DNA of 64,000 bases from Phycisphaeraceae bacterium (lineage in GTDB: Bacteria; Planctomycetota; Phycisphaerae; Phycisphaerales; SM1A02). Under the pieces are notes generated by a model, which did not search any database, had not been told where the DNA came from, and saw nothing but the letters and a program-made list of their open reading frames with translations. Of the stretch, positions 1-64,000 are shown piece by piece. The DNA lies in contig JAHBWY010000001.1 in assembly GCA_019636735.1 (NCBI GenBank), positions 62,001 through 126,000 of the forward strand. The letters run 5' to 3'. Position 1 is the first letter of the stretch. Each line of letters opens with the position of its first letter. The position numbers and the translations under genes were made by a program.

Positions 1-588
1 GCGAAACGCGAAGCGACCCTGGGCGGGGCCACCAAGGCCCGAGACCGTCACGCTGAACTGCGTCCATACGGTCGGATAGCCGTTCTGGCCTTGGTAGTTG
101 GGATTGATGTCCAGAAGCAGCGTGCCGAAGTCCCCCACGCCGGTTCCACCCGCCCCGGTGTTCACGCTTGCGCCGTTCGTGCTGAGGCGGAGCTGGAGGC
201 GATCCGGGAAGTTGTTGCTGATCGACCGCGTCCAGAAGCTGAATGTGTCGCCGTTGTTCAGCGTCTGCTCGGGCGTCATCAGCCAGGTGTTCAGCGTGGT
301 CGTGCCGGAGCCGCTATTGAAGTTCATGGCAGCGTACGAGTTGTTTGTTCCTGCCTGAGCCGCGAAATTGGCCGGGACGCCTTGGAACACCGAACTGAGT
401 CCTGCGCTCTCACTCTGGTTCTTGGTCCACCACTGGCCGCTGCTCAGCGTCACGAAGGCACCGGCAGTGTTCGGAGGTGCGGGCCAACTAATCGGAGCCT
501 CGAAGCCCTCGAAGAAGTCAGCGCCTGCCCCCGTCGTCAGCATCGCTGCCGCAACAAGAGCGCCGCCCACGATCTTCTGAATCTCCAT
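1..588 (-). CDS. Secreted choice-of-anchor J domain protein, 3' part beyond the window
   Basis: The first 196 codons are visible and the reading frame leaves through base 1. Residues 1-23 form a signal peptide (Lys near the start, Ala/Leu/Thr-rich core, cleavage near AGA-DFF). The mature protein opens with DFFEGFE and later reads GGPAQGRFAFR, the start and late strand typical of choice-of-anchor J (cleaved-adhesin-like) beta-sandwich domains; these are usually exported proteins with a C-terminal sorting or dockerin-like motif, which would lie off the edge. The ATG at 588 is preceded by GGGAGGA about 8 nt upstream, a good ribosome binding site. Function beyond extracellular adhesion or binding cannot be stated. 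Confidence 0.8.
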   Translation of the reverse strand, partial: MEIQKIVGGALVAAAMLTTGAGADFFEGFEAPISWPAPPNTAGAFVTLSSGQWWTKNQSESAGLSSVFQGVPANFAAQAGTNNSYAAMNFNSGSGTTTLNTWLMTPEQTLNNGDTFSFWTRSISNNFPDRLQLRLSTNGASVNTGAGGTGVGDFGTLLLDINPNYQGQNGYPTVWTQFSVTVSGLGGPAQGRFAFR

Positions 589-798
589 GCTCAGTCCTCC
601 CTGCTTGGTTCCCTCCCAATGGCGGCCTGGGACACGCATCCCCAACCGCTCCCTCGACGCGGAGTGTATTCCGAGGCGCTTCCCGGATCCCCTGAAAAGA
701 GCGAATTGCGGTCGCAGCGGTCTGTTGAGGAGCCCGGGTGACCTTCATTTGCACAAGCTCCGGTCGGTCGCTGGTCCTACCGGTGATGTGCGAGACCG

Positions 799-1869
799 TC
801 AGCCCGCCGTCACGGCTCGCTTGTTTGAGCGACCGGCCTCAATGCGGCGCTTCGCATACTCGACGGCCGCATGGTGCGTGCTCGCTGAACTCGAGCCTTC
901 CTTCAGAACCGCGAGCGTGGTGTGCTCGATCGCTTCGACCTTGCGGTCGATCTCCTGCTCGCTCATGCCCAGGTAGAGACCGGCGAGCCGGATGAGTCCG
1001 CCTGCGTTCACCACGAAGTCCGGACCGTAGACAATGCCTCGCGCCTTGAGGCGCGGGCCGTCCTCCCCCGGGTGCAGCAGCTGGTTGTTCGCGGTTCCGC
1101 AAACGATCTGGCACTGGAGGCGATCGATTGTCGGATGATCGAGCACGCCGCCGAGCGCGCACGGTGCCACGATGTCGCACTTGGTGTGGAAGAGGTTGTC
1201 GTCGGTGCCGAGTGCCTCGATTCCGAGATCCTTCACCGCGCGGTCGAGTGCAGCGCGATTCACATCGGTCGCGATGACCTTGGCCCCCGCATCGCGGCAG
1301 AGCTTCGCCAGCTTGTAGCCCGTCGCGCCGACGCCCTGAATGGCCACGGTGAGCCCCGAGAAATCGACCTTCTTGCCGAGGTGCTTCAGGCACGCCTTCA
1401 TGCCGTTGAAGCAGCCGAGCGAAGTGAAGGGCGACGGGTCGCCGCCGTGGCTCACGGTTTCACCGCCCATGATGTGCGGCGTCTCGGTCGCCATCCAATC
1501 GCAGAACTGCGTGTTGACGCCGACATCCTCGGCCGCGATGTAGGTGCCGCCGAATGTGTCGACGAAGCGACCCATGGCGCGAGCCTCGGCCTCGGTCGGA
1601 TGGGCTCCAGGCTTCGCGAGAATGACGCTCTTTGCGCCACCCATCGGCAGTTCCGCCGCGGCGCTCTTGTAGGTCATGCCCTCGGAGAGGCGAAGGACAT
1701 CGCGGATGGCTTCCGCTTCATCGGTGTACGCCCAGCGCCGGGTGCCGCCGAGGGCGTTGCCGAGCACCGTGCTGTGAATCGCGATGATCGCGCGGAGGCC
1801 GGTCGCCTGGTCGTGGTGAAAGGCGAGGCGCTCGTGTCCGTGGCTGGCGAGGAGCTCGAAGATCTTCAT
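799..1869 (-). CDS. Leucine/valine/phenylalanine-type amino-acid dehydrogenase
   Basis: The 356-residue length and motifs fit the Glu/Leu/Phe/Val dehydrogenase family, which oxidatively deaminates branched-chain or aromatic amino acids to 2-oxoacids with NAD+. GNALGGTRRW (about 38-46) and MTYKSAAAELPMGGAKSVI (65-83) carry the two conserved lysines, Lys68 and Lys80. A GVGATG nucleotide-binding loop lies at 179-184. The short form excludes hexameric glutamate dehydrogenase; leucine dehydrogenase is the best guess. Next to the acyl-CoA dehydrogenase and enoyl-CoA hydratase genes it suggests branched-chain amino-acid breakdown. TAGGCT lies 10 nt before the ATG and no Shine-Dalgarno sequence is seen. 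Confidence 0.88.
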   Translation of the reverse strand: MKIFELLASHGHERLAFHHDQATGLRAIIAIHSTVLGNALGGTRRWAYTDEAEAIRDVLRLSEGMTYKSAAAELPMGGAKSVILAKPGAHPTEAEARAMGRFVDTFGGTYIAAEDVGVNTQFCDWMATETPHIMGGETVSHGGDPSPFTSLGCFNGMKACLKHLGKKVDFSGLTVAIQGVGATGYKLAKLCRDAGAKVIATDVNRAALDRAVKDLGIEALGTDDNLFHTKCDIVAPCALGGVLDHPTIDRLQCQIVCGTANNQLLHPGEDGPRLKARGIVYGPDFVVNAGGLIRLAGLYLGMSEQEIDRKVEAIEHTTLAVLKEGSSSASTHHAAVEYAKRRIEAGRSNKRAVTAG

Positions 1870-1956
1870 GGGAGGGAGGAGCCTAGCGAAGGGTCTTGAT
1901 CACTTCCAACAGCGTCCCACGAAGTTCAGGTTTCGCACCGGGTGTTCACACCGGTG

Positions 1957-3897
1957 TCACACCTTGCCGAGTCGAGCCGCGTCGAACTTGCTTCCGCTGC
2001 CGAACTGCGGAATCGCGGGATCGTCGACGCGCCGTCCAGTGCCCCGGACTTCCTTCACCGGCGTCTTCTCCGGGATGGCGTAGTCGCTGGCCGGGAAGGT
2101 GTCGATCCGCCGCAGGGCCGCGTCGGCCGCCTTGCGCATCGAGCGATCGGCATTCGTCCGAAGCAGGCGCACCTGCTCGTCGAAGCCCATCTCACCCAGA
2201 GCGAAGAGATGCTCGACCACGCCCATCTCGTACTCGAGGTCCGCGCCATCGAGGCCGCTTCGCATGTTGCGGTCGAGCTTCGACAGGCTGCAGGTCATCG
2301 CGTGGATCCAGAGGGCGGCCATCGAGAGACGCTCATGAATGCACTCGGCGGTCACGAGCTTCTCCTCGTGCTCCTTGAACATCAGCTTCACCTGATGGCT
2401 GAACTCGCGGATCAGCATCATGAGCTCGTGGCCGAAGCGCGAGAGGCGCGGATCAAGCTTGGAGAAGGTCGGAAGGCCGCGTCGCACACCAAGGAAGAGC
2501 TCCGAGCCGATCTGAAGAGCGCTGCCGATCGACTTCATCGGGTTCTTGCGGATCCCGAGCATCCACTCGCCGAGCTGCTTCGAGCCATAGGCGAAGATAA
2601 ACGAGTGCATGACCTCGTTGGCACCCTCAACGATGATGTTGATGCGCGAATCGCGCCAGATGCGCTCGACATGGTTCTCCGTCATGTAGCTCTCGCCGCC
2701 CATGATCTGCACGCAGTCATTGACGACGCGATAGCCGAACTCCGAGCAGAAGACCTTGCACATGGCGGTCTCCAGCATGATGTCGGAGTCGCCACGATCG
2801 AGGAAGCCGGTGGTCATGTAGAGCATGGCGTCCATGGCGTAGGTGTACGCGGCCATGCGGGCGAGCTTCTCCTTGACCAGGTCGAACTCGCCGATCGCGC
2901 GATCGAACTGGTAGCGGTACTTCGCCCACTTGCACGCCTGTTCATAGGCGAAGCTGGCGCCGCCGAGCATGCCCGCCGAGAGCGTGCAGCGCCCGAAGTT
3001 GAGGCAGCTCATGGCGATCTTGAAGCCCTGACCCTCCTTCGCGAGCAGGTTCTCCCTGGGCACCTTCACATTGGTGAGCCGGATGCGCGCCTGCCAGGTG
3101 CCGCGGATGCCGCACTTGCTGCGGTTTCGACTGAAGATCTCCACGCCCTCCATGTCCGGCGTGCAGATGAGCGCGGTGACGACATCCTTCTCCTTGCCCG
3201 ACTTGGGGTCGCGGATCTTCTGCTTCGCCATGACGGTGAAGAGGCCGGAGAGGGCGCCGGAGGTGGCCCACTTCTTCTCACCGTTCAGGATGTAGTGGGA
3301 GCCGTCGGCGGAGAGCTCGCACCGGGTCTCCTGGTTGCCCGCGTCGCAGCCGACATTGGGTTCGCTCAGGCAGAACGCGCTGAGCGTGTCCTTGGCCATG
3401 CGCGGAAGGAAGCGCTTGCGCTGATCGTCGGTGCCGAAGAGCATGACCGCCTTGCAGCCGATCGACTGGTGGGCCGAGACGAGCACCGCCGTGGAACCGC
3501 AGGAGCGACCGATGCGCTCAAGCGCGCGGTTGTAACTGGTGATGCCGAACCCGCCGCCGCCGAACTCCTTGGGAATGGTCATGCCCAGCACGCCGAGGTC
3601 GAAGAGCTTCTGGATCACCCATGTGGGGATCTCCTGCTTCTGATCGATCTCGATCGACGGGTGCTCCTTGCGGAGATATTCATCGAGCCGGGCGAGCAGT
3701 TGGTCGCAGCGAGCCGACTCGTCGGCTGCGGTGGCGGGGTAGGGGAAGACGAGCTCCTCGCGGAAGTTGCCCCAGAAGACATTCTTCAGGAACCCCATGG
3801 AGGTGGGATCCGGGCCGAGCATCTCCTGCGCCTGCTCGATCTGCTTTCGATCCTTCTCGGAGATGTTCTTGAGGTCCTTGGCGAGGTCGGTGCTCAT
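1957..3897 (-). CDS. Acyl-CoA dehydrogenase family protein
   Basis: The 646-residue protein is an FAD-dependent acyl-CoA dehydrogenase, introducing the alpha,beta double bond in acyl-CoA substrates. Visible landmarks are FCLSEPNVGCDAG (family signature, flavin side), GEKKWATSG, a helical domain with FGRCTLSAGMLG, QIMGGESYM, and IVEGANEVM near the position of the catalytic carboxylate loop. It is longer than the usual ~380 residues: about 100 extra residues lie at the N-terminus and about 150 after the catalytic core, as in long FadE-like dehydrogenases. It probably feeds the enoyl-CoA hydratase encoded upstream on the same strand. No clear Shine-Dalgarno sequence precedes the ATG. Confidence 0.9.
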   Translation of the reverse strand: MSTDLAKDLKNISEKDRKQIEQAQEMLGPDPTSMGFLKNVFWGNFREELVFPYPATAADESARCDQLLARLDEYLRKEHPSIEIDQKQEIPTWVIQKLFDLGVLGMTIPKEFGGGGFGITSYNRALERIGRSCGSTAVLVSAHQSIGCKAVMLFGTDDQRKRFLPRMAKDTLSAFCLSEPNVGCDAGNQETRCELSADGSHYILNGEKKWATSGALSGLFTVMAKQKIRDPKSGKEKDVVTALICTPDMEGVEIFSRNRSKCGIRGTWQARIRLTNVKVPRENLLAKEGQGFKIAMSCLNFGRCTLSAGMLGGASFAYEQACKWAKYRYQFDRAIGEFDLVKEKLARMAAYTYAMDAMLYMTTGFLDRGDSDIMLETAMCKVFCSEFGYRVVNDCVQIMGGESYMTENHVERIWRDSRINIIVEGANEVMHSFIFAYGSKQLGEWMLGIRKNPMKSIGSALQIGSELFLGVRRGLPTFSKLDPRLSRFGHELMMLIREFSHQVKLMFKEHEEKLVTAECIHERLSMAALWIHAMTCSLSKLDRNMRSGLDGADLEYEMGVVEHLFALGEMGFDEQVRLLRTNADRSMRKAADAALRRIDTFPASDYAIPEKTPVKEVRGTGRRVDDPAIPQFGSGSKFDAARLGKV

Positions 3898-4379
3898 GTC
3901 GGTGGTTCCAGACTCGGGGGAATCGGGGACGCGCGCTCCGAGGGCGGGCGGGCGGTGACTGGTAACGGTCAGCGGCCCGCGCGAGGCCGCGAGCCGCGCT
4001 CCGCAGGCGCGGGCCTGCGGCGATGGTGCAGTGCGGGTCCTCTGCGGAGTCGCTCCGCAGAAGAGCCCGGATTCGGAAGCGTAGCGGCTCCGCCCCAGGA
4101 ATCGAAAGGGGGGAGGTTCCCGGGCCGCTCAATCAAGGGCGAGCGGTCTGGTGCCGGGGGTTGCTCGAGGCCGGTCGCCGCGCGGGTCGGCGCGTCGGTC
4201 GCTCGAAGTGAGCAGGCCAACCCCTTGACGATCCCTCCGAAGATTCCGCCGCGAGGGTCGGTGCGTCGGTCGCTCGAAGTGAGGCACCGCGCCGTCTGGC
4301 GCCGGGGATACTCGAACCGAGCGATCGCGCGGTGGAACGAACCAAGGCCATTGCCCCGAGGCCCATCGCCTGCGCAGAG
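3898..4379. other. 482-nt intergenic region with hairpin and scattered direct repeats
   Basis: No convincing gene lies here. A perfect 9-bp hairpin, TCTGCGGAG-TCG-CTCCGCAGA, occupies 4041-4061 and could end minus-strand transcription from the gene at 4380, although no U-tract follows. A 29-bp direct repeat (4184-4212 and 4255-4283) differs at one base. A second, looser pair starting TCTGG(T/C)GCCGGGG sits at about 4147 and 4295, so the two families nest in the order a-b-b-a. The function of the repeats is unknown. Confidence 0.5.
4184..4283. repeat. 29-bp direct repeat, two copies
   Basis: Copies at 4184-4212 and 4255-4283 start GGGTCGG and end CTCGAAGTGAG with a single C/T difference, 71 bp apart. 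They lie between the acyl-CoA dehydrogenase and enoyl-CoA hydratase genes. With only two copies they do not form an array. Confidence 0.6.
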
Positions 4380-5252
4380 CTACTTCTTCAGGAACGCCGC
4401 CATCTTCTCCCTCGCGGGCGGGGTGTGACGCAACCGGATGAGTTCGCGCTGCTCGAGTTCGAGCGCCGCGGCGAAGCCATTCTGAATGCCGGCATGCACG
4501 CACTCCGCAACGGCGCGGGCGACCTCGGTGTCGGGGAGCCTGGAGCGCACCGCGGTGAGCGCCTTGCCGACGGCGGCAGAGTTCGTGTGATCGATGGCCC
4601 GAAGTGGTCGCAGCGGCAGGTTGTGCTGCGCGGCAAGCCACTTCCGCGCGAGCACCCGAGCATCGTCAATGGTGTCCGCAGTTGCTTCGAAGAGGCCGTC
4701 GGGAACCTGCGTCGCTTCCCAGAGCCGACCTTCGGACGCGGCGAGAATGGCGGTCGCAGGGTCGATGCGCGCGGGGAGCATTTGCGTTCCGCCCCAGCCC
4801 GGGCAGACGCCGAGTGTCGCCTCCGCGAGACCGATGCGCCAGGGCTTCTCGCCGGCGGCGGGCCGAACTCCAATGAGCGCGTCGCAGTGGAGCGGCAGTT
4901 CGAATCCTCCGCCGAGCGCAGCCTTGTGAACAATGGCGACCGATGGGCACTTCAACTCGCGAATCAGCCCGAAGGCATGCGAGCCCGCCTTGAGGAACTC
5001 CGCGAGCTGCGGATCGCTGAGACCGTCGAGCTCGGCGATGTCGGCGCCGGCCACGAAGACTCGGGTGCTCGCGGACTCCAGGATGAAGCCGCTCGGCGCC
5101 GGCCCCGCGCGAATCGCGTCGAGCGCAACGCGAATCTGTTCGATCAGCCAGCCATCGAGTACGACGGTGCCGCCGCGCGGCTTCGCGGGATTGATGTCGA
5201 GCGTCAGGGTCACGACGCCGTCGGCGTCCCGAACTGTGCGAAGAGCGGTCAT
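4380..5252 (-). CDS. Enoyl-CoA hydratase/isomerase family protein
   Basis: The 290-residue protein starts MTALRTVRDADGVVTLTLD, the usual crotonase opening, so I chose the ATG at 5252 rather than an upstream extension of 65 codons. SASTRVFVAGADIAEL is the first oxyanion-hole strand and AALGGGFELPLHCD the second; NPAKPRGGTV replaces the usual NRPDKRNAL segment. The family hydrates or isomerises enoyl-CoA thioesters. It probably works with the acyl-CoA dehydrogenase downstream. It is one of three crotonase genes in the first 14.5 kb; the other two lie beyond the cassette A insertion. The substrate cannot be read from sequence. Confidence 0.87.
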   Translation of the reverse strand: MTALRTVRDADGVVTLTLDINPAKPRGGTVVLDGWLIEQIRVALDAIRAGPAPSGFILESASTRVFVAGADIAELDGLSDPQLAEFLKAGSHAFGLIRELKCPSVAIVHKAALGGGFELPLHCDALIGVRPAAGEKPWRIGLAEATLGVCPGWGGTQMLPARIDPATAILAASEGRLWEATQVPDGLFEATADTIDDARVLARKWLAAQHNLPLRPLRAIDHTNSAAVGKALTAVRSRLPDTEVARAVAECVHAGIQNGFAAALELEQRELIRLRHTPPAREKMAAFLKK

Positions 5253-5308
5253 GGGACGGAGATCGGAACCTCCCGCCGCGCCGCCGTCAAGATGACGGGG
5301 ATTTGTCC

Positions 5309-5450
5309 TTGACCAATGCAGGAGAGCGATTGCTCTCCACCTTGTGCCAGCCGCGATCCGGGCCATGTCGCGGCATGTGGTTGGCTTCCGGTCCGGGAAG
5401 TGTGCAATGACTGCGGATTTAGACCGCAGTCGGGAAAGGCGGGACAATCG
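5309..5450 (+). promoter_or_regulatory. Leader A: promoter plus conserved structured 5' region of beta-helix gene A
   Basis: A possible -35 (TTGACC, 5309-5314) is followed after 16 bp by TGCTCT, then a 54-nt core (5344-5397) that matches leaders B and C at all but one base. The core can pair GCCAGC with GTTGGC and CGCGA with TCGCG. Just before the start codon GACTGCGG (5409-5416) and CCGCAGTC (5424-5431) form a perfect 8-bp hairpin. GGAGAGC-GATT-GCTCTCC (5321-5338) is a third inverted repeat overlapping the putative -10. The distance from -35 to ATG is 142 nt here and 141 nt in B and C. Promoter assignment is inferred; the conservation is seen. Confidence 0.55.
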
Positions 5451-7580
5451 ATGGAGTTTCTTGACACGCGGGAGACCGAGGTGATGATCGGTCGTCGGTC
5501 GTCGGTCGTCGGTCGTCGGTCGTCGGTCGTCGGTCGTCGGTCGTCGGTCGTCGGTCGTCGGTCGTCGGTCGTCGGTCGTCGGTCGTCGGTCGTCGGTCGT
5601 CGGTCGTCGGGTGCGGGGTGGGTCCTCGCGCTGATTGTTGCGGTGGTGTTCGCGGGGTTCGCCGAGCGTGAGGCGATGGCGCAGTGTCCACCATCAAGTG
5701 ATCCGGAAATTCGATATGTGAAGATCGGGGGTACCGGCAGCTTTGGGCTGTGCTGGGACGACGCTTACGGCACGCTTGAAGAGGCGCTGGCGGATGCCAA
5801 CAACAGTTCACTCGGAATCACAACCATCAGAGTTGCGCAGGGGACCTATCGGCCGCTCGCTCAGTCGGGGTTCGTAATCTTGGCGGCGGTCACGATCGAG
5901 GGCGGCTACCGGGGATTCACTGACAGCGAGGGCGATGCCGATGATCGGGATCTGTGTGAATTCCCAACCGTCCTTTCCGGAGACCTTCTCGGGGACGATG
6001 ATGGGACACTTGCCAACATGGTGGATAACGCGATCCATGTCCTTCGCGTGTCGTCGCTTTCCGGGGTAACTCCTGGAGTGTTAGATGGACTGCATGTCAC
6101 CGCGGGATGTGCCTTGAACGCAGAGTCAGCATCCGACCGAATCGGCGGCGGTCTTCGTCTTGACGAGACCGGCGAGGAGACGGTCGTTCGGGTGCAATCA
6201 TGCCGCTTCTACGGGAATGTTGCGAACCTGGGGGGCGCAATCGGATCCCGAATGAGGATGATTTGCCGAGATTCGCTCTTTGAGGAGAACTCAGCGCTGC
6301 CGACCACTCCGCCCAGCGGACCGGGCACGACCAACGGCGCTGGGGGTGCGATCTTCGGCACGACGACCTTCGATGTGGTTCACTGTCGGTTTGACGGTAA
6401 CGAAGCCGACGGCACTGGTGGGGCCATCGTGATTAGTCGAGGAACTGCGCTCGTTGAGGAAGGCCTCGAGGAGCCTCCACCCGCAGGGACGGAGGGGCCG
6501 GATGGGTATCCATTTTGGGTCACCAGCAGCGTCTTCGTCGGGAATCAATGCAGCTTCACAGGTCCGTGGAGGGGTGGTGCGATCGGTGTCCAATATCAGG
6601 CGATGCTGCTCGCAACCAACTGTGTATTCCAGGGCAACACGGCTCCGTATGGTGGCGCTATCGGCGTCACTTCAACACTCCCGCTCTTGGAGGCGCAGGT
6701 TGTCCTCACTAATTGCACACTCACCGGAAACTTCGGTGGATCCTCAAACGGAGGTGTTGACTCGCCGACCGCTCAGATTGCGAACTCGATCCTCTTCGGG
6801 AATGGAACTCTGGGCGACCCGGAATGCGGGAGCTGGGAGACTGACGAGGGAATTGAGGTCTTCGATCCTGACCTCTGCGCGCAGATCGGCGGTGTGGACC
6901 CGGTGAACTTCCACATCAGCCACTCCTGCGTCGCTGGGATCAGTTGGGCGGCATCGTTCTGGACCACATCGTTCGGCCCCGGCAACATCGATCTCGACCC
7001 ACAGTTCGTCGATCCGGCATCGGGTGACTTGAGATTGGCACCAGGCTCCGCTGCAATCGAGGCAGGCGACAATCTCGACATCCCGGCCGATGTGACCGAT
7101 GTCAATGACAACGCAGACATGGCGGAGCAGTTGCCGTGGGACATCAGGCGGTTCGTGCGAGTCTTTGGCTGCGACCAGGTCGTTGACATGGGGGCTTACG
7201 AGTGGGGTGGATGCACGGGGGATGCGACAGGAGACGGATCCGTCGATGGTGCCGACATTGCGTTGCTGCTGGGGAACTGGGGATCATGCCAAAGCGCCCC
7301 GTGCGCAGGTGATTTGGACTGCGATGGGGAGGTCGCGGGTTCGGACATGGCGCTGGTGCTTGGCAACTGGGGGCCGTGCCCCCCGCTGCCATCGGCGCCG
7401 TGTTTCTGGCCATTGTCTGCACAATCCGAGGCGATGTCGCTGAAAGTAGGGGCGGGAGCGACCCCGGCGTCACTGATGGAACTGCTTGGCATGTCAGGAG
7501 TCGAGCAGCTTGTCGGGTGGCTGTCATCGCTCGAAAGTTCGACGATGAAGGTGATTCTTGAGGCCTGGTTCGGACTCTAA
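5451..7580 (+). CDS. Secreted beta-helix (Pmp-like, choice-of-anchor Q) protein A with dockerin-like motifs
   Basis: The 709-residue product starts MEFLDTRETEVMI, runs through five GRRSSVV heptapeptides plus GRRSS (about 14-53), then a hydrophobic signal core (WVLALIVAVVFAGFA) with cleavage near AMA-QCP. Residues about 80-560 contain repeated GGAI and FxGN motifs like chlamydial Pmp and parallel beta-helix proteins, ending in the choice-of-anchor Q sequence DPQFVDPASGDLRLAPGSAAI. Two EF-hand/dockerin-like motifs follow at about 588-642, then a 55-residue tail ending SLESSTMKVILEAWFGL. It is paralogous to the gene at 41900. The HAF gene downstream was originally 53 nt away and is now separated by an IS inserted at the stop codon. 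It is probably surface-attached or secreted; the ligand is unknown. Confidence 0.85.
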   Translation: MEFLDTRETEVMIGRRSSVVGRRSSVVGRRSSVVGRRSSVVGRRSSVVGRRSSGAGWVLALIVAVVFAGFAEREAMAQCPPSSDPEIRYVKIGGTGSFGLCWDDAYGTLEEALADANNSSLGITTIRVAQGTYRPLAQSGFVILAAVTIEGGYRGFTDSEGDADDRDLCEFPTVLSGDLLGDDDGTLANMVDNAIHVLRVSSLSGVTPGVLDGLHVTAGCALNAESASDRIGGGLRLDETGEETVVRVQSCRFYGNVANLGGAIGSRMRMICRDSLFEENSALPTTPPSGPGTTNGAGGAIFGTTTFDVVHCRFDGNEADGTGGAIVISRGTALVEEGLEEPPPAGTEGPDGYPFWVTSSVFVGNQCSFTGPWRGGAIGVQYQAMLLATNCVFQGNTAPYGGAIGVTSTLPLLEAQVVLTNCTLTGNFGGSSNGGVDSPTAQIANSILFGNGTLGDPECGSWETDEGIEVFDPDLCAQIGGVDPVNFHISHSCVAGISWAASFWTTSFGPGNIDLDPQFVDPASGDLRLAPGSAAIEAGDNLDIPADVTDVNDNADMAEQLPWDIRRFVRVFGCDQVVDMGAYEWGGCTGDATGDGSVDGADIALLLGNWGSCQSAPCAGDLDCDGEVAGSDMALVLGNWGPCPPLPSAPCFWPLSAQSEAMSLKVGAGATPASLMELLGMSGVEQLVGWLSSLESSTMKVILEAWFGL
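5488..5610 (+). repeat. Heptanucleotide tandem repeat (GGTCGTC)n, 17 units, inside gene A
   Basis: The tract is an uninterrupted 123-nt run of the 7-bp unit, read in frame as GRRSSVV every 21 nt. Neither alternative frame has a stop inside the tract, but both stop soon after it, at the TGA in gcgctgattg and the TGA in gagcgtgagg. A change of one or two units would therefore truncate the protein before its signal peptide; a change of three keeps it in frame. Confidence 0.95.
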
Positions 7581-7589
7581 GAGACTGTT

Positions 7590-8105
7590 TCAGAACCGGA
7601 CTGCATGCGATTTGAGGCGAGCATGAACAAGCAGTGCGGCGGCCAGCTCGTGGAATGCCTGGAAGTGCTGCGCCCAGCGCTCATAGGAGTGCCTGATGCG
7701 TCGGAAGTGCCCGACGCAGGCCAGCGATTGCTCCACGACATAACGGAGTACGCCAAGCCTGCTGCCGTGGATCTTGCTCAGGCGAGCGGCGAGCAGATCG
7801 CCAATCCCCTTGCGCTTCAGCATCGTCTTGACGGCGCGCGTCCCGTAGGCGCGATCACCCAGGAGCGACTCGGGCTTGCATCGCGGGCGTCCCCGACGAC
7901 CGGCGACTGCGGGATACGACTCAAGAAGCGGGGCCACCTGCCGCTGATCCTGAACATTCGCCGGAGTGGTCTGGATGGTCAGGACGACACCGGAGCCATC
8001 GGTCGGGATATGGCGTTTGCAGCCGCGTTTTGCACGGTCCGTCGGGTTCGGGCCCGTGCGCGATCCTCCCTGAGCGCGCGCACGGACTGCGAGTCCACAA
8101 CCGCC
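7590..8105 (-). CDS. IS427-like transposase, second frame (orfB), lacking its own start
   Basis: From about 8057 downwards this frame reads TGPNPTDRAKRGCKRH, then LLGDRAYGTRAV with the second catalytic aspartate, and YVVEQSLACVGHFRRIRHSYERW with the DDE glutamate. It terminates with a TGA at 7590-7592, inside the terminal inverted repeat. It is in the -1 frame relative to orfA; the switch must occur between about 8058 and 8095. Many IS427 elements use programmed frameshifting, but no clear A-rich slippery site is seen, so the copy may be inactive. The upper boundary given is approximate. Confidence 0.7.
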   Translation of the reverse strand, partial: GGCGLAVRARAQGGSRTGPNPTDRAKRGCKRHIPTDGSGVVLTIQTTPANVQDQRQVAPLLESYPAVAGRRGRPRCKPESLLGDRAYGTRAVKTMLKRKGIGDLLAARLSKIHGSRLGVLRYVVEQSLACVGHFRRIRHSYERWAQHFQAFHELAAALLVHARLKSHAVRF

Positions 8106-8404
8106 CGATGGTCGATGCCCACCGCAAACTTGAAGACTCTGAGCAGCTCTTGGTGGAGCCGAGTCCAGACGCCAGACTTCCACCACTCCTTGAACCGCCG
8201 CCAGCACGAAGAGCCGCTGACTCCGAACGCCTCCCGCGGCAACGCCTGCCAGGGAATGCCTGTCCGCAGTACGAAGATGATGCCTCGAAGCGCCGCACGA
8301 GAGTCGACTGGTGGCCGCCCACCCGCCGATGTACGGGGCCTCGGTCTTGGCAGAAGCGGCTCCGCCGCCCGCCAGAGATCCTCTGAAACGAGTTCCTTCG
8401 CCAT
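7979..8404 (-). CDS. IS427-like transposase, first reading frame (orfA)
   Basis: The 141-residue frame starts MAKELVSEDLWRAAEPLLP and contains GGRPPVDSRAALRGIIFVLRTG and SSCWRRFKEWW, the usual N-terminal region of IS5-group transposases, then reaches VVDSQSVRA with the first catalytic aspartate. After that it leaves the family frame (REDRARARTRR instead of a GPNPTDRGKRG-type sequence) and ends early. The rest of the enzyme continues in the -1 frame, so this is orfA of a two-frame element or a copy damaged by a single-base change. Confidence 0.8.
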   Translation of the reverse strand: MAKELVSEDLWRAAEPLLPRPRPRTSAGGRPPVDSRAALRGIIFVLRTGIPWQALPREAFGVSGSSCWRRFKEWWKSGVWTRLHQELLRVFKFAVGIDHRAVVDSQSVRALREDRARARTRRTVQNAAANAISRPMAPVSS

Positions 8405-8530
8405 GATTGCGCCTCCATGCGCTGTTGAAGAACTCTCCCTTCATCGGTCGATCAATGCCCTCTGAAACAGTCTCTAAAGCGAAGGGTCCAAGGGCCACCA
8501 TGTTCCCTATTACCATTGGAGGTTTCTGAA

Positions 8531-9742
8531 ATGAAGCGTGCCCCTCAACTCGCGGTGATGTCGATTCTGGCACTGAGCGCGTTGCCTGTAGCCCAAGGGC
8601 AGTGCCAGTACACCGTGAAGAGCTGGGCTCCATGGCCGTGCTCGGGTGGTCTGCCCATGTACTCTGTTATTACAGGGTTGAACAACCTTGAGGCGTGGTG
8701 TGGCTACAGGCCGAAGTGCCATGGGGCCACCGGGGACATTCCCGTGTATTGCCCTCCGGGTGGCTCACCGCAGGAGCTTCCCCTGCCGCCCGGGGCTGGC
8801 CCGAAGGGCGCGCAGGCGGTCGCTGTCAATGACTTCGGTGTCGTCGTCGGGTTCTCATTCCAGGGGACGAGTGGGACCGTCAAGATCGGCTGCATCTGGA
8901 AGCCCGACGGAACTGTCACGACCATTGCCCCCTTTCCGGATGGTGTCATCAGCCCGCCCTACGCGGTGAACAAGCAAGGCACCGTTGTAGGCACTTCGGC
9001 GGGTAAGCCCTATGTCTGGTCAAACGGGGAGATGACTCTGATTCCAACACCTGTCGAGTTTCCGGGCGGTTACGCCACGGACATCAGCGACAGCGGCTTT
9101 GTGGTGGGCGAGTATGGTCATCACTCCAACGGTTCATTGCGTGGCTTCCGCTGGCGGGATGGAGAGTTCGAGGTGCTTGAGCCGGCGGAGTCGTACACGG
9201 TGTGTCGTGCCCGCGGCGTGAATGATGCGGGCGTGGCGGTGGGATCATCGAACGCGTATGTGATTGGCGTATGGGTTGGGTCGGTCGCGACAGTCTGGAC
9301 GAAGGACGAGGTGATCGCCCTGCCGTCGCTGCCGGGGCACCCGTTCAGTTACGCCATGAGCATCAACTCGAGTGGTGTCATCATTGGCGCCGCTTCGCTG
9401 ACCGGATATGTGGACACTCAAGTTGCCGTGGTGTGGATCAATGGGGAGCCGCACAAGCTCACTGATCTCATGGCCCCTGGGACGCCGTCGATCGGAAACG
9501 CGCCCCATAGGATCAACGAGGTGGGTGAGATTCTCCCGTACGGATCGAACCGTATCTTGACCCCGCTGTCCCCCCTGGCCGCCGACATCACCGGCGATTG
9601 CGCTGTCGATGGCAAGGACATCGCGAAGGTGCTTGCTGACTGGGGCGTGACGCCATGGTCCGCCGCGGATTTGGACAACGATGGTGTCGTCGGCGGGCGT
9701 GACCTGGCGCTCATTCTCGGTGAGTGGACGGGGTCGCGGTGA
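8531..9742 (+). CDS. Secreted HAF-repeat protein A with dockerin-like motifs
   Basis: The 403-residue protein has a signal peptide (MKRAPQLAVMSILALSALPVAQG-Q), then repeated HAF-type units with the core I/V-N-x-x-G-x-V-V-G: AVNDFGVVVG, AVNKQGTVVG, DISDSGFVVG, GVNDAGVAVG, SINSSGVIIG. It ends with two dockerin-like motifs (DITGDCAVDGKDIAKVLADWG and DLDNDGVVGGRDLALILGEW). HAF proteins are predicted extracellular beta-propeller-like proteins of unknown function. GGAGG at 8518-8522, 8 nt before the ATG, fixes the start. The beta-helix gene upstream is its ancestral operon partner; the IS now lies between them and may cut off or alter transcription. Confidence 0.85.
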   Translation: MKRAPQLAVMSILALSALPVAQGQCQYTVKSWAPWPCSGGLPMYSVITGLNNLEAWCGYRPKCHGATGDIPVYCPPGGSPQELPLPPGAGPKGAQAVAVNDFGVVVGFSFQGTSGTVKIGCIWKPDGTVTTIAPFPDGVISPPYAVNKQGTVVGTSAGKPYVWSNGEMTLIPTPVEFPGGYATDISDSGFVVGEYGHHSNGSLRGFRWRDGEFEVLEPAESYTVCRARGVNDAGVAVGSSNAYVIGVWVGSVATVWTKDEVIALPSLPGHPFSYAMSINSSGVIIGAASLTGYVDTQVAVVWINGEPHKLTDLMAPGTPSIGNAPHRINEVGEILPYGSNRILTPLSPLAADITGDCAVDGKDIAKVLADWGVTPWSAADLDNDGVVGGRDLALILGEWTGSR

Positions 9743-9834
9743 GACCGGCGTGACCAAATGCCACGGTATTTGATTAGCGGGCCATCGTCGTAGAAGTGGA
9801 GGGAGCGGCTGCGGTACATTGATGGAGGATCTTG

Positions 9835-10542
9835 ATGGCGGAGCCGTCGAACAGTCCTTCTTCTTGTCCGCGATGCGTCGAGCAGGAGCGCGAGATCGCC
9901 GGACTCAAGGCTCGCGTCGCCCAGCTCGAACGGCTGCTCGAAGACATCACCCGCAAGGGCAAGCGGCAGGCCAGCGCCATTCTCGCGAAACACGCCCAAG
10001 GCGGATCCGAAACGACCGGGACGCAAGCCCGGCCCGGACTACGGCACGCCGGCGTTCCGCGCGGCGCCGCCGGCTGGCGCCATCGACGAGATCCACGAGG
10101 CGCCGCTCCCCGATCGATGCGACTGCGGCGGTCTCGTGCGACACACCGGGTCGGAGCGCCAGTACCAGGTCGAGCTGCCGCGCCGTCCCATCCACCGGCA
10201 GTTCAACGTTCACATCGGTGAATGTGCCTGCTGCGCTGGCCGCGAGCGAATCCGCCGCACGAGCGGTTCGCCGGGCATCTCCTCCGGCATCGCGATCAGT
10301 TGTTCACACTCCTCGAGCCGGGGTCCGTGGGACTGGACGCGACGAACTACCGAGCCGAGCAGGCGATCCGGCCTGCGGTCGTGAATCGCAAGGTGTGGGG
10401 CGGGAGCCGGACCGAGGCCGGCGCGCATGCCCAGTCGGTGCTCATGACGGTGCTCCTGACCTGCGCTCAGCAGCATCGCGATACCCTGAGGTTCATCGGT
10501 CGGCTCCTGCGCGGTGAGCGGCCAATTCTACAACTGGCGTGA
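9835..10542 (+). pseudogene. IS66-family transposase (TnpC) remnant with frameshifts and internal deletion
   Basis: The N-terminal leucine-zipper region (MAEPSNSPSSCPRCVEQERE, AQLERLLEDITRKGKRQ) starts at 9835. Around 9990 the family sequence moves to another frame (KPGPDYG, then CDCGGLVRHTG and FNVHIGECACC, a zinc-finger-like segment). From about 10290 it is in a third frame as GLDATNYRAEQAIRP, VVNRKVWGGSRTEAGA and AQSVLMTVLLTCAQQHRDTL, the conserved C-terminus. The central DDE catalytic domain is missing between about 10240 and 10290. The copy is dead. No flanking inverted repeats were recognised. Confidence 0.75.
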
Positions 10543-10590
10543 CCCGCTCATCAAGTACATGTCACGATTCGAAGGACTCAGAAGATCCTG

Positions 10591-10770
10591 ATGATGGAGT
10601 ATGAGTTCACACGGGAGTGCTTGGCGGTGGTGGTGGCGCGGATCAACACCTTGGCGATGGTGGTGGGCGATACGCGGAACCTGTTCGCAAGTGTGCGGGA
10701 GGCGCTGGTGGTGATCGGCGACTTCCGCGAGGACTCCAACCCGCGTCAATTCATCAACCTCGAAGCCAAG
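10591..10770 (+). pseudogene. Possible IS3-family orfB fragments
   Basis: YEFTRECLAVVVARI resembles the DEFTRECLAIEVAR-type motif that begins the catalytic core of IS3-group transposases, and VREALVVIGDFREDSNPR resembles the C-terminal E-x-V-I-x-x-W-R-x-D-Y-N segment. Everything between, including the DNGPEF motif, is absent. The match is short and judged by eye. The setting, directly after an IS66 remnant, supports a mobile-element scrap. It may alternatively be non-coding. Confidence 0.35.
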
Positions 10771-10840
10771 CTCGGATTCTCGGGTCGCTGTGTGCCTTGT
10801 ATCAAGCGACCGCGCCCGGCGGATCCCCTCGTCCCTCGCG

Positions 10841-11650
10841 TCATTGACGGGCGAAGAGCGCCCGGAGGCGCGACTGCGCTTCAGCACCAGCGATCACGCG
10901 GGCCGAGATCGCGGCTGCTTCGTCGGCGACTCGATCGTCCATTGATCCATCGAGTTCGTTCAGAAGCCGCTTCGTCGCAGCCAGAGCGTGCGCGCCTCCC
11001 TTGACCAGCGTCATGGCGAACGCCTGAACCGCCGTGGGGAGCTCCTCTTCCGGCACCAGGTGCGTGGCAAGTCCGGCGCGGAAACCCGCCTCGCCACTCA
11101 TGGTTCCTCCAGCGAGCAGCATGGCCCGTGCGGGACCGGCACCGATCTTTCGGATGAGCCACGGTGCCACAACGGCCGGGCAGACGCCGAGATCGACCTC
11201 GGGATACCCGACCTTGGCCTCGGCATGCGTGAACGCAAAGTCGCAGACCACCATCAGTCCGCAACCGCCTCCGACTGCCGCGCCCTGCACCTGTGCAATG
11301 GTCGGAACTGGCAGGCGCCGGATCGATCGATTGACGCGCGAGAGTTCACGCAGCATTTCGCCCATGGCGGCGGGATCGGAGGCCACCGCCTTCAGGTCCA
11401 TGCCTGCACAGAACGCTCGGCCGCGGCCCGACAGCACCAGCACGCGAACCTCGGGCGCGGTGCCGCCATCCGCGCCAGGGGTGCAGCGAGGTGCGAGTTC
11501 CCGCACCGTCGCGCCGAGGGCTCGAATCAGGTCGAGTGAAAGCGCATTGCGAGCATCAGGTCGATTGAGTTCGAGCCGGGCGATGCCGTGGTCGACCGTG
11601 CAGATGACCAGGTTGCTGGAGTTCGTCGCGGCTGCAGGGGTGGCGCTCAT
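10841..11650 (-). CDS. Enoyl-CoA hydratase/isomerase family protein
   Basis: The 269-residue crotonase has LELNRPDARNALSLDLI near residue 30, LSGRGRAFCAGMDLKAV (first oxyanion strand) and VQGAAVGGGCGLMVVCDFAF (second), then VDLGVCPAVVAPWLIRKIG. It ends 3' of the IS remnants and lies directly behind pcp on the same strand, 10 nt after its stop. TAGATT is 7 nt before the ATG at 11650 and no Shine-Dalgarno sequence is seen, so it may have its own leaderless transcript. It is a second crotonase distinct from those at 4380 and 13529. The physiological substrate is unknown. Confidence 0.87.
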   Translation of the reverse strand: MSATPAAATNSSNLVICTVDHGIARLELNRPDARNALSLDLIRALGATVRELAPRCTPGADGGTAPEVRVLVLSGRGRAFCAGMDLKAVASDPAAMGEMLRELSRVNRSIRRLPVPTIAQVQGAAVGGGCGLMVVCDFAFTHAEAKVGYPEVDLGVCPAVVAPWLIRKIGAGPARAMLLAGGTMSGEAGFRAGLATHLVPEEELPTAVQAFAMTLVKGGAHALAATKRLLNELDGSMDDRVADEAAAISARVIAGAEAQSRLRALFARQ

Positions 11651-11660
11651 GGGACGAAAT

Positions 11661-12389
11661 CTAGCACCACTCTGCAGCGAGCTCGCGAATGAGCACCTCG
11701 ACTCCGCGGAGGCACTCTTCGCGCGTCATGCCTTGGAGGGGCGGGGCCGCAGGCTGCTGGCCCGCCTGCTGCCGGGTCACCCGCGAGATCTGCTCAGGCA
11801 AGCGCGGCACATGAACGAAACCGGCGCCCCGCATCCGTCGTTCGGCGGCGAGGGAGATTGCGTGGAACATGATCTCATTGCAGAGGAAGCGGCCCGCGTT
11901 GGTCGACGCCTCCGCGCGCAAGCCGGCGCTCTGCAGTGCAGTCACCAGTCGGGTGACTGGCAACGAGGCCGCCAGCTCGCTCGGTGCGCCAGCGATCACC
12001 GGCTCGTTCTCGACGAGGGCTCCCGCGTTGTCTGGAATTCGGTAGTGGCGCTGATTGACGGCGACGGCCTCCACGCAGATCGAGTCACGCGAGCCTGTCT
12101 CGCCCAGGCAGAGCAAGGCATCGGGCCGACAGCGTTCGACGGCCGCGAGGAGGGCGCCGGCGGCCGAACCAGGGCCCATGCCGCCGACCACCGGCAGAAT
12201 CGCAGTCTCGAGATGGACACGAGTCACGAACGCTCCGCGAGCCGACCGGGTGTCGATCTCCTTCGCCGCGCCGGCGGGCCACTCGCGAGCGAGCATCGCG
12301 AGCACTTCCCGCGATGGGTTGACGGGGCTTCCACCGAATGGCTCGAAGCCCGTGACCAGCAGACAAAGCGGTGGTTCGGAACGGCTCAC
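11661..12389 (-). CDS. pcp: Pyroglutamyl-peptidase I (C15 family)
   Basis: The 242-residue protein removes N-terminal pyroglutamate from peptides in the cytoplasm. LLVTGFEPFGGSPVNPS is the family N-terminus; LGETGSRDSICVEAVAVN, AGRFLCNEIMFHA with the catalytic cysteine, and GFVHVPRLPEQ with the catalytic histidine cover the active site. Translation starts at a GTG (12389). A GATCAT sequence lies 8 nt upstream and no Shine-Dalgarno sequence is visible. Compared with the usual ~210 residues it has a slightly longer C-terminus. Confidence 0.88.
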   Translation of the reverse strand: MSRSEPPLCLLVTGFEPFGGSPVNPSREVLAMLAREWPAGAAKEIDTRSARGAFVTRVHLETAILPVVGGMGPGSAAGALLAAVERCRPDALLCLGETGSRDSICVEAVAVNQRHYRIPDNAGALVENEPVIAGAPSELAASLPVTRLVTALQSAGLRAEASTNAGRFLCNEIMFHAISLAAERRMRGAGFVHVPRLPEQISRVTRQQAGQQPAAPPLQGMTREECLRGVEVLIRELAAEWC

Positions 12390-12691
12390 CCGTGCCCATG
12401 ATCCCTCGAGGGAATCGCATGATCAAGCCACCTCAAGCGTGACCAAGCTAGACCAAGCGCGACAGACCATGATCAAGCAGGTTCACGCATGACCGATCGT
12501 GTCCAAGCAAGCTCAAGCGCGACCGGGCGTGGCCGTTCACATCAATCACGACGCGGCCTGCACAGGGCCGCTTCTGACCATGGAGCCTCGAGTCGGCGGG
12601 TGTGGTGCCTCGCCCGCCGAGACAAAGCCCGCCCCGCCTCCGTCCGATCGATGCATGGCGCCGGCGCGGGAATCGGTCAGAATCCGCAGCC
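12390..12691. other. 302-nt intergenic region with decamer repeats
   Basis: This divergent region between pcp and the membrane protein at 12692 contains a degenerate 10-bp repeat array (12417-12536) and otherwise GC-rich sequence with no gene. CAGAAT occurs 8 nt before the GTG at 12692 and may be a -10 element. No tRNA or ncRNA was recognised. Confidence 0.5.
12417..12536. repeat. Degenerate 10-bp tandem repeat, about 12 units
   Basis: Successive decamers starting at 12417 read GCATGATCAA, GCCACCTCAA, GCGTGACCAA, GCTAGACCAA, GCGCGACAGA, CCATGATCAA and so on, with consensus GCNNGACCAA. The period is exactly 10 bp, close to one helical turn. A comparable decamer array with another unit lies at 36241-36364. 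Confidence 0.7.
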
Positions 12692-13405
12692 GTGATCGGT
12701 TTCCTCCGACGCCTTCGGCACGACATCAACTACCACTCCGCGCGGCGCAGTGCCGACCGGTGGAGCCGGGCCAGCGATGCTTGGCTCTTCGTCAGCTTGC
12801 CTGTCGCGGTCATCATCGTTCTGGTGATGAGCGTGGTCATCCGACTTGACGAGACGCTGAACCTTGCCGCCGGCGTCGTCGTTCGGAATTCCCAAGGCGT
12901 GATCGACGCGACGATCACGGGGCCCTCGCAATCCGTGCCGTTGGTCGGAACCTTTGTCGCGTCAGTCGAGGTCAAGCAGCGACGCGAAGACACAGGTTGG
13001 CCCGTCACTCTCTGGCAGCGCGTCCATCCACCCGAAGTGCTGATCAGCACCGCCACCGGCTTTGAGGCGATGGACCCCGACTCCGCTGATCCGCGCGCTC
13101 GCGCCGTGCGCGCAGCCCTGAACCGGAGCATGCCAGCGGTGGCTTCGGAGCTTGTGTCGCCGGTGAAGGATGAGTGGCGCTTCGGTGCGGTCATCGGCAC
13201 CATCGCGGTCATCTGGCTTGTGCTCATTCCGATTGGAGTGGTCGGCATCCTGTTGGCGCGCGGCGTGGCCGCGCTCGGTGCGGGCGTGATGGAGAGTGTT
13301 CGACGCACGCGTCGCGCCCGGGGGCTCTGTCCGCGCTGCGGCTACCGCACGCGCGGACTCGAGTTCAAGGAAGCGTGTCCGGAGTGCGGTGAACTCCTGA
13401 CCTGA
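12692..13405 (+). CDS. Membrane protein with C-terminal zinc ribbon, unknown function
   Basis: The 237-residue protein is predicted from a GTG at 12692. It has one hydrophobic segment near residues 30-50 (WLFVSLPVAVIIVLVMSVVI), an extracytoplasmic central region, and a second segment near 175-200 (IGTIAVIWLVLIPIGVVGILL). The C-terminus contains CPRCGY and CPECGE, a four-cysteine zinc ribbon. I do not recognise a family with known function. The tail resembles the cytoplasmic zinc-ribbon tails of other planctomycete membrane proteins, such as the gene at 38660, which has the same elements in a different order. Confidence 0.65.
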   Translation: MIGFLRRLRHDINYHSARRSADRWSRASDAWLFVSLPVAVIIVLVMSVVIRLDETLNLAAGVVVRNSQGVIDATITGPSQSVPLVGTFVASVEVKQRREDTGWPVTLWQRVHPPEVLISTATGFEAMDPDSADPRARAVRAALNRSMPAVASELVSPVKDEWRFGAVIGTIAVIWLVLIPIGVVGILLARGVAALGAGVMESVRRTRRARGLCPRCGYRTRGLEFKEACPECGELLT

Positions 13406-13528
13406 GCTCGGCGGTAGCGGGCGTTTGAGTCAAGTGGTTCCTGCCGCGCTCGCGTTGGCAGCGGCGGACTCGATGCATCGGGCGGCGGACCGGACCCGTG
13501 AGTGGTCGCACCGACACGGCCGATGCCG

Positions 13529-14302
13529 TCAGCTTCGGCGAGCGCTCCACGCCGCGCGGAGCATCGTCGTGCACTCATCGTGGTTGCAGCAACGCACACT
13601 CGCGTGCATGGCGTCGTCGCACCGATCGTCGTCGTCTGAACCCTCGAGGCGATTGAGCCAGCGCTTGGTTTCTAGGAGCGCCACGGGACCCTTCGCTCCA
13701 AGCTGAGCGAGGAGGTGCTCCGAGGCGGCCCCGACTTCACCTGGCGCTACGGCGTGCGTCACGAGTCCGCGCCGCAGCGCTTCGGCGCCGTCGATGCGCT
13801 CACCTGAAAGGAGGAGACTCCGTGCCGCTCCACTCCCGACCGTTGCCGAGAGAAAGGGCGCGGTGACGGCGGGCGAGAGGCCCAGGCGATGCACCGGGTA
13901 ACCGAAGAGTGCGTCGTCCGCGGCAACCACGAAGTCGCATGCGGAAAGGAGCGCACAACCTCCCGCAAGCGCCGCGCCACGCACTTCGGCCACGGCGATC
14001 CAGGGCCCTCGGCGCAGTGCGCGGAGGACCCCTGAGAGCCGCATGAGGAAGTGGGCCAGCACCTCGCCGCCGTCGCCAGCGGCGGCCTCGGTGAGATCGA
14101 ACCCGGCGCAGAAGGTGTTCCCGCGCCCGCGCAAGCGAAGCAGGCTGGCGCCGCGGTCTTCATTCACGCTCTGCGCAGCTTCTGCGAGGGCCTGCTCGAG
14201 CGCGTCAAACATGGCCGTGCCGAGGGCGTTGCGCTTCGCTGGCGCGTTCAGCGTCAGCGAAACGACCGACTCCGAGCGCTCCACGATGACGAGCGGCTCC
14301 AC
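13529..14302 (-). CDS. Enoyl-CoA hydratase/isomerase family protein
   Basis: The 257-residue protein is a third crotonase: LTLNAPAKRNALGTAMFDAL, LRGRGNTFCAGFDLTEA and VRGAALAGGCALLSACDFVV give the CoA-binding and oxyanion-hole segments. I start at a GTG (14302) one base after the stop of the histidine phosphatase gene, giving the usual N-terminal length; upstream extension would run into that gene. The tight spacing indicates translational coupling with the phosphatase. The C-terminal segment is Cys/His/Asp-rich (DDDDRCDDAMHASVRCCNHDE), unusual for crotonases and possibly metal-binding. The substrate is unknown. Confidence 0.85.
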   Translation of the reverse strand: MEPLVIVERSESVVSLTLNAPAKRNALGTAMFDALEQALAEAAQSVNEDRGASLLRLRGRGNTFCAGFDLTEAAAGDGGEVLAHFLMRLSGVLRALRRGPWIAVAEVRGAALAGGCALLSACDFVVAADDALFGYPVHRLGLSPAVTAPFLSATVGSGAARSLLLSGERIDGAEALRRGLVTHAVAPGEVGAASEHLLAQLGAKGPVALLETKRWLNRLEGSDDDDRCDDAMHASVRCCNHDECTTMLRAAWSARRS

Positions 14303-14303
14303 C

Positions 14304-14969
14304 TCAGTGCCCCCTTGCGAAGAGATGCTCGGTCCAGTCCCAACTCCAGATGACGCGGCTGGAGTGTTCGAAGCCGAGGATCGACACGCTGTCCGCATGC
14401 AGTCCGAAACTGCGGCCGCGAGAGGCTGGAAGCTCAAGCCACGCGGTCAGAAAGACACGAAGGAAGTGGCCATGCGAGAAGAGCGCAATGTCACCGGCCG
14501 CTCCGCTTCGATCGAGTGCCGTGGCACTCTTCGCGCTGTCGTGCGCGGTGGTCGCCGGCGACTCCCGCAGCGCCATCAGCACGCGATCAAGAACACGGTC
14601 GGCGCGGCGCCGCACCGCGTCGAGCGTCTCTCCCCGCGGACACCCATGGCGCCACAGATCCCACCCGGGGACTTCGCGCTGGATGGCCTCGGTCGTAACG
14701 CCTTCGTAGGCGCCGTAATCCCATTCCGTCAGGTCGGGATCAATCTCCATGCGCGGAGCAAGCCCCACGATCTCGCAGGTCTTGCGGGCTCGTTGAAGCG
14801 GACTGCTCCAGACGCGCGAGAAGGCGCGATGCTCGACGATCGGCGCAAGGCCGCGCGCCATTCGTTCACCGTCGGGCGTGAGAGGAAGATCGGTCCGACT
14901 GGTGTGACGACCGGTGCGGCTCCACTCCGTCTCCGCATGTCGGATGAGCCAGATGAAGGGTGCGGTCAT
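14304..14969 (-). CDS. Histidine phosphatase (phosphoglycerate mutase-like) family protein
   Basis: The 221-residue protein has the catalytic IRHAETEW motif at residues 10-16, SSPLQRARKT, a central ...WDYGAYEGV acid segment, GCPRGETLD, and LFSHGHFLRV with the second catalytic histidine. These define the branch-1 histidine phosphatases, which transfer or remove phosphate through a phosphohistidine. The substrate is not predictable; alpha-ribazole phosphatase-like and broad phosphatases look alike. The gene sits 7 nt upstream of a lipoprotein stop and one base before the crotonase start, so all three may be co-transcribed. Confidence 0.88.
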   Translation of the reverse strand: MTAPFIWLIRHAETEWSRTGRHTSRTDLPLTPDGERMARGLAPIVEHRAFSRVWSSPLQRARKTCEIVGLAPRMEIDPDLTEWDYGAYEGVTTEAIQREVPGWDLWRHGCPRGETLDAVRRRADRVLDRVLMALRESPATTAHDSAKSATALDRSGAAGDIALFSHGHFLRVFLTAWLELPASRGRSFGLHADSVSILGFEHSSRVIWSWDWTEHLFARGH

Positions 14970-14976
14970 GACCCGT

Positions 14977-15456
14977 TCATCCGCCCGATCGCGGGGTGGG
15001 TGCCATCAGCGAGTCGCGGTGGTAGATGAGTCGCAGGCCGCGGGGGCCGGAGAAGCGAAGCTCATGATCGGTCACGGTGCACTCAAGGAGCGCGTCGAAG
15101 AGCCGCGGCGGCGGATCGACCACGATGCGAACACCGCCGGTTGCGCGGCGCCATGATCCGCGTCGACCGCTGTCGGTGGCGAGCAGAGTTCCATCGCGGG
15201 AGAGGATGATCGTGCGGCCGATCATCTCCTCCGGGTTGCTCTCACTGTCGCGTCCGCTGGCTGACGCGCGCTCATCGAGCACCCACCGGCCGATGATCGG
15301 ATCGATCGAGAGCCTCGCCCCGGAGTCCTGCGGTCGCGGGGCCGTCGGCGTTTCACTGCGGGTGTCGGGCGCCGATGTCTTGCCCCTGGTGGACCCACTC
15401 GAGTCGCAGCCGACCGCGAGTGGAGCGAGCAGAAGCAGCATGGCAATCGCACGCAT
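14977..15456 (-). CDS. Small lipoprotein, unknown function
   Basis: Starting at the ATG at 15456 the 159-residue product has a signal peptide MRAIAMLLLLAPLAVG-CDSS with a lipobox cysteine at about 18. The mature part begins with a Ser/Thr/Pro linker, then IGRWVLDERA, ILSRDGTLLATDSGRRGSW and VDPPPRLFDALLECTVTDHELRFSGPRGLRLIYHR, a pattern like small lipocalin-type domains that describe a default and a measured value. TACCAT lies 9 nt before the ATG. It is probably first in a run with the histidine phosphatase and crotonase genes. Confidence 0.72.
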   Translation of the reverse strand: MRAIAMLLLLAPLAVGCDSSGSTRGKTSAPDTRSETPTAPRPQDSGARLSIDPIIGRWVLDERASASGRDSESNPEEMIGRTIILSRDGTLLATDSGRRGSWRRATGGVRIVVDPPPRLFDALLECTVTDHELRFSGPRGLRLIYHRDSLMAPTPRSGG

Positions 15457-15580
15457 CGAAGGGGCATGGTACCCCACCGCCCCCGAGAAGCGGTCGGCAC
15501 ACTGAGAGTTCGCTCATGTTTCGCTGACTGACGGACTTCGTCGGCGCGTCACCCTGTGTGGCCCCGGGTGAGGCCCGCCC

Positions 15581-17590
15581 TCACGCGCGCTCGGTGATCG
15601 GCAGCACCGGCGGCATCGGCGCGCCCAGAAGCGCCACGGCGGCCCGGAGCACCTCCGCTTCGGAGACGGTCACCACTTCGTCGCTCGCCACGCACTCGGT
15701 CGCTGCGGAGACCACGAGGTCGCGATCCACGGCACGAAGTCCAGCGAGTTCCTTGATGGCCGCGTCGAGGCGGTCGAGCGTGCAGCTCTCACGCGATGGC
15801 AACGGCGGAGCGGGAATGCCCGCGGCAATGTAGCCCGCCATGAACGCGGCGTTTGCGCTCTCAGCGTCACGCGCGCCGCTCCAGGCGAGCGTGCCAAGGA
15901 GTTGCGCGAGCGCTGGAAGGCTCTGCGCGAGCCGGGCGCCGCCACCGGCTGGCTCTCGGAAGGGCTCGAAGGCGCGACGAAGCACGGCGCGCGTCGCCCA
16001 CTCGAAGAGATTGAGTTGCTGATCGACGGCGATGAGATCTCGCACCGCTTCCGCGAGCACCTTCTCCTGGCTTGCAGAAAGTTGCCGCAGCGAAGGAACA
16101 CAGAGATCGACCAGCGGCAGTCGAAGGTCCCGTGGAATGCGATCAATCGTCGGCGCGAGGCGCAGCGTGAGTTCCGCCATTCCCTCGCACCCCGGGCGAC
16201 GGAGCAGGTCGATCTGCCGCTGGCGCACTCCCGGCTCATCGGAGAGGAGAAGCGCCGCAATGACGGAGCGGGCATCGAAGGGTTCATGCGCTGCGTTGAC
16301 GACACCGGCTGGCAGGCGCGCCCGAACGGCGCGGGCGAACTCAATGGCCTGCGGCTCGACCGAGCCGATCACCCCGGACGCATGCTCGATAGGTGCCCGG
16401 CCGCGAGCCGAACTTGCAAGCGCGCTCACGAGCGGCGACGCAGGGTGAACTCCCTCGTCGCCCGCCGAGGCGTCGGTGCCGGTCGGTGAGCTCGCGCGCG
16501 CGCCTCCAAACTCCGCGAGCGCCTCGGGCGACGGCCTTGATGGCGTCATGCGTCCGCCCTTCAGTTCGGCGGCGACCTCCGCCACGGGTCGTCGCTCGAT
16601 CCGCGCGATGCGCTCGGCCAGCGGGGGGTGGGTGGCGAACATTGAATCAAGCGCGCTGGCGAAGAACATGTGACTCATCTCGGCGACGCCATCCCGATCC
16701 ATCCGGTTGGAACTGATGGTGGCGATGCGACGCAGCGCGCTGGCGATCCCCTCAGGATTCCGCGTGAACTGCACGGCGCTCGCATCGGCAAGGAACTCGC
16801 GCTGCCGGCTCACGGCGGACTGCATCAGCCGTCCAAAGAGCTGTCCGATCCAGCCGATGATCATCAATCCCGCGCCCGCCACGAGGATGATGAGCAGAAT
16901 CGCGCCGCCGCTGTTCTTGTTACCGCCGCTGCTGCGCACGCGCATGCCGCGCGAGGAGTGGAACATCACGCGCATCAGGGTGGCCCCCACCAGCGCCAGC
17001 ACGCCGAGGCCGAAAATGGCCGAGATCAGCCTGATGTTCAGGCGCATGTCGCCGTTCAGGATGTGGCTGTACTCATGCGCGATCACGCCCTGCATCTCGT
17101 CGCGCGAGAAGGCGGTGAGCGCACCTTGCGTGACACCGATGACCGCCTGTTCCGGTCGATAGCCCGCAGCAAAGGCGTTGATGCTCGGATCGGGTATCAG
17201 GTAGACGGGCGGCACGGGCACGCCACTGGCGATCGCCATCTCTTCGACGATGTTGATGACGCGGCGCTCCGCGGGATTGCGCGTGGCGGGGTCGATGAGG
17301 CGCCCGCCGAGCGACTCGGCGACGGCGCCGCCACCTGATGAGAGTTGGGAGTGCTTGAAGAGCCAGCCGAGGCCGACGATGAAGAGCGCGACGAGGGTGC
17401 TCACGCCGAAGAGCCCGGTGTGAAGGACTGGGTCGTCCATGCCCTCGCCGTGGAGCATTACGGCGCCGATGATGAGTCCGATGAAGTAAGTCGACGCAAT
17501 CAGCGCCGACACCCCCAGCACAAAGAGGATGACCAGCCTTCCGCTGCGCTTGCGGGCCTGCGCCTGGTGCTCGAAGAAGTTCATCGCCAT
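15581..17590 (-). CDS. M48-family membrane metalloprotease with long C-terminal extension
   Basis: The 669-residue protein has two N-terminal membrane segments (about 18-47 and 60-78), the zinc motif HEYSH at 172-176, two further hydrophobic segments at about 187-210 and 228-252, and REFLADASA near 264-272 with the third zinc ligand. This is the HtpX/M48 peptidase core. Beyond about residue 340 a 330-residue extension rich in Ala, Arg and Leu, with no recognised domain, doubles the usual length. The gene follows lemA by 15 nt; LemA plus M48 pairs are common in bacteria and suggest joint action in envelope quality control. The start could also be the Met two codons later. Confidence 0.88.
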   Translation of the reverse strand: MAMNFFEHQAQARKRSGRLVILFVLGVSALIASTYFIGLIIGAVMLHGEGMDDPVLHTGLFGVSTLVALFIVGLGWLFKHSQLSSGGGAVAESLGGRLIDPATRNPAERRVINIVEEMAIASGVPVPPVYLIPDPSINAFAAGYRPEQAVIGVTQGALTAFSRDEMQGVIAHEYSHILNGDMRLNIRLISAIFGLGVLALVGATLMRVMFHSSRGMRVRSSGGNKNSGGAILLIILVAGAGLMIIGWIGQLFGRLMQSAVSRQREFLADASAVQFTRNPEGIASALRRIATISSNRMDRDGVAEMSHMFFASALDSMFATHPPLAERIARIERRPVAEVAAELKGGRMTPSRPSPEALAEFGGARASSPTGTDASAGDEGVHPASPLVSALASSARGRAPIEHASGVIGSVEPQAIEFARAVRARLPAGVVNAAHEPFDARSVIAALLLSDEPGVRQRQIDLLRRPGCEGMAELTLRLAPTIDRIPRDLRLPLVDLCVPSLRQLSASQEKVLAEAVRDLIAVDQQLNLFEWATRAVLRRAFEPFREPAGGGARLAQSLPALAQLLGTLAWSGARDAESANAAFMAGYIAAGIPAPPLPSRESCTLDRLDAAIKELAGLRAVDRDLVVSAATECVASDEVVTVSEAEVLRAAVALLGAPMPPVLPITERA

Positions 17591-17605
17591 GCCGGGCCCG
17601 CTCGA

Positions 17606-18235
17606 TCAGAGCTTCACGGAGGGAAGAGCGCGGGCGGAGTCATCCGCCTGATAGAGCGCCGACTCGGCGAAACCGAAGAGTCCGGCGACGAGGTTCTGTG
17701 GGAAGACCTGACGCGCGGTGTTGTAGGTCATGACGGAGTCGTTGTAGGACTGTCGCGCGAAGGCGACTCGATTCTCGGTGGAGACGAGCTCTTCCTGGAG
17801 CTGCATGACATTCTGGCTCGCCTTCAGGTCGGGATAGCGCTCCACCAGCCCGAAGAGGCGGCCCACGGCGCCGTCGAGTGTCATGTTGGCGGCGGCGAGC
17901 GCGCCGATCGCCGCGACATCGCCTGGTGCTGCGGTCAGCGCCGCCTGCATCGCCTGCGTCGCGTTGGCGCGGGCGGCGATGACCGCTTCGAGCGTCTCTC
18001 GCTCGTGCGCCATATAGCCCTGCACGGCGCTGACCAGATTCGGAATCAGGTCGTAGCGACGACGGAGCTGCACATCAATCTGCGAGAAGGCATTCGCCAC
18101 GCGAACTCGCAGCGTGACCAGCCGGTTGTAGATGAGCGCGAGCACCACGAGCGGCACCACCACCACCAGCGTGAGGCCGAGAATGACGATCGCCGCCGGT
18201 CCGAGCAGCGCCAAGGTCGTGACGGTGAGTGGCAC
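17606..18235 (-). CDS. lemA: LemA family protein
   Basis: LemA proteins have one N-terminal membrane anchor and a helical cytoplasmic or periplasmic domain. Here the anchor is ALLGPAAIVILGLTLVVVVPLVVLA, followed by IYNRLVTLRVRVANAFSQID, QLRRRYDLIPNLV and the late RQSYNDSVMTYNTARQVFP motif, all family landmarks. I chose the GTG at 18235 (209 residues), which places the anchor at the N-terminus as usual; an in-frame GTG at 18289 would add 18 residues. It is the upstream partner of the M48 protease gene. Confidence 0.88.
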   Translation of the reverse strand: MPLTVTTLALLGPAAIVILGLTLVVVVPLVVLALIYNRLVTLRVRVANAFSQIDVQLRRRYDLIPNLVSAVQGYMAHERETLEAVIAARANATQAMQAALTAAPGDVAAIGALAAANMTLDGAVGRLFGLVERYPDLKASQNVMQLQEELVSTENRVAFARQSYNDSVMTYNTARQVFPQNLVAGLFGFAESALYQADDSARALPSVKL

Positions 18236-18391
18236 GGCCGCGGAGTTGTACCGCGCCGCGCGGCCGAACGACCCTTCGCTCGAAGGCACTCACGCCTTCG
18301 GCGAGGGGTCGTCTCGGGAGAGTGCACGCGGCATGAACCGATCGGGCGACCATGGAAGGTTCGTTTGACCGACCGTGGTCCGCGTGCGGTG

Positions 18392-18410
18392 TGCCCTTTC
18401 TCAAAGGGCA
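18392..18410. terminator. Hairpin TGCCCTTT-CTC-AAAGGGCA, possible gmk terminator
   Basis: A perfect 8-bp stem with a 3-nt loop lies 84 nt beyond the gmk stop codon on the minus strand and upstream of lemA. There is no U-tract after the stem in either orientation, so termination is inferred from position and symmetry only. Confidence 0.35.
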
Positions 18411-18493
18411 TCTGAGACAAGAGATTGCATCGAGCCCGGCGCTTCGCAAGAGCTCGGCGATGGAATCGCGCGAAATTGATCAGGTTGCGACGA

Positions 18494-19120
18494 TCAGCCG
18501 CGCGTCGAGTCCGGTCCCGTGGGCGACGCGGAGGCTTCTCGGTCGCCCGCGCCGAGCCGATCGCGAACCAGGTGCTCGACCGCGTCGACGGCGGCGGCAA
18601 GATCGTCGTTCACCACGAACGCGTCGTAGGTGCCTTCGCGCCGCGCGCGGGCCATCTCGTGCGTGGCCTCGGCGAAGCGTCGTTCGATCGCGGCGGCGTC
18701 ATCGCGGCGGCGCGACTCAAGGCGCCGTCTGAGTTCCGCCTCGCTCGGCGGCAGGATGAAGACCGAGAAGGCGGCGGGGCGCTTCTGGCGCACGCTTTCG
18801 GCGCCTTGAACATCGATGTCGAGCACCGCGATGCGCCCCTGGGCCACGGCCTGATCGACGGGCTCCGCCGGGGTGCCATACCAGTGCCGTCCGAAGACCT
18901 GCGCGTGCTCCAGGAAGCGACCCGTGTCGATCCACTTCTGGAAGGTCGCCTGATCGATGAACCAGTAATCCACGCCGTCACGCTCGATGTCCGACTTCGG
19001 GCGCGTGGTGGCCGAGACGCTGAAGTAGCCGTCGAACCGGCGCACGATCTCGCGCACGATGGTCGTTTTGCCCACCCCCGATGGCCCCGAGATGACCAGC
19101 AGCAGTCCGGCGCGGCTCAT
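18494..19120 (-). CDS. gmk: Guanylate kinase
   Basis: This 208-residue enzyme phosphorylates GMP to GDP with ATP. LLVISGPSGVGKTTIVREIV is the N-terminal strand and P-loop; VSATTRPKSDIERDGVDYWF binds GMP; GRFLEHAQVFGRHWYGTP and IAVLDIDVQGAESVRQ complete the fold. The C-terminus carries about 20 extra Ser/Gly/Asp residues. TACCAT is 7 nt before the ATG at 19120 with no Shine-Dalgarno sequence, consistent with a leaderless start. Confidence 0.95.
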   Translation of the reverse strand: MSRAGLLLVISGPSGVGKTTIVREIVRRFDGYFSVSATTRPKSDIERDGVDYWFIDQATFQKWIDTGRFLEHAQVFGRHWYGTPAEPVDQAVAQGRIAVLDIDVQGAESVRQKRPAAFSVFILPPSEAELRRRLESRRRDDAAAIERRFAEATHEMARARREGTYDAFVVNDDLAAAVDAVEHLVRDRLGAGDREASASPTGPDSTRG

Positions 19121-19209
19121 GCGCGCGATGGTACCCGCGCGTCTTCGTCATCGTCATGCCTTGGTGCCCTTGAGCGGTGCACACCATCGGCGCCACTCGA
19201 GCCTCCGCG

Positions 19210-20424
19210 CTACTCCACGATCGTCGCCCGATGGAGCAGGGTCCAGCCCGCGGGCCGAAACGCGGGGAAGCGACCCATGGTCCCGATGAGGGCGCGCACC
19301 TGATCCTGGTCGAGCAGGAGCGGCTCATCGTCAGTCGACGACTTCGAACCCCGGGGCGCGGAGTTGACCGGGAGCGCGCCGGGCGCGCCCCACCGGCGCA
19401 GGTGCTCGAGCGAGAACGCTCGCTCCCGCAGCGCCCACGATCCGCTGCGCTCGGCGATCTCGAGCACCTTGTTCGTGAAGATCCCCAGCGCGAGGTTCTG
19501 CGACTCGCCCTCGAGGTGCGCGAGTGCCAGATTCGCGCCATAGACGCACCACCAGCCCCATGCTTCAAGCATGGGCCCGGGCGTGCAGGTCAATGGATCA
19601 ATCACGGCATCGAGGCCGCCCATGATCTGGTCGATACCGCGCTCCGCGGCGAGCATGCCCGTCTCGACTTCACACTCCACGATGCCGCCGCGCGCCGTGT
19701 GGGCGGCAGCAAGAAGGTGTTCAAGGTCGGCGCCGTCAATGGTGAGCACGACGGCGTCGACTCCCTCGACACCCTCGATGAGATCGCGGCATGCGGCCTT
19801 GGCCAGCACGGGTTTCATTTCAGGCTGCATGCGCATCAGCCGTCGCTGGGCATGACCGCGCACGACGCGTGCAAGCGCCACCGCGCCTGCGGCATCAGCG
19901 GGAAGATCGCCGCGCTCCTGCTGACGGAGCAGTTCCGACGCGAGCGCCCGCGCCTCGGCGAGGTGCCAGAGCGTGAAGTGCACCTGCGCGAGTTCCGCGT
20001 GCACTTGCGCCCGATCCAAGCGTGACAGCGAACCATCGAGCAGCGCTTGCTGAAGGAGCGAGACAGCCATGTGCTCGAGGCCCTGCCGCCGGCAAGCCCG
20101 AGCGCGCTCTCCAAGCGAGCCGGGCGCATGCGGTGAACCTGGCGCGCCGGGAGCCGCGGACGCATTGTCGAGAGAGCCCTCGAACAGTCCCGGGACAGCG
20201 CCCTCGGCGCCCCAGAGGCAATCGGCGACATCACCCACGGGCCACTCGAGCAGGCGCGCGATGCCGACCACCAGATCGAGCTTCGGGTTCCCGCTCTCGG
20301 GAATCATCTTGGCGGGTTCCCGACCGAGAGCAGCGGCGACCTCCTGTCGAGTCCAGCCGCGATAGAGACGGGCGAGATCGATCACATGCACCAGGCGATC
20401 ACGACGACACTCAAGAATGGCCAT
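19210..20424 (-). CDS. HTH (XRE-like) N-terminal protein with long helical C-terminus, unknown function
   Basis: The 404-residue protein begins MAILECRRDRLVHVIDLARL and shows a helix-turn-helix-like segment at about 13-65 (GWTRQEVAAALGREPAKM, SGNPKLDLVVGIARLLEW). The remaining ~330 residues are Ala/Leu-rich and look like TPR-type helical hairpins (DRAQVHAELAQVHFTLWHLAEARALA). The start at 20424 has AAGGAG 6-10 nt upstream, one of the clearer Shine-Dalgarno sites among non-secreted genes here. It may be a regulator sensing through its helical domain, but no ligand or target is evident. Confidence 0.6.
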   Translation of the reverse strand: MAILECRRDRLVHVIDLARLYRGWTRQEVAAALGREPAKMIPESGNPKLDLVVGIARLLEWPVGDVADCLWGAEGAVPGLFEGSLDNASAAPGAPGSPHAPGSLGERARACRRQGLEHMAVSLLQQALLDGSLSRLDRAQVHAELAQVHFTLWHLAEARALASELLRQQERGDLPADAAGAVALARVVRGHAQRRLMRMQPEMKPVLAKAACRDLIEGVEGVDAVVLTIDGADLEHLLAAAHTARGGIVECEVETGMLAAERGIDQIMGGLDAVIDPLTCTPGPMLEAWGWWCVYGANLALAHLEGESQNLALGIFTNKVLEIAERSGSWALRERAFSLEHLRRWGAPGALPVNSAPRGSKSSTDDEPLLLDQDQVRALIGTMGRFPAFRPAGWTLLHRATIVE

Positions 20425-20656
20425 TGCAAACTCCTTCGCTTGGCGTGCCGCGCGATGGACCGCGCCCCACGCGTCGGACCCGATCGGTCCCGACAAACCC
20501 GCCCACGAGCGAACTGAATAGCGGAGGCCTGGTGCGCGTCGAATGGCGCTGGCGGAACTTCAACGACAGCCGATCGCATTGGCCGCTGCGCGCGACAGCC
20601 GAAATCGGGACCTGCGGCGTGGAACGCGCGTGGATGGCGCGTGGACGAGCGGTCGA

Positions 20657-22138
20657 TCAGGCGTGGATCATGCGGCCTTCGATGCCGAGCGCCGCCTCGT
20701 GGATCGACTCGGCCATCGTCGGATGCGCATGCAGCGTGCTGATGATGTCCTCGGCGGTTGCTTCGAGGCGCCGCGCGAGGCAGATCTCATGAATGAGCTC
20801 GCTCGCATCCTCACCGAAGATGTGCGCGCCGAGGATCTCGCCATAGGGCTCGCTCGCGACGATCTTGACGAAGCCCTCGTTGGCGCCGACAGCGATCGCC
20901 TTGCCATGCGCCTTGAGCGTGTACTTGCCGATCTTGAGCTTCAGGCCCTTGGCCTTCGCGTCGCGCTCGGTAAGTCCGACGGAAGCGATCTGCGGATTGC
21001 AGTAAGTGCACCCGGGGATCGACGCGTAGTCGATGCCCAGCGTGTGATGACCCGCCATGCGCTCGACGGCGGTCACGGCCTCTTCGCTCGCCACATGCGC
21101 GAGCCACGGCGGTCCGATGACATCGCCGATCGCGTAGATGCCGGCAACGCTCGTCTGGTAGGTCGGTTCCTTCTTCTCGCGATAGTCCGTCCAGATGTGG
21201 TCCTTCTCGATGCGAATGCCGAGCGAGGCATCGAAGAGTCCGTCGTAGCGCCCCTTGACGCCGATCGCCACCAGCACCACCTCGGCCTCGATCTTCTGCG
21301 ACTTCGATGCGTCCTTTGCGTCGACGAGCGTGACGGTGGCGCCGCCCTTCTTCTTCTCGACGCTCTTGACGGTGGTGCCAAGATGGAAGGTCATGCCCTG
21401 CTTCTCGAAGACGCGCTTGGCTGCGGCGGAGATGTCGTCATCTTCTACTGGGAGAATGCGATCCATCATCTCGACGACCGTGACCTTGGTGCCGAAGGCG
21501 TTGTAGAAGTAGGCGAACTCCATGCCGATCGCGCCCGATCCGACGATGACCATCGAGGCCGGTCGCTTCGGCAGGTTCATCGCCTCGTAGCTCGAGATGA
21601 TCGTGGTCCCGTCGCTCGGTGAGCCCGGGAGCTGGCGCGGCGAAGCGCCGGTCGCGATGAGGATGCGATCGGCCGTGACCGTCTCGCCCGCTCCTTCGCC
21701 GGTGCCGCCGTAGTAGTGGCCGGTCGCCTTCGAGATCTGCACCTTGCAGGGGCCCGAAGCGCTCTTGCCGGAGAGGACCTTCGCGTGACCGATGAGGTGG
21801 TCGATCTTGTTCTTCTTGAAGAGGAAGGCGACGCCGCCTGAGATCTGCGTGGTGATGCCGCGGCTCCGTCCGATGACGCGCTCCCAGTCGACCTTCACCG
21901 CATCGGGCTTGATCTCCAATCCCCACTCCTTGCCGTGCGTGATCGCCTCGGTGTAGAGCTCGGCGTTGTGCAGGAGCGCCTTCGTGGGAATGCAGCCCCA
22001 GTTGAGGCAGACGCCACCGAGCTTGTCGCGCTCGACGCAGGCGACCTTCATTCCGAGTTGTGCGGCGCGAATGGCGCCGACATAGCCGCCGGGCCCTGAA
22101 CCGATGACGAGAAGGTCGTAGTGGCGTGCGCTGGCCAT
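20657..22138 (-). CDS. lpdA: Dihydrolipoyl dehydrogenase (E3)
   Basis: The 493-residue flavoprotein reoxidises the dihydrolipoyl groups of 2-oxoacid dehydrogenase and glycine-cleavage complexes using NAD+. YDLLVIGSGPGGYVGAIRAA binds FAD; GGVCLNWGCIPTKALL has the redox-active cysteine pair; IVGSGAIGMEFAY binds NAD; GIYAIGDV and the C-terminal HAHPTMAESIHEA supply the second FAD contact and the catalytic His-Glu. The ATG at 22138 removes a 75-codon upstream extension that runs into the divergent promoter region. No E1 or E2 gene is in the window. Confidence 0.95.
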   Translation of the reverse strand: MASARHYDLLVIGSGPGGYVGAIRAAQLGMKVACVERDKLGGVCLNWGCIPTKALLHNAELYTEAITHGKEWGLEIKPDAVKVDWERVIGRSRGITTQISGGVAFLFKKNKIDHLIGHAKVLSGKSASGPCKVQISKATGHYYGGTGEGAGETVTADRILIATGASPRQLPGSPSDGTTIISSYEAMNLPKRPASMVIVGSGAIGMEFAYFYNAFGTKVTVVEMMDRILPVEDDDISAAAKRVFEKQGMTFHLGTTVKSVEKKKGGATVTLVDAKDASKSQKIEAEVVLVAIGVKGRYDGLFDASLGIRIEKDHIWTDYREKKEPTYQTSVAGIYAIGDVIGPPWLAHVASEEAVTAVERMAGHHTLGIDYASIPGCTYCNPQIASVGLTERDAKAKGLKLKIGKYTLKAHGKAIAVGANEGFVKIVASEPYGEILGAHIFGEDASELIHEICLARRLEATAEDIISTLHAHPTMAESIHEAALGIEGRMIHA

Positions 22139-22333
22139 GGGAGTGTGCTCGCGGTGGGCGGGTTCGAGGATGGCGCCCGGTGGCGGAGCAAACGGCTGAC
22201 CGACTCCGAACGGGGCGCGAAGGGCGGATATCCTAGGGTTTCCGCGAATCGTGCGTCCGCGGTTCGGCACGCGGGTGCCGGCGGCCGCCGGGCCAGCGCT
22301 GGGTGTGGAGCGAACGGGCCACTGAGGCGACTT

Positions 22334-23938
22334 GTGTTCGACACCAATCCACAGCGTGACCACGATCGCCTGGAGCGATGCCTTCGAGCGGCCCGAGCCG
22401 GTGCCTTCGAGATTCTGCTGCCATCGAGGGCGGTGCGCTTTGGGGTGTCGCTGCGGTCATTGCTTGGGGCGGATGCGCAGAGCCTGCCCGATGCGATCGA
22501 ATCGCTCGAAGCGCGCATCCACCCGGAGGACCTCGATCGAGTTCGCTCGATGCTTGATGAACAGGCCCGTGCGCCGGGGCCGTTCGTGGTGGAGTTCAGG
22601 GCCCGCAACGCCGCCGGTCGCTTCGTGTGGATGGTCGCGCTAGGTGAAGGGCAGCGCCTGGAGGCCTCGCGGGCTTGGAGCGCCGCCGAGGGCGAGTCGC
22701 AGGGGGGAGCGGCAAACGGCGCGGCGGCTGCTGCATCGACCATCCGCGTCTCCGGGATCGTGCAGGCCGCGCATCTCCGCCCCGACTCGAGCCACGAGCG
22801 GCGCGCGGCGCCGCGAGCGTCGTTTCTCGCCGCCATGAGCCATGAGATCCGCACGCCGATGACCGCCATCCTCGGATTTGCAGATCTGCTCCGCGAGGCG
22901 GCCACGCCCGACGCCGTGGCGACGGCGGCCGAGGCGATTCATCGCAACGGCGAGCACCTGCTCAGGATTGTGAATGATGTGCTCGACCTCTCGCGCATCG
23001 AGGCGGGGGCGATGACACTCGAAGAGATCGCGGTCTCACCGGTCGACCTCTCGCTTGAAGTCTGCGAGGCCTTCGAGCCTCGGGCGCGCGAGACGGGTGT
23101 TGAATTGCGCGTCGAGCTGCTGGGGCCGGTGCCCTCGCTCATTCGCACTGATCCAACGCGCGTGCGGCAGATCCTCTTCAACCTGGTGGACAACGCGCTC
23201 AAGTTCACGGAGCGCGGATTCGTCAGGCTCGGCCTCGAACGCGGGCCCGGCGAGAGCATCCGCTTTCATGTCAGTGACACCGGCATGGGCGTCACCGAGG
23301 AGCAGATCGGCCGCATCTTCAGGCCGTTCACGCAGGGCGATGCGACGACCCCGCGCCGATTCGGCGGCTCCGGACTCGGGCTCGATATCTCGCGGCGCCT
23401 GGCGCGAATGCTGGGAGGCGACATCACCGTGCGCAGCACGCCCGGTCGCGGCTCGACCTTCACGGTGGAGATTTCGAGCGGACCCCTGGCTGGCGTCCCC
23501 GAGGTGACCTCGATCGAGCCGCGTCGCGCGGGGCGACACCGCGCGCCATCGCCGTCACTTCGTGTGCTGCTTGCCGAGGATGGTGCGGACAACCAACGCC
23601 TGCTTCGGCACCATCTGGAGCGCGAGGGAATGTCGGTGGTGGCCGTGAGTGACGGCGCGGCGGCCCTCGAAGTCGCCACCGCAGCCGATCGTCGCGGACA
23701 GCCCTTCGACCTGGCGCTCGTGGACATGCAGATGCCGCGTCTCGATGGTCTCGGGGCGACTCGAGCGCTCCGTGACTCAGGATTCCGTGGGCCCATCATC
23801 GTGCTGACCGCCCACGATGTGGCCGGCGCCCGCGAGGCCTGCCTTGCCGCCGGGAGCAGCGAGGTGCTCGCCAAACCCATCGAGCGCCACCAACTCCTGG
23901 AGTCCATCCGGCGTCATCTTGAGCGAGCCGGAGCCTGA
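22334..23938 (+). CDS. Hybrid sensor histidine kinase/response regulator
   Basis: The 534-residue protein, read from a GTG at 22334, has an N-terminal PAS-like region (about 20-110, ending AGRFVWMVALGEG), a dimerisation/phosphoacceptor segment FLAAMSHEIRTPMTAILGFA with His at about 170, and an HATPase domain (FNLVDNALKF, VSDTGMGVTEEQIGRIF, FGGSGLGLDIS). A receiver domain follows with VLLAEDGADNQRL and LVDMQMPRLDG, the phosphoacceptor Asp near residue 463, and a Lys in LAKPI. No transmembrane segment is seen, so it is cytoplasmic. The output partner is unknown. The start is the least certain part. Confidence 0.88.
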   Translation: MFDTNPQRDHDRLERCLRAARAGAFEILLPSRAVRFGVSLRSLLGADAQSLPDAIESLEARIHPEDLDRVRSMLDEQARAPGPFVVEFRARNAAGRFVWMVALGEGQRLEASRAWSAAEGESQGGAANGAAAAASTIRVSGIVQAAHLRPDSSHERRAAPRASFLAAMSHEIRTPMTAILGFADLLREAATPDAVATAAEAIHRNGEHLLRIVNDVLDLSRIEAGAMTLEEIAVSPVDLSLEVCEAFEPRARETGVELRVELLGPVPSLIRTDPTRVRQILFNLVDNALKFTERGFVRLGLERGPGESIRFHVSDTGMGVTEEQIGRIFRPFTQGDATTPRRFGGSGLGLDISRRLARMLGGDITVRSTPGRGSTFTVEISSGPLAGVPEVTSIEPRRAGRHRAPSPSLRVLLAEDGADNQRLLRHHLEREGMSVVAVSDGAAALEVATAADRRGQPFDLALVDMQMPRLDGLGATRALRDSGFRGPIIVLTAHDVAGAREACLAAGSSEVLAKPIERHQLLESIRRHLERAGA

Positions 23939-24048
23939 GGTCGTCCGCGTTTGGCCCGCACACTCACGCGCAAGGGGGGCCGGTTCGATCGACCTCGGGG
24001 CGATTCTCGGCGGAAGAGAGCCGTTTTCGAGTGGCGGCGATGCGCACT

Positions 24049-24078
24049 TTGACGCAGGTTCCCGCGTTCTTCTAGCAT
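24049..24078 (+). promoter_or_regulatory. Sigma-70-type promoter candidate for the phosphoesterase-yidC group
   Basis: TTGACG (24049-24054) and TAGCAT (24073-24078) are separated by 18 bp and lie 33 bp before the GTG at 24112. This is one of the best -35/-10 pairs by eye in the window. It may drive the phosphoesterase, yidC and mnmE genes. Confidence 0.45.
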
Positions 24079-24111
24079 CCTCGACTCCGCCCCCAGCCGC
24101 GGCAGCCACTC

Positions 24112-24888
24112 GTGCGTATCGCCCTCATCAGTGACATCCACTCGAACCTCGCCGCGCTCGACGCGGTCCTCGCGGACATCGAGACGCGCAGCGTGAATCA
24201 GATCGTCTGCCTCGGGGACATCATCGGGTATGGCCCCGACCCGGTCGCGTGCATCGATCTCATCTCGCAGCGCTGTTCCTGGTGCCTGATGGGCAACCAC
24301 GACTTCGGCGTGCTCTACGAGCCAACGAACTTCAATGCGGCGGCTGAAGCGGCGGCGTACTGGACGCGCCAGCAGATCGAGCAGGCCGCGCGGCAGAACC
24401 GCGACGATGGCGTTCGGCGCTGGGAATTCCTCGGTCGTCTCAAGGTGCGCGTGCTCTTCGATCGCTACCTGTGCGTGCACGGTTCGCCGCGCCGCCCGAT
24501 CAACGAGTACCTCTTCCCCGAGGATGCGCTCAACAGCCCCGTCAAGATGCAGCAGGTCTTCGATCGCATCGAGCGCGCGTGCCTCGTGGGCCACACGCAT
24601 GTGCCCGGTGTCTTCACGAACGAACCGGACTTCTATTCGCCGACGGACCTCGGCGGGTCGTACACCTTCCGCGAGGGTGAGAAGGCGATCATCAATCCCG
24701 GGTCGGTGGGCCAGCCTCGCGACCTCGATCCGCGCGCGAGTTACGCCGTCCTGACCATGGACAACGGCCAGCCCGGGCGCATCGACTTCCATCGTCTCGA
24801 ATACGACGTGCAGTCCACGGTCGACAAGATTCACGACATTCCTCAACTCCACGATTGGCTCGGCGACCGCCTGCTCGAAGGTCGCTAG
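24112..24888 (+). CDS. Metallophosphoesterase (YfcE/ApaH-like)
   Basis: The 258-residue protein contains the calcineurin-type metal motifs in order: SDIHSNLAALDAVL near residue 7, LGDIIGYGPDP near 41, MGNHDFGV near 63, and GHTHVPGVF near 163. Such two-metal phosphoesterases cleave phosphomonoesters or cyclic nucleotides; the substrate cannot be named. The GTG start is chosen because the first strand MRIALISDIHSN begins there. yidC starts 12 nt after the stop, so the genes are probably co-transcribed. Confidence 0.88.
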   Translation: MRIALISDIHSNLAALDAVLADIETRSVNQIVCLGDIIGYGPDPVACIDLISQRCSWCLMGNHDFGVLYEPTNFNAAAEAAAYWTRQQIEQAARQNRDDGVRRWEFLGRLKVRVLFDRYLCVHGSPRRPINEYLFPEDALNSPVKMQQVFDRIERACLVGHTHVPGVFTNEPDFYSPTDLGGSYTFREGEKAIINPGSVGQPRDLDPRASYAVLTMDNGQPGRIDFHRLEYDVQSTVDKIHDIPQLHDWLGDRLLEGR

Positions 24889-24900
24889 ATCGAAGAACCC

Positions 24901-27345
24901 ATGACTCCCGCCGTCCGACGCGCCGTCATCACGACGCTGGTCCTCTTCGTTGTCGCGGGGATCTTCGCGGTCGCCATCAAGGGCGGAGGCAGCCGTGCCA
25001 AGACACCCAATGCGGATGCCGCGGGCGCCGACAACGGAGCGCTCGTCGATCGCGGCGCTGCGGGAACCGACCGCTCGATCGCCTCGCCCTCGCCGACGAC
25101 GACCGCGCCGAGTGCGCCGCTCGACTCCGCTGCATCGGGTTCACCAGCGACACCTGCGCTTGCTGACTCAGCCGCGCCCGATCAAGACCGCGCCGTCGCG
25201 AGCGATGCCACGGCGGGCGACACACTCGCAAGTGGCGCGCAGGCCGCGCCGGTCACCGACGCGGCGAGCCCGAGTCAGAGCGACGCGCCGTCCGCTGCGG
25301 TCACTCCGCCGTCAACCCAGGGCGAGAGCACTTCGCCGCCTGTGACACCGCGGGCACGCCCCCGAGCGCGGCCGGATGGATACTCCGCGATCTACGAAGC
25401 ACGGGTGCCGGGAGGTGCGGAAGCGCCCGATGAGGCGGATCTCGTTCCGCTCGGGTCACTCGACCCCGCACAGGCCCGCTTCAGGGTCCGCTTTCATCCG
25501 CGCGGCGCGGGTGTCAGCGAGGTCGTCTTCTCCCAGTTCTGGAAGAATGTTTCCGAGCGCATCGCGTTCGAAGCGCACGAGCGGGCGGTGCGCGCGGGCC
25601 GACCGCCGCCGCCGCTGCCGCCCGACTCGGAGCGCTATGTGCTTCAGACGCTCCAGCGCTTCGGCAGCACCACGATTCCGCTCCTGGCGGCCATCGATGT
25701 GAATGTCGATGGCGAGCAGGTGAAGCTCCTCGATGATGTCTGGGGACAGGTGTCGCCCGGCGTCTTCGCGACGGAGATCGTCGACCTCGACGATGGCACG
25801 CTCGTGGCGCGCATCGAGCGCCGCTTCGAAGTCACCGGTGCGGTCGATGGCTTCGGCGCCGGTTACAACCTGCGGCTTCTGCATCGCATCGAGAACCACA
25901 CGGGCGCCGAGGTGCCGGTGCGGCTTTCGCAGTGCGGACCGGGCGACCTGACGCTGGAAACCGCGCTCTTCATGGACACGCGCCGCTTTCAGTTCGGCTA
26001 CCTCTACAGCCCGCAGCGCGATCCGAGCCGCCAGGCGGTCATTGTGCACGGCGCGACGGAAGAGCGCTCCGAGGTTCTCTCGCGGATTGATGCGGGCAAC
26101 AACCTGCTCTGGCCGACGCCGGCGCAGCGCGAGGCGGGCTACGAAATCAGCTGGTACGGCACCACCAATCGCTACTTCGCGCTGGCGGTGCACGCGCCAC
26201 TCGAACCGCCGCAGCAGACTTCGAAGAGCCTTGCCCACGCCGTCGAGCAGGTGCTGGTCACGGCCAGCCCCGGCGAACCCGCATCACGCGTCATCTTCAG
26301 CACCCTGCGCGCCCCCGAGATGCGGGTTCCCGCGCGCTCGGCCGTGAACCTCGAACTGGGTGTCTATGCAGGGCCTCTCGATCCGCGTGTGCTCGATCGC
26401 GTGGAGCCCTTCGCGGCGCTCAACCTGAGCGGTCTCATTCTCTACCAGATGAGCGGCTGCTGCGCCTGGTGCACCTTCGCGTGGCTCGCCAAGGGCATCG
26501 TGTCGCTGCTGATCTTCCTGCACGACCATGTCGTCTTCGACTGGGGATTGGCCATCATCGTGCTGGTGGCCATGGTGCGCCTCATGCTGCATCCGCTCAC
26601 CCGTGCGTCGCAGATCAACATGCAGCGCTTCGCGCGCGGCATGCAGGAGCTGAAGCCGCAGCTCGACGCGATCCAGAAGCGCTACGCCGACGATCCCGAG
26701 CGCCTGAAGGCGGAGCAGTTCCGACTCTATCGCGAGCGAGGCGTCAATCCCGTGGGCTGTCTCGGGGGAATCCTGCCGACCTTCCTCCAGACGCCCATCT
26801 GGATCGCGCTCTACGCGGTGCTGTTCTTCGCCTTCGCGCTGCGGCAGGAGCCAGCGTTCTTCGGTGTCTTCCAGCTCTTTGGCGGCTGGATGTTCCTGGC
26901 CGATCTGAGCGCTCCCGATCACTTCATCAGTTTCGGGCGTTCGCTCAACTTCTGGCTCTTCTCGCTCGATGGCATCAACATCCTCCCGATCCTGATGGGT
27001 GTCGTCTTCTGGTTCAGCCAGAAGTACATGTCGCCGCCGCCCACCACCAAGCTCACACCCGAGCAGGAATCGCAGCAGAAGATGATGAAGTGGATGATGG
27101 TTCTCATCTTCCCCATCTTCATGTTCAAGATGCCGTCGGGGCTGACGCTCTACATCCTGACCTCGACCATCGTGGGTCTCTTCGAGAGCCGCGCGGTACG
27201 GAAGCAGATCGAGAGGATGGACCTCTCGCCGAAGCAGCCCGCGAAGAAGAAGAAGCAGGATCTGATGGGTCGCATGTACTCCGACGCGCTCGAGCGGGCG
27301 CGCGAGAAGCAGAAGGGCCCGCCGAAGAAGTACAAGGAGCGCTGA
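24901..27345 (+). CDS. yidC: Membrane protein insertase YidC
   Basis: The 814-residue insertase helps integrate and fold inner-membrane proteins, alone or with SecYEG. An N-terminal anchor (about 8-25) is followed by a low-complexity Ala/Ser/Pro/Thr stretch to about 155, then a periplasmic beta-sandwich domain (about 155-500). The conserved 60-kDa inner-membrane domain occupies about 516-765, with [40 protein letters not shown] and [12 protein letters not shown]-type segments, and a basic C-terminal tail ([16 protein letters not shown]). mnmE follows after 28 nt, matching the common yidC-mnmE order. The long low-complexity linker is unusual. Confidence 0.95.
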
Positions 27346-27373
27346 GCGCCGGCGTGGCGCAGCGCGCCATCGC

Positions 27374-28972
27374 ATGGACCGTCACTCGATCATCGCCGCC
27401 GTGGGCTCGCCTCCGGGCCGGTCGTGGCGCGGGATGATCCGAGTGTCGGGGCCTGGTGCGTTCGACCTGCTTCGCTCGCTGGTCCTGAGCGGATGGCCCT
27501 CGAAGTCCGGCGCGGTGAAGTCGGGCGCGCTCCCCGCGGTCGCAAGCGAGCGGTCGGGAGCCGAACTTCGCCGGTGGCCTCGCGGCATCTTCCGCGTGCG
27601 CCTCCGCGAGCCTGCTCTCGGGTTTCCCGCGCTGCTTCTCGTGCTTTCTGCGCCGGGCAGTGCCACGGGCGACGACACATTCGAACTGCTCCTGCCCGGC
27701 AATCCGCTCTTTCTCGAGGGGCTGATCGACCGACTGGTGGCGCTCGATGCGCGAGTTCGCCGAGCGGGGCCGGGAGAGTTCTCGCTCCGCGCCTTCCTCA
27801 ACGGTCGCATGACGCTCGATGCCGCCGAGGGGGTGGCCGCGCTCATCCGCGCCGCCGATGATGAGTCGCTGCACGCGGCGCAACGGCTCTCGCGCGGCGA
27901 ACTCGCTCGGCGGGCGGAGCGCTGGGTCAGTCGACTCATCGAGGCCCTCGCCCTCATCGAAGCGGGCATCGACTTCACCGACGAGGAGGATGTCGTCGCC
28001 ATCGCCCCCGCGCGCCTTGTGGAGACCGTCCGCGTGCTTCTTCACGAACTCGATGAAGGACTGCACGCGCCGAGATCGTCGACGGCATCCTCCGGACGCG
28101 CGCGGCGCTCTCTCGAGTGGCGGCCTCGCGTGGTTCTGGTCGGCAAGCCGAATGCGGGCAAGAGCACGCTGTTCAACGCACTCATTGGCCGCCGCCGCAG
28201 TGTCGAGAGCGCCACGGTCGGCACCACGCGCGATGCCGTTGAGGTCGAAGTCGAAGTGAGCGTCGCGGGCTCATCAGCACTTCGCGTTCTGCTGACTGAT
28301 CTCCCCGGCGTGGATGCTCCGGGCGCCGCCTTCGACACAGACCCCCTGCACGCGCGCCTCCGATCCGCCGCGTTGAGGGCGGTCAGCGAGGCGGATCTGC
28401 TTCTTCACTGCGTGCCCGCGGGAGAGGAAGGCGCGTCGGGTGCGATCGATGAGGTGCTGAGCGCGAGCGTTCCGATCCTCATGGTCCAGACGAAGTGCGA
28501 CGGCCGCGCCGGGGGTGGCGCGGCACCGAGTGCCGGTGCGCACGCATGGAACAAGGCTGGTCCTGACCACGCGATGGCGAGGCCGGTCATCGATGGTCCA
28601 GCCGTCAGGCCCAGTGACCCACCGACTCATGAGGGGACCCGCAGGGTCATTCGCACGAGTGCGCACCTCGGGCACGGACTGGGCGAACTCCGCAGCGCGA
28701 TCGCCCTGGCCCTCGCCGACCAGGTGAAGGCGCTCCAGGGACACGCCGCACTTCTGCCGCGCCACGCCGCTGCGCTGGCCGCCGCACGACAGCATCTCGA
28801 GGAGTGCGCCGAACTCGCGATGCGTGAGCCGGCGATGGGGCCTTGGACTTCACCCGAGCGTGTCGCGGCGCTCCTGCGGCTTGCCCTCGATGCATTCGGA
28901 CAGATCACCGGCGCGACCGCGCCCGATGATGTCCTCGCCCTGATCTTCTCGCGCTTCTGCATCGGCAAGTAG
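27374..28972 (+). CDS. mnmE: tRNA modification GTPase MnmE
   Basis: MnmE and MnmG together install 5-carboxymethylaminomethyl groups on U34 of tRNAs. The 532-residue protein has the N-terminal formyl-THF-binding domain ([41 protein letters not shown]), a helical domain interrupted by the GTPase (P-loop [14 protein letters not shown] near 256, [19 protein letters not shown]) and the obligatory C-terminal CIGK. VQTKCD replaces the usual NKxD. The GTPase domain contains a Gly/Ala-rich insertion near residues 375-420. mnmG is not in the window. Confidence 0.95.
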
Positions 28973-29108
28973 CGAGCGCGCCAGGCGGGACGCGCTCCCC
29001 TCGGATGCGCCCTCACGGGCGCGCCATCGGCGGACCAGTTGAACGCGCCCGTGCGCCCGTCGCCCGCCTTCAGACGCCCCCTGTCGGCCTGCCGATACGC
29101 TGGAGGCC

Positions 29109-29504
29109 GTGACCGGTTCCATTGACATTCGCGTGCGCTACTGCGAGTGCGACCCCATGGGCGTGGTGCATCACACGGTCTATCCCATCTGGTTCGAGAT
29201 GGGTCGCACCGAACTGTTGCGCTCCACCGGGCGAAGCTACCGCGAGCTTGAGACCGAGGGCATCCTGCTCGCCGTTGTCAAGCTGGAGGTGCGATACCGC
29301 GCGCCCGCCCGGTACGACGATCTCGTGACTCTCGTGACCACCCTCACCGGGAGTGGTCATGTGAAGATCGAACACACCTACGAGCTGCGTCGAGGCGCCG
29401 AGGTGCTGGCGGTCGGGTCGACCACGCTCGCCTGCCTCGATCGCGACGGTCGCGCCCGTCCGCTTCCCGAAGGGTTGGAGTGGGCCGGACCTGCGAACCG
29501 ATGA
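29109..29504 (+). CDS. Acyl-CoA thioesterase (YbgC/4-hydroxybenzoyl-CoA thioesterase type)
   Basis: The 131-residue hotdog-fold protein has IRVRYCECDPMGVVHHTVYP, with the catalytic Asp in the family D-x-x-G-x-x-x-x-x-x-Y pattern, then WFEMGRTELLRSTG and VKLEVRYRAPARYDDLV. These enzymes hydrolyse short acyl-CoA or phenolic acyl-CoA thioesters. Translation starts at a GTG with TACGCT at 29096-29101, 7 nt upstream, and also GGAGG inside the gap, which is too close to act as a normal ribosome site. The stop overlaps the next gene. Confidence 0.85.
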   Translation: MTGSIDIRVRYCECDPMGVVHHTVYPIWFEMGRTELLRSTGRSYRELETEGILLAVVKLEVRYRAPARYDDLVTLVTTLTGSGHVKIEHTYELRRGAEVLAVGSTTLACLDRDGRARPLPEGLEWAGPANR

Positions 29505-29875
29505 TGGCGGGTAGCCTCTCCGTGACAGCCATGAGCGCCTCGACCATCGCCCAACTCGAACGACTGCGGAGCTTCCGAGGTCGCCGCGAGCGCGACACCG
29601 CCATTGCGCCGCTGCTCGAGGCGATTCGCCGCGATCTGAAGCGTCAGGATCGTTCCGCAGGTGGCGCGGATGAGGCCTGGCGTCGCCTGCTTCCCGCCGA
29701 GCTTCTCCTGACCACGCGCGTGATTTCGTTCGCGAGAGGCGTGCTCGTGGTGGCGGCGGACTCATCGGCAACGGCGTACGAACTCAACCGTTTCCTTCGA
29801 AGCGGATTGGAAGCGGAACTTCGCGCCGAACTTCGCTGCGGCTCGCTGCGTGTCCGGGTCCGCGTCGGCGAGTGA
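29501..29875 (+). CDS. DUF721/DciA-like protein
   Basis: The 124-residue product has WRRLLPAELLLTTRVISFARGVLVVAADSSATAYELNRFL, matching the core of DUF721 (DciA) proteins, which in many bacteria interact with and help load the replicative helicase. The N-terminal segment is Arg-rich and the C-terminus ends in alternating Arg/Val. The ATG at 29501 overlaps the stop of the thioesterase gene (ATGA), suggesting translational coupling; Met at 29531 is an alternative start. Assignment to DciA is by pattern and the helicase role is inferred. Confidence 0.65.
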   Translation: MMAGSLSVTAMSASTIAQLERLRSFRGRRERDTAIAPLLEAIRRDLKRQDRSAGGADEAWRRLLPAELLLTTRVISFARGVLVVAADSSATAYELNRFLRSGLEAELRAELRCGSLRVRVRVGE

Positions 29876-29882
29876 GGCCCGT

Positions 29883-32800
29883 TCACGGCGCGGCGAGCGG
29901 CGTGGCCGTTCGGGGCGCGCTCGGAGGCCGCGGGACCAGTCGATCGAGCCGCGACAGTTCGACCGATGTCGGACCAGCCACCTCGATGATCGCTTCCCGC
30001 AGGCGCGTGAGCCGCGCGGGCCACTCGGCACTGGTCGCGATCGCTGGATCTTGAGCGATGGTCGAAAGGAGCGTGGCGTAGAGCGACCACCACTCCACCA
30101 GGCCCGAGGGATCGGCAAGGATGTCCGCCGCCTTCGAAGCAACCTCGGCTGCCGCCTCGCGCCGTCCCGCGGTCAGCAGCGCTTCAGCGCGGTGGACGAG
30201 CGAGCGCCCGATGATCGGATGCCGGGGCTGATAGAGCGTCGCCAGTTCTTCGACCAGAACGGCGCACTCCTCGGCGCCGCGAAGCGCGACCTGCGGGTCC
30301 GGATCGCTCGCCAGCGCGAAGGCGGCTTCGCGCTGTGCGGCAATCGACTGCGTGCGCGCCGCACCTGGAGTCGCCTTGAAGAGATCCATCGCTCGCAGCG
30401 CCTCGTTGCGTGACGCGCCGAGGTCACCTGCGCAGCGCGCGGCAAACGAACGGAACACGAGGACATCCGCCATGTCCTCGTGATCGGCTCCCATCAGCTC
30501 GGCGACAAGTGTCTCGGTCTGCGAAAGATCCGCCTCGGCACCCGCCGCATCGCCGACGAGCGCGCGGCAGCTTCCACGAACCATGAGCGTTCGAATCAGG
30601 ACGGTCGTCGGTCGCTCGGTGCGCGAGGAGTGCTCGAAGGCTTCATGGCTCATCGCGAGCGCTTCGAGCGTGTTCCCATGAAGGGCGAGCGCCTGCGCGA
30701 GCTGCAAGTTGACCCACGCCTCGTCCTCACCGCCGGGCCACTGCTTGGCGGCTGCCGTCGCGGCCAACCGGGTTCCTCGCATGAGCTCCACGGCATCGCC
30801 GAACCGTCCGGCGCGAGTGAGCCAGGGCGTCAGGGTGCCTCGCAGGCGAAGGGAGGTGGGCGAGTCGGGACCGTCGGCGGCCTCGGCCATTGAGATCGCC
30901 TCGCGCATCAGCGCAATGGCTTCATCAACGCGGCCCTGATGGTGGACCGCGGTCGCCGCGGTGGCGAGTGAGATCGCCGCCGCCCGACCTCGACGATGGC
31001 CCGCCTTCACGAGCTCGAGTTCGAGTTCGTGGGCATGTCGCGCCCGCGCTTCAGCTTCGGCATAGTCGCGTCGATCGAGGGAGATCAGCGCCAGGTTGTT
31101 CTGCGCCACCGATCGGTAGTAGTCCGATGGGATGGTCCCATCGCCAGGCCGCTGCGTCGGCGCGCCGGACAGGAGTGATTGCATGCGCTCCTCGATGACG
31201 CGCCCAAGCGCCGCCTCGGCCTCATCGAGCCGACCGCGGCGATGGAGGAACGACGCGTACTCCGTCAGGGCTCCAAAGAGCTGGTGGTCGCGCCCCATCG
31301 TGTTGGGATCGGGCATTGCAAGGAGCTCAATACTCCGCTGGAATGCCCGATCTGCGCCTTCGACATCGCCGAGCCTCGCGAGCGTTGTGGCGATGAGCTG
31401 ACCGACCATGCCCTTCACCTGTCCATCTTCGCCCGCGTTGCCCTGCAGCGCTTCTGCGGCCACCTGCACCAGTTCGCGCACGGTCAGGTCCGGTCGCCCG
31501 CCCATCGTCGGGTCGGCCGCAGTCAGGAGATCGCGCAGGAATGCGAAGGAGTGAATGGAGCGGTTGTTCTCGACCTGCGAGTAGTGAAGCTGGCTCTTGA
31601 GATCGTCACGGGAGCGCTCCGCGTCCTTTCGCGCTTCGATGGCCAGCCGTTCCGACTCCTGCGCGGCGAGCTTGGACGCGACGGCCTCGGAGCGGGCCTC
31701 CTCGGTCTCCTTGAGCGCGCGCGTGGTCCGCACCGCGAAAGTGATCGAGGTCACCGTCGCCGCGATGAGCGCCACGAACGCGGCAGCGAGCCCAATCACG
31801 AGGGGCCGATGGCGCCGCGCAAACTTCGCGACCTGATAAAGGGTGCTGGCCGGGCGTGCAAGGATCGGCTCGTGCGCAAGGTGTCGCCGGAGATCGGCGG
31901 CGACTGCCCCGGCGCTCGGATAGCGCCGCGCCGGCTCCTTCTCAAGGCAGCGATCGACGATCGTCTCGAGGTCGCCGCGCAGCGAACGGTCGATGGAGCC
32001 GAGCCGCGTGGGCTCCGCGTCGGTGATCAGGCGCACCGCCTCGGGCAGCGAGCGCCCGGCCAGGTCGATCGGGCGCCGACCCGTCAGCACTTCGAAGAGC
32101 ACCACGCCGAGCGCGTAGACATCGCTGTGAACGCCGACCTCCCGGCCTTGGCCCGAGACCTGCTCCGGGCTCATGTACGGAAGGGTGCCGATCACCTCGC
32201 CGGCGGCGGTCTCGACGGTCGCCGCATGGTCGCGATCGAGCGCACGAGCGATTCCGAAGTCGAGCACCTTGGGCTCGCCATGCTCGTCGACAAGGATGTT
32301 GGCGGACTTCAGGTCGCGGTGGATGACGCCGCGCGAATGGGCATGGTCGATCGCGTCGCAGACCTTCACCATGAGTGCGACGCGCACCCTTGCATCGAGA
32401 TCGTTGCGCCTCACATGCTCGGCGATCGGTTCGCCGCGGACCAGTTCCATGGCAAAGTAGGGCCGAAGCGGGCCCCGAACGACGTCATCGCCCTCATGCT
32501 CGCGGGCGAGCCCGGCTTCGTGAATGAGCGCGATGTTCGGGTGCTGAAGACGGCCGAGCAGCTCCCCCTCGCGATGAAACCGCCTGACGGCAGAGGCGCC
32601 GCTTGCGCCTCGAATGACTTTGAGCGCCACGGTGCGCTTCGGAGACTGCTGCTCCGCCAGATAGACGACCCCCATGCCGCCGGCACCCAGAGTGCCCTCG
32701 ATGCGGTAATCGCCGATCCACGGTGGCGTGCGCTCGTCGTGCGCAAAGCTGAGCTCATCGGCGAAGTCGCGGAGCGCGAGATCGAGCTGGTGTGTCACCG

Positions 32801-32978
32801 GATCGGAGGCTTCGGCCTTCAGATCGGCCGCCAGCAGGCGCTCGAGCTCATCGGCGAAGCCTGTGTTGTTCGCACGGATGGCGGCCAGTCGCTCTTGCCG
32901 GGCCTCGGGTGGCAGGTCTGCCACCTCGGCGAAGGCGCTGCGAAGAGCCGCCCACCGCGCTGGCTCACTGGTCGGCAT
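29883..32978 (-). CDS. Ser/Thr protein kinase with TPR-like extracytoplasmic region
   Basis: The 1031-residue protein has an N-terminal helical segment, a Hanks-type kinase domain (about 85-355) with GAGGMGVVYLAE, ALKVIRG carrying the ATP-binding Lys, HRDLKSANILVD and LDFGIA, then SPEQVSG, a single membrane segment near 395-415 (PLVIGLAAAFVALIAATV), a coiled-coil-like stretch rich in Glu/Ala, and about 500 residues of TPR-like helices. Such kinases next to ECF sigma genes are typical of planctomycetes. The start at 32978 overlaps the upstream sigma-factor gene by 14 nt, so the two are co-translated and the kinase may control that sigma factor. Confidence 0.92.
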   Translation of the reverse strand: MPTSEPARWAALRSAFAEVADLPPEARQERLAAIRANNTGFADELERLLAADLKAEASDPVTHQLDLALRDFADELSFAHDERTPPWIGDYRIEGTLGAGGMGVVYLAEQQSPKRTVALKVIRGASGASAVRRFHREGELLGRLQHPNIALIHEAGLAREHEGDDVVRGPLRPYFAMELVRGEPIAEHVRRNDLDARVRVALMVKVCDAIDHAHSRGVIHRDLKSANILVDEHGEPKVLDFGIARALDRDHAATVETAAGEVIGTLPYMSPEQVSGQGREVGVHSDVYALGVVLFEVLTGRRPIDLAGRSLPEAVRLITDAEPTRLGSIDRSLRGDLETIVDRCLEKEPARRYPSAGAVAADLRRHLAHEPILARPASTLYQVAKFARRHRPLVIGLAAAFVALIAATVTSITFAVRTTRALKETEEARSEAVASKLAAQESERLAIEARKDAERSRDDLKSQLHYSQVENNRSIHSFAFLRDLLTAADPTMGGRPDLTVRELVQVAAEALQGNAGEDGQVKGMVGQLIATTLARLGDVEGADRAFQRSIELLAMPDPNTMGRDHQLFGALTEYASFLHRRGRLDEAEAALGRVIEERMQSLLSGAPTQRPGDGTIPSDYYRSVAQNNLALISLDRRDYAEAEARARHAHELELELVKAGHRRGRAAAISLATAATAVHHQGRVDEAIALMREAISMAEAADGPDSPTSLRLRGTLTPWLTRAGRFGDAVELMRGTRLAATAAAKQWPGGEDEAWVNLQLAQALALHGNTLEALAMSHEAFEHSSRTERPTTVLIRTLMVRGSCRALVGDAAGAEADLSQTETLVAELMGADHEDMADVLVFRSFAARCAGDLGASRNEALRAMDLFKATPGAARTQSIAAQREAAFALASDPDPQVALRGAEECAVLVEELATLYQPRHPIIGRSLVHRAEALLTAGRREAAAEVASKAADILADPSGLVEWWSLYATLLSTIAQDPAIATSAEWPARLTRLREAIIEVAGPTSVELSRLDRLVPRPPSAPRTATPLAAP

Positions 32979-33534
32979 GACCGAGTTCGTCCGCGAGCCA
33001 TGCACGGGCCATGCGCCAGTCGAGTTCAACTGTCCTGGGCGAAACCTCGAGGGCATCGGCGACCTCGTTCACGGTCATGCCTGCGAAAACGCGCATCTCA
33101 ACGACCTGCGCCTGGCGTGGATCGAGCCGCGCCAGGCGGCCCAGGCAGTCATCGACGACCAGAATCCGGTCTGGCGCCGAGGCTCGGTCGGGGGCGTCAA
33201 AGTCCTCGATGGAGAGCCGGCGGGCGCCCTTTCCTCGCTTGATCGCGGCCCGGGCCCGGGCGTGGTCGACCAGGATCTGTCGCATGGCGGTGGCGGCGAT
33301 CGCCTTGAAATGAGCCTGATCTCGCGGATCAGCTTCGCCTTGCGCGAGCTTCATCCACGCTTCGTGCACAAGGGCCGTCGGCTGCAAGGTCTGGCCATTG
33401 CTCTGGTTCCGCATGATGGCTTCCGCGATCGCCTTCAGATCCCGGTAGAGCTCATCGTGCAGTTTCAACCTCGAGTCGTGCCGTCCCTGTCGAAGATCCC
33501 GCAACAGGGTGGTCGTCTCTTCGGCGGTCAACAT
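32965..33534 (-). CDS. ECF-type RNA polymerase sigma factor (PF07638/TIGR02999-like)
   Basis: The 189-residue protein has a sigma-2-like region (RLKLHDELYRDLKAIAEAIM, LQPTALVHEAWMKLAQ, HFKAIAATAMRQILVDHARA) and a sigma-4 region with LDPRQAQVVEMRVFAGMTVNEVADALEVSPRTVELDW. It directs RNA polymerase to a specific promoter set. The start at 33534 is preceded at 7 nt by TAGAAT with TTGGAT 16 bp further up, and no Shine-Dalgarno sequence. Its 3' end overlaps the kinase gene by 14 nt. No anti-sigma gene is seen, so control by the kinase is plausible. Confidence 0.92.
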   Translation of the reverse strand: MLTAEETTTLLRDLRQGRHDSRLKLHDELYRDLKAIAEAIMRNQSNGQTLQPTALVHEAWMKLAQGEADPRDQAHFKAIAATAMRQILVDHARARAAIKRGKGARRLSIEDFDAPDRASAPDRILVVDDCLGRLARLDPRQAQVVEMRVFAGMTVNEVADALEVSPRTVELDWRMARAWLADELGHADQ

Positions 33535-33541
33535 GGTGATG

Positions 33542-33569
33542 ATTCTACGAACGGGATTGCGCCATCCAA
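33542..33569 (-). promoter_or_regulatory. Promoter candidate for the sigma-kinase pair, probably leaderless
   Basis: On the minus strand TTGGAT and TAGAAT are separated by 16 bp and the hexamer ends 7 nt before the ATG at 33534. Transcription would start at or next to the A of the start codon. This is the best -35 among the TANNNT starts listed in the findings. Confidence 0.45.
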
Positions 33570-33670
33570 GCGCCGATTCCGTGAGAGGGAGTGGACGCCG
33601 GAACACTGTCGGATCGGCTCCCGGAGGCGGCCCGTCGTCGTCAGGACACCTCGTTAGGAGCTGATAAGTC

Positions 33671-34795
33671 ATGAACACCTCACCGAATCTTCGTGCCGGC
33701 GGAATTGGAGCGTCCGGCGTCCTGCTGGCGGCCATGCTGGCGCTCCCCGCCTCGGCCAACAACTGCACCTGCCTTGCTGACCTGAGCGGCGATGGCGAAG
33801 TGAACGGCGCCGATCTGGCGCTGATCCTCGGAGGCTGGGGCACTGCGGCGCCGGCACTCGACCTGAGCGGCGACGGCGTGGTCAATGGCGCCGACATCGC
33901 GATCGTTCTGGGCGCCTGGGGTCCGTGCACCACCCCCGTGAACGACACCTGCTCGAGCGCGCTGCTGATCGTTCCGGGCACCTATCAGTTCTGCACGCAG
34001 AACGCGACGACCGACGGCCCGTCGCTTCCGAGCAACTCCTGCGGTCAGGCGACGATGGTTCACAAGGACCTCTGGTACCAGTTTGCTCCGCAGAGCAACG
34101 GCACGCTGACGGTGGAGACCTGCGGCACTGCGACCTTCGACACGGTGATCGCGGTGTACACCTCGATCTTCGACGGGTTTGCCTCGTGCCCGACCGAGGG
34201 ACCGGGGCTCGCGGTGTTTGTCGGTTGCAATGACGACTCGTGTGGCAATCAGTCGAAGCTCACCGTGAATGTGTCGGCAGGCAAGATCTACAAGATCCGC
34301 GTGGGTGGTTACGCCGCGGGTCAGGGCGGCAGCGGCGCGCTGAAGGTCAGCTTCTCGCACCCCGGTGAATCGTGCCAGAACTCGATCACCACCGGATACC
34401 CGAACTCAGTGACGCTCTTCGGCAGCACGGTGGACAACGCGGTCCCCACCGACATCCCGAACAACTGCTTCGGCGCGCTCCCGAAGGGTCCGGGCGAATG
34501 GATCACCTTTGGCGCGGCGTGTGAGGGCGAGATTGTCGTCAGCACCTGCTGGCCCGGAACGGACTTCGACACCGTGGTGACCGTCCTTCGATACGAGTTC
34601 GACTTCAACTGCTGGACCACCTACATCACCTGCAACGACGACTCATCGCTCTCGGGGTGCCAGTTGAATGGACTGAATCGCAAGTCGTTCCTCTCGTTCC
34701 CAACCACCAGCGGCGAGGTCTTCCGAGTGATCGTCTCGGGCTTCAATGGCGCGGCTGGGAACTACCAGCTTTCGATCCAGATGAACTGCAACTAA
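33671..34795 (+). CDS. Secreted protein with N-terminal dockerin-like motifs and beta-sandwich repeats, paralogue 1
   Basis: The 374-residue protein has a signal peptide to about residue 29 (LPASA-NNC), then two dockerin-like motifs directly at the mature N-terminus (35-84: DLSGDGEVNGADLALILGGW and DLSGDGVVNGADIAIVLGAW). Two related Cys-rich beta-sandwich domains follow; each has a K/G-P-G/D-x-W-x-x-F segment, TFDTVIAVYTS or DFDTVVTVLRY, and GxxYxIxVxG ending strands, resembling PPC-type domains. AGGAG lies 10 nt before the ATG. Positions 33758-34200 are identical to the paralogue at 36573. Binding partners are unknown. Confidence 0.8.
   Translation: MNTSPNLRAGGIGASGVLLAAMLALPASANNCTCLADLSGDGEVNGADLALILGGWGTAAPALDLSGDGVVNGADIAIVLGAWGPCTTPVNDTCSSALLIVPGTYQFCTQNATTDGPSLPSNSCGQATMVHKDLWYQFAPQSNGTLTVETCGTATFDTVIAVYTSIFDGFASCPTEGPGLAVFVGCNDDSCGNQSKLTVNVSAGKIYKIRVGGYAAGQGGSGALKVSFSHPGESCQNSITTGYPNSVTLFGSTVDNAVPTDIPNNCFGALPKGPGEWITFGAACEGEIVVSTCWPGTDFDTVVTVLRYEFDFNCWTTYITCNDDSSLSGCQLNGLNRKSFLSFPTTSGEVFRVIVSGFNGAAGNYQLSIQMNCN
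33758..34200 (+). repeat. 443-nt segment identical to 36660-37102
   Basis: Line-by-line comparison shows no difference between this segment and 36660-37102, while sequence on both sides differs at many positions. The block covers the dockerin motifs and first beta-sandwich of both proteins. It is the footprint of recent gene conversion or partial duplication. Confidence 0.88.
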
Positions 34796-34931
34796 CGCGG
34801 TGTCCGCCACCCCGGTGAACTCGTGCATCACCGCACGGGCCACCGGGGCGCGGCAGAGCCGAGAGGTGGTCGGGACGCCCTTGCAGTCCCGAACCACATC
34901 CCGGGAAAGACTCCTCGGAAGGGAGAAGCAG

Positions 34932-34969
34932 CACGGCGGCGGCTCGGCGAAAGTCGGGTCGCCGCCGTG
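34932..34969 (+). terminator. Intrinsic terminator-like hairpin after paralogue 1
   Basis: CACGGCGGCG (34932-34941) pairs perfectly with CGCCGCCGTG (34960-34969), followed by TTTG. The 18-nt loop CTCGGCGAAAGTCGGG-type sequence is conserved after the paralogue at 37844-37877. It lies 137 nt after the stop codon and just ahead of the convergent ABC gene's end. Confidence 0.6.
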
Positions 34970-34998
34970 TTTGCGTGCGAACCGATGGCATGGATCTG

Positions 34999-36111
34999 TC
35001 AGCGCTCTGCGGGAAGGAGCACCACCTGTGACGCATCGATTTCGAGCGTGATGGTGGATCCGGTGCGATCGGAGCGACGCGGATTGGCCTCGAGAACCTT
35101 CAGCTCCGAGCGCTCCACTTCGACCAGGTGTTGCGCCGTCCCTCCGAGGTAGGTTGTCGAACGCACTCGTCCGGTCAGTCGATTGATGGCACCTGGTGCA
35201 TTCGGCGCCGCAGCACCGGTCACCACACGCAACGCCTCGGGCCGCAGACAGACGAATCGCTTCGCGGCACCGTGCGCCGCCGACGCGAGCGCCTCACTCT
35301 CGGCGGGGCCGGCCACGGCCGTGCTCCTCAATGGTCCGGCTGGCGTGTCAATGACCGCGCCGTCACCGCTCCGCTCGCGAAGATCGGCCGCAAGGAAGTT
35401 CGCTTCGCCAAGGAACTCCGCCACGAAGCGTGAGTTCGGTCGCTCGTACAGTTCGCCGGGAGCGCCCTGCTGTTCGATTCGTCCGTCACGCAGCACGACC
35501 ATGCCGTCGGCGAGCGACATCGCCTCGTCGCGATCATGAGTGACATAGACGGTCGTCATGCGGATCTCGGAGCAGATGCGCTTGATCTCATGGCGCATCT
35601 CGAGCCGGAGCTTTGCATCGAGGTTCGACAGCGGCTCGTCGAGAAGCAGGACTTCGGGGTTGAAGACGATTGCTCGGGCCAAAGCCACGCGCTGCTGCTG
35701 CCCGCCGGACAACTGGTTGGGGCGTCGCTCCGCGTAGGCCTCCATCCGCACCATCTCAAGTGCGCTGCCGACACGGCGACGGATCTCCTCGCCCGCGGCC
35801 CGGCGGACCCGAAGCCCGAAGGCGACATTCTCGAAGACCGTCAGGTGGGGCCAGAGCGCGTAGCTCTGAAAGACCATGCCCGCGTTCCTCTTCTCGGCGG
35901 CGAGCGTGGTGACATCGCGCTCACCGAAATGGATGCGGCCCGCCGTGGGCTCGAGAAACCCCGCGATCATTCGAAGGATGGTCGTCTTCCCGCAACCGGA
36001 CGGTCCCAGCAGGAAGTAGAGGCTGCCCGCAGGGATCTGAAGATCGACGCCGTGCACCGCCACCGTTCCACCGAACTCGCGCCTGAGACCTGCAAGCCGG
36101 ATGGGAACCAT
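34999..36111 (-). CDS. ABC transporter ATP-binding protein (CysA/FbpC/MalK-like)
   Basis: The 370-residue protein couples ATP hydrolysis to import of an unknown substrate. Walker A LLGPSGCGKTTILRMI is near residue 38, the Q-loop VFQSYALWPHLTV near 84, the signature LSGGQQQRVALARAIV near 136 and Walker B EVLLLDEPLSNLDAKLR near 156, followed by VTHDRDEA. A C-terminal TOBE-like domain (about 245-370) is typical of the iron/sulfate/polyamine/sugar importer class. No permease or binding-protein gene is adjacent, so it is an orphan here. TATCTT lies 9 nt before the ATG. Confidence 0.9.
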   Translation of the reverse strand: MVPIRLAGLRREFGGTVAVHGVDLQIPAGSLYFLLGPSGCGKTTILRMIAGFLEPTAGRIHFGERDVTTLAAEKRNAGMVFQSYALWPHLTVFENVAFGLRVRRAAGEEIRRRVGSALEMVRMEAYAERRPNQLSGGQQQRVALARAIVFNPEVLLLDEPLSNLDAKLRLEMRHEIKRICSEIRMTTVYVTHDRDEAMSLADGMVVLRDGRIEQQGAPGELYERPNSRFVAEFLGEANFLAADLRERSGDGAVIDTPAGPLRSTAVAGPAESEALASAAHGAAKRFVCLRPEALRVVTGAAAPNAPGAINRLTGRVRSTTYLGGTAQHLVEVERSELKVLEANPRRSDRTGSTITLEIDASQVVLLPAER

Positions 36112-36572
36112 GGGAGGCGGAAGATACCCGGTCACTTGCTCAAAGCGGCAATGGTCGGACTGCATGCCCGCAAGTGCCGCGATGGCACCATCTTGGCGCG
36201 TGCCGCAGCGGACGGGCCACAAGTCAGCGCTGAGGCGGTGGCGTGGTAGGGCGTGAAAGGGCGTGAAGGAGCGAGAAAGGGCGTGAAGGAGCGAGAAGGG
36301 GCGTGAAGGACCGTGAATGGGTGTGACAGGGTGTGTGATGGCGTGTGATGGCGTGCGATGGCGACTGGGCCGGGTGGGAGGGCGGTCTCGAAGTCCCGCA
36401 CATGCGCCACCGTCAAGAGGGATGTCTCTGCGAGTTCGATGTCGATGCGCAGAATTTCTTTGCGCCTCTGGTGCGCCGAGACCGTGTGGAGATTCGGACG
36501 CCGCAGTGCTCTCGGTTCGGCTCCCGGGGGCGGCCCGTCGCCGTCAGGACACCTCGTCAGGAGCTGATCATC
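36112..36572. other. 461-nt region between ABC ATPase and paralogue 2
   Basis: It contains a 10-bp tandem array (36241-36364), then about 150 nt without a recognisable gene, and finally a segment (about 36520-36572) similar to the region before the gene at 33671, reading CTCCCGG(A/G)GGCGGCCCGTCG and CAGGACACCTCGT(T/C)AGGAG. That last part probably holds the 5' leader and ribosome site of paralogue 2. No RNA gene was recognised. Confidence 0.55.
36241..36364. repeat. Degenerate 10-bp tandem repeat, about 12 units
   Basis: Consecutive decamers read GCGTGGTAGG, GCGTGAAAGG, GCGTGAAGGA, GCGAGAAAGG, GCGTGAAGGA, GCGAGAAGGG, GCGTGAAGGA and later GTGTGACAGG, GCGTGTGATG. The 20-bp pair GCGTGAAGGA-GCGAGAA is repeated. 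The array lies between genes and is 10-bp phased like that at 12417-12536, with a different unit. Confidence 0.75.
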
Positions 36573-37706
36573 ATGTACCCCTCACAGAATCTTCGTGCCG
36601 GCGGCCTTGGAGCGTCCGGCGTTCTGCTGGCCGCCGTGCTGGCGCTGCCCGCCTCGGCGAACAACTGCACCTGCCTTGCTGACCTGAGCGGCGATGGCGA
36701 AGTGAACGGCGCCGATCTGGCGCTGATCCTCGGAGGCTGGGGCACTGCGGCGCCGGCACTCGACCTGAGCGGCGACGGCGTGGTCAATGGCGCCGACATC
36801 GCGATCGTTCTGGGCGCCTGGGGTCCGTGCACCACCCCCGTGAACGACACCTGCTCGAGCGCGCTGCTGATCGTTCCGGGCACCTATCAGTTCTGCACGC
36901 AGAACGCGACGACCGACGGCCCGTCGCTTCCGAGCAACTCCTGCGGTCAGGCGACGATGGTTCACAAGGACCTCTGGTACCAGTTTGCTCCGCAGAGCAA
37001 CGGCACGCTGACGGTGGAGACCTGCGGCACTGCGACCTTCGACACGGTGATCGCGGTGTACACCTCGATCTTCGACGGGTTTGCCTCGTGCCCGACCGAG
37101 GGCCCCGGACTCGCGGTGTTCGTCGGTTGCAGCGACGACGACTGCGGTTTCCAGTCGAAGGTGACGGCGAATGTGGTGGCGGGGAAGATCTACAAGATCC
37201 GCGTGGGCGCATTCGCGGCGGGCCAGGGCGGCAGCGGCGCGCTGAAGGTCAGCTTCTCGCACCCCGGCGAGTCGTGTGAGAACTCGATCCAGTTGAGTTA
37301 CACCGCCAGCGCCACGGTCATCGGCACCACGCTGGACAACCCGGTCGCCACCGAGATTCCGAACAGCTGCTTCGGTGGATTCCCGAAGGGCCCGGGTGAG
37401 TGGATCACCTTCGGTGTGCCATGCTTCGAATCGACTGAAGTGACCGTGACCACCTGCTACCCCATCACGGACTTCGACACCGTCATCACCATCCTCCGCT
37501 TCGACTTCGACTTCAACTGCTGGACGACCTTCATCACCTGCAACGATGACTCATCCCAGCCTGGATGCGATCTCAATGGCTTGAACCGGAAGTCGTTCGT
37601 CACCTTCACCGGCAGCGCTGGCGGCATCTACCGAGTGGTGATCTCTGGTTTCGGCGGCAGCGCGGGCAACTACCAGGTGGGTATCGGCATGACCTGCAAC
37701 TTCTGA
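36573..37706 (+). CDS. Secreted protein with N-terminal dockerin-like motifs and beta-sandwich repeats, paralogue 2
   Basis: The 377-residue protein has the same plan as the gene at 33671: signal peptide ending ASA, two dockerin-like motifs, then two Cys-rich beta-sandwich domains. The first ~180 residues are nearly identical; the second half diverges (for example DDDCGFQSKVTANVVAG against DDSCGNQSKLTVNVSAG). AGGAG lies 9 nt before the ATG at 36573, and I reject a 76-codon upstream extension because the signal peptide begins at MYPSQNLRAG. The two paralogues flank the ABC ATPase gene and share leader and terminator sequence. Confidence 0.8.
   Translation: MYPSQNLRAGGLGASGVLLAAVLALPASANNCTCLADLSGDGEVNGADLALILGGWGTAAPALDLSGDGVVNGADIAIVLGAWGPCTTPVNDTCSSALLIVPGTYQFCTQNATTDGPSLPSNSCGQATMVHKDLWYQFAPQSNGTLTVETCGTATFDTVIAVYTSIFDGFASCPTEGPGLAVFVGCSDDDCGFQSKVTANVVAGKIYKIRVGAFAAGQGGSGALKVSFSHPGESCENSIQLSYTASATVIGTTLDNPVATEIPNSCFGGFPKGPGEWITFGVPCFESTEVTVTTCYPITDFDTVITILRFDFDFNCWTTFITCNDDSSQPGCDLNGLNRKSFVTFTGSAGGIYRVVISGFGGSAGNYQVGIGMTCNF
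36660..37102 (+). repeat. 443-nt segment identical to 33758-34200
   Basis: This is the second copy of the identical block described at 33758. The boundary at its right end is sharp: the next bases (CCCCGGAC against ACCGGGGC) and the following 150 nt differ repeatedly. Confidence 0.88.
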
Positions 37707-37843
37707 CGCGGTCACTGTGACCCGGTGCGTCCCGTGCGTCACGGCACGGGGCCATCGGGGCGCAGGGACCGTTGGATGGAGGAGGACCGTCTCAGACCCA
37801 CACCAAGACCGGGGACGGATCTCCAATGAGGGGAGGAAGGGCG

Positions 37844-37877
37844 CGGCGGCGGCTCGGCGAAAGTCGGGTCGCCGCCG
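37844..37877 (+). terminator. Terminator-like hairpin after paralogue 2
   Basis: CGGCGGCG (37844-37851) pairs with CGCCGCCG (37870-37877) around the same conserved loop as at 34932-34969. Only a short T-containing stretch follows. Conservation after both paralogues, while the intervening untranslated sequence differs, supports function. Confidence 0.55.
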
Positions 37878-37887
37878 TCTGCGCTGA

Positions 37888-38577
37888 CTAGCGGACACCG
37901 TGGCCGACTGCACGGCTCCAGTGCGACGCTGCGTATCTGCCGAGCGCCGCGACGAGTGCGGCGAAGACCTCGTCGGGCTCGCGACTCGCGTCAATCACGA
38001 GATGATGACCGGGGTCGCGCTCCACTTGGGCGAGATAGCCGCCGCGCACCCGCCGATGAAAGTCGAGCCCCTTCTGCTCCATGCGATCGAGCAGCGGGGA
38101 GAGGCGCCGAGCGCTCGTCACTTCATCGACATCGAAGATGATCACCAGGTCCGGCATGTGCGAGCCGACGGCGACCTGCGCGACCTGCCGGATCTCCTGT
38201 TCGGAGAGGCCGCCTGCCGTGCCCTGATAGGCGAGCGTGCTGCTGACAAAGCGATCGGAGAGAACGAAGTCTCCGCGCGACAGGGCGGGCTCGATGCGCT
38301 CATGCACAAGTTGGGCGCGGCTCGCCATGTAGAGCAGCATTTCGCATCGGACCGTCATTTCGGTGTGCGCGGGGTCGAGGAGCACGCCGCGAATGCGCTC
38401 ACCGATCGGCGTTCCGCCGGGCTCGCGGACATCGGTGACGGGAAGCCCGTGCTCGCGGCAGAGGGCAATGAAGCGCTGCATCTGCGTGCTCTTGCCGCTG
38501 CCATCGGGACCGTCGAAGACCACGAAGCGACCGCGCAATGCATGAAGCCAGGCAAGAGTGGCGGGTCCGCTGCTCAC
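37888..38577 (-). CDS. tmk: Thymidylate kinase
   Basis: The 229-residue enzyme phosphorylates dTMP to dTDP. FVVFDGPDGSGKSTQMQRF is the P-loop strand, VREPGGTPIGERIRG the second conserved element, and LSDRFVSSTLAYQGTAGGL binds dTMP. A GTG at 38577 is chosen; TATTCT lies 7 nt upstream and no Shine-Dalgarno sequence is seen. The region between 38577 and the next gene at 38660 is 82 nt and divergent. Confidence 0.92.
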   Translation of the reverse strand: MSSGPATLAWLHALRGRFVVFDGPDGSGKSTQMQRFIALCREHGLPVTDVREPGGTPIGERIRGVLLDPAHTEMTVRCEMLLYMASRAQLVHERIEPALSRGDFVLSDRFVSSTLAYQGTAGGLSEQEIRQVAQVAVGSHMPDLVIIFDVDEVTSARRLSPLLDRMEQKGLDFHRRVRGGYLAQVERDPGHHLVIDASREPDEVFAALVAALGRYAASHWSRAVGHGVR

Positions 38578-38659
38578 CCGCGCGAGAATACCGCCGGCGA
38601 CGGCGCCGCCGAACGATAGGGCTCCCTCGTGAGACTCCCCCAGGCGTATCCTGCCCGCC

Positions 38660-39172
38660 ATGCGGATCGATCTGCGCGATGCCGCGCGGCAACGCATCGG
38701 CCGCGTGAGCATTGAGTCATCGCAACGACCCACGCTGGTCCGCGTGGAGCGCCGTGATGATGCCTCCGACGCGCCGACGGCCCACGATGTCTTCCTCAAC
38801 TGGGACCAGGCGGTCGACGACGCAGGGTGCCTGCGTCACTGCATCGCCTGCGGAGGTCGGGTCTTTCGATCGCGCTCGCTTCCGCAGGTGACACCCGTGG
38901 TGGTGGTGCTCGCGGTGGCGGGCGTGCTTGTCGCGGCGTTCGGACTAGCAGCGAATCCGCTGGTCTATGCGGCGCTGGTGGCTGTGCTTCTTCTCGATAT
39001 CGGCGTGCTGCTGGTCGCGCGCACGCGACTCATCTGCTATCGCTGCGGGAGTATCTATGACCGCGTGCCCGTGGCGCGCTATCACACCGCGTGGAACCGG
39101 AGAGATGCCGAAAACGAGCAGATGGCATCGCCGCCGGAGGCGCCTCAACCCTCGTCGGCCTCGTCGGGTTGA
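38660..39172 (+). CDS. Zinc-ribbon membrane protein, unknown function
   Basis: The 170-residue protein has a cytoplasmic N-terminal region, CIACGG (first Cys pair, about 57-62), two membrane segments (VTPVVVVLAVAGVLVAAFGLAA and LVYAALVAVLLLDIGVLLVA), then CYRCGS (second Cys pair) and YHTAWNRRDAENEQ. The four cysteines on either side of a membrane hairpin can form one zinc ribbon at the cytoplasmic face. No family function is known to me. TATCCT lies 7 nt before the ATG. The 3' end overlaps the convergent YggS-type gene by 28 nt. Confidence 0.68.
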   Translation: MRIDLRDAARQRIGRVSIESSQRPTLVRVERRDDASDAPTAHDVFLNWDQAVDDAGCLRHCIACGGRVFRSRSLPQVTPVVVVLAVAGVLVAAFGLAANPLVYAALVAVLLLDIGVLLVARTRLICYRCGSIYDRVPVARYHTAWNRRDAENEQMASPPEAPQPSSASSG

Positions 39173-39960
39173 GCGGGGGCACCGAAGATGGCGCTGCCGA
39201 CCCGCACAACATTGGCACCGAACTCGATGGCGGCCTCGAAATCGCCGCTCATGCCCATCGAGAGAATGTCGAAGCTCTCGCCACCCGCCCCCGCGCGACG
39301 GACATCTTCATAAAGCTCGCGGCAGCGCTCAAAGGTGCGGCGCGCCGCGTCGAGCCCGCCCTCGAGCGGTGCCATGCACATGAGTCCGCGGACGCGAAGA
39401 TTGACCATGGTGTCGATCTGGTCGATCAGGTGACGCACGGCTGCCGGCGCGGCACCCTGCTTGCTCTTCTCGCCAGCGACATTGACTTCGATCAGCACCT
39501 CCACTGGTTCCGTGGGGGCGTTCTTCGGATCGCGGTTCTCCCGACGCAGGGTGGCCACTTGGATCTCCTCGGCCAGACGGAGATTGTCGACGGAGTGAAT
39601 CAGTCGCACCAGGTCGATGCACTTGCGCACCTTGTTGCGCTGGAGCGTGCCCACCATGTGCCAACGAAGGGACGCGGCGCTGCCACCAAGTTCGCGGCGC
39701 CGCGCAACGAACTCATCCATCACCGGCACCCGCTGAACGAGCTGCTGGACCCGATTCTCACCGAAGTCCACCTGTCCGAGCTGCACCAGTTCGCGAATCT
39801 GGTCGAGCGAGGCGCTCTTGCTGATGACCACCAGAAGCACCGACCCGGGTTGTCGACCGCTGCGTCGCGCGGCATCGGCGATGCGCGAGCGCACGGACTC
39901 CCAACGCTCGCGGAGCGAAGGCCCGGTGGCCGGTTGAGCCAAGGTCGGGGTTTCACTCAT
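39145..39960 (-). CDS. YggS/PLPBP-type pyridoxal-phosphate homeostasis protein
   Basis: The 271-residue protein has VLLVVISKSASLDQIRELVQLG with the PLP-binding Lys, DFGENRVQQLV, WHMVGTLQRNKVRKCI, VEVLIEVNVAGEKSKQGA, GLMCMAPL and LSMGMSGDFEAAIEFGANVVRVGSAIFG, the complete family signature. These proteins bind PLP and buffer its supply; no enzymatic activity is known. Starting at 39960 trims a spurious upstream extension antisense to gpmI. TACCGT lies 9 nt before the ATG. Confidence 0.92.
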   Translation of the reverse strand: MSETPTLAQPATGPSLRERWESVRSRIADAARRSGRQPGSVLLVVISKSASLDQIRELVQLGQVDFGENRVQQLVQRVPVMDEFVARRRELGGSAASLRWHMVGTLQRNKVRKCIDLVRLIHSVDNLRLAEEIQVATLRRENRDPKNAPTEPVEVLIEVNVAGEKSKQGAAPAAVRHLIDQIDTMVNLRVRGLMCMAPLEGGLDAARRTFERCRELYEDVRRAGAGGESFDILSMGMSGDFEAAIEFGANVVRVGSAIFGAPAQPDEADEG

Positions 39961-40089
39961 GGCGCAGCGACGGTACCCACCGCTGGCACGAAGGGCAAGC
40001 CGCACGCGCCGGATCACGGAGACGCGCTCCGCGAAGGCGCCGCGATCCAGAGGACGCGGGACTCGTTCGGCAGCCTCTAAGCTCTCTTC

Positions 40090-41742
40090 ATGCGCGATGG
40101 GAGTGCCACCACGGCCGCAGCTCACCCACGAAATGTCCCCTGTGTTCTCCTGATCCGAGATGGCTGGGGGCGGAACCCGCACCCCGCGTTCGATGCTTTC
40201 AACGCGATCAAGTTGGCGAAGGCCCCGGTGGCCGACATGCTGGAGAGGGAGTGGCCCACCACCCTCATTCGTACGAGCGGCGAGGATGTCGGACTCCCTT
40301 CGGGTCCGGAGGGTCCCACCATGGGGAACTCCGAGGTCGGTCACCAGAACATCGGCGCCGGTCGGATTGTCGACCAGGAGTTGATGCGTATCACGCGCGC
40401 CATCAGGGATCACTCCTTCGAGCGAAACGAGACGATCCACCGGGCCTTCGAACACGCCCGCGTCGAGGGCACCCGCGTGCATCTTCTTGGGCTGGTGAGC
40501 GACGGGCAGGTCCACAGTGACATGGAACATCTCCGGGCGCTCCTTGAGGTCGCGAGGTCGATCCAATGGCCCGCCGATCGGCTCTTCGTTCATGTGTTGA
40601 CCGACGGTCGGGACACCGCGCCGACCGCCGGCCGCGACTTTGTGCGAACGCTTGAGAGCTGGCTTGCGGGAGCGGGGGGCCTTTCGCGTGTCGGTCGAAT
40701 CGCAACGGTCATCGGACGCTACTGGGCCATGGATCGAGATCACCGCTGGGAGCGCGTCGAGCGCGCGTGGCTCTGTCTGCTCGGGCGCAGTGCGTTGAAG
40801 GCCATGAGCGCCGATGCAGCCATTGAGCATGCCTACACCCACCCGGAGTCGCCGTCACAGAAAGGCGACGAGTTCGTTCCACCGACTCGAATCGAGGGCG
40901 TTGACGGCGCCATTCGAGACGCTGACTCCGTCATCTTCTTCAACTTCCGCGGCGATCGTCCGCGCGAACTGGTCAAGGCCTTTGTCCTTGATGACTCGGC
41001 GTGGTCGAAAGTGAAGGGCGGTGGTTTCACGCGCGAACCGCGACCGAAGGACCTCTTCTTCGCGACGATGGCGGAGTACGAAGAGGGGCTTCCTGTCTCA
41101 CTCATCTTCCCCCGCCCCGCGAAGATGTCGCGCATTCTCGGAGCGTGGATCTCGGAGCTGGGGCTTCGGCAGTTCCGATGCGCGGAGACGGAGAAGTTCC
41201 CCCATGTCACCTTCTTCTTCAATGACTATCGGGAGGAGCCGTTTCCCGGTGAAACCCGCGTCATCGTCCCGAGCCCGCGCGAGGTTGCGACCTATGACCA
41301 GAAGCCGGAGATGAGCGCCGGATTGGTGCGTGACACCGTGCTTGATCGCTTGCGATCGGCGGAGTGTGAGGCGCTCCTGGTGGTGAACTTCGCCAACCCT
41401 GACATGGTGGGCCACACGGGCAACCTCGCTGCGGTGACTCGCGCGGTAGAAGTGGTCGATGCATGCGTGGGTGAGATTGTGGCCGCGACACTCTCCCGAG
41501 GAGGATCGCTGGTGGTGACCGCCGACCATGGCAACGCGGAGCAGATGATCGACCCGGCAACCGGGGCGCCTCACACGGCGCACACGAACTACACCGTGCC
41601 GCTCTCGGTCGTGGGCGAGGTGTTCAAGGGAAGGCGCCTTCGACATGATGGTCGGCTGGCGGACATAGCACCGACGCTGCTTGACATGATGGCGCTTCCG
41701 CAGCCACCGGAGATGACCGGGCAATCGTTGCTTTTGAGTTAG
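40090..41742 (+). CDS. gpmI: 2,3-bisphosphoglycerate-independent phosphoglycerate mutase
   Basis: The 550-residue enzyme interconverts 3- and 2-phosphoglycerate in glycolysis. VLLIRDGWGRNPHP carries the first metal Asp; GPTMGNSEVGHQNIGAGR has the catalytic serine; LVSDGQVHS, RDTAPTAGRDF and ATVIGRYWAMDRDHRW are substrate elements; VVNFANPDMVGHTG and VTADHGNAEQM bind the second metal. TAAGCT lies 6 nt before the ATG and no Shine-Dalgarno sequence is present. The N-terminus has about 18 extra residues. Leader B of the next gene starts 16 nt after the stop. Confidence 0.95.
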   Translation: MRDGSATTAAAHPRNVPCVLLIRDGWGRNPHPAFDAFNAIKLAKAPVADMLEREWPTTLIRTSGEDVGLPSGPEGPTMGNSEVGHQNIGAGRIVDQELMRITRAIRDHSFERNETIHRAFEHARVEGTRVHLLGLVSDGQVHSDMEHLRALLEVARSIQWPADRLFVHVLTDGRDTAPTAGRDFVRTLESWLAGAGGLSRVGRIATVIGRYWAMDRDHRWERVERAWLCLLGRSALKAMSADAAIEHAYTHPESPSQKGDEFVPPTRIEGVDGAIRDADSVIFFNFRGDRPRELVKAFVLDDSAWSKVKGGGFTREPRPKDLFFATMAEYEEGLPVSLIFPRPAKMSRILGAWISELGLRQFRCAETEKFPHVTFFFNDYREEPFPGETRVIVPSPREVATYDQKPEMSAGLVRDTVLDRLRSAECEALLVVNFANPDMVGHTGNLAAVTRAVEVVDACVGEIVAATLSRGGSLVVTADHGNAEQMIDPATGAPHTAHTNYTVPLSVVGEVFKGRRLRHDGRLADIAPTLLDMMALPQPPEMTGQSLLLS

Positions 41743-41758
41743 TTCATTCGTTTTCATC

Positions 41759-41899
41759 TTGACCGACGCAGGTGCGCGGGTACGCTCCGAAGCGTGCCAG
41801 CCGCGATCCGGGCCATGTCGCGGCAAGTGGTTGGCTTCCGGTCCGGGCAGAGTGCATCGACTGCGGCATGAGGCCTCGGTCGGGAAAGGCAGGATTTCG
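41759..41899 (+). promoter_or_regulatory. Leader B: promoter plus conserved structured 5' region of beta-helix gene B
   Basis: TTGACC (41759-41764), 16 bp, TACGCT (41781-41786), then the 54-nt core at 41794-41847, identical to leader C and one base different from leader A. GGTACGC and GCGTGCC can pair around the putative -10. GACTGCGGC and GCCTCGGTC near 41858-41877 can form a hairpin with one mismatch, at the position where leader A has a perfect one. AGGCAGGA 5-12 nt before the ATG may serve as the ribosome site. Confidence 0.6.
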
Positions 41900-43987
41900 A
41901 TGAAGTGTCTTGACACGCGGGAGACCGAGGCGATGTCGGTCGTCGGTCGTCGGTCGTCGGTCGTCGGTCGTCGGTCGTCGGTCGTCGGTCGTCGGTCGTC
42001 GGTCGTCGGTCGTCGGTCGTCGGTCGTCGGGTGCGGTGCGGGGCGGATTCTCGCGCTGATCGTCGCGGTGGTGCTGGTGCAGTTCATTGGCAAGCCGTCG
42101 CAAGCGCAATGCGAGAGTGAGGCGATTCGGTTTGTGAGAGCTGGCGCCAGCGGAGCCTCTGGTCAGTGCTGGGACGACGCCTACGGCACGCTTGAGCAGG
42201 CCTTGGCGGATGTCAACAATCAACAGCTCAGCGTCACCACCATCAGGATCGCGCAGGGGACCTACAGGCCGTTGTCGCAGTCGGGGTTTGTGATCTCCAT
42301 GCCGGTCACCATCGAGGGCGGCTACCGCGGATTCACCGACAGCGAAGGCAACGCCGATGATCGGGATCTGTGTGAGTATCCCACCGTCCTTACCGGAGAC
42401 CTCCTCGATGATGACGACGGGACAATTGGGTCGATGGCGGACAACGCAGTCCATGTCATTCGAGTGTCGTCGCTGGTAGGAGGAACCACTGGAGTGCTGG
42501 ATGGGCTGATCATGACCGCCGGCTGCGCGTTGAACGCGGAACTGATGCCCGACAGATTCGGAGGGGGCCTTCGCCTCGACGAGACCGGCGAGGGTGCTGA
42601 GATTCTGGTGCAATCATGCCGCTTCTACGGGAACACCGCGACGACGGGGGGCGCAATCGGAGCACGGATGCGGTTGGTCTGCCGAGATTCGCTGTTCGAG
42701 GGAAATGCCGCCCGAGCGAGCGTTGCGCCAGGCGGCCTGGGATTGACCAACGGCAATGGAGGAGCGATCGTTGCCACAACGGCATTTGAGGTGGTCCACT
42801 GCCGGTTCGAAGGCAACGAGTCGGAGGGTAGTGGAGGCGCCATCGTCATCGCGCGGGGGACTGCCCTTGTCGAGGAGAGTCTCGAGGAGCCTTCCGAGGG
42901 CGGGCCGGAAGGGTATCCATTCTGGGTGACCAGCAGTGTCTTCCTCGGTAATCACTGCAGCTTCACGGGGCCGTGGCGGGGCGGTGCCATTGGCATCGGG
43001 GAACAGGCGATGCTGATCGCGACCAACTGTGTGTTTCAGGGGAACACGGCGCCGTTTGGAGGTGCCGTCGGCGTCGACTCGGAGTTCTTCCTTCTGGACG
43101 CGCAGGTTCTTCTGACGAACTGCACGCTCACCGGGAACCTGGGTGGATCGATGAGCGGAGGTGTTGATTCGCCGACCGCAGTGATTGCGAACTCAATCCT
43201 GTTCGGGAACGGAACGCTCGGCAGCGCGGACTGCGGAAGCTGGGAGACAGAAGATGGAATTGAAGTGTTCGATCCCGATCTCTGTGCCCAGATTGGCGGT
43301 GTGGATCCAGTCAACTTCCGCATCAGTCACTCTTGCGTCGCTGGAATCAGTTGGGCGGCGCCATTCTGGACCACAACCTTCGGCCCCGGCAACCTCGATC
43401 TCGATCCACAGTTCGTCGATTCAGGCGTGGGCAACTTGAGCGTCGCACCGAGTTCGCCTGCGGTCGACAGTGGAACGAACTCGGCCATCCCAGCCGATGT
43501 GACTGATGTCAATGACAACTCAGACAAGGCCGAGGATCTGCCTTGGGACTTCAGGCGGTTTGTCCGCGTCTTCGGCTGCGATCAGGTCATCGACATGGGT
43601 GCCTACGAATGGGGCGGGTGTCCTGGTGATGCGACAGGCGACGGATCTGTCGACGGCGCTGACCTCGCCTTGCTTCTGGGCAATTGGGGGCCGTGCTCGG
43701 GCTCACCGTGCGTGGGGGACTTGAACTGTGACGGGGAGGTCGCGGGATCGGACATGGCACTGGTCCTCGGCAACTGGGGGCCGTGCCCGCCTCTGCCCTC
43801 GTCGCCATGTTTCTGGCCAGCACCCGCATCATCTGAGGCGATGTCGCTGCGAGTCGGAGGAGGAGCGAGCCCGGTACTCCTGATGGATCTGCTTGGCATG
43901 TCCGATGTCGAGGAGCTGACCGATTGGCTCTCATCACTTGAATTCGCAACGATGAAGTCGATTCTCGAAGCGTGGTTCGGGCTCTGA
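41900..43987 (+). CDS. Secreted beta-helix (Pmp-like, choice-of-anchor Q) protein B with dockerin-like motifs
   Basis: The 695-residue product parallels protein A: MKCLDTRETEAM, then SVV and four GRRSSVV repeats, a hydrophobic signal core (RILALIVAVVLVQFIG), GGAI/FxGN beta-helix repeats, the choice-of-anchor Q segment DPQFVDSGVGNLSVAPSSPAV, two dockerin-like motifs and the conserved tail MDLLGMSDVEELTDWLSSLE. Its heptanucleotide tract is 28 nt shorter than in A. A one-base difference before and a five-base difference after the tract restore the frame. The HAF gene B begins 53 nt after the stop. Function is probably extracellular; the ligand is unknown. Confidence 0.85.
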   Translation: MKCLDTRETEAMSVVGRRSSVVGRRSSVVGRRSSVVGRRSSVVGCGAGRILALIVAVVLVQFIGKPSQAQCESEAIRFVRAGASGASGQCWDDAYGTLEQALADVNNQQLSVTTIRIAQGTYRPLSQSGFVISMPVTIEGGYRGFTDSEGNADDRDLCEYPTVLTGDLLDDDDGTIGSMADNAVHVIRVSSLVGGTTGVLDGLIMTAGCALNAELMPDRFGGGLRLDETGEGAEILVQSCRFYGNTATTGGAIGARMRLVCRDSLFEGNAARASVAPGGLGLTNGNGGAIVATTAFEVVHCRFEGNESEGSGGAIVIARGTALVEESLEEPSEGGPEGYPFWVTSSVFLGNHCSFTGPWRGGAIGIGEQAMLIATNCVFQGNTAPFGGAVGVDSEFFLLDAQVLLTNCTLTGNLGGSMSGGVDSPTAVIANSILFGNGTLGSADCGSWETEDGIEVFDPDLCAQIGGVDPVNFRISHSCVAGISWAAPFWTTTFGPGNLDLDPQFVDSGVGNLSVAPSSPAVDSGTNSAIPADVTDVNDNSDKAEDLPWDFRRFVRVFGCDQVIDMGAYEWGGCPGDATGDGSVDGADLALLLGNWGPCSGSPCVGDLNCDGEVAGSDMALVLGNWGPCPPLPSSPCFWPAPASSEAMSLRVGGGASPVLLMDLLGMSDVEELTDWLSSLEFATMKSILEAWFGL
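41936..42030 (+). repeat. Heptanucleotide tandem repeat (GGTCGTC)n, about 13 units, inside gene B
   Basis: The 95-nt tract is an uninterrupted run of the same 7-bp unit as at 5488-5610, in the same place relative to the start codon and signal peptide. The two tracts differ by exactly four units (28 nt). Confidence 0.95.
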
Positions 43988-44040
43988 ATGTCAAGGGCCA
44001 CGAGACAACGCGTGCCTCTTGGCCCATGGAGGACTTCGAA

Positions 44041-45255
44041 ATGAAGCATGTCGCTCGACTCGTGTTGATGTCCACTTTGGCACTGACCATGTCGCCCGTT
44101 GCTCGCGGGCAGTGCTCCTACACCGTGAAGACATGGGCTCCGATGCCGTGCTCTATGGGACTAGACAAGTACTACGGCGGAACCGGCTTGAACAGCATTG
44201 GGGCTTGGTGTGGATACAGAGGCAAGTGCCACGGTGTCACCGGGGAGGTGCCCGTGTATTGCCCGCCCGGCGGTTCACCGCAGGATCTTCCTTTGCCGCC
44301 CGGTGCTGGTCCGAAGGGAGCAAACACGGTGGCGGTGAACGACTCCGGCGTGGTGGTGGGTTTCTCGTACCAGGGGACGAGCGGGAGCCAGTTGGTCGGC
44401 TGCGTGTGGATGCCGGATGGAACCGTCACAACGATTTCTCCGGCTCCCGGCGGCACCAGCAGCAAGACGAACGCGGTGAACAATCAAGGCGCCGTTGTCG
44501 GCTCGTCCGCAGGCAAGCCGTATGTCTGGTTGAACGGAGAGATGACTCTTCTTCCCATTCCTGCTGGGGTATTGACCGGCGGCTACGCCACGGACATCAG
44601 CGACAGCGGCTTTGTGGTGGGCGAGTTCGGTCATCACTCCAATGGCACCCTTCGCGGCTTCCGCTGGCGTGACGGTGAGTTCGAGGTGCTCGAGCCGGCG
44701 GAGTCCTACACGGTGTCCCGGGCCCGCGGCGTGAATGATGCGGGCGTGGCGGTGGGAGCATCGAACGCGTATGAGAACGGGGTGTATGTCGGCTCGGTCG
44801 CGACGGTCTGGACGAAGGAGAGCATCATCGCGCTGCCGTCCTTGCCTGGGCATCCGTACAGCTACGCGATGAGCATCAACTCAAGTGGCGTCATCGTGGG
44901 CGGAGCCTCGCTGAACGGCTACGCCGACACCAATGTCGCCGTGGTGTGGGTGAATGGAGAGGTCTACAAACTGGCAGAGCTCATGGTTCAGGGCACTCCA
45001 ACGATCGGGACACTGCCCAAGGCGATCAACGCCGCGGGTGAGATCCTCATCTTGGGAGCAATCAAGATCGTGACGCCGATCTCCTCGGTCTCGGCCGACC
45101 TCACGGGCGATTGCGCCGTGGATGGCAAGGACATCGCGAAGGTGCTCGCCGAGTGGGGCGTGACCCCGTGGACGGTGGCCGATGTGGACCAGGACGGAGT
45201 GGTGGGCGGACGCGACTTGGCGCTGGTCCTGGGTGAGTGGACAGGGCCGAAGTGA
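44041..45255 (+). CDS. Secreted HAF-repeat protein B with dockerin-like motifs
   Basis: The 404-residue protein has a signal peptide (MKHVARLVLMSTLALTMSPVARG-QC), HAF units such as AVNDSGVVVG, AVNNQGAVVG, DISDSGFVVG, GVNDAGVAVG and SINSSGVIVG, and two C-terminal dockerin-like motifs (DGKDIAKVLAEWG, DGVVGGRDLALVLGEW). GGAGG at 44028-44032 lies 8 nt before the ATG, as in cassette A. Two blocks (44564-44763 and 44776-44961) are identical to HAF protein C, separated by a 12-nt block that differs completely. Confidence 0.85.
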   Translation: MKHVARLVLMSTLALTMSPVARGQCSYTVKTWAPMPCSMGLDKYYGGTGLNSIGAWCGYRGKCHGVTGEVPVYCPPGGSPQDLPLPPGAGPKGANTVAVNDSGVVVGFSYQGTSGSQLVGCVWMPDGTVTTISPAPGGTSSKTNAVNNQGAVVGSSAGKPYVWLNGEMTLLPIPAGVLTGGYATDISDSGFVVGEFGHHSNGTLRGFRWRDGEFEVLEPAESYTVSRARGVNDAGVAVGASNAYENGVYVGSVATVWTKESIIALPSLPGHPYSYAMSINSSGVIVGGASLNGYADTNVAVVWVNGEVYKLAELMVQGTPTIGTLPKAINAAGEILILGAIKIVTPISSVSADLTGDCAVDGKDIAKVLAEWGVTPWTVADVDQDGVVGGRDLALVLGEWTGPK

Positions 45256-45257
45256 GA

Positions 45258-45275
45258 GATGCGTGGTCGCGCGTC
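45258..45275 (+). terminator. Small hairpin after HAF gene B
   Basis: GATGCG-TGGTCG-CGCGTC follows the stop by 2 nt. The equivalent after HAF gene C is GACGCG-TGATCG-CGCGTC; the T/C change keeps pairing as G-U or G-C. No U-tract follows, so the terminator function is tentative. Confidence 0.35.
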
Positions 45276-45390
45276 GCCGTAGCATCCGCCCTTGAGCGCC
45301 GCACGCGAGGTCGCCGAGCGAGGGTGATGCTGGCATGGATCGCGGCGCGCATGGCGTTGCGCCCTTCATGGGAGTGTCAGGGTTTTCATC

Positions 45391-45531
45391 TTGACCGACG
45401 CAGGTGCGCGGATAGGCTCCGAGGCGTGCCAGCCGCGATCCGGGCCATGTCGCGGCAAGTGGTTGGCTTCCGGTCCGGGCAGAGTGCATCGACTGCGGCA
45501 TGAGGCCTCGGTCGGGAAAGGCAGGATTTCG
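45391..45531 (+). promoter_or_regulatory. Leader C: promoter plus conserved structured 5' region
   Basis: TTGACC (45391-45396), 16 bp, TAGGCT (45413-45418), then the 54-nt core at 45426-45479, identical to leader B. The whole 141-nt leader differs from B at only a few positions around the -10. It is still followed by the MKCLDTRET start, although the beta-helix gene behind it is truncated, so it may now only serve the HAF gene C. Confidence 0.55.
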
Positions 45532-46118
45532 ATGAAGTGTCTTGACACGCGGGAGACCCAGCGCTGATCCCCGCGGATGTGACCGATGTAGATGAGAACA
45601 GCAACACGACCGAGGACCTTCCTTGGGATCTGGTTCGTGAGGATCGGGTCCGCGGTTGTGGGCCAGATGTCGGTGCGTTCGAGAGCCGCCCCTGCCCGGC
45701 CGATCTGAGTGGCAACGGTGTGGTCGATGGCGGTGATATCACCGTGGTGCTTGGTGCCTGGGGCGCCTGCGTCAGGTGCCCGGAGGACCTCAACGGGGAT
45801 GGTTGGGTCAGTGGTGCAGATCTTTCAATTCTTCTTGGTCAGTGGGGAGGTGTCGCAGATGCAGATCTGGACTGTGATGGCGTCGTGGGCGGTGCGGACC
45901 TCGCCATCATGCTCGGTCAGTGGGGAGAGTGTCCATCGGGGTCATCTTTCAAGTTCCTCAGCGACGCCGACGACATTGGACTGACCTCGAGCGGCGTATC
46001 TCCGGAGCTGCTCGCACTTGCACTGGGGTTTGAGAGCCTTGAGGACCTGTCTGTCTGGCTTTCGGGCCTTGAGTTTGAAATGATGGTCTCCGTCCTGCTG
46101 CTTCTGGGTTCCGAGTGA
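45532..46118 (+). pseudogene. Truncated beta-helix gene C: start and dockerin/tail kept, repeat tract and beta-helix deleted
   Basis: The ATG at 45532 encodes MKCLDTRETQR and then a TGA at 45565. Immediately after, in another frame, the sequence matches the end of proteins A and B: PADVTDVDENSNTTEDLPWD, then GCGPDVGAFE. The region encoding the heptad repeats, signal peptide and beta-helix (roughly 540 codons) is missing. What remains encodes three dockerin-like motifs (DLSGNGVVDGGDITVVLGAW, DLNGDGWVSGADLSILLGQW, DLDCDGVVGGADLAIMLGQW) and the tail LGFESLEDLSVWLSGLEFE. A GTG at 45579 could start a 179-residue protein without a signal peptide. The tail is well diverged from B, so this is not a simple recent deletion of B. 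Confidence 0.7.
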
Positions 46119-46192
46119 GAGGACACTGGGACGAGCCCGGAGCCAGCATCGTTCCAGAAACTGGATGGTGTCTTGAACTACGGTGCACTCCA

Positions 46193-47437
46193 ATGCCACA
46201 TCGGCAGACTGACCAACCCGTGCTGAGAGGACCACTCCTTGCCCTGATCGGTGTGTGTGCGCCGATGTCCTTCGCCGCTCCGGCGATGGCTCAGTGTCAG
46301 TACACAGTGACCGAGTGGGCCCCGTTCATGTGCGGCGGGTGGATTCCATACTCATACGTTGCAAGTCGCATGAACAGTGTTGGCGGGTGGTGCGGGTATC
46401 GATACGCGTGCTTCCCGTCCGAGGCCCAGCTTCCCGTGTATTGCCCGCCCGGCGGACCCCCGCAGGTGCTCCCGATGCCGCCCGGTGCTGGTCCGAAGGG
46501 AGCACAGGCGGTGGCGGTGAACGACTCCGGCGTGGTGGTGGGCTTCTCGTACCAGGGGACGAGCGGGAGCCTCAAGATCGGCTGCATCTGGATGCCCGAT
46601 GGTTCGATCGAGGTGATCCCGCCCGCTCCGGGAGCCTTGGCGAGTCAGCCCTTCGCAATGAACAACGCGGGTGCTGTCGTCGGCATCTCTTACAGTCAAC
46701 CATATGTCTGGGCCAATGGAGTGCACACGGTCATCCCCATTCCTCCTGGGGTATTGACCGGCGGCTACGCCACGGACATCAGCGACAGCGGCTTTGTGGT
46801 GGGCGAGTTCGGTCATCACTCCAATGGCACCCTTCGCGGCTTCCGCTGGCGTGACGGTGAGTTCGAGGTGCTCGAGCCGGCGGAGTCCTACACGGTGTCC
46901 CGGGCCCGCGGCGTGAATGATGCGGGCGTGGCGGTGGGAGCATCGCGCAAGTACAGCAACGGGGTGTATGTCGGCTCGGTCGCGACGGTCTGGACGAAGG
47001 AGAGCATCATCGCGCTGCCGTCCTTGCCTGGGCATCCGTACAGCTACGCGATGAGCATCAACTCAAGTGGCGTCATCGTGGGCGGAGCCTCGCTGAACGG
47101 CTACGCCGACACCAATGTCGCCGTGGTGTGGGTGAATGGAGAGCCGCACAGATTGAGCGATCTACTTGTTGCAGGCTCCCCATTCATCTCCAACCATGTC
47201 CTGCACCTCAATGATGCCGGCCAGATTGTCATGGCGTACATCGCGCAGATCGTGACGCCGATCTCCGCGGTCTCGGCCGATCTCACGGGCGATTGCGCCG
47301 TGGATGGCAATGACATCGCGAAGGTGCTCGCCGAGTGGGGCGTGACCCCGTGGACGGTGGCCGATGTGGACAAGGACGGAGTGGTGGGCGGACGCGACTT
47401 GGCGCTGGTCCTGGGTGAGTGGACAGGGCCGAAGTGA
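46193..47437 (+). CDS. Secreted HAF-repeat protein C with dockerin-like motifs
   Basis: The 414-residue protein has a longer N-terminus and signal peptide (PLLALIGVCAPMSFAAPAMA-QC), HAF units like those of protein B, and two dockerin-like motifs at the C-terminus. Its middle is identical to B over 200 and 186 nt (46746-46945, 46958-47143), while the first third and the segment after 47143 differ clearly. Unlike A and B it has no GGAGG before the ATG; TACGGT lies 8 nt upstream instead. It follows the truncated beta-helix gene by 74 nt. Confidence 0.85.
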   Translation: MPHRQTDQPVLRGPLLALIGVCAPMSFAAPAMAQCQYTVTEWAPFMCGGWIPYSYVASRMNSVGGWCGYRYACFPSEAQLPVYCPPGGPPQVLPMPPGAGPKGAQAVAVNDSGVVVGFSYQGTSGSLKIGCIWMPDGSIEVIPPAPGALASQPFAMNNAGAVVGISYSQPYVWANGVHTVIPIPPGVLTGGYATDISDSGFVVGEFGHHSNGTLRGFRWRDGEFEVLEPAESYTVSRARGVNDAGVAVGASRKYSNGVYVGSVATVWTKESIIALPSLPGHPYSYAMSINSSGVIVGGASLNGYADTNVAVVWVNGEPHRLSDLLVAGSPFISNHVLHLNDAGQIVMAYIAQIVTPISAVSADLTGDCAVDGNDIAKVLAEWGVTPWTVADVDKDGVVGGRDLALVLGEWTGPK

Positions 47438-47439
47438 GA

Positions 47440-47457
47440 GACGCGTGATCGCGCGTC
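47440..47457 (+). terminator. Small hairpin after HAF gene C
   Basis: GACGCG-TGATCG-CGCGTC lies 2 nt after the stop, equivalent to the hairpin at 45258-45275. It may also stop transcription coming from the opposite strand. No U-tract follows. Confidence 0.35.
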
Positions 47458-47547
47458 GCCTGAGCCGACGGGAGGTGACGAGGCTGCCGGATTCCTCGAC
47501 CCGCAGTGAAGCGGTGATTGATGCAATCATCCTTCGGTGTAGGCGGG

Positions 47548-49941
47548 CTATCCCCAGTTCGCAAGCAGCATGGCCAGATCGGCTCCGTCAATCACATCAT
47601 CGCCATTGAGATCTGCCGGACATCCGACACAGAGCCCCCACTGACCAAGCAGCATCGCGAGGTCCGCGCCATCGACCGTGCCGTCGCAGTTCAGGTCTGC
47701 AAGCGTGCATGGCGGCGGACCGAAGTCGACGCATCCCCACTTCGCGATGACGCTATCTCCGGACGGTGATGTGGTGAAGTCCCCACCTGCGTACAGGGCG
47801 GGGCCGCTGCCATCGTCGAAAGTCGTCAGGGCATGGACCGTGCTGTTCATGCCCGTCCCGAGAGGCGACCACACCGACCCGTTCCATCTGGCGATGCTGT
47901 TCGCACTCAGACCGCCTGCGGTGGCGAAATCCCCGCCTGCGTACAGGGCGGGGCCGCTGCCGTCGTCGAAGGCTGCCAAGACCGAGACAGGGCCGCTCAT
48001 GCCTGTCCCGAGGGGCGACCAGGCCGACCCGTTCCATTTGGCGATTCGGTTCACCACGACGCCACCAGCGATCGTGAATTGTCCGCCTGCGTAGAGGGCG
48101 GGACCACTTCCGTCGTCGAAAGTCGCCAGGGCAAAGACCCCGCTGCTCATCCCCGTTCCCAAGGGCGACCACGCCGATCCGTTCCATCTGGCGATGCTGT
48201 TCGCAGTGGCGCCACCGGCGGTCGTGAAGACACCTCCTGCGTAGAGAGCGAGCCCGTTGCCGTCGTCGAAGGTCGTCAAGGTACGAACCGTGTTGTTCAT
48301 CCCCGTTCCGACCGCCATCCAAGCCGATCCGTTCCATCTGGCGATGCTGCTCGCACTCACACCGCCTGCGGTGTTGAATAGCCCGCCTGCGTAGAGGGCG
48401 GGGCCGCTGCCGTCGTCGAAAGTCGTCAGGGCAGTGACCCCGCCGTTGAGTCCCGTCCCGAGTGGCATCCACGCAGATCCGTTCCACCTGGCGATGCGAC
48501 TCGCGGCCACACCGCCCGCCGATGTGAAGTACCCGCCCGCGTAGAGAGCCGGTCCGCTGCCATCGTCGAAGGTCGTCAGGGCAGTGACCCCGCCGTTGAG
48601 TCCGGTCCCGAGTGGTATCCACGCGGATCCGTTCCACTTGGCGATGCGATTCGCACTCACACCGCCCGCCGATGTGAAGTACCCGCCTGCGTAGAGAGCT
48701 GCACCGCTGCCGTCGTCGAAGGTTGTCAGGGCAAGGACCGTGTGGTCCACCCCAGTCGCGAGCGGCGACCACGCGGACCCATTCCACTTGGCGATCCGGT
48801 TCACCGTCACGCCGCCCGCGGTCCCGAAACCCCCACCTGCGTAGAGGGCGTTTCCGCTACCGTCGTCGAAGGTCGTCAGGGCACGAACCGTGAAGTTCAT
48901 CCCCGTCCCAAGAGGCGACCACACGGATCCGTTCCACCTGGCGATCCGGTTCACCGTCACGCCGCCTGCGGTCCCAAAGCTCCCGCCTGCGTAGAGGGCG
49001 GGGCCGCTGCCATCGTCGAATGTCGTCAGGGCATTGACCACGCCACCCACTCCTGTTCCGAGGGGCGACCATGCTGATCCGTTCCACCGGGCGATTCGGC
49101 TCGCAGCCACGCCGCCTGCAGTGGTGAACTCCCCGCCTGCGTACAGAGCCGGGCCGCTGCCATCGTCGAATGTCGTCAGGGCATGAACCACGCCATTCAC
49201 CCCCGTCCCGAGGGGCGACCACCCGGATCCGTTCCACTTGGCGATTCGGTTCACCGGCACGCCACCAGCGATCGTGAAATGTCCGGCTGCGTAGAGAGCG
49301 GGGCCGCTTCCGTCGTCGAAGCTCGCAAGCGCAATGACCGGGTCGTTCACCGCCGTCCCAAGGGGCGTCCACTCCGACCCGTTCCACTTGGCGATGCGAT
49401 TCGCACTCACTCCGCCTGTCGATGTGAACCAGCCTCCAGCGTAGAGAGCCGGGCCGCTGCCGTCGTCAAAGGTCGCCAGGGCATGGACCTGATTGTTGAC
49501 TCCTGGCATTCCACCGAATGTCGGAATCCACGCGAGTTCGCTGCACGCCTGCGCCCCATCGCTCGCGGCCAGGGTGATGACCACACCGCCGCTGCTCCCA
49601 CCGGTCGATCGGACTCTGCTGTGGCCCACATGGTTGACTCCGTGCACGGTCGCAACCGCACCGATGCTCAGGAGGGCCGAACCGGCATCGGTCTCGAGCG
49701 GGAGTCGGAACGAACCGTCCGATCGGCTCACCGCCGTGCCGCCGACAGCCGAGACGATCACCGCATCCTTCGCGGGCGTGCCATCGGAGAAGAGGACCAC
49801 TCCGTCGATCATGGTCGTCGCGGCCACGCCAGGATGGGCTGCATTGGCGATGCCGTTCAACGAGCAGGCCACCACAAGAGCGGCCATCAGGCGGATACCG
49901 ATCGCCGACCCGTGCACGAGGCGTTGCATGATTCGTCGCAT
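47548..49941 (-). CDS. Secreted protein with twelve 50-residue repeats and dockerin-like motifs
   Basis: The 797-residue product has a signal peptide (MRRIMQRLVHGSAIGIRLMAALVVACSLNGIANA), a CarboxypepD_reg-like domain (IDGVVLFSDGTPAKDAVIVS), a linker, then 11 full and one partial repeat of 50 residues with the core FDDGSGPALYAGG-x-F-x-x-AGG and RIAKWNGS-x-W. The regular Trp/Gly/Tyr spacing suggests beta-propeller blades. The C-terminus has two dockerin-like motifs (DLNCDGTVDGADLAMLLGQW, DLNGDDVIDGADLAMLLANW). AAGGAGAG lies 7-14 nt before the ATG. It is convergent with HAF gene C. Confidence 0.8.
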   Translation of the reverse strand: MRRIMQRLVHGSAIGIRLMAALVVACSLNGIANAAHPGVAATTMIDGVVLFSDGTPAKDAVIVSAVGGTAVSRSDGSFRLPLETDAGSALLSIGAVATVHGVNHVGHSRVRSTGGSSGGVVITLAASDGAQACSELAWIPTFGGMPGVNNQVHALATFDDGSGPALYAGGWFTSTGGVSANRIAKWNGSEWTPLGTAVNDPVIALASFDDGSGPALYAAGHFTIAGGVPVNRIAKWNGSGWSPLGTGVNGVVHALTTFDDGSGPALYAGGEFTTAGGVAASRIARWNGSAWSPLGTGVGGVVNALTTFDDGSGPALYAGGSFGTAGGVTVNRIARWNGSVWSPLGTGMNFTVRALTTFDDGSGNALYAGGGFGTAGGVTVNRIAKWNGSAWSPLATGVDHTVLALTTFDDGSGAALYAGGYFTSAGGVSANRIAKWNGSAWIPLGTGLNGGVTALTTFDDGSGPALYAGGYFTSAGGVAASRIARWNGSAWMPLGTGLNGGVTALTTFDDGSGPALYAGGLFNTAGGVSASSIARWNGSAWMAVGTGMNNTVRTLTTFDDGNGLALYAGGVFTTAGGATANSIARWNGSAWSPLGTGMSSGVFALATFDDGSGPALYAGGQFTIAGGVVVNRIAKWNGSAWSPLGTGMSGPVSVLAAFDDGSGPALYAGGDFATAGGLSANSIARWNGSVWSPLGTGMNSTVHALTTFDDGSGPALYAGGDFTTSPSGDSVIAKWGCVDFGPPPCTLADLNCDGTVDGADLAMLLGQWGLCVGCPADLNGDDVIDGADLAMLLANWG
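47780..49480 (-). repeat. 150-bp tandem repeats encoding 50-residue units
   Basis: Eleven complete 150-bp units and part of a twelfth lie in the gene at 47548. Conserved nucleotide blocks recur in every unit, for example those encoding FDDGSGPALY and WNGSAW. The units are similar but not identical, with unit-specific changes concentrated around the residues after AGG and before PLGTG. Boundaries are approximate. Confidence 0.85.
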
Positions 49942-50250
49942 GGAGCTCTCCTTCCGGATTGCCGCCCCAGTCTCAGCGATTGACGATCGACCGATGCGCA
50001 CCGACGCGCACCGAGCCGAGTCTCACGAACACAGGTCACAATCCGGAAACTTGATGGACAAACACGGAAGCGCCGAGAACACTTGAACCGACTGGCTGCT
50101 CTCAGCAGGACCAAGCCTACGGCCAGACCATTGCGTGCACAACAGCAGAGTCGTGAATTGGCGGGCTCGGCGACCCCCGGGGCTGCCCCGCGGGCGCTCG
50201 GAACCACCACCGATCAGGGGGTCAGTGACCCGCGACCCCTCCGCAACGCC
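49942..50250. other. 309-nt region between two minus-strand genes, no gene seen
   Basis: It contains the upstream region of the repeat protein (ribosome site at 49948-49955) and, near the TolC gene end, two inverted repeats: GGGTCA-C-TGACCC-type at about 50219-50232 and the hairpin at 50233-50272. CCGGATTG at 49954 and CAATCCGG at 50039 form a widely spaced inverted pair. No tRNA, ncRNA or ORF could be supported. Confidence 0.45.
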
Positions 50251-50272
50251 TCACCGAGGCGTCCGGGGGTCG
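50233..50272 (-). terminator. Nested hairpin spanning the TolC stop codon
   Basis: CGACCCC (50233-50239) pairs with GGGGTCG (50266-50272), and inside it ACGCCTC-ACC-GAGGCGT forms a perfect 7-bp stem that includes the stop codon of the TolC-family gene. There is no U-tract. Overlap with the coding end is unusual and may be chance in GC-rich DNA. Confidence 0.4.
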
Positions 50273-51837
50273 TCGCCAAGCGCATACGAGAGGCGAACTC
50301 CCGCAGCGAGCAGGTCGGCGCGGGCTCTCACCAGTGTTGAGCGGGCCGTAAAGAGGTCCGACTCCGCCTGGAGCAGGTCCGTTACCGTTCGAAGACCCTG
50401 AACATAACTCTGAAACACGGAGTCGTAGGCCTCCTGCGAAGCCGTCAGGAGCGCCTCACCGAACTGAAGCTGCACGCGTGCCGCGCGAAGCTCGAAGTAC
50501 GACGCCCACACCTCGCTGGAAATCTCGAGGCGAAGCGACTCCAGTTCAGCGGTAGCTGCGCGCCGCTCGGCGTTGGCAAGGCGCAGGGCGAAGTCCCGCT
50601 CGAAGCCGTCAAACAGCAGCCACGATGCTCGAAGGCCAAGGAAGTAGTCGGGCAGCCCCGCCGTGTAGCGCCGATCGAGCGGTGGGAACGGCGCGCCGGG
50701 CTGCGTCGAAACGCTGTAGTCGCGATAGGCGCCGCCGACCATGCCTGCGAACGAGATGGTCGGTGCGAAGGCCGCCTCGGCCTCTCGCACGCGTGCGTCG
50801 GCCTGGCGAACGCGGGCCAGCTTGGCGCGGACATCGGGCCTGGTGAACATCGACTCCTCCACGAGTTGATCCACGCCGACATCGAGACCGGCGGGAATCG
50901 GAAGATCCCGCAGGGGCTCGATCGTGATCCACGCTTCCGCCGGGAGGCCGATCTCGCGGGCAAGCACGGCGCGGGCGCTGATCGAATCACTTCGCGCTGC
51001 TTCAAGGTCGAAGCGCGCTCTCGAGACGCGCTGTTTGGATTGCAGGTGATCGGGGAGCGTGGCCAGCCCCACCTTGAGACGCTCCTCCACCGCCTCGGAT
51101 TGAGTGACGGCAGTTTCTAGATTCTGTCGAGCGGTCTCTTCGAGCGCAAGCTTGGCGTCGAGATCGAAGTACGCCTTCTGGACCTTGTAGACGATGGTCT
51201 GGATGGTCCGATTGAACTCGAAGTTCGCCGACACGAGCGCATGCGCGGCGGCGGCGCTCGCGGCATCGCGACGACCGAAGTCGAGGAGCACCCAGGTGAG
51301 CTCAAGCGCCCCGCCAACGATCGGGCCTCGAATGATCTCCTGGCCCTCGGTGCTGGCCGATGAATTTTGAAGCTGCCCGCCTATGCCCACCGCGTTCAAC
51401 TGCGGGAAGTAGCGACTCTCCACCATGCCCATGCGAGCCTCCGCGCCCCGGGCGCGCTCCCACGCGGCCCGCGTGGCAGGGTTGTTCGCCAGCGCATAGT
51501 CGACCAACTCGGCCAGGGTGGCGCCATGCTCCCCGGCACCACGCCCTGTCTCGTTGCCCTCGGAGTCATCCGAGCGCTGCGCCTGACGCGGTGCGGCAAT
51601 GGCCGACGGTGCGGCCACGAACTCTGTCCCGGTTCGACGCCTCAACCATCCGGGCTCCCGGGTCGAATCGCCGGCGCCGGCGAGAGCCGATGACGGCCGC
51701 CACGGTTGCGCCGGATCGGGACTGGTGTAGAGCGTGTCGGGATCGAACAGTCTCCGCGACTCGCAGGCCGTGTGCACTCCAGCGAGCAGGATCAGGAGCA
51801 CCAGCGCACGAACCGAGCCACCACGCATCGGACGCAT
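50251..51837 (-). CDS. TolC-family outer-membrane efflux protein (MdtP-like)
   Basis: The 528-residue protein has a signal sequence (RALVLLILLAGVHTAC, a weak lipobox), a Pro-rich linker, and two outer-membrane-efflux repeats: LAELVDYALANNPATRAAWE, GALELTWVLLDFGRRDAASA, AYFDLDAKLALEETARQNLE, then RPDVRAKLARVRQADARVREAEAAF, LGLRASWLLFDGFERD and SYVQGLRTVTDLLQAESDLF. It forms the outer-membrane channel of a tripartite efflux system and is divergent from the ytcA-like and HlyD-type genes. TATGAT is 7 nt before the ATG at 51837; another ATG lies at 51849. Confidence 0.9.
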   Translation of the reverse strand: MRPMRGGSVRALVLLILLAGVHTACESRRLFDPDTLYTSPDPAQPWRPSSALAGAGDSTREPGWLRRRTGTEFVAAPSAIAAPRQAQRSDDSEGNETGRGAGEHGATLAELVDYALANNPATRAAWERARGAEARMGMVESRYFPQLNAVGIGGQLQNSSASTEGQEIIRGPIVGGALELTWVLLDFGRRDAASAAAAHALVSANFEFNRTIQTIVYKVQKAYFDLDAKLALEETARQNLETAVTQSEAVEERLKVGLATLPDHLQSKQRVSRARFDLEAARSDSISARAVLAREIGLPAEAWITIEPLRDLPIPAGLDVGVDQLVEESMFTRPDVRAKLARVRQADARVREAEAAFAPTISFAGMVGGAYRDYSVSTQPGAPFPPLDRRYTAGLPDYFLGLRASWLLFDGFERDFALRLANAERRAATAELESLRLEISSEVWASYFELRAARVQLQFGEALLTASQEAYDSVFQSYVQGLRTVTDLLQAESDLFTARSTLVRARADLLAAGVRLSYALGDDPRTPR

Positions 51838-51850
51838 GGCCTGCATCATA

Positions 51851-51950
51851 CGGCGTGGTCGGAGAGGCGATACGGCGCGGTCGAAGGCGCGGAGGGCGGT
51901 GCGGCTGAAGAACCGGCGCGGTCGGAGACGCGGAGGACGGTGCGGGCGAT
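51851..51950. repeat. Degenerate short direct repeats in the TolC/YtcA intergenic region
   Basis: CGGCGTGGTCGGAG (51851), CGGCGCGGTCGAAGGCGCGG (51873) and CGGCGCGGTCGGAGACGCGG (51914) are successive copies of a related unit, the last two spanning about 40 bp each and both continuing AGG(G/A)CGGTGCGG. They lie in the divergent promoter region of the efflux genes. Confidence 0.5.
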
Positions 51951-52033
51951 GGCTGTTCGCTCCGTCGGGCATGCTGCCGCAGCGAGGCGGCCGAGTGCTC
52001 GACTCGCGCGAAGCCGTAGACTGCCTCGCCGTG

Positions 52034-52315
52034 ATGGCGCCTTCGCTTGCGAACATGCGTGCTCGGCGAGCGGCGCTCGCGGTGGCGCTGATGGCGCCGT
52101 GGCTTGCAGGCTGCGACCCGATCTTCTCGATTTCCGGCGCGTTCTTCCCCGCGTGGCTCCTCTGCATGGTCGGCGGGTTGATCGCGGCAGTCCTCATTCG
52201 AGAGGTGATTGCGCGGGTCGGCATCGAGCCGCACATCGGACCACGCCTTCTTATGTATTCCGCCCTCTATCTGGCGTGCACCTGCACCCTCTGGCTTCTC
52301 TTCTTTGCTCGATAG
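52034..52315 (+). CDS. YtcA-family small lipoprotein
   Basis: The 93-residue protein has a lipoprotein signal (AALAVALMAPWLAG-CDP), then SISGAFFPAWLLCMVGGLIAAVLIREVI and LLMYSALYLACTCTLWLLFFA, two membrane segments. The arrangement Cys-x-P-x-x-G-A-x-(F/Y)-(F/Y)-P-x-W and the second helix match YtcA, encoded next to mdtNOP in E. coli and of unknown function. Here it precedes an HlyD-type gene by 6 nt and faces a TolC-family gene. A GTG at 52031 is an alternative start; TAGACT lies 8 nt before that GTG. Confidence 0.75.
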   Translation: MAPSLANMRARRAALAVALMAPWLAGCDPIFSISGAFFPAWLLCMVGGLIAAVLIREVIARVGIEPHIGPRLLMYSALYLACTCTLWLLFFAR

Positions 52316-52321
52316 GCGCCC

Positions 52322-53476
52322 ATGGCTCCGCCGGCACAAGCCTCGACCACACCAACCGCTGCGCCGCGACGGGCGGGCGTCGTGCGTCGCAGCGCCGGGG
52401 CGCTGGTCGGCGGGGCCATTCTGCTCTGGTGCGCATGGTCGGTCCTGATGGTGTTCGTCGTGCTCGACCGGCGACCAAGGACCGATGACGCCAATGTCAC
52501 GGCACACTTGGTCGGCGTTGCCGCGCGGGTGCCCGGCTATGTCTCGCGGGTCGCGGTCGTCGACAACCAGGAAGTGAAGCAGGGCGACCTGCTCATCGAG
52601 ATCGATGCAAGGCCCTTTGAACTCGCGCTCGCTGACGCGAAGGCGCGGCTCGCGCTAACCGAGCTCGAAGTGGCAGAGAGCGCCGATCTCATTCGTGCCG
52701 CGCAGGCGACCATCGAGGCGCGCCAGGCGGAGCGCGAGTACGCCGCCCAGTATCTCGCTCGCATCGAACCGCTGCTTGCCCGCCAGTTCGTCACTCCCGA
52801 TCAGGTCGATGAGGCCAGGCGCAACCTCCGGGTCGCAGAGGCGAAGATTGCCGAAGCGGTGGCGGAGTTGCGGCGTGCGGAGAGCGCGCTTGGCCAGCTT
52901 GGCGATGTGAATGTCCGCATCGCCGCGGCGGTGGCCGCCGTGGAGCGGGCGCAGCTTGATCTTGACTACTGCGTGATCCGATCGCCCGTCGATGGCTTCG
53001 TGACGAACATGGCGCTCTCACCCGGGCGCTTTGTCCACCCGGGCGATGAGCTCTTCGCGCTGGTCGACACGAGCCAGTGGTTCGTGGTGGCGAATTTCAT
53101 CGAGACGGAGATCGAAAGAGTGCAGCCGGGCGCGGAGGTCGAAGTCTGGCTCATGGCCTACCCTGGCCGCCGCTTCAAGGGCACGGTGCAGGGGCTCGCG
53201 TGGGCGGTGAAACCGTCGTGGACCCGCGAGTCGGGATTGGTTCCCGCGCCAGACCCGACGCTCGACTGGGTGCGCCTCGCGCAGCGCTTCCCGGTGCGCA
53301 TCATTCTCGAACCCTTCAACCCCGATGCGCCCTATCGCATGGGCGCGACCGCCACCGCCATCATCAACACCGAGAAGCGTCGGCCCGTGCCCCGCTGGGT
53401 TGAGCGCGTCACCCCCGGCTGGTTGAGGGGTGTTCCGCTCATGCCGGAGGAGCGCCCACCCGGGAGCGATCTCTGA
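52322..53476 (+). CDS. HlyD-family membrane fusion protein (MdtN/EmrA-like)
   Basis: The 384-residue protein has a short Pro/Ala-rich cytoplasmic start, one membrane anchor (about 24-49), TDDANVTAHLVGVAARVPGYVSRVAV, DNQEVKQGDLLIEIDARPFE (lipoyl-like half), a coiled coil (about 100-200), and the returning half DLDYCVIRSPVDGFVTNMALSPGRFV. The TDDA and DNQ-V-K-G-D motifs are typical of EmrA/MdtN periplasmic adaptors, which link an inner-membrane pump to TolC. With YtcA and the TolC-family protein it resembles mdtN-ytcA-mdtP, but no MdtO/FUSC or MFS pump gene is adjacent. Confidence 0.9.
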   Translation: MAPPAQASTTPTAAPRRAGVVRRSAGALVGGAILLWCAWSVLMVFVVLDRRPRTDDANVTAHLVGVAARVPGYVSRVAVVDNQEVKQGDLLIEIDARPFELALADAKARLALTELEVAESADLIRAAQATIEARQAEREYAAQYLARIEPLLARQFVTPDQVDEARRNLRVAEAKIAEAVAELRRAESALGQLGDVNVRIAAAVAAVERAQLDLDYCVIRSPVDGFVTNMALSPGRFVHPGDELFALVDTSQWFVVANFIETEIERVQPGAEVEVWLMAYPGRRFKGTVQGLAWAVKPSWTRESGLVPAPDPTLDWVRLAQRFPVRIILEPFNPDAPYRMGATATAIINTEKRRPVPRWVERVTPGWLRGVPLMPEERPPGSDL

Positions 53477-53553
53477 CTCGCGGTGCACGGAGCGGCCGGC
53501 GCGCTGGCGATCGACCTGCACCTGTGCCGGCGCCGTCATCGCGCATGAACCCA

Positions 53554-53735
53554 CGAACCGTCGGACCTGAACCCGGCGCGTCGACTCTGCGAACCATCGG
53601 ACCAGAACCCGGCGCGTCGACCCTGCGAACCATCGGACCTGAACCCGGCGCGTCGACCCCGCGAACCGTCGGACCTGAACCCGGCGCGTCGACCCCGCGA
53701 ACCATCGGACCTGAACCTGTGGCGCGTCGACCCCG
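53554..53735. repeat. 36-bp tandem repeat, five units
   Basis: Four 36-bp units (53554-53589, 53590-53625, 53626-53661, 53662-53697) and a fifth with a 2-nt insertion start CGAACC(G/A)TCGGACC and differ at only a few positions. They end 18 bp before the deaminase ATG. The array is open in several frames (12-residue unit GPEPGASTPRTI) but lacks a ribosome site or a plausible protein, so I treat it as non-coding. Confidence 0.88.
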
Positions 53736-53752
53736 CACGCTACGCTTCGAGC

Positions 53753-54253
53753 ATGTCGGGCTTGACGCACGAGACACGCATCGAGCGCTTGATGCGGCGA
53801 GCCGTTGAACTGGCAGCGCATGGAGTCGACGCTGGTCATGGCGGCCCGTTCGGGTGCGTGATTGCGCGGGGCGAGGAGATCGTCGGCGAGGGATGGAATC
53901 AGGTCGTCTCTTCCAACGATCCGACCGCGCACGGCGAAGTGGTCGCCATTCGCGCGGCGGCGGCGCGTCTCGGTCGATTCTCGCTCGCCGGTTGCGATCT
54001 CTTCACCACCGGCGAGCCATGTCCGATGTGCCTCGGCGCCATCCATTGGGCCCGGATCGATGCCGTGCACTTCGCGCTCTCCGCGGCCGACATTGCGGCG
54101 ATCGGCTTCGATGACCGCGCGTTCTATGAAGAGCTGGCGAAGCCGCGTGAGGCGCGCGTGCTGCCGGTGCATGCCGTGAGCGAGGAGCTCCGGCAGACCG
54201 CCCGGGAAGTTGCGTGCCGCTGGCTGGCCAGAAGCGACCGCGTGCCGTATTGA
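53753..54253 (+). CDS. Nucleoside/guanine deaminase (CDA superfamily)
   Basis: The 166-residue protein has the zinc motifs TAHGEVVAIR (about 60-69) and TTGEPCPMCLGAIHWARI (about 86-103), with the catalytic Glu in HGE. IAAIGFDDRAFYEELAKP at about 119-136 matches guanine deaminases (GuaD) rather than tRNA adenosine deaminase TadA. The likely reaction is guanine to xanthine in purine salvage. The start codon follows TACGCT by 6 nt and the 36-bp repeat array by 18 bp. Confidence 0.88.
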   Translation: MSGLTHETRIERLMRRAVELAAHGVDAGHGGPFGCVIARGEEIVGEGWNQVVSSNDPTAHGEVVAIRAAAARLGRFSLAGCDLFTTGEPCPMCLGAIHWARIDAVHFALSAADIAAIGFDDRAFYEELAKPREARVLPVHAVSEELRQTAREVACRWLARSDRVPY

Positions 54254-54301
54254 TGCGAACTCGTCCCGATGGGCGCGGGGCGTTGCTCGTAGCATGGTGG
54301 A

Positions 54302-56083
54302 GTGATCCCCCGGCTGGCCATTCTCGGGCGACCGAATGTCGGCAAGAGCAGCCTCTTCAACAGGCTTGCCGGACGCCGCATGTCCATCGTCGATGCGACG
54401 CCGGGCACCACGCGCGACCGGATCATGGCGACCATCGAGCTCCTGCCGCCGCGGCCGATCGTGAAGCCGTCAGATCGCCGCCGCGCGGCGAAGGGGCGCC
54501 GCAATCGAGCCGAGGAAGCGGCTCTTGATGCGCAGGAGGCGCTCGAGTCGGGGGCCCATGTCCCCATGACGGGCCGCTTTGTCGACCTGATCGACACGGG
54601 TGGCTGGGGTGTCTATGTCGCCGAGGGCAAGCGCTTTGATGATGCGGGCCAGGACCTGACGGCGCTGACGCCCGACATCGAGGCGCAGATTCTTGCCGCC
54701 GCGCGCGGCGCGGACCTGATCCTTTTCGTGGTCGACGCGCGCACCGGCCCGCTGCCGCTTGATGAACGAATCGTGGAGTTGCTGCGGCGCGAGCGGCTGG
54801 TCGAGCGCGTCATCGCGGTCGCGAACAAGGTCGACGATGGCTCGGTCGAGTCGGAGATCGCGGCGCTCGCAAAGTTCGGGTTTGGCGTTCCCATGCCGGT
54901 GAGCGCGAAGTCGGGCCGCGGTCTGGCCAAGTTGCGGGCGCGCCTTCTCGATCGCGTTGAAGCGATCGAGGCGCAACAAGGGGCTGGCGCGCCGAAGTCC
55001 GGCGTCGCCGGGGGCAAGCGAGCCACGGCGAAGAGTGCCGCATCGGACGCGGCGACCAAGGGCGGGGCGGCCGCGCTGAAGCCCGGTGCGCCCGCGATCT
55101 TGAAGCCCAGCGCCACCTTGGGCCGCGGAACCAAGGCCCGAGCGGCGGCGATCGATGCCCCGCCCGAAGATGGCGCGGAGCCCGAGAGCGCACTCGGCGA
55201 GGTTGCCGTCGCGATTGTCGGCCGTCGGAATGCGGGGAAGAGCAGCTTGGTGAACGCTCTGGCCGGTGAGCCGCGCGTCATCGTGAGCGAGATCGCCGGC
55301 ACCACGCGCGACGCCATCGATGTCCGCTTCGAGTTCGACGGCCGCGTCTTCCTCGCCATCGACACGGCTGGCGTCCGCAAGCGCAAGAGTTGGGATGGCG
55401 ACATCGAGTACTACGCCAATCTCAGGACCCAGGAGTCGATCCGCCGCGCCGATGTCTGCATCCTGCTGCTTGACGCCGTCGAGAAGGTGTCGCAGGTCGA
55501 GAAGAATCTGGCGATGCAGCTCACCGAGTCGTACAAGCCCACCGTCATCGCGGTGAACAAGTGGGACCTGGTGCGGCGCACGCTCAAGCCCGCCGACTAC
55601 CTTGACTATCTCGAACAGGAACTCCCGGGGCTCGCCTTTGCGCCGATCGTCTTCGTGAGCGCCGCAAAGGGCCAGGGGTTGCGCGACCTGGTCGCCATGT
55701 GCTTCAATCTCGCCGAGCAGGCGTCACACCGCGAGTCGACGGGGCGCGTGAATGCCGCGGTGCGACGAATCCTCGAGGAGCGCGGACCGAGTTCGAGTCT
55801 CGGCACCAAGGCGAAGGTCTTCTATGTCTCACAGATCGCCGTCAAGCCGCCGACGCTTGCGCTGGTGGTGAACAAGCCGGCGCTCTTCGAGGGGGCGTAT
55901 GCGCGCTACCTCTCCAATCGCCTGCGCGATGAACTTCCCTTCAGCGAAGTGCCCGTGCGCCTCATCTTCAGCGAGCGCCGGCGCGAGGAGTGGGGGGGCG
56001 ACGACACGCCGCCGCGAAGTGTGCCATCATCCACCTCCGCCCGACGCGCCCCGCGGGCGCCGGCCCGGAAGAAGTCCCGATGA
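54302..56083 (+). CDS. der: Ribosome assembly GTPase Der (EngA) with long insertions
   Basis: Der has two GTPase domains and a KH-like domain and acts in 50S subunit maturation. Here G1 is GRPNVGKSSLFNRL, with DLIDTGGWGVYV and NKVDDG; G2 begins near residue 304 with GRRNAGKSSLVNALAG, DTAGVRKRKSW and NKWDLV; the KH domain ends near 560. At 593 residues it is about 140 longer than usual: a basic insert (about 42-85, RRRAAKGRRNRAEE) lies between the G1 and G3 motifs, and an Ala/Lys-rich linker spans about 225-300. The GTG start follows TAGCAT by 6 nt. ricT overlaps the stop by ATGA. Confidence 0.92.
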   Translation: MIPRLAILGRPNVGKSSLFNRLAGRRMSIVDATPGTTRDRIMATIELLPPRPIVKPSDRRRAAKGRRNRAEEAALDAQEALESGAHVPMTGRFVDLIDTGGWGVYVAEGKRFDDAGQDLTALTPDIEAQILAAARGADLILFVVDARTGPLPLDERIVELLRRERLVERVIAVANKVDDGSVESEIAALAKFGFGVPMPVSAKSGRGLAKLRARLLDRVEAIEAQQGAGAPKSGVAGGKRATAKSAASDAATKGGAAALKPGAPAILKPSATLGRGTKARAAAIDAPPEDGAEPESALGEVAVAIVGRRNAGKSSLVNALAGEPRVIVSEIAGTTRDAIDVRFEFDGRVFLAIDTAGVRKRKSWDGDIEYYANLRTQESIRRADVCILLLDAVEKVSQVEKNLAMQLTESYKPTVIAVNKWDLVRRTLKPADYLDYLEQELPGLAFAPIVFVSAAKGQGLRDLVAMCFNLAEQASHRESTGRVNAAVRRILEERGPSSSLGTKAKVFYVSQIAVKPPTLALVVNKPALFEGAYARYLSNRLRDELPFSEVPVRLIFSERRREEWGGDDTPPRSVPSSTSARRAPRAPARKKSR

Positions 56084-57486
56084 GCATCGTTCCTCTGCCC
56101 ATCTTCGAACGCGACGCCGATCCGAGCCATCGTGACTCGCTGACCGATGCGGAGACCTACGCACGCCTGCGGCCTCCCACTTCGATCGTGGTGCGCTACG
56201 GGCGCCGCCTGATGGTGGGGGAGTTTCCCTACGACGGTGATTCAAAGCCCGGCTGCGGCTCGAAGATGGTCGCGCGCACGCCGCGCGGCGTTGAGCTGGT
56301 GGAGATGCTCACCACCACTTGCGGCAACTCGGGCTGCTCCAAGAGCGTCTCGCGGAAGGAGATGCTCGACTACATCGCCAACTCCGGCGGTCGCGAGTAT
56401 CCCTTCGCGCGCGAAGGCCGTGTGCTCCGCGTCGCCACGGTCGATGACCTCTCGCGCTGGTCGGGCATCCGCGCCCGCTTCGAAGTGCACACGCGCGAGA
56501 TTCGAGGCCGGGTGCTGGAACTCGGCCTGCCCATGAAGGTGATCGAGGTCGAGCCGATCCTCGGCGGCGAGACCGTCACGGTGCACTATGCGAGCGAGGA
56601 GCGCGTCGACTTCCGCGAGCTGGTTCATGAGCTGGCCGGTCTCTTCAAGGCGAGGATCGAGATGGTGCAGACCGGCGCGCGCGACGAGGCGCGTCTGGTG
56701 GCCGACTACGAGCGCTGCGGACAGCACTGCTGCTGCAAGACCTTCCTGAAGGTGCTCAAGCCCATTTCGATGAAGAGTGCGAAGGTCCAGAAGGCCACGC
56801 TCGATCCGCTCAAGATCTCCGGTCGCTGCGGGCGTCTCATGTGCTGCCTTCGCTACGAGGATGAGACCTACGACGCGCTCAAGAAGCGACTGCCCCGGAA
56901 CAAGACTCGAGTGGGCACCAGTGAGGGTCCGGGCATCGTCGTTGACTCGAAGATCCTGGTGCAACTCGTTCTGGTGCGACTCGAGGCCGACGGCCGCGAG
57001 ATTGCCGTGCCCGTTGAAGAGCTCTCCGAACCGCCACCGCCTGGCGCCGCGGCGCCGGCAACGCCACCTGCGCCAACACCATCGGCACCGAGGTCAAGGG
57101 ATGGGCGAGGCAGGGAGCCGCGCGAGAGAGAGCATCAATCGCGCGAGGCTCGTGGCAACAACGCTCGCGGGCGGGAGCCGTCGGCTCGCGACGCGCGCGA
57201 GGCGCAACCAGCGCGAGATCGAGGCGAGGGGCCGCCGCGCGGACCCACTGCGCCGACCGCTGGGGACGCGCTCGAACAGGGCGGGGAGCCCGATCCGTTC
57301 CGAGGCATGGATCCCGCTGAGGTCGAGCGCCTGGCGGCCGACCCCGCCGCGCGAGAGAAGAAGCGTCGCCGTCGTCGTCGGCGCAAGGGGCGCGGATCGA
57401 ATGCCGGTGATGGCGGTGGGGCATCGCCGCCAGATGGACCGGCGCCGCCATCCAACGGCGGCGATGTGCCTGGGGGAAGCGAGTAG
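56080..57486 (+). CDS. ricT: PSP1/RicT (YaaT)-type protein with disordered C-terminal tail
   Basis: The 468-residue protein has the PSP1 core: CGNSGCSKSV, VEPILGGETVTVHYASEERVDFRELV, ARDEARLVADYERCGQHCCCKTFL, SGRCGRLMCCLRYEDETYDALKKRLP. RicT in Bacillus is part of a Fe-S containing complex affecting RNase Y and sporulation; the cysteine cluster is kept here. Beyond about residue 320 is a ~145-residue disordered tail with PPPPGAA and RE/RD-rich stretches, ending in RRRRRRRKGRG and Gly/Pro-rich sequence, which may bind RNA. The ATG overlaps the der stop codon (ATGA), so it is translationally coupled. Confidence 0.85.
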   Translation: MSIVPLPIFERDADPSHRDSLTDAETYARLRPPTSIVVRYGRRLMVGEFPYDGDSKPGCGSKMVARTPRGVELVEMLTTTCGNSGCSKSVSRKEMLDYIANSGGREYPFAREGRVLRVATVDDLSRWSGIRARFEVHTREIRGRVLELGLPMKVIEVEPILGGETVTVHYASEERVDFRELVHELAGLFKARIEMVQTGARDEARLVADYERCGQHCCCKTFLKVLKPISMKSAKVQKATLDPLKISGRCGRLMCCLRYEDETYDALKKRLPRNKTRVGTSEGPGIVVDSKILVQLVLVRLEADGREIAVPVEELSEPPPPGAAAPATPPAPTPSAPRSRDGRGREPREREHQSREARGNNARGREPSARDAREAQPARDRGEGPPRGPTAPTAGDALEQGGEPDPFRGMDPAEVERLAADPAAREKKRRRRRRRKGRGSNAGDGGGASPPDGPAPPSNGGDVPGGSE

Positions 57487-57495
57487 CATCAACCC

Positions 57496-59115
57496 ATGCG
57501 CGAGCCCGCCGATCCGCCGCGACGGACGGATCTGATCGACACCTTCCAGTCACTGCTGGTCGCCTTCGTGGTGGCGATGACCTTCCGCGGCTTCGTGCTC
57601 GAAGGGTTCATGATTCCGACCGGCAGCATGGGGCCGACGCTGCTCGGCGCGCATGTGCTCGTGCGCAGCCCCGTGACGGGTTACGAGTATGTCGCCGACA
57701 GCATGGCCCTCGACGGGCGACCGCGCCAGCCGCTCATCGATCCCATGGTGTCGCGGCGCATTCCCGTGGAGCTCGTGCCGCGGGAGCAATTGGTGGCGCG
57801 CGCCGCGGTGGGCGACCGCGTGCTGGTTCTCAAGTATCTCTGGCCCTTCATGGCACCGCAGCGCTGGGATGTGGTGGTCTTCAAGAACCCGCCCGACCCG
57901 GTGGGTGAAACGCAGAACTACATCAAGCGCCTGGTCGGCATGCCGAACGAGTCACTCCTGATCGTCGACGGCGATGTCTTTGTGGGGCCGCCCAACGCCG
58001 CGACCGACGCCCTGCGCATCGCGCGCAAGCCCGAAATGGTCCAGCGCGCCGTCTGGCAGCCGGTCTATGACAGTGACTGGCGGCCCGAAGACCTCGCGAA
58101 GCTCGAGCAATCGTGGCGGCAGCCCTGGTCGGGTCCGCCGTGGAAGCCGGTCGAGGATCAGTCGGCGTGGCAGATCGTGGGGCATCGCGCGTGGCGCCAT
58201 GCCACGGCGTCGCCAACAGCGCTCGAATGGGACCTCGCCGTGTGGCCGATCAGTGACTGGAACGCCTACAACGCGTGGCGCATCACACCCGAATACCCGG
58301 TCAGCGACATTCGAGTGGCCGCGGCGCTGGAAGTTGATGACCCTTCGGCCTTTTCCACGCGCCTGCTCCTCAGGACCCGTCAGCATCGGTTCATCGTTGA
58401 CATCAATGCCCGGCGCGTGGAGCTCCTCGTGGTGCGTCATGAGGATGGTCGCGAGGTCGCCCGAAGTGAAACGGCGTGGTCTCTCAGAGATCGCTTCGTG
58501 CGACTCGACATGTGGCATGTAGATGAGGCGCTTCGCCTGTTCGTGAACGATCGGGAGATCGCGACGCTTGAGTACGACCTCGGCTCACCGCTCAAGCGCC
58601 TCGAGTTGGCGCATGTGCCGGTCGAGCGCTACCGGGTCGATCCGGTCGCGGCTCAACCCCAGGGCATTGCCGAGCTGCGTTGGGAGTTCGCCGGCAGCCC
58701 CGTCACGCTGCACCGCGTGCGCGTCGATCGGGATCTCTACTACCAGCCTGCCTTCCAGAGCCCGCACAATCAGGTGCCATCGAATGGTCCGATCATTTCG
58801 GGGCATGGCTTTGGTTCGAACATCGCGAAGCCTGAGCAACTTGCCGCGGATCACTTCCTGATGCTCGGCGACAACAGCGCGGCAAGCCGCGACGGTCGCG
58901 TCTGGGGACGCCCCCATCCGATTCTCTCGCGCGAGTTCGGGTTCGATGCGCCCTTCGTGGTGCCGCGATCGCTTCTGGTGGGCAAGGCGTGGTGCGTCTA
59001 CTTCCCCGCCACGGGCAGGCTCGCCTCAGGCATTGATGGTCCGACGGCCGACGATGCGCTCAATCGACTGCCGGCACTGGCGCCGAACTTCGGCCGCCTT
59101 CGCTTCATTCGCTGA
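57496..59115 (+). CDS. lepB: Signal peptidase I with large internal insertion
   Basis: This membrane serine protease removes signal peptides. One membrane segment lies at about 18-36. FMIPTGSMGPTL contains the catalytic Ser44 and NYIKRLVGMPNE the general-base Lys144; the late box FLMLGDNSAASRDGRVWG begins near residue 454. At 539 residues it is far longer than the usual 250-300: about 250 residues between the Lys and GDN boxes include a segment like a concanavalin/LamG fold (RVAAALEVDD, LRTRQHRFIVDINARRVELL, RLFVNDREIATLEYD). The many secreted proteins in the window would be its substrates. TAGCAT is 6 nt before the ATG. Confidence 0.92.
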   Translation: MREPADPPRRTDLIDTFQSLLVAFVVAMTFRGFVLEGFMIPTGSMGPTLLGAHVLVRSPVTGYEYVADSMALDGRPRQPLIDPMVSRRIPVELVPREQLVARAAVGDRVLVLKYLWPFMAPQRWDVVVFKNPPDPVGETQNYIKRLVGMPNESLLIVDGDVFVGPPNAATDALRIARKPEMVQRAVWQPVYDSDWRPEDLAKLEQSWRQPWSGPPWKPVEDQSAWQIVGHRAWRHATASPTALEWDLAVWPISDWNAYNAWRITPEYPVSDIRVAAALEVDDPSAFSTRLLLRTRQHRFIVDINARRVELLVVRHEDGREVARSETAWSLRDRFVRLDMWHVDEALRLFVNDREIATLEYDLGSPLKRLELAHVPVERYRVDPVAAQPQGIAELRWEFAGSPVTLHRVRVDRDLYYQPAFQSPHNQVPSNGPIISGHGFGSNIAKPEQLAADHFLMLGDNSAASRDGRVWGRPHPILSREFGFDAPFVVPRSLLVGKAWCVYFPATGRLASGIDGPTADDALNRLPALAPNFGRLRFIR

Positions 59116-59175
59116 GACGATGTCCTGCAGGCTGAAGCGCGGCGCTCCGTCGGGCGCTCGCGTTCATCCCCACGA

Positions 59176-61386
59176 TCAGCGCTCAAGCCGCGATGCGAGG
59201 TCAGAGAGCGACGACGCGGTCTCCGCGGCCTGGGCCAGATCGGTGCCATAGGTGCGCACCGGGACGGCCGTCACTCCGCGGAACGGCTGCCGCGCCTCCC
59301 GCTCCTTGTCCCCGACTGCAAGCCCGTGGGTCCTGAAGAATGGAAGCGCCGCAATCACCTCGCGCTGGCGGCGCGCTTCGGCAACCGGGCCAGGCGGGAG
59401 CAGGTCATCGCTGCGCACGAGAATGCCCTGCGGGAGCACGATCGAGGCGGCTTCTTCAGCAGAGGGGGCGGCAGCGTCCGTCGAACGCGGCACCCACGCA
59501 TCCTCGGGGGCCAGTGCGACCTGCAGGAAGAGCGCGAAGTCGGCGCCACGGCGGACCAACTGAGTGCGGCGCTGCGGGTCAATCACTCGCAGGTAGGGAG
59601 CGCCGGTCGCCAGGCGATCGCGATCGGCTTCGAGGCCCTTTGACATGCGGAAGCCTTCGGAGGCAGCCAGTTCGCGCAGCAGGAGCGCAAGCGTCCGGCG
59701 CTCCTCGCTCGACAGCGCCGTGTCGGAGACCAGTCGCTCAAGCAGTGGCTTCGTCTCTTCGATGATCGACCGTGCCGTCAGCGAGCGCGTGACCGAGGGG
59801 TCGCGCATCAGAACGCGCGCGACGCCAAGCACCAGCGCCGCGCGCTCCGCGGCGGCGGTGGTTTCAAGCAGCGTTGCTTCGGCCAGCATCACACGGCACG
59901 CGGCGCGAAGGCCCGGCAGCCAACCCATCGAGAGCCCGAAGTCGCCGTCATTGGGAGTGTCGAGGTCGACGAGACCACATGCCACGCCGCGCTCGAGGGA
60001 CATGCGAATGCCGCGACCCGCTCCCAGGAAGAGGCGCTCGGCCCGCTCCCGCAGCACGGGGTCGGTATCGCGACCGAGGAAACGGACCAGCTCGATCGAG
60101 TCCTGTCCCTCGTCGGGCAGCGACGCCGCCAAGGCCGCAGCGCGCCGGAGCCAGGTCGACGCATTCGCGACTTCGATCGCCTGCTTCTCGCCCTTGGCAA
60201 TGGCGTCGATCCGCTCGAGGCGCTGCTCGATCTCTTCGTTCGCCTGAATCTTGTGTTCGAGCGCCTTGGCGAAGCTCGGCATGAGTGCGGCGAAAAGCGT
60301 GCTCCGCTCGACTTCCTGTTCGATCTCCGCCATGGCACGCCGCGCGGCCACAGGGTCATTGCTGGCGAAGGCGTCCGCCGCACGGCGGTGAAGCTCTCCC
60401 GCGCGAGCCAGTTCGCCCGAGAGCTCGCGCCGAGTGAGCGTTCCGATCGCGCCGGGGTCGAGGTCCAAGCGGCGCAGCATTGCCGCAACCTCGGCGGGAG
60501 TCTTCGACCCGATGGTTGCGGCGAGGATCTGAAACTCACCTCGCGACGCCTTACTGAAGTCGAAGGGATCGTTGCCCTTGAGTCCGCGCAGCACCTCCGA
60601 CAGCGCCTTCGCGCGATCCTGCGTCAGGGAGCCGTCATCGAGCATGACATCGAGGGGGCCCATGGCCAGGCGCCCCATGGCAGACCCAGCCATGGATGAG
60701 ACGATCGCGCCATCTTGGCCGGCATGCGGACCGAGTGCCGAGAGAGAGCGCTGAAGTCCAAGGGCCATCTCCCAGTCGCCATCGTGAAGTGCGAGCGCGG
60801 CCTGTCCCTGCAGAAGCCTCGCGGCGGTGCGCATCGGCCCGAGGTGCGGAAGCAACATCTCGATACCCGCCGCGCGGTCGAGCTCAAAGTCCGATCGGCG
60901 GATCGACCCGGCGGGAGCAATGGCTTCAAGGAACGGCTGGGCCTTGGCGAGCAATTCCCGCGCCCGATCGATGTCGATGGGTGAGATGCGGCCCTGCGCT
61001 GTGATCTGTTCGAGCTCGGTCAACTCATCCTGGGTGAGCAGTGGATGAGGACTGTTGACGCCGAGGACCTCGAAGGCTTTGCGATAGACAATGGCAGCGT
61101 TCCCGCCACCCGACCCGCCGCCGATCGCCACGGTCTGCGCGCTCGCGGTCGATGGGCTCGACCAAGCGAGCATGCCGACCATGCCGACCATGCCGAACAT
61201 GACGAGCACGATCAGGCTGACCATCATGGCGGGAGTGGCAAGAACCAGGCTCTTCACCCCGCGCAGAGCCTTCATCGCAGTCGCCACAAGACCAGTCGAA
61301 GCGGTCACGGTGGCGACCCGCCGCCATCCGCCACCCCCCGATCGCACTGGGTCGGGTCGATCGCGGGAGCTTTCGACGGATTTCAT
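59176..61386 (-). CDS. Large membrane-anchored protein, unknown function
   Basis: The 736-residue protein has an N-terminal cytoplasmic region, a hydrophobic segment at about 48-76 (PAMMVSLIVLVMFGMVGMVGML) and a Gly-rich stretch, then about 620 helical, Ala/Leu/Arg-rich residues with no recognised domain. ELLAKAQPFLEAIAPAGSIRRSDFELDRAAGIEMLLPHLGP-like segments resemble planctomycete proteins of unknown function. GGAGG lies about 10 nt before the ATG. It is convergent with lepB and divergent from the FG-GAP gene. No function can be assigned. Confidence 0.65.
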   Translation of the reverse strand: MKSVESSRDRPDPVRSGGGGWRRVATVTASTGLVATAMKALRGVKSLVLATPAMMVSLIVLVMFGMVGMVGMLAWSSPSTASAQTVAIGGGSGGGNAAIVYRKAFEVLGVNSPHPLLTQDELTELEQITAQGRISPIDIDRARELLAKAQPFLEAIAPAGSIRRSDFELDRAAGIEMLLPHLGPMRTAARLLQGQAALALHDGDWEMALGLQRSLSALGPHAGQDGAIVSSMAGSAMGRLAMGPLDVMLDDGSLTQDRAKALSEVLRGLKGNDPFDFSKASRGEFQILAATIGSKTPAEVAAMLRRLDLDPGAIGTLTRRELSGELARAGELHRRAADAFASNDPVAARRAMAEIEQEVERSTLFAALMPSFAKALEHKIQANEEIEQRLERIDAIAKGEKQAIEVANASTWLRRAAALAASLPDEGQDSIELVRFLGRDTDPVLRERAERLFLGAGRGIRMSLERGVACGLVDLDTPNDGDFGLSMGWLPGLRAACRVMLAEATLLETTAAAERAALVLGVARVLMRDPSVTRSLTARSIIEETKPLLERLVSDTALSSEERRTLALLLRELAASEGFRMSKGLEADRDRLATGAPYLRVIDPQRRTQLVRRGADFALFLQVALAPEDAWVPRSTDAAAPSAEEAASIVLPQGILVRSDDLLPPGPVAEARRQREVIAALPFFRTHGLAVGDKEREARQPFRGVTAVPVRTYGTDLAQAAETASSLSDLASRLER

Positions 61387-61528
61387 GGCGACGGGCCTCC
61401 TCTCGTGGGCATTCGATGGCGCTTACAACCCGAGCAAGATCGCGTTGCCCAAGGTTACGGGCCCCAGCGACAAGCAAGCGACCCCAATTCGCAAATGCGT
61501 CGATTCCGAGGCATTGCGTGGCCCCGGG

Positions 61529-61557
61529 TTGGGATTCGCGTCACCGCGGGGTACATT
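61529..61557 (+). promoter_or_regulatory. Promoter candidate for the FG-GAP protein
   Basis: TTGGGA (61529-61534) and TACATT (61552-61557) are 17 bp apart, 60 bp before the GTG at 61618. With the AGGA ribosome site this gives a conventional leadered gene, in contrast to the TANNNT-start genes. Confidence 0.4.
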
Positions 61558-61617
61558 CTCGCCACTGGGGGTTGTTGTCCTCTCGTTCCTCTCTTCATTC
61601 GACCGCAGGATCCCCCA

Positions 61618-63327
61618 GTGCCACACCGAGCTGTTCCGATCGTCGTCTCAACTCTCGCCTTCGTGCTCGCCGGTGCGGCCTCCGCCCAGCAGTTCCAGAA
61701 CCAGACAAGTACGCGGTTCCCGGTTCAGAACTTCTACTCCAACCAGATGACGATCGTTGATTTGAACAACGACGGTCATCTCGACATCGTCTTTGCTGAC
61801 GGTCAGGGGTACCAAACCCAGGGGGCCGCGTTGAAGCCGCGCATCTACATGAACGATGGCCTCGGTTTCTTCGCCGACGAAACTGATGCGCGGGCGCCTG
61901 GCGTCCAGGGCTGGTTCCGCGGTGTCGAGGCGGGTGATGTGAACGACGATGGCTGGGTCGACCTCATTCTTGCCCAGGACTTCAACAAGGTTCCGATCCT
62001 GCTCATCAACACGGGCAATGGGTTCTTTGTGAACGAGACGGCGGCTCGCCTGCCGAATATTGCGATGAGCAGTGCTCGTGCGCAGTTCGGCGATGTCGAC
62101 AACGACGGCGATCTCGACCTCATCTTCAACAACTCAGGCGCGACGAATCGTTTCGGAACCGGCCAGCCGAGGATCTACCTGAACGATGGGAGTGGCTTCT
62201 TCACCGACGCCACCGCCACGAACTTCCCCGCGGGCAACATCTCGCAGCAGATGGACATTCTCTTCTGCGACATCGACCTCGATTTCGATCTCGACATCTT
62301 CGTCGGAACCCGCGCGACTTCGCCGAACCAGAGCCGCCTGTGGAAGAACAACGGGTCCGGCGTCTTCACCCTTCAGGCGGGATTTCCCAACGATTCCGCC
62401 AGCTACTCGATCGATGTCGGTGACATCGATGGTGACGGCGATCTTGATGCGATCTCCGTCAACGGCGGCGTGAGTAATGCCGAGTTGCTCGCCCGCAACA
62501 ACGGTGGTGGCAACTCGTGGACGAACATCTCCTCGTCGATCTCGCCGAATCCGACGGTCGATGACAATGACAGCCGTTTCTTCGATTACGACAACGACGG
62601 CGATCTCGATCTGATCGTCGGCAGTCTGGGTTCCAGCGAGCGTCTGTACAACAACAATGGTTCGGGCTTCTTCACGCAGGTGTCCGGCGTGATTCCGGTT
62701 GTCTCCGATGCGACGCTCGACATCAAGGTGGCGGACCTCAACGGTGATGGCCGCCTCGACTTCGTGACCGCACAGGGAGAAGCTGGTTCCTTCCAGAACA
62801 AGATCTACATCAATGTGACGGGGCCGATCGACACCATCGCGCCCAAGATCGTGAGCATGGAGGGTGTTCCGAACGGCAATCCGCTGGGCACCCCGAGTGA
62901 GAAGATCGTGCGCGTCATCATCTATGACAGCCACACCAGTGATCGTGGGTTCCACGACAAGGGCATCTTCCTCCACTACACCGCCACCTCGGGCTGCACG
63001 GTGATCGAGGGCCAGGTCCCGATGAAGTGGGTTGGAAACAACCTCTGGCGTGGTGTGATTCCAGCGATGCCCGCTGGCGCGTCGGTGTCGTACTTCGTGA
63101 CGGCCATCGATCACGCAGACAATGTCGGCACCGGCCCGACCCGCGACTACATTGAGGCCGGGCCGCCGCCGGTGGCCGGCGATGTCAACGGAGACCAGCT
63201 CGTGAATGGCGCCGATATTGCCCTGATTCTGGGCAACTGGGGCGGCACGGGCGAGGGCGACTTGAACTGTGACGAGGCGGTCAACGGAGCTGATATCGCG
63301 ATTGTTCTCGGAAACTGGGGCAATTGA
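61618..63327 (+). CDS. Secreted FG-GAP/VCBS-repeat protein with dockerin-like motifs
   Basis: From a GTG at 61618 the 569-residue protein has a signal peptide (VPHRAVPIVVSTLAFVLAGAASA-QQ), then seven FG-GAP/VCBS repeats with calcium-binding loops: VDLNNDGHLDIV, GDVNDDGWVDLI, GDVDNDGDLDLI, IDLDFDLDIF, GDIDGDGDLDAI, FDYDNDGDLDLI, VADLNGDGRLDFV. A short beta domain follows (about 405-505) and two dockerin-like motifs close the protein (DVNGDQLVNGADIALILGNW, DLNCDEAVNGADIAIVLGNW). The repeats probably fold as an integrin-like propeller. AGGA lies 8 nt before the start. Confidence 0.85.
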   Translation: MPHRAVPIVVSTLAFVLAGAASAQQFQNQTSTRFPVQNFYSNQMTIVDLNNDGHLDIVFADGQGYQTQGAALKPRIYMNDGLGFFADETDARAPGVQGWFRGVEAGDVNDDGWVDLILAQDFNKVPILLINTGNGFFVNETAARLPNIAMSSARAQFGDVDNDGDLDLIFNNSGATNRFGTGQPRIYLNDGSGFFTDATATNFPAGNISQQMDILFCDIDLDFDLDIFVGTRATSPNQSRLWKNNGSGVFTLQAGFPNDSASYSIDVGDIDGDGDLDAISVNGGVSNAELLARNNGGGNSWTNISSSISPNPTVDDNDSRFFDYDNDGDLDLIVGSLGSSERLYNNNGSGFFTQVSGVIPVVSDATLDIKVADLNGDGRLDFVTAQGEAGSFQNKIYINVTGPIDTIAPKIVSMEGVPNGNPLGTPSEKIVRVIIYDSHTSDRGFHDKGIFLHYTATSGCTVIEGQVPMKWVGNNLWRGVIPAMPAGASVSYFVTAIDHADNVGTGPTRDYIEAGPPPVAGDVNGDQLVNGADIALILGNWGGTGEGDLNCDEAVNGADIAIVLGNWGN

Positions 63328-63424
63328 GGCCCTGAACGGGAAGACGGCGGCCCCGACTCGGTCTTGAATGGTTGTCCGCCCCGACCCGGGACGGGGAGCC
63401 ATTCGGTCAAGAGGAGGTCCAGCC

Positions 63425-64000
63425 ATGCGTCATCCGAAGCGAACATCGACCGCGACGAGGGCTCGAACGAGCACCGTCGCGGTCGCTGCATTGTCAATCG
63501 TCACGGCGCTGGCATTGGACAGTTCGGCCCTCGCGCAGCGGGGGGGCGGCGGGCAGGGGGCACCCCCCGGGCCCGGGGCTCCGTCGGCGCCAGGCGGAGG
63601 CGGTGGTGGCCGACCGATGATGCCCGGCGGAGGTGGTGCGCCAAGAGCCGCGCCGCCTGCGCCGAGTGCACCTTCGGCTCCGCGATCGGCGCCCGCACCG
63701 GCACCGTCAGCGCCTCGCGCCGCGCCGCCTGCGCCGAGTGCGCCTTCGGCTCCACGATCAGCGCCCGCGCCGTCAGCGCCTCGCGCCGCGCCGCCTGCGC
63801 CGAGCGCGCCTTCGGCTCCGCGATCGGCGCCCGCACCCACGGCACCGCGGACAGCCCCTCCTTCACCGGGTTCTCCTTCCGCTCCGCGTTCAGCGCCGGC
63901 ACCGTCAGCGCCTCGCGCCGCGCCGCCTGCGCCGAGCGCGCCTTCGGCTCCGCGATCGGCGCCCGCACCCACGGCACCGCGGACAGCCCCTCCTTCACCG
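63425..64000 (+). CDS. Secreted Pro/Ala-rich repeat protein, 3' part beyond the window
   Basis: The first 192 codons are visible and stay open to base 64000. Residues 1-38 are a signal peptide with a basic n-region (MRHPKRTSTATRARTS) and cleavage near ALA-QR. A Gly-rich segment leads into repeated SAPRAAPPAPSAPSAPRS and APAP sequence, extended in the later units by TAPRTAPPSPGSP. GAGGAGG lies 8 nt before the ATG. The sequence suggests an extended cell-wall or surface linker. The remainder, possibly a functional domain, is off the edge. Confidence 0.75.
   Translation, partial: MRHPKRTSTATRARTSTVAVAALSIVTALALDSSALAQRGGGGQGAPPGPGAPSAPGGGGGGRPMMPGGGGAPRAAPPAPSAPSAPRSAPAPAPSAPRAAPPAPSAPSAPRSAPAPSAPRAAPPAPSAPSAPRSAPAPTAPRTAPPSPGSPSAPRSAPAPSAPRAAPPAPSAPSAPRSAPAPTAPRTAPPSP
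63653..64000 (+). repeat. Pro/Ala-encoding repeats including a 132-bp direct repeat
   Basis: Shorter units occur from 63653. The block from about 63773 to 63868 recurs without difference from about 63905 to 64000, a period of 132 bp (44 residues). The array continues off the window edge. Confidence 0.8.

Follow-up and report, generated by a model that had tools for sequence, protein, structure and literature searches.

The window analysed here, a stretch of 64,000 nucleotides from the genome of a Phycisphaeraceae bacterium, carries three copies of a module in which a beta-helix gene is paired with a HAF-repeat/DUF3466 gene (Table 1). The module also occurs in a sister genome (MAG VGXK01, Phycisphaerae bacterium), which shares a genus with the source genome. 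In the first module, the beta-helix gene, designated gene A, is split from its HAF partner by an IS5-like element, the ORF of which overlaps the beginning of the partner's ORF as listed. The third module retains a leader 98% identical to that of gene B, together with the first nine codons.

The protein encoded by gene A matches the Chlam_PMP family above its cut-off (PF02415, 32.6 bits; cut-off 20.6), and its score for Beta_helix (PF13229, 22.9 bits) falls just under the cut-off of 25.9. Its AlphaFold model is modest, with a mean pLDDT of 51.5 and about 75 over the strand region (residues 87-470), and its Foldseek matches are beta-helix proteins, among them Rhombotarget A. The C-terminal part has dockerin-like repeats (dockerin chains) and a helical tail, and no C-terminal autotransporter beta-barrel was found in Pfam or NCBIfam up to E 0.1. 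The product, with its beta-helix repeats and a signal peptide assigned by eye, may be exported or sit at the surface. It should be mentioned that a conserved tail of about 35 aa, LGMS.VE.L..WLSSLE..TMK.ILEAWFG, lies behind the dockerin-like repeats (window positions 7480-7580 and 43890-43987, and L232) and may be a sorting or anchoring domain that has no name yet; the unrelated C5 protein described below finishes with a tail resembling that of genes A and B.

A leader of at least 75 nt is conserved 5' of the three beta-helix copies (window positions 5344-5450, 41794-41899, and 45426-45534), where it is positioned downstream of a TTGACC promoter-like box, and the same leader stands alone 5' of a HAF-like gene on contig C5 (156769-156843, minus strand). 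In a DNA search of the genome, part of the gene A leader recurred at C1:67330, C1:103794, C1:107426, and C5:156769. A regulatory RNA within the leader was considered and rejected: it matches no Rfam family, and its predicted fold is no better than those of shuffled sequences.

Table 1. Features of the window and of the related beta-helix genes in the sister genome
Feature	Location	Strand	Remarks
Promoter-like TTGACC box and conserved leader 5' of gene A	5309-5450	+	DNA search; promoter by eye
Gene A, encoding a secreted right-handed beta-helix protein of 709 aa with dockerin-like repeats close to the C-terminus	5451-7580	+	translation, Pfam, Foldseek
Tract A, 17 full units of GGTCGTC in a perfect repeat	5488-5610	+	between start codon and signal core
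Hydrophobic signal core and AMA-QC cleavage-like site	5611-5681	+	contains both off-frame TGA stops; assigned by eye
ORF of an IS5-like transposase, separating gene A from its HAF partner	7590-8633	-	
HAF-repeat/DUF3466 secreted protein, module partner of gene A	8516-9742	+	
Gene B, paralogue of gene A, 695 aa from ATG 41900	41900-43987	+	protein 76% identical
Tract B, GGTCGTC heptamer, 13 full units, in frame	41935-42030	+	
HAF-repeat/DUF3466 partner of gene B	43972-45255	+	same pairing in sister genome
Third beta-helix copy, C-terminal remnant left	45382-46118	+	lacks the tract and almost the whole beta-helix
HAF-repeat/DUF3466 gene paired with the truncated third copy	46115-47437	+	
Octamer tract (GCGTGCAG), at least 13 units	sister contig 63		contig breaks within the tract
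(TC)12.5 tract	sister contig 7		beta-helix family member
(CT)9 tract	sister contig 168		beta-helix family member, ended by the contig end
Fourth family copy	sister contig 234		only two imperfect octamers

The heptamer tract of gene A and its reading frames

As assembled, gene A contains 17 full units of GGTCGTC (5490-5608) within a perfect, uninterrupted period-7 run of 123 nt. The units begin 39 nt past the ATG at 5451 and finish directly ahead of the hydrophobic signal core, GAGWVLALIVAVVFAGFA, which is followed by the cleavage-like site. By comparison, period-7 runs reached no more than 16 nt when the window was shuffled 20 times, and no more than 15 nt elsewhere in the window, tract B excepted. 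The tract is free of stops in all frames, since 7 and 3 are coprime and each frame therefore encodes the identical heptapeptide cycle, GRRSSVV. Loss of one unit or gain of two leads translation into the TGA at 5632-5634, with products of 58 or 65 aa, and loss of two or gain of one leads into the TGA at 5669-5671, with products of 68 or 75 aa; these stops fall 9 or 20 codons past the tract. A change of three units in either direction gives the full-length protein, seven residues longer or shorter. In all these respects, the repeat and frame analysis agrees with an earlier note on this DNA, which had described 17 units over 123 nt, lying in frame between the start codon and the signal core and free of stops in every frame, and had claimed that a change of one or two units stops translation early and that a change of three preserves the frame.

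The earlier note had also named a true start downstream of the tract as a finding that would speak against it. No in-frame ATG, GTG, or TTG was found between tract A and the hydrophobic core, and gene A starts upstream of the tract, at ATG 5451, with a further in-frame ATG at 5484 immediately before the repeat. The anatomy of the locus, the frame effects of unit changes, and the lack of an alternative start by the signal core are established. Another frame of gene A has a TTG at +10, which might make an OFF state leaky.

A slippage-promoting DNA hairpin within tract A was rejected, its folding being at best 1.8 sd better than that of shuffled sequences. In the viral contigs that were searched for strain variation, no match to the gene A start region was found. 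MutS1 is present in the source genome, so the source organism is not a MutS-deficient mutator.

Related tracts in the genome, the sister species, and the order

Tract B, in which the same heptamer recurs elsewhere in the window, was overlooked in the earlier note. Across the source genome, runs of at least three GGTCGTC units occur only at tracts A and B, and no GGTCGTC tract was found in 60 relatives and 180 other genomes of the bacterial family. Genome-wide heptamer repeat families occur in some cyanobacteria; for this heptamer such a family was ruled out by its occurrence at two places only. Tracts A and B differ in length by four units, with compensating indels in their flanks, and both genes are ON. 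It follows that, since the two copies parted, the change in unit number of the tract has not been a multiple of three.

On contig C5 of the source genome, a tandem pair of secreted-protein genes, unrelated to the beta-helix family, has a TCCGTCG-type heptamer tract between the ATG (with the ribosome site GGAGGAG) and the signal core. The copy with nine units encodes 623 aa and is ON, and that with four units encodes 73 aa and is OFF. The two are 95.9% identical across 2.66 kb, and in alignment positions 495-2329 (about 1.8 kb) the sole indel is 35 nt of the tract. Further small indels lie about 1.1 kb downstream in the four-unit copy, which may therefore be a decaying duplicate. Assignment of the C5 protein to the HAF proteins was dropped, as no family match was found.

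Members of the beta-helix family in the sister genome likewise have non-triplet repeats at their signal peptides, made of units other than GGTCGTC. The octamer tract (GCGTGCAG) was found only in the contig 63 gene among 181 genomes of the bacterial family, and CT runs of at least 15 nt occur in the whole sister genome solely in the family genes of contigs 7 and 168. These two genes have an identical ribosome site (AGGAGG), start, and tract flanks, and their tracts differ in length by 8 nt, or four dinucleotide units: the contig 7 copy is ON, with 640 aa, and the contig 168 copy is OFF, with a stop after 24 codons and a mature frame that is open as far as the contig end. Differences in unit number with an ON/OFF effect between related copies are thus established for genes of this kind other than gene A, in the C5 pair and in the contig 7/168 pair, both being near-identical copies that contrast as paralogues, not as alleles.

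Long non-triplet repeats are otherwise scarce in the DNA sampled. In 1.67 Mb of the source genome (49%), there are six of at least 25 nt, four of them at signal peptides (A, B, and the C5 pair), the others being one 11-mer and one short 8-mer without a convincing gene. In 528 kb of the sister genome, the only non-triplet repeats of more than 16 nt are the three family tracts.

Several other repeats were recorded. A perfect 11-nt repeat (TGACCTCAACC, 4.7 copies) lies at L194:6377-6428, with no ORF of at least 100 aa across it. The window itself contains about 11 tandem copies of a 150-nt unit, 77% alike, at 47774-49483 inside an ORF on the minus strand (47548-50001), five 36-nt direct repeats, 91% alike, at 53550-53736, and 66-nt repeats, about 78% alike, that run from 63647 up to the window end at 64000.

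We also surveyed 400 genomes of the order for GGAG followed at 5-35 nt by (CT)7.5, and found 33 such places in 28 genomes. An ATG at 5-8 nt behind GGAG, which is the normal ribosome-site spacing, was present in 15 of the 33 places, whereas shuffling of the spacers gave an expectation of 3.6; two of these 15 are apparently the same site on duplicate contigs. A control with CA gave about 12 GGAG places, one of which had an ATG so spaced. In three genomes of the bacterial family, the Leu-Ser core of a signal peptide is made by a CT tract, which is in frame in one case (reading from the second of two ATGs) and out of frame in two; the first codons of the remaining places suggest that these are signal peptides as well. 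The majority of CT tracts in the genomes of the bacterial family lie away from signal peptides, and long ones are also found outside genes.

Explanations for the tracts and comparison with known systems

For genes A and B, the best explanation in our view, and probably the correct one, is translational phase variation by slippage at the signal peptide. Slipped-strand mispairing alters unit numbers at replication. In the GGTCGTC tract it would add or remove 7-nt units; ribosomes initiating upstream of the tract would then make the signal peptide and the mature beta-helix (ON) or, at other unit numbers, run into a stop 9-20 codons behind the tract (OFF). In other words, export of the secreted beta-helix protein would be turned on and off in cells at random and reversibly. 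The earlier note had proposed phase variation by slippage, and the proposal is now supported by non-triplet repeats of 7, 8, and 2 nt at a homologous place in two species, by the two natural ON/OFF pairs of related copies with unequal unit numbers, by the near-absence of long non-triplet repeats from the rest of the DNA sampled, and by the order-wide excess of CT tracts right after a ribosome site and ATG. Gene A itself would presumably switch reversibly, with slippage at a switching rate in living populations and selection in favour of switching. As for the ecological benefit, our guess is the avoidance of phages or predators.

The leading alternative is that the tracts are tolerated microsatellites: nearly any low-complexity sequence of basic or hydrophobic residues is acceptable at the beginning of a signal peptide, so that slippage could expand a repeat there and loss of frame would be a cost only. 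It is true that every tract encodes, in every frame, residues compatible with a signal peptide (GRRSSVV, RAGVQACR, or LS), and the long CT tracts outside genes point in the same direction. However, many signal-peptide genes are to be expected per genome, yet the long tracts are those of one family and one tandem pair, and that one family holds three different repeat units. Moreover, non-triplet repeats in coding sequences should be purged, as triplets would give the same peptide tolerance and keep the frame. We therefore regard mere tolerance as unlikely.

The shared heptapeptide of all tract frames, and the retention of the protein after changes of three units, would also suit a length rheostat, in which three-unit steps adjust export through the in-frame length of the basic n-region and a true OFF state does not exist. 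The differences seen, however, are of four or five units, never multiples of three, and the TC/CT pair is separated by four units that change the frame, so we give this idea almost no credence. It is also very improbable that the out-of-frame copies are simply pseudogenes of duplication in which the tracts mark break sites. The later indels in the four-unit C5 copy and the third window copy, which lacks the tract and most of the gene, do look like decay, but the tract is the sole indel over about 1.8 kb between the C5 copies, the mature frame of the contig 168 copy is still open, and an intact gene in the correct frame is found in A, B, the contig 7 copy, and the nine-unit C5 copy.

Repeat-based phase variation has been studied mostly in host-adapted pathogens and commensals. 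A link between long simple repeats and host dependence is mentioned, with reference to earlier work, in a passage of PMC4060949. In the open-licence literature, we found no paper that joins phase variation and Planctomycetota, the matches to “planctomycete” looking unrelated by title or abstract, and a repeat-tract on/off switch, a kind known from host-adapted bacteria, has apparently not been described in this group. Phase variation at genes A and B may be part of something wider. With a confidence slightly short of even, we suggest that free-living planctomycetes of the order run dispersed contingency loci at signal peptides, which would diversify the cell surface at random where no host relation is known, possibly as a defence against phages or predators. 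Such loci, on the same tentative footing, would be short non-triplet repeats, often CT, inserted behind the start codons of genes for secreted or surface proteins. CT encodes Leu-Ser in every frame, and therefore a hydrophobic core is always built.

The closest anatomical parallel is with the opa genes of Neisseria, which switch by units of a CTCTT pentamer in the coding sequence of the signal peptide (PMC3960869, PMC4534519). As in opa, gene A has a perfect non-triplet tandem repeat within its 5' coding region at the signal peptide, its start lies upstream of the repeat with none usable beside the signal core, and a change of one or two units leads to early truncation, which also holds for gene B and the C5 genes; there are several paralogues per genome, and the ON or OFF state of the exported proteins, here read from the sequence, is set by the frame. 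Unlike opa, the planctomycete units are 7, 8, or 2 nt long, the product is a beta-helix or unknown secreted protein rather than an outer-membrane barrel, and switching, which is known in cells for opa, is proposed here from the sequence.

In Haemophilus influenzae, hmw1A and hmw2A carry heptamer, octamer, or nonamer repeats, depending on the strain (PMC2651432), and thus resemble the present case in that the length of the repeat unit differs by lineage within a single gene family. Those repeats, however, lie mostly in the promoter and tune transcription, whereas the planctomycete repeats lie inside the coding sequence.

Genes of the PmpG type in Chlamydia vary through poly-G tracts near the gene start (PMC6740158). 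Both groups belong to the PVC group, the gene A protein has Pmp-type GGAI/FxxN beta-helix repeats, with PF02415 above the cut-off, and in both cases the paralogues include truncated and frame-shifted copies. In contrast to PmpG, with its homopolymer, the planctomycete protein has dockerin-like repeats and no detected autotransporter barrel. If phase variation at these loci is real, a set of such loci in uncultured Phycisphaerae, with repeat units interchanged at one gene position, would extend the known range of this strategy, and would provide a link to the switching of Pmp proteins in the related Chlamydiae.
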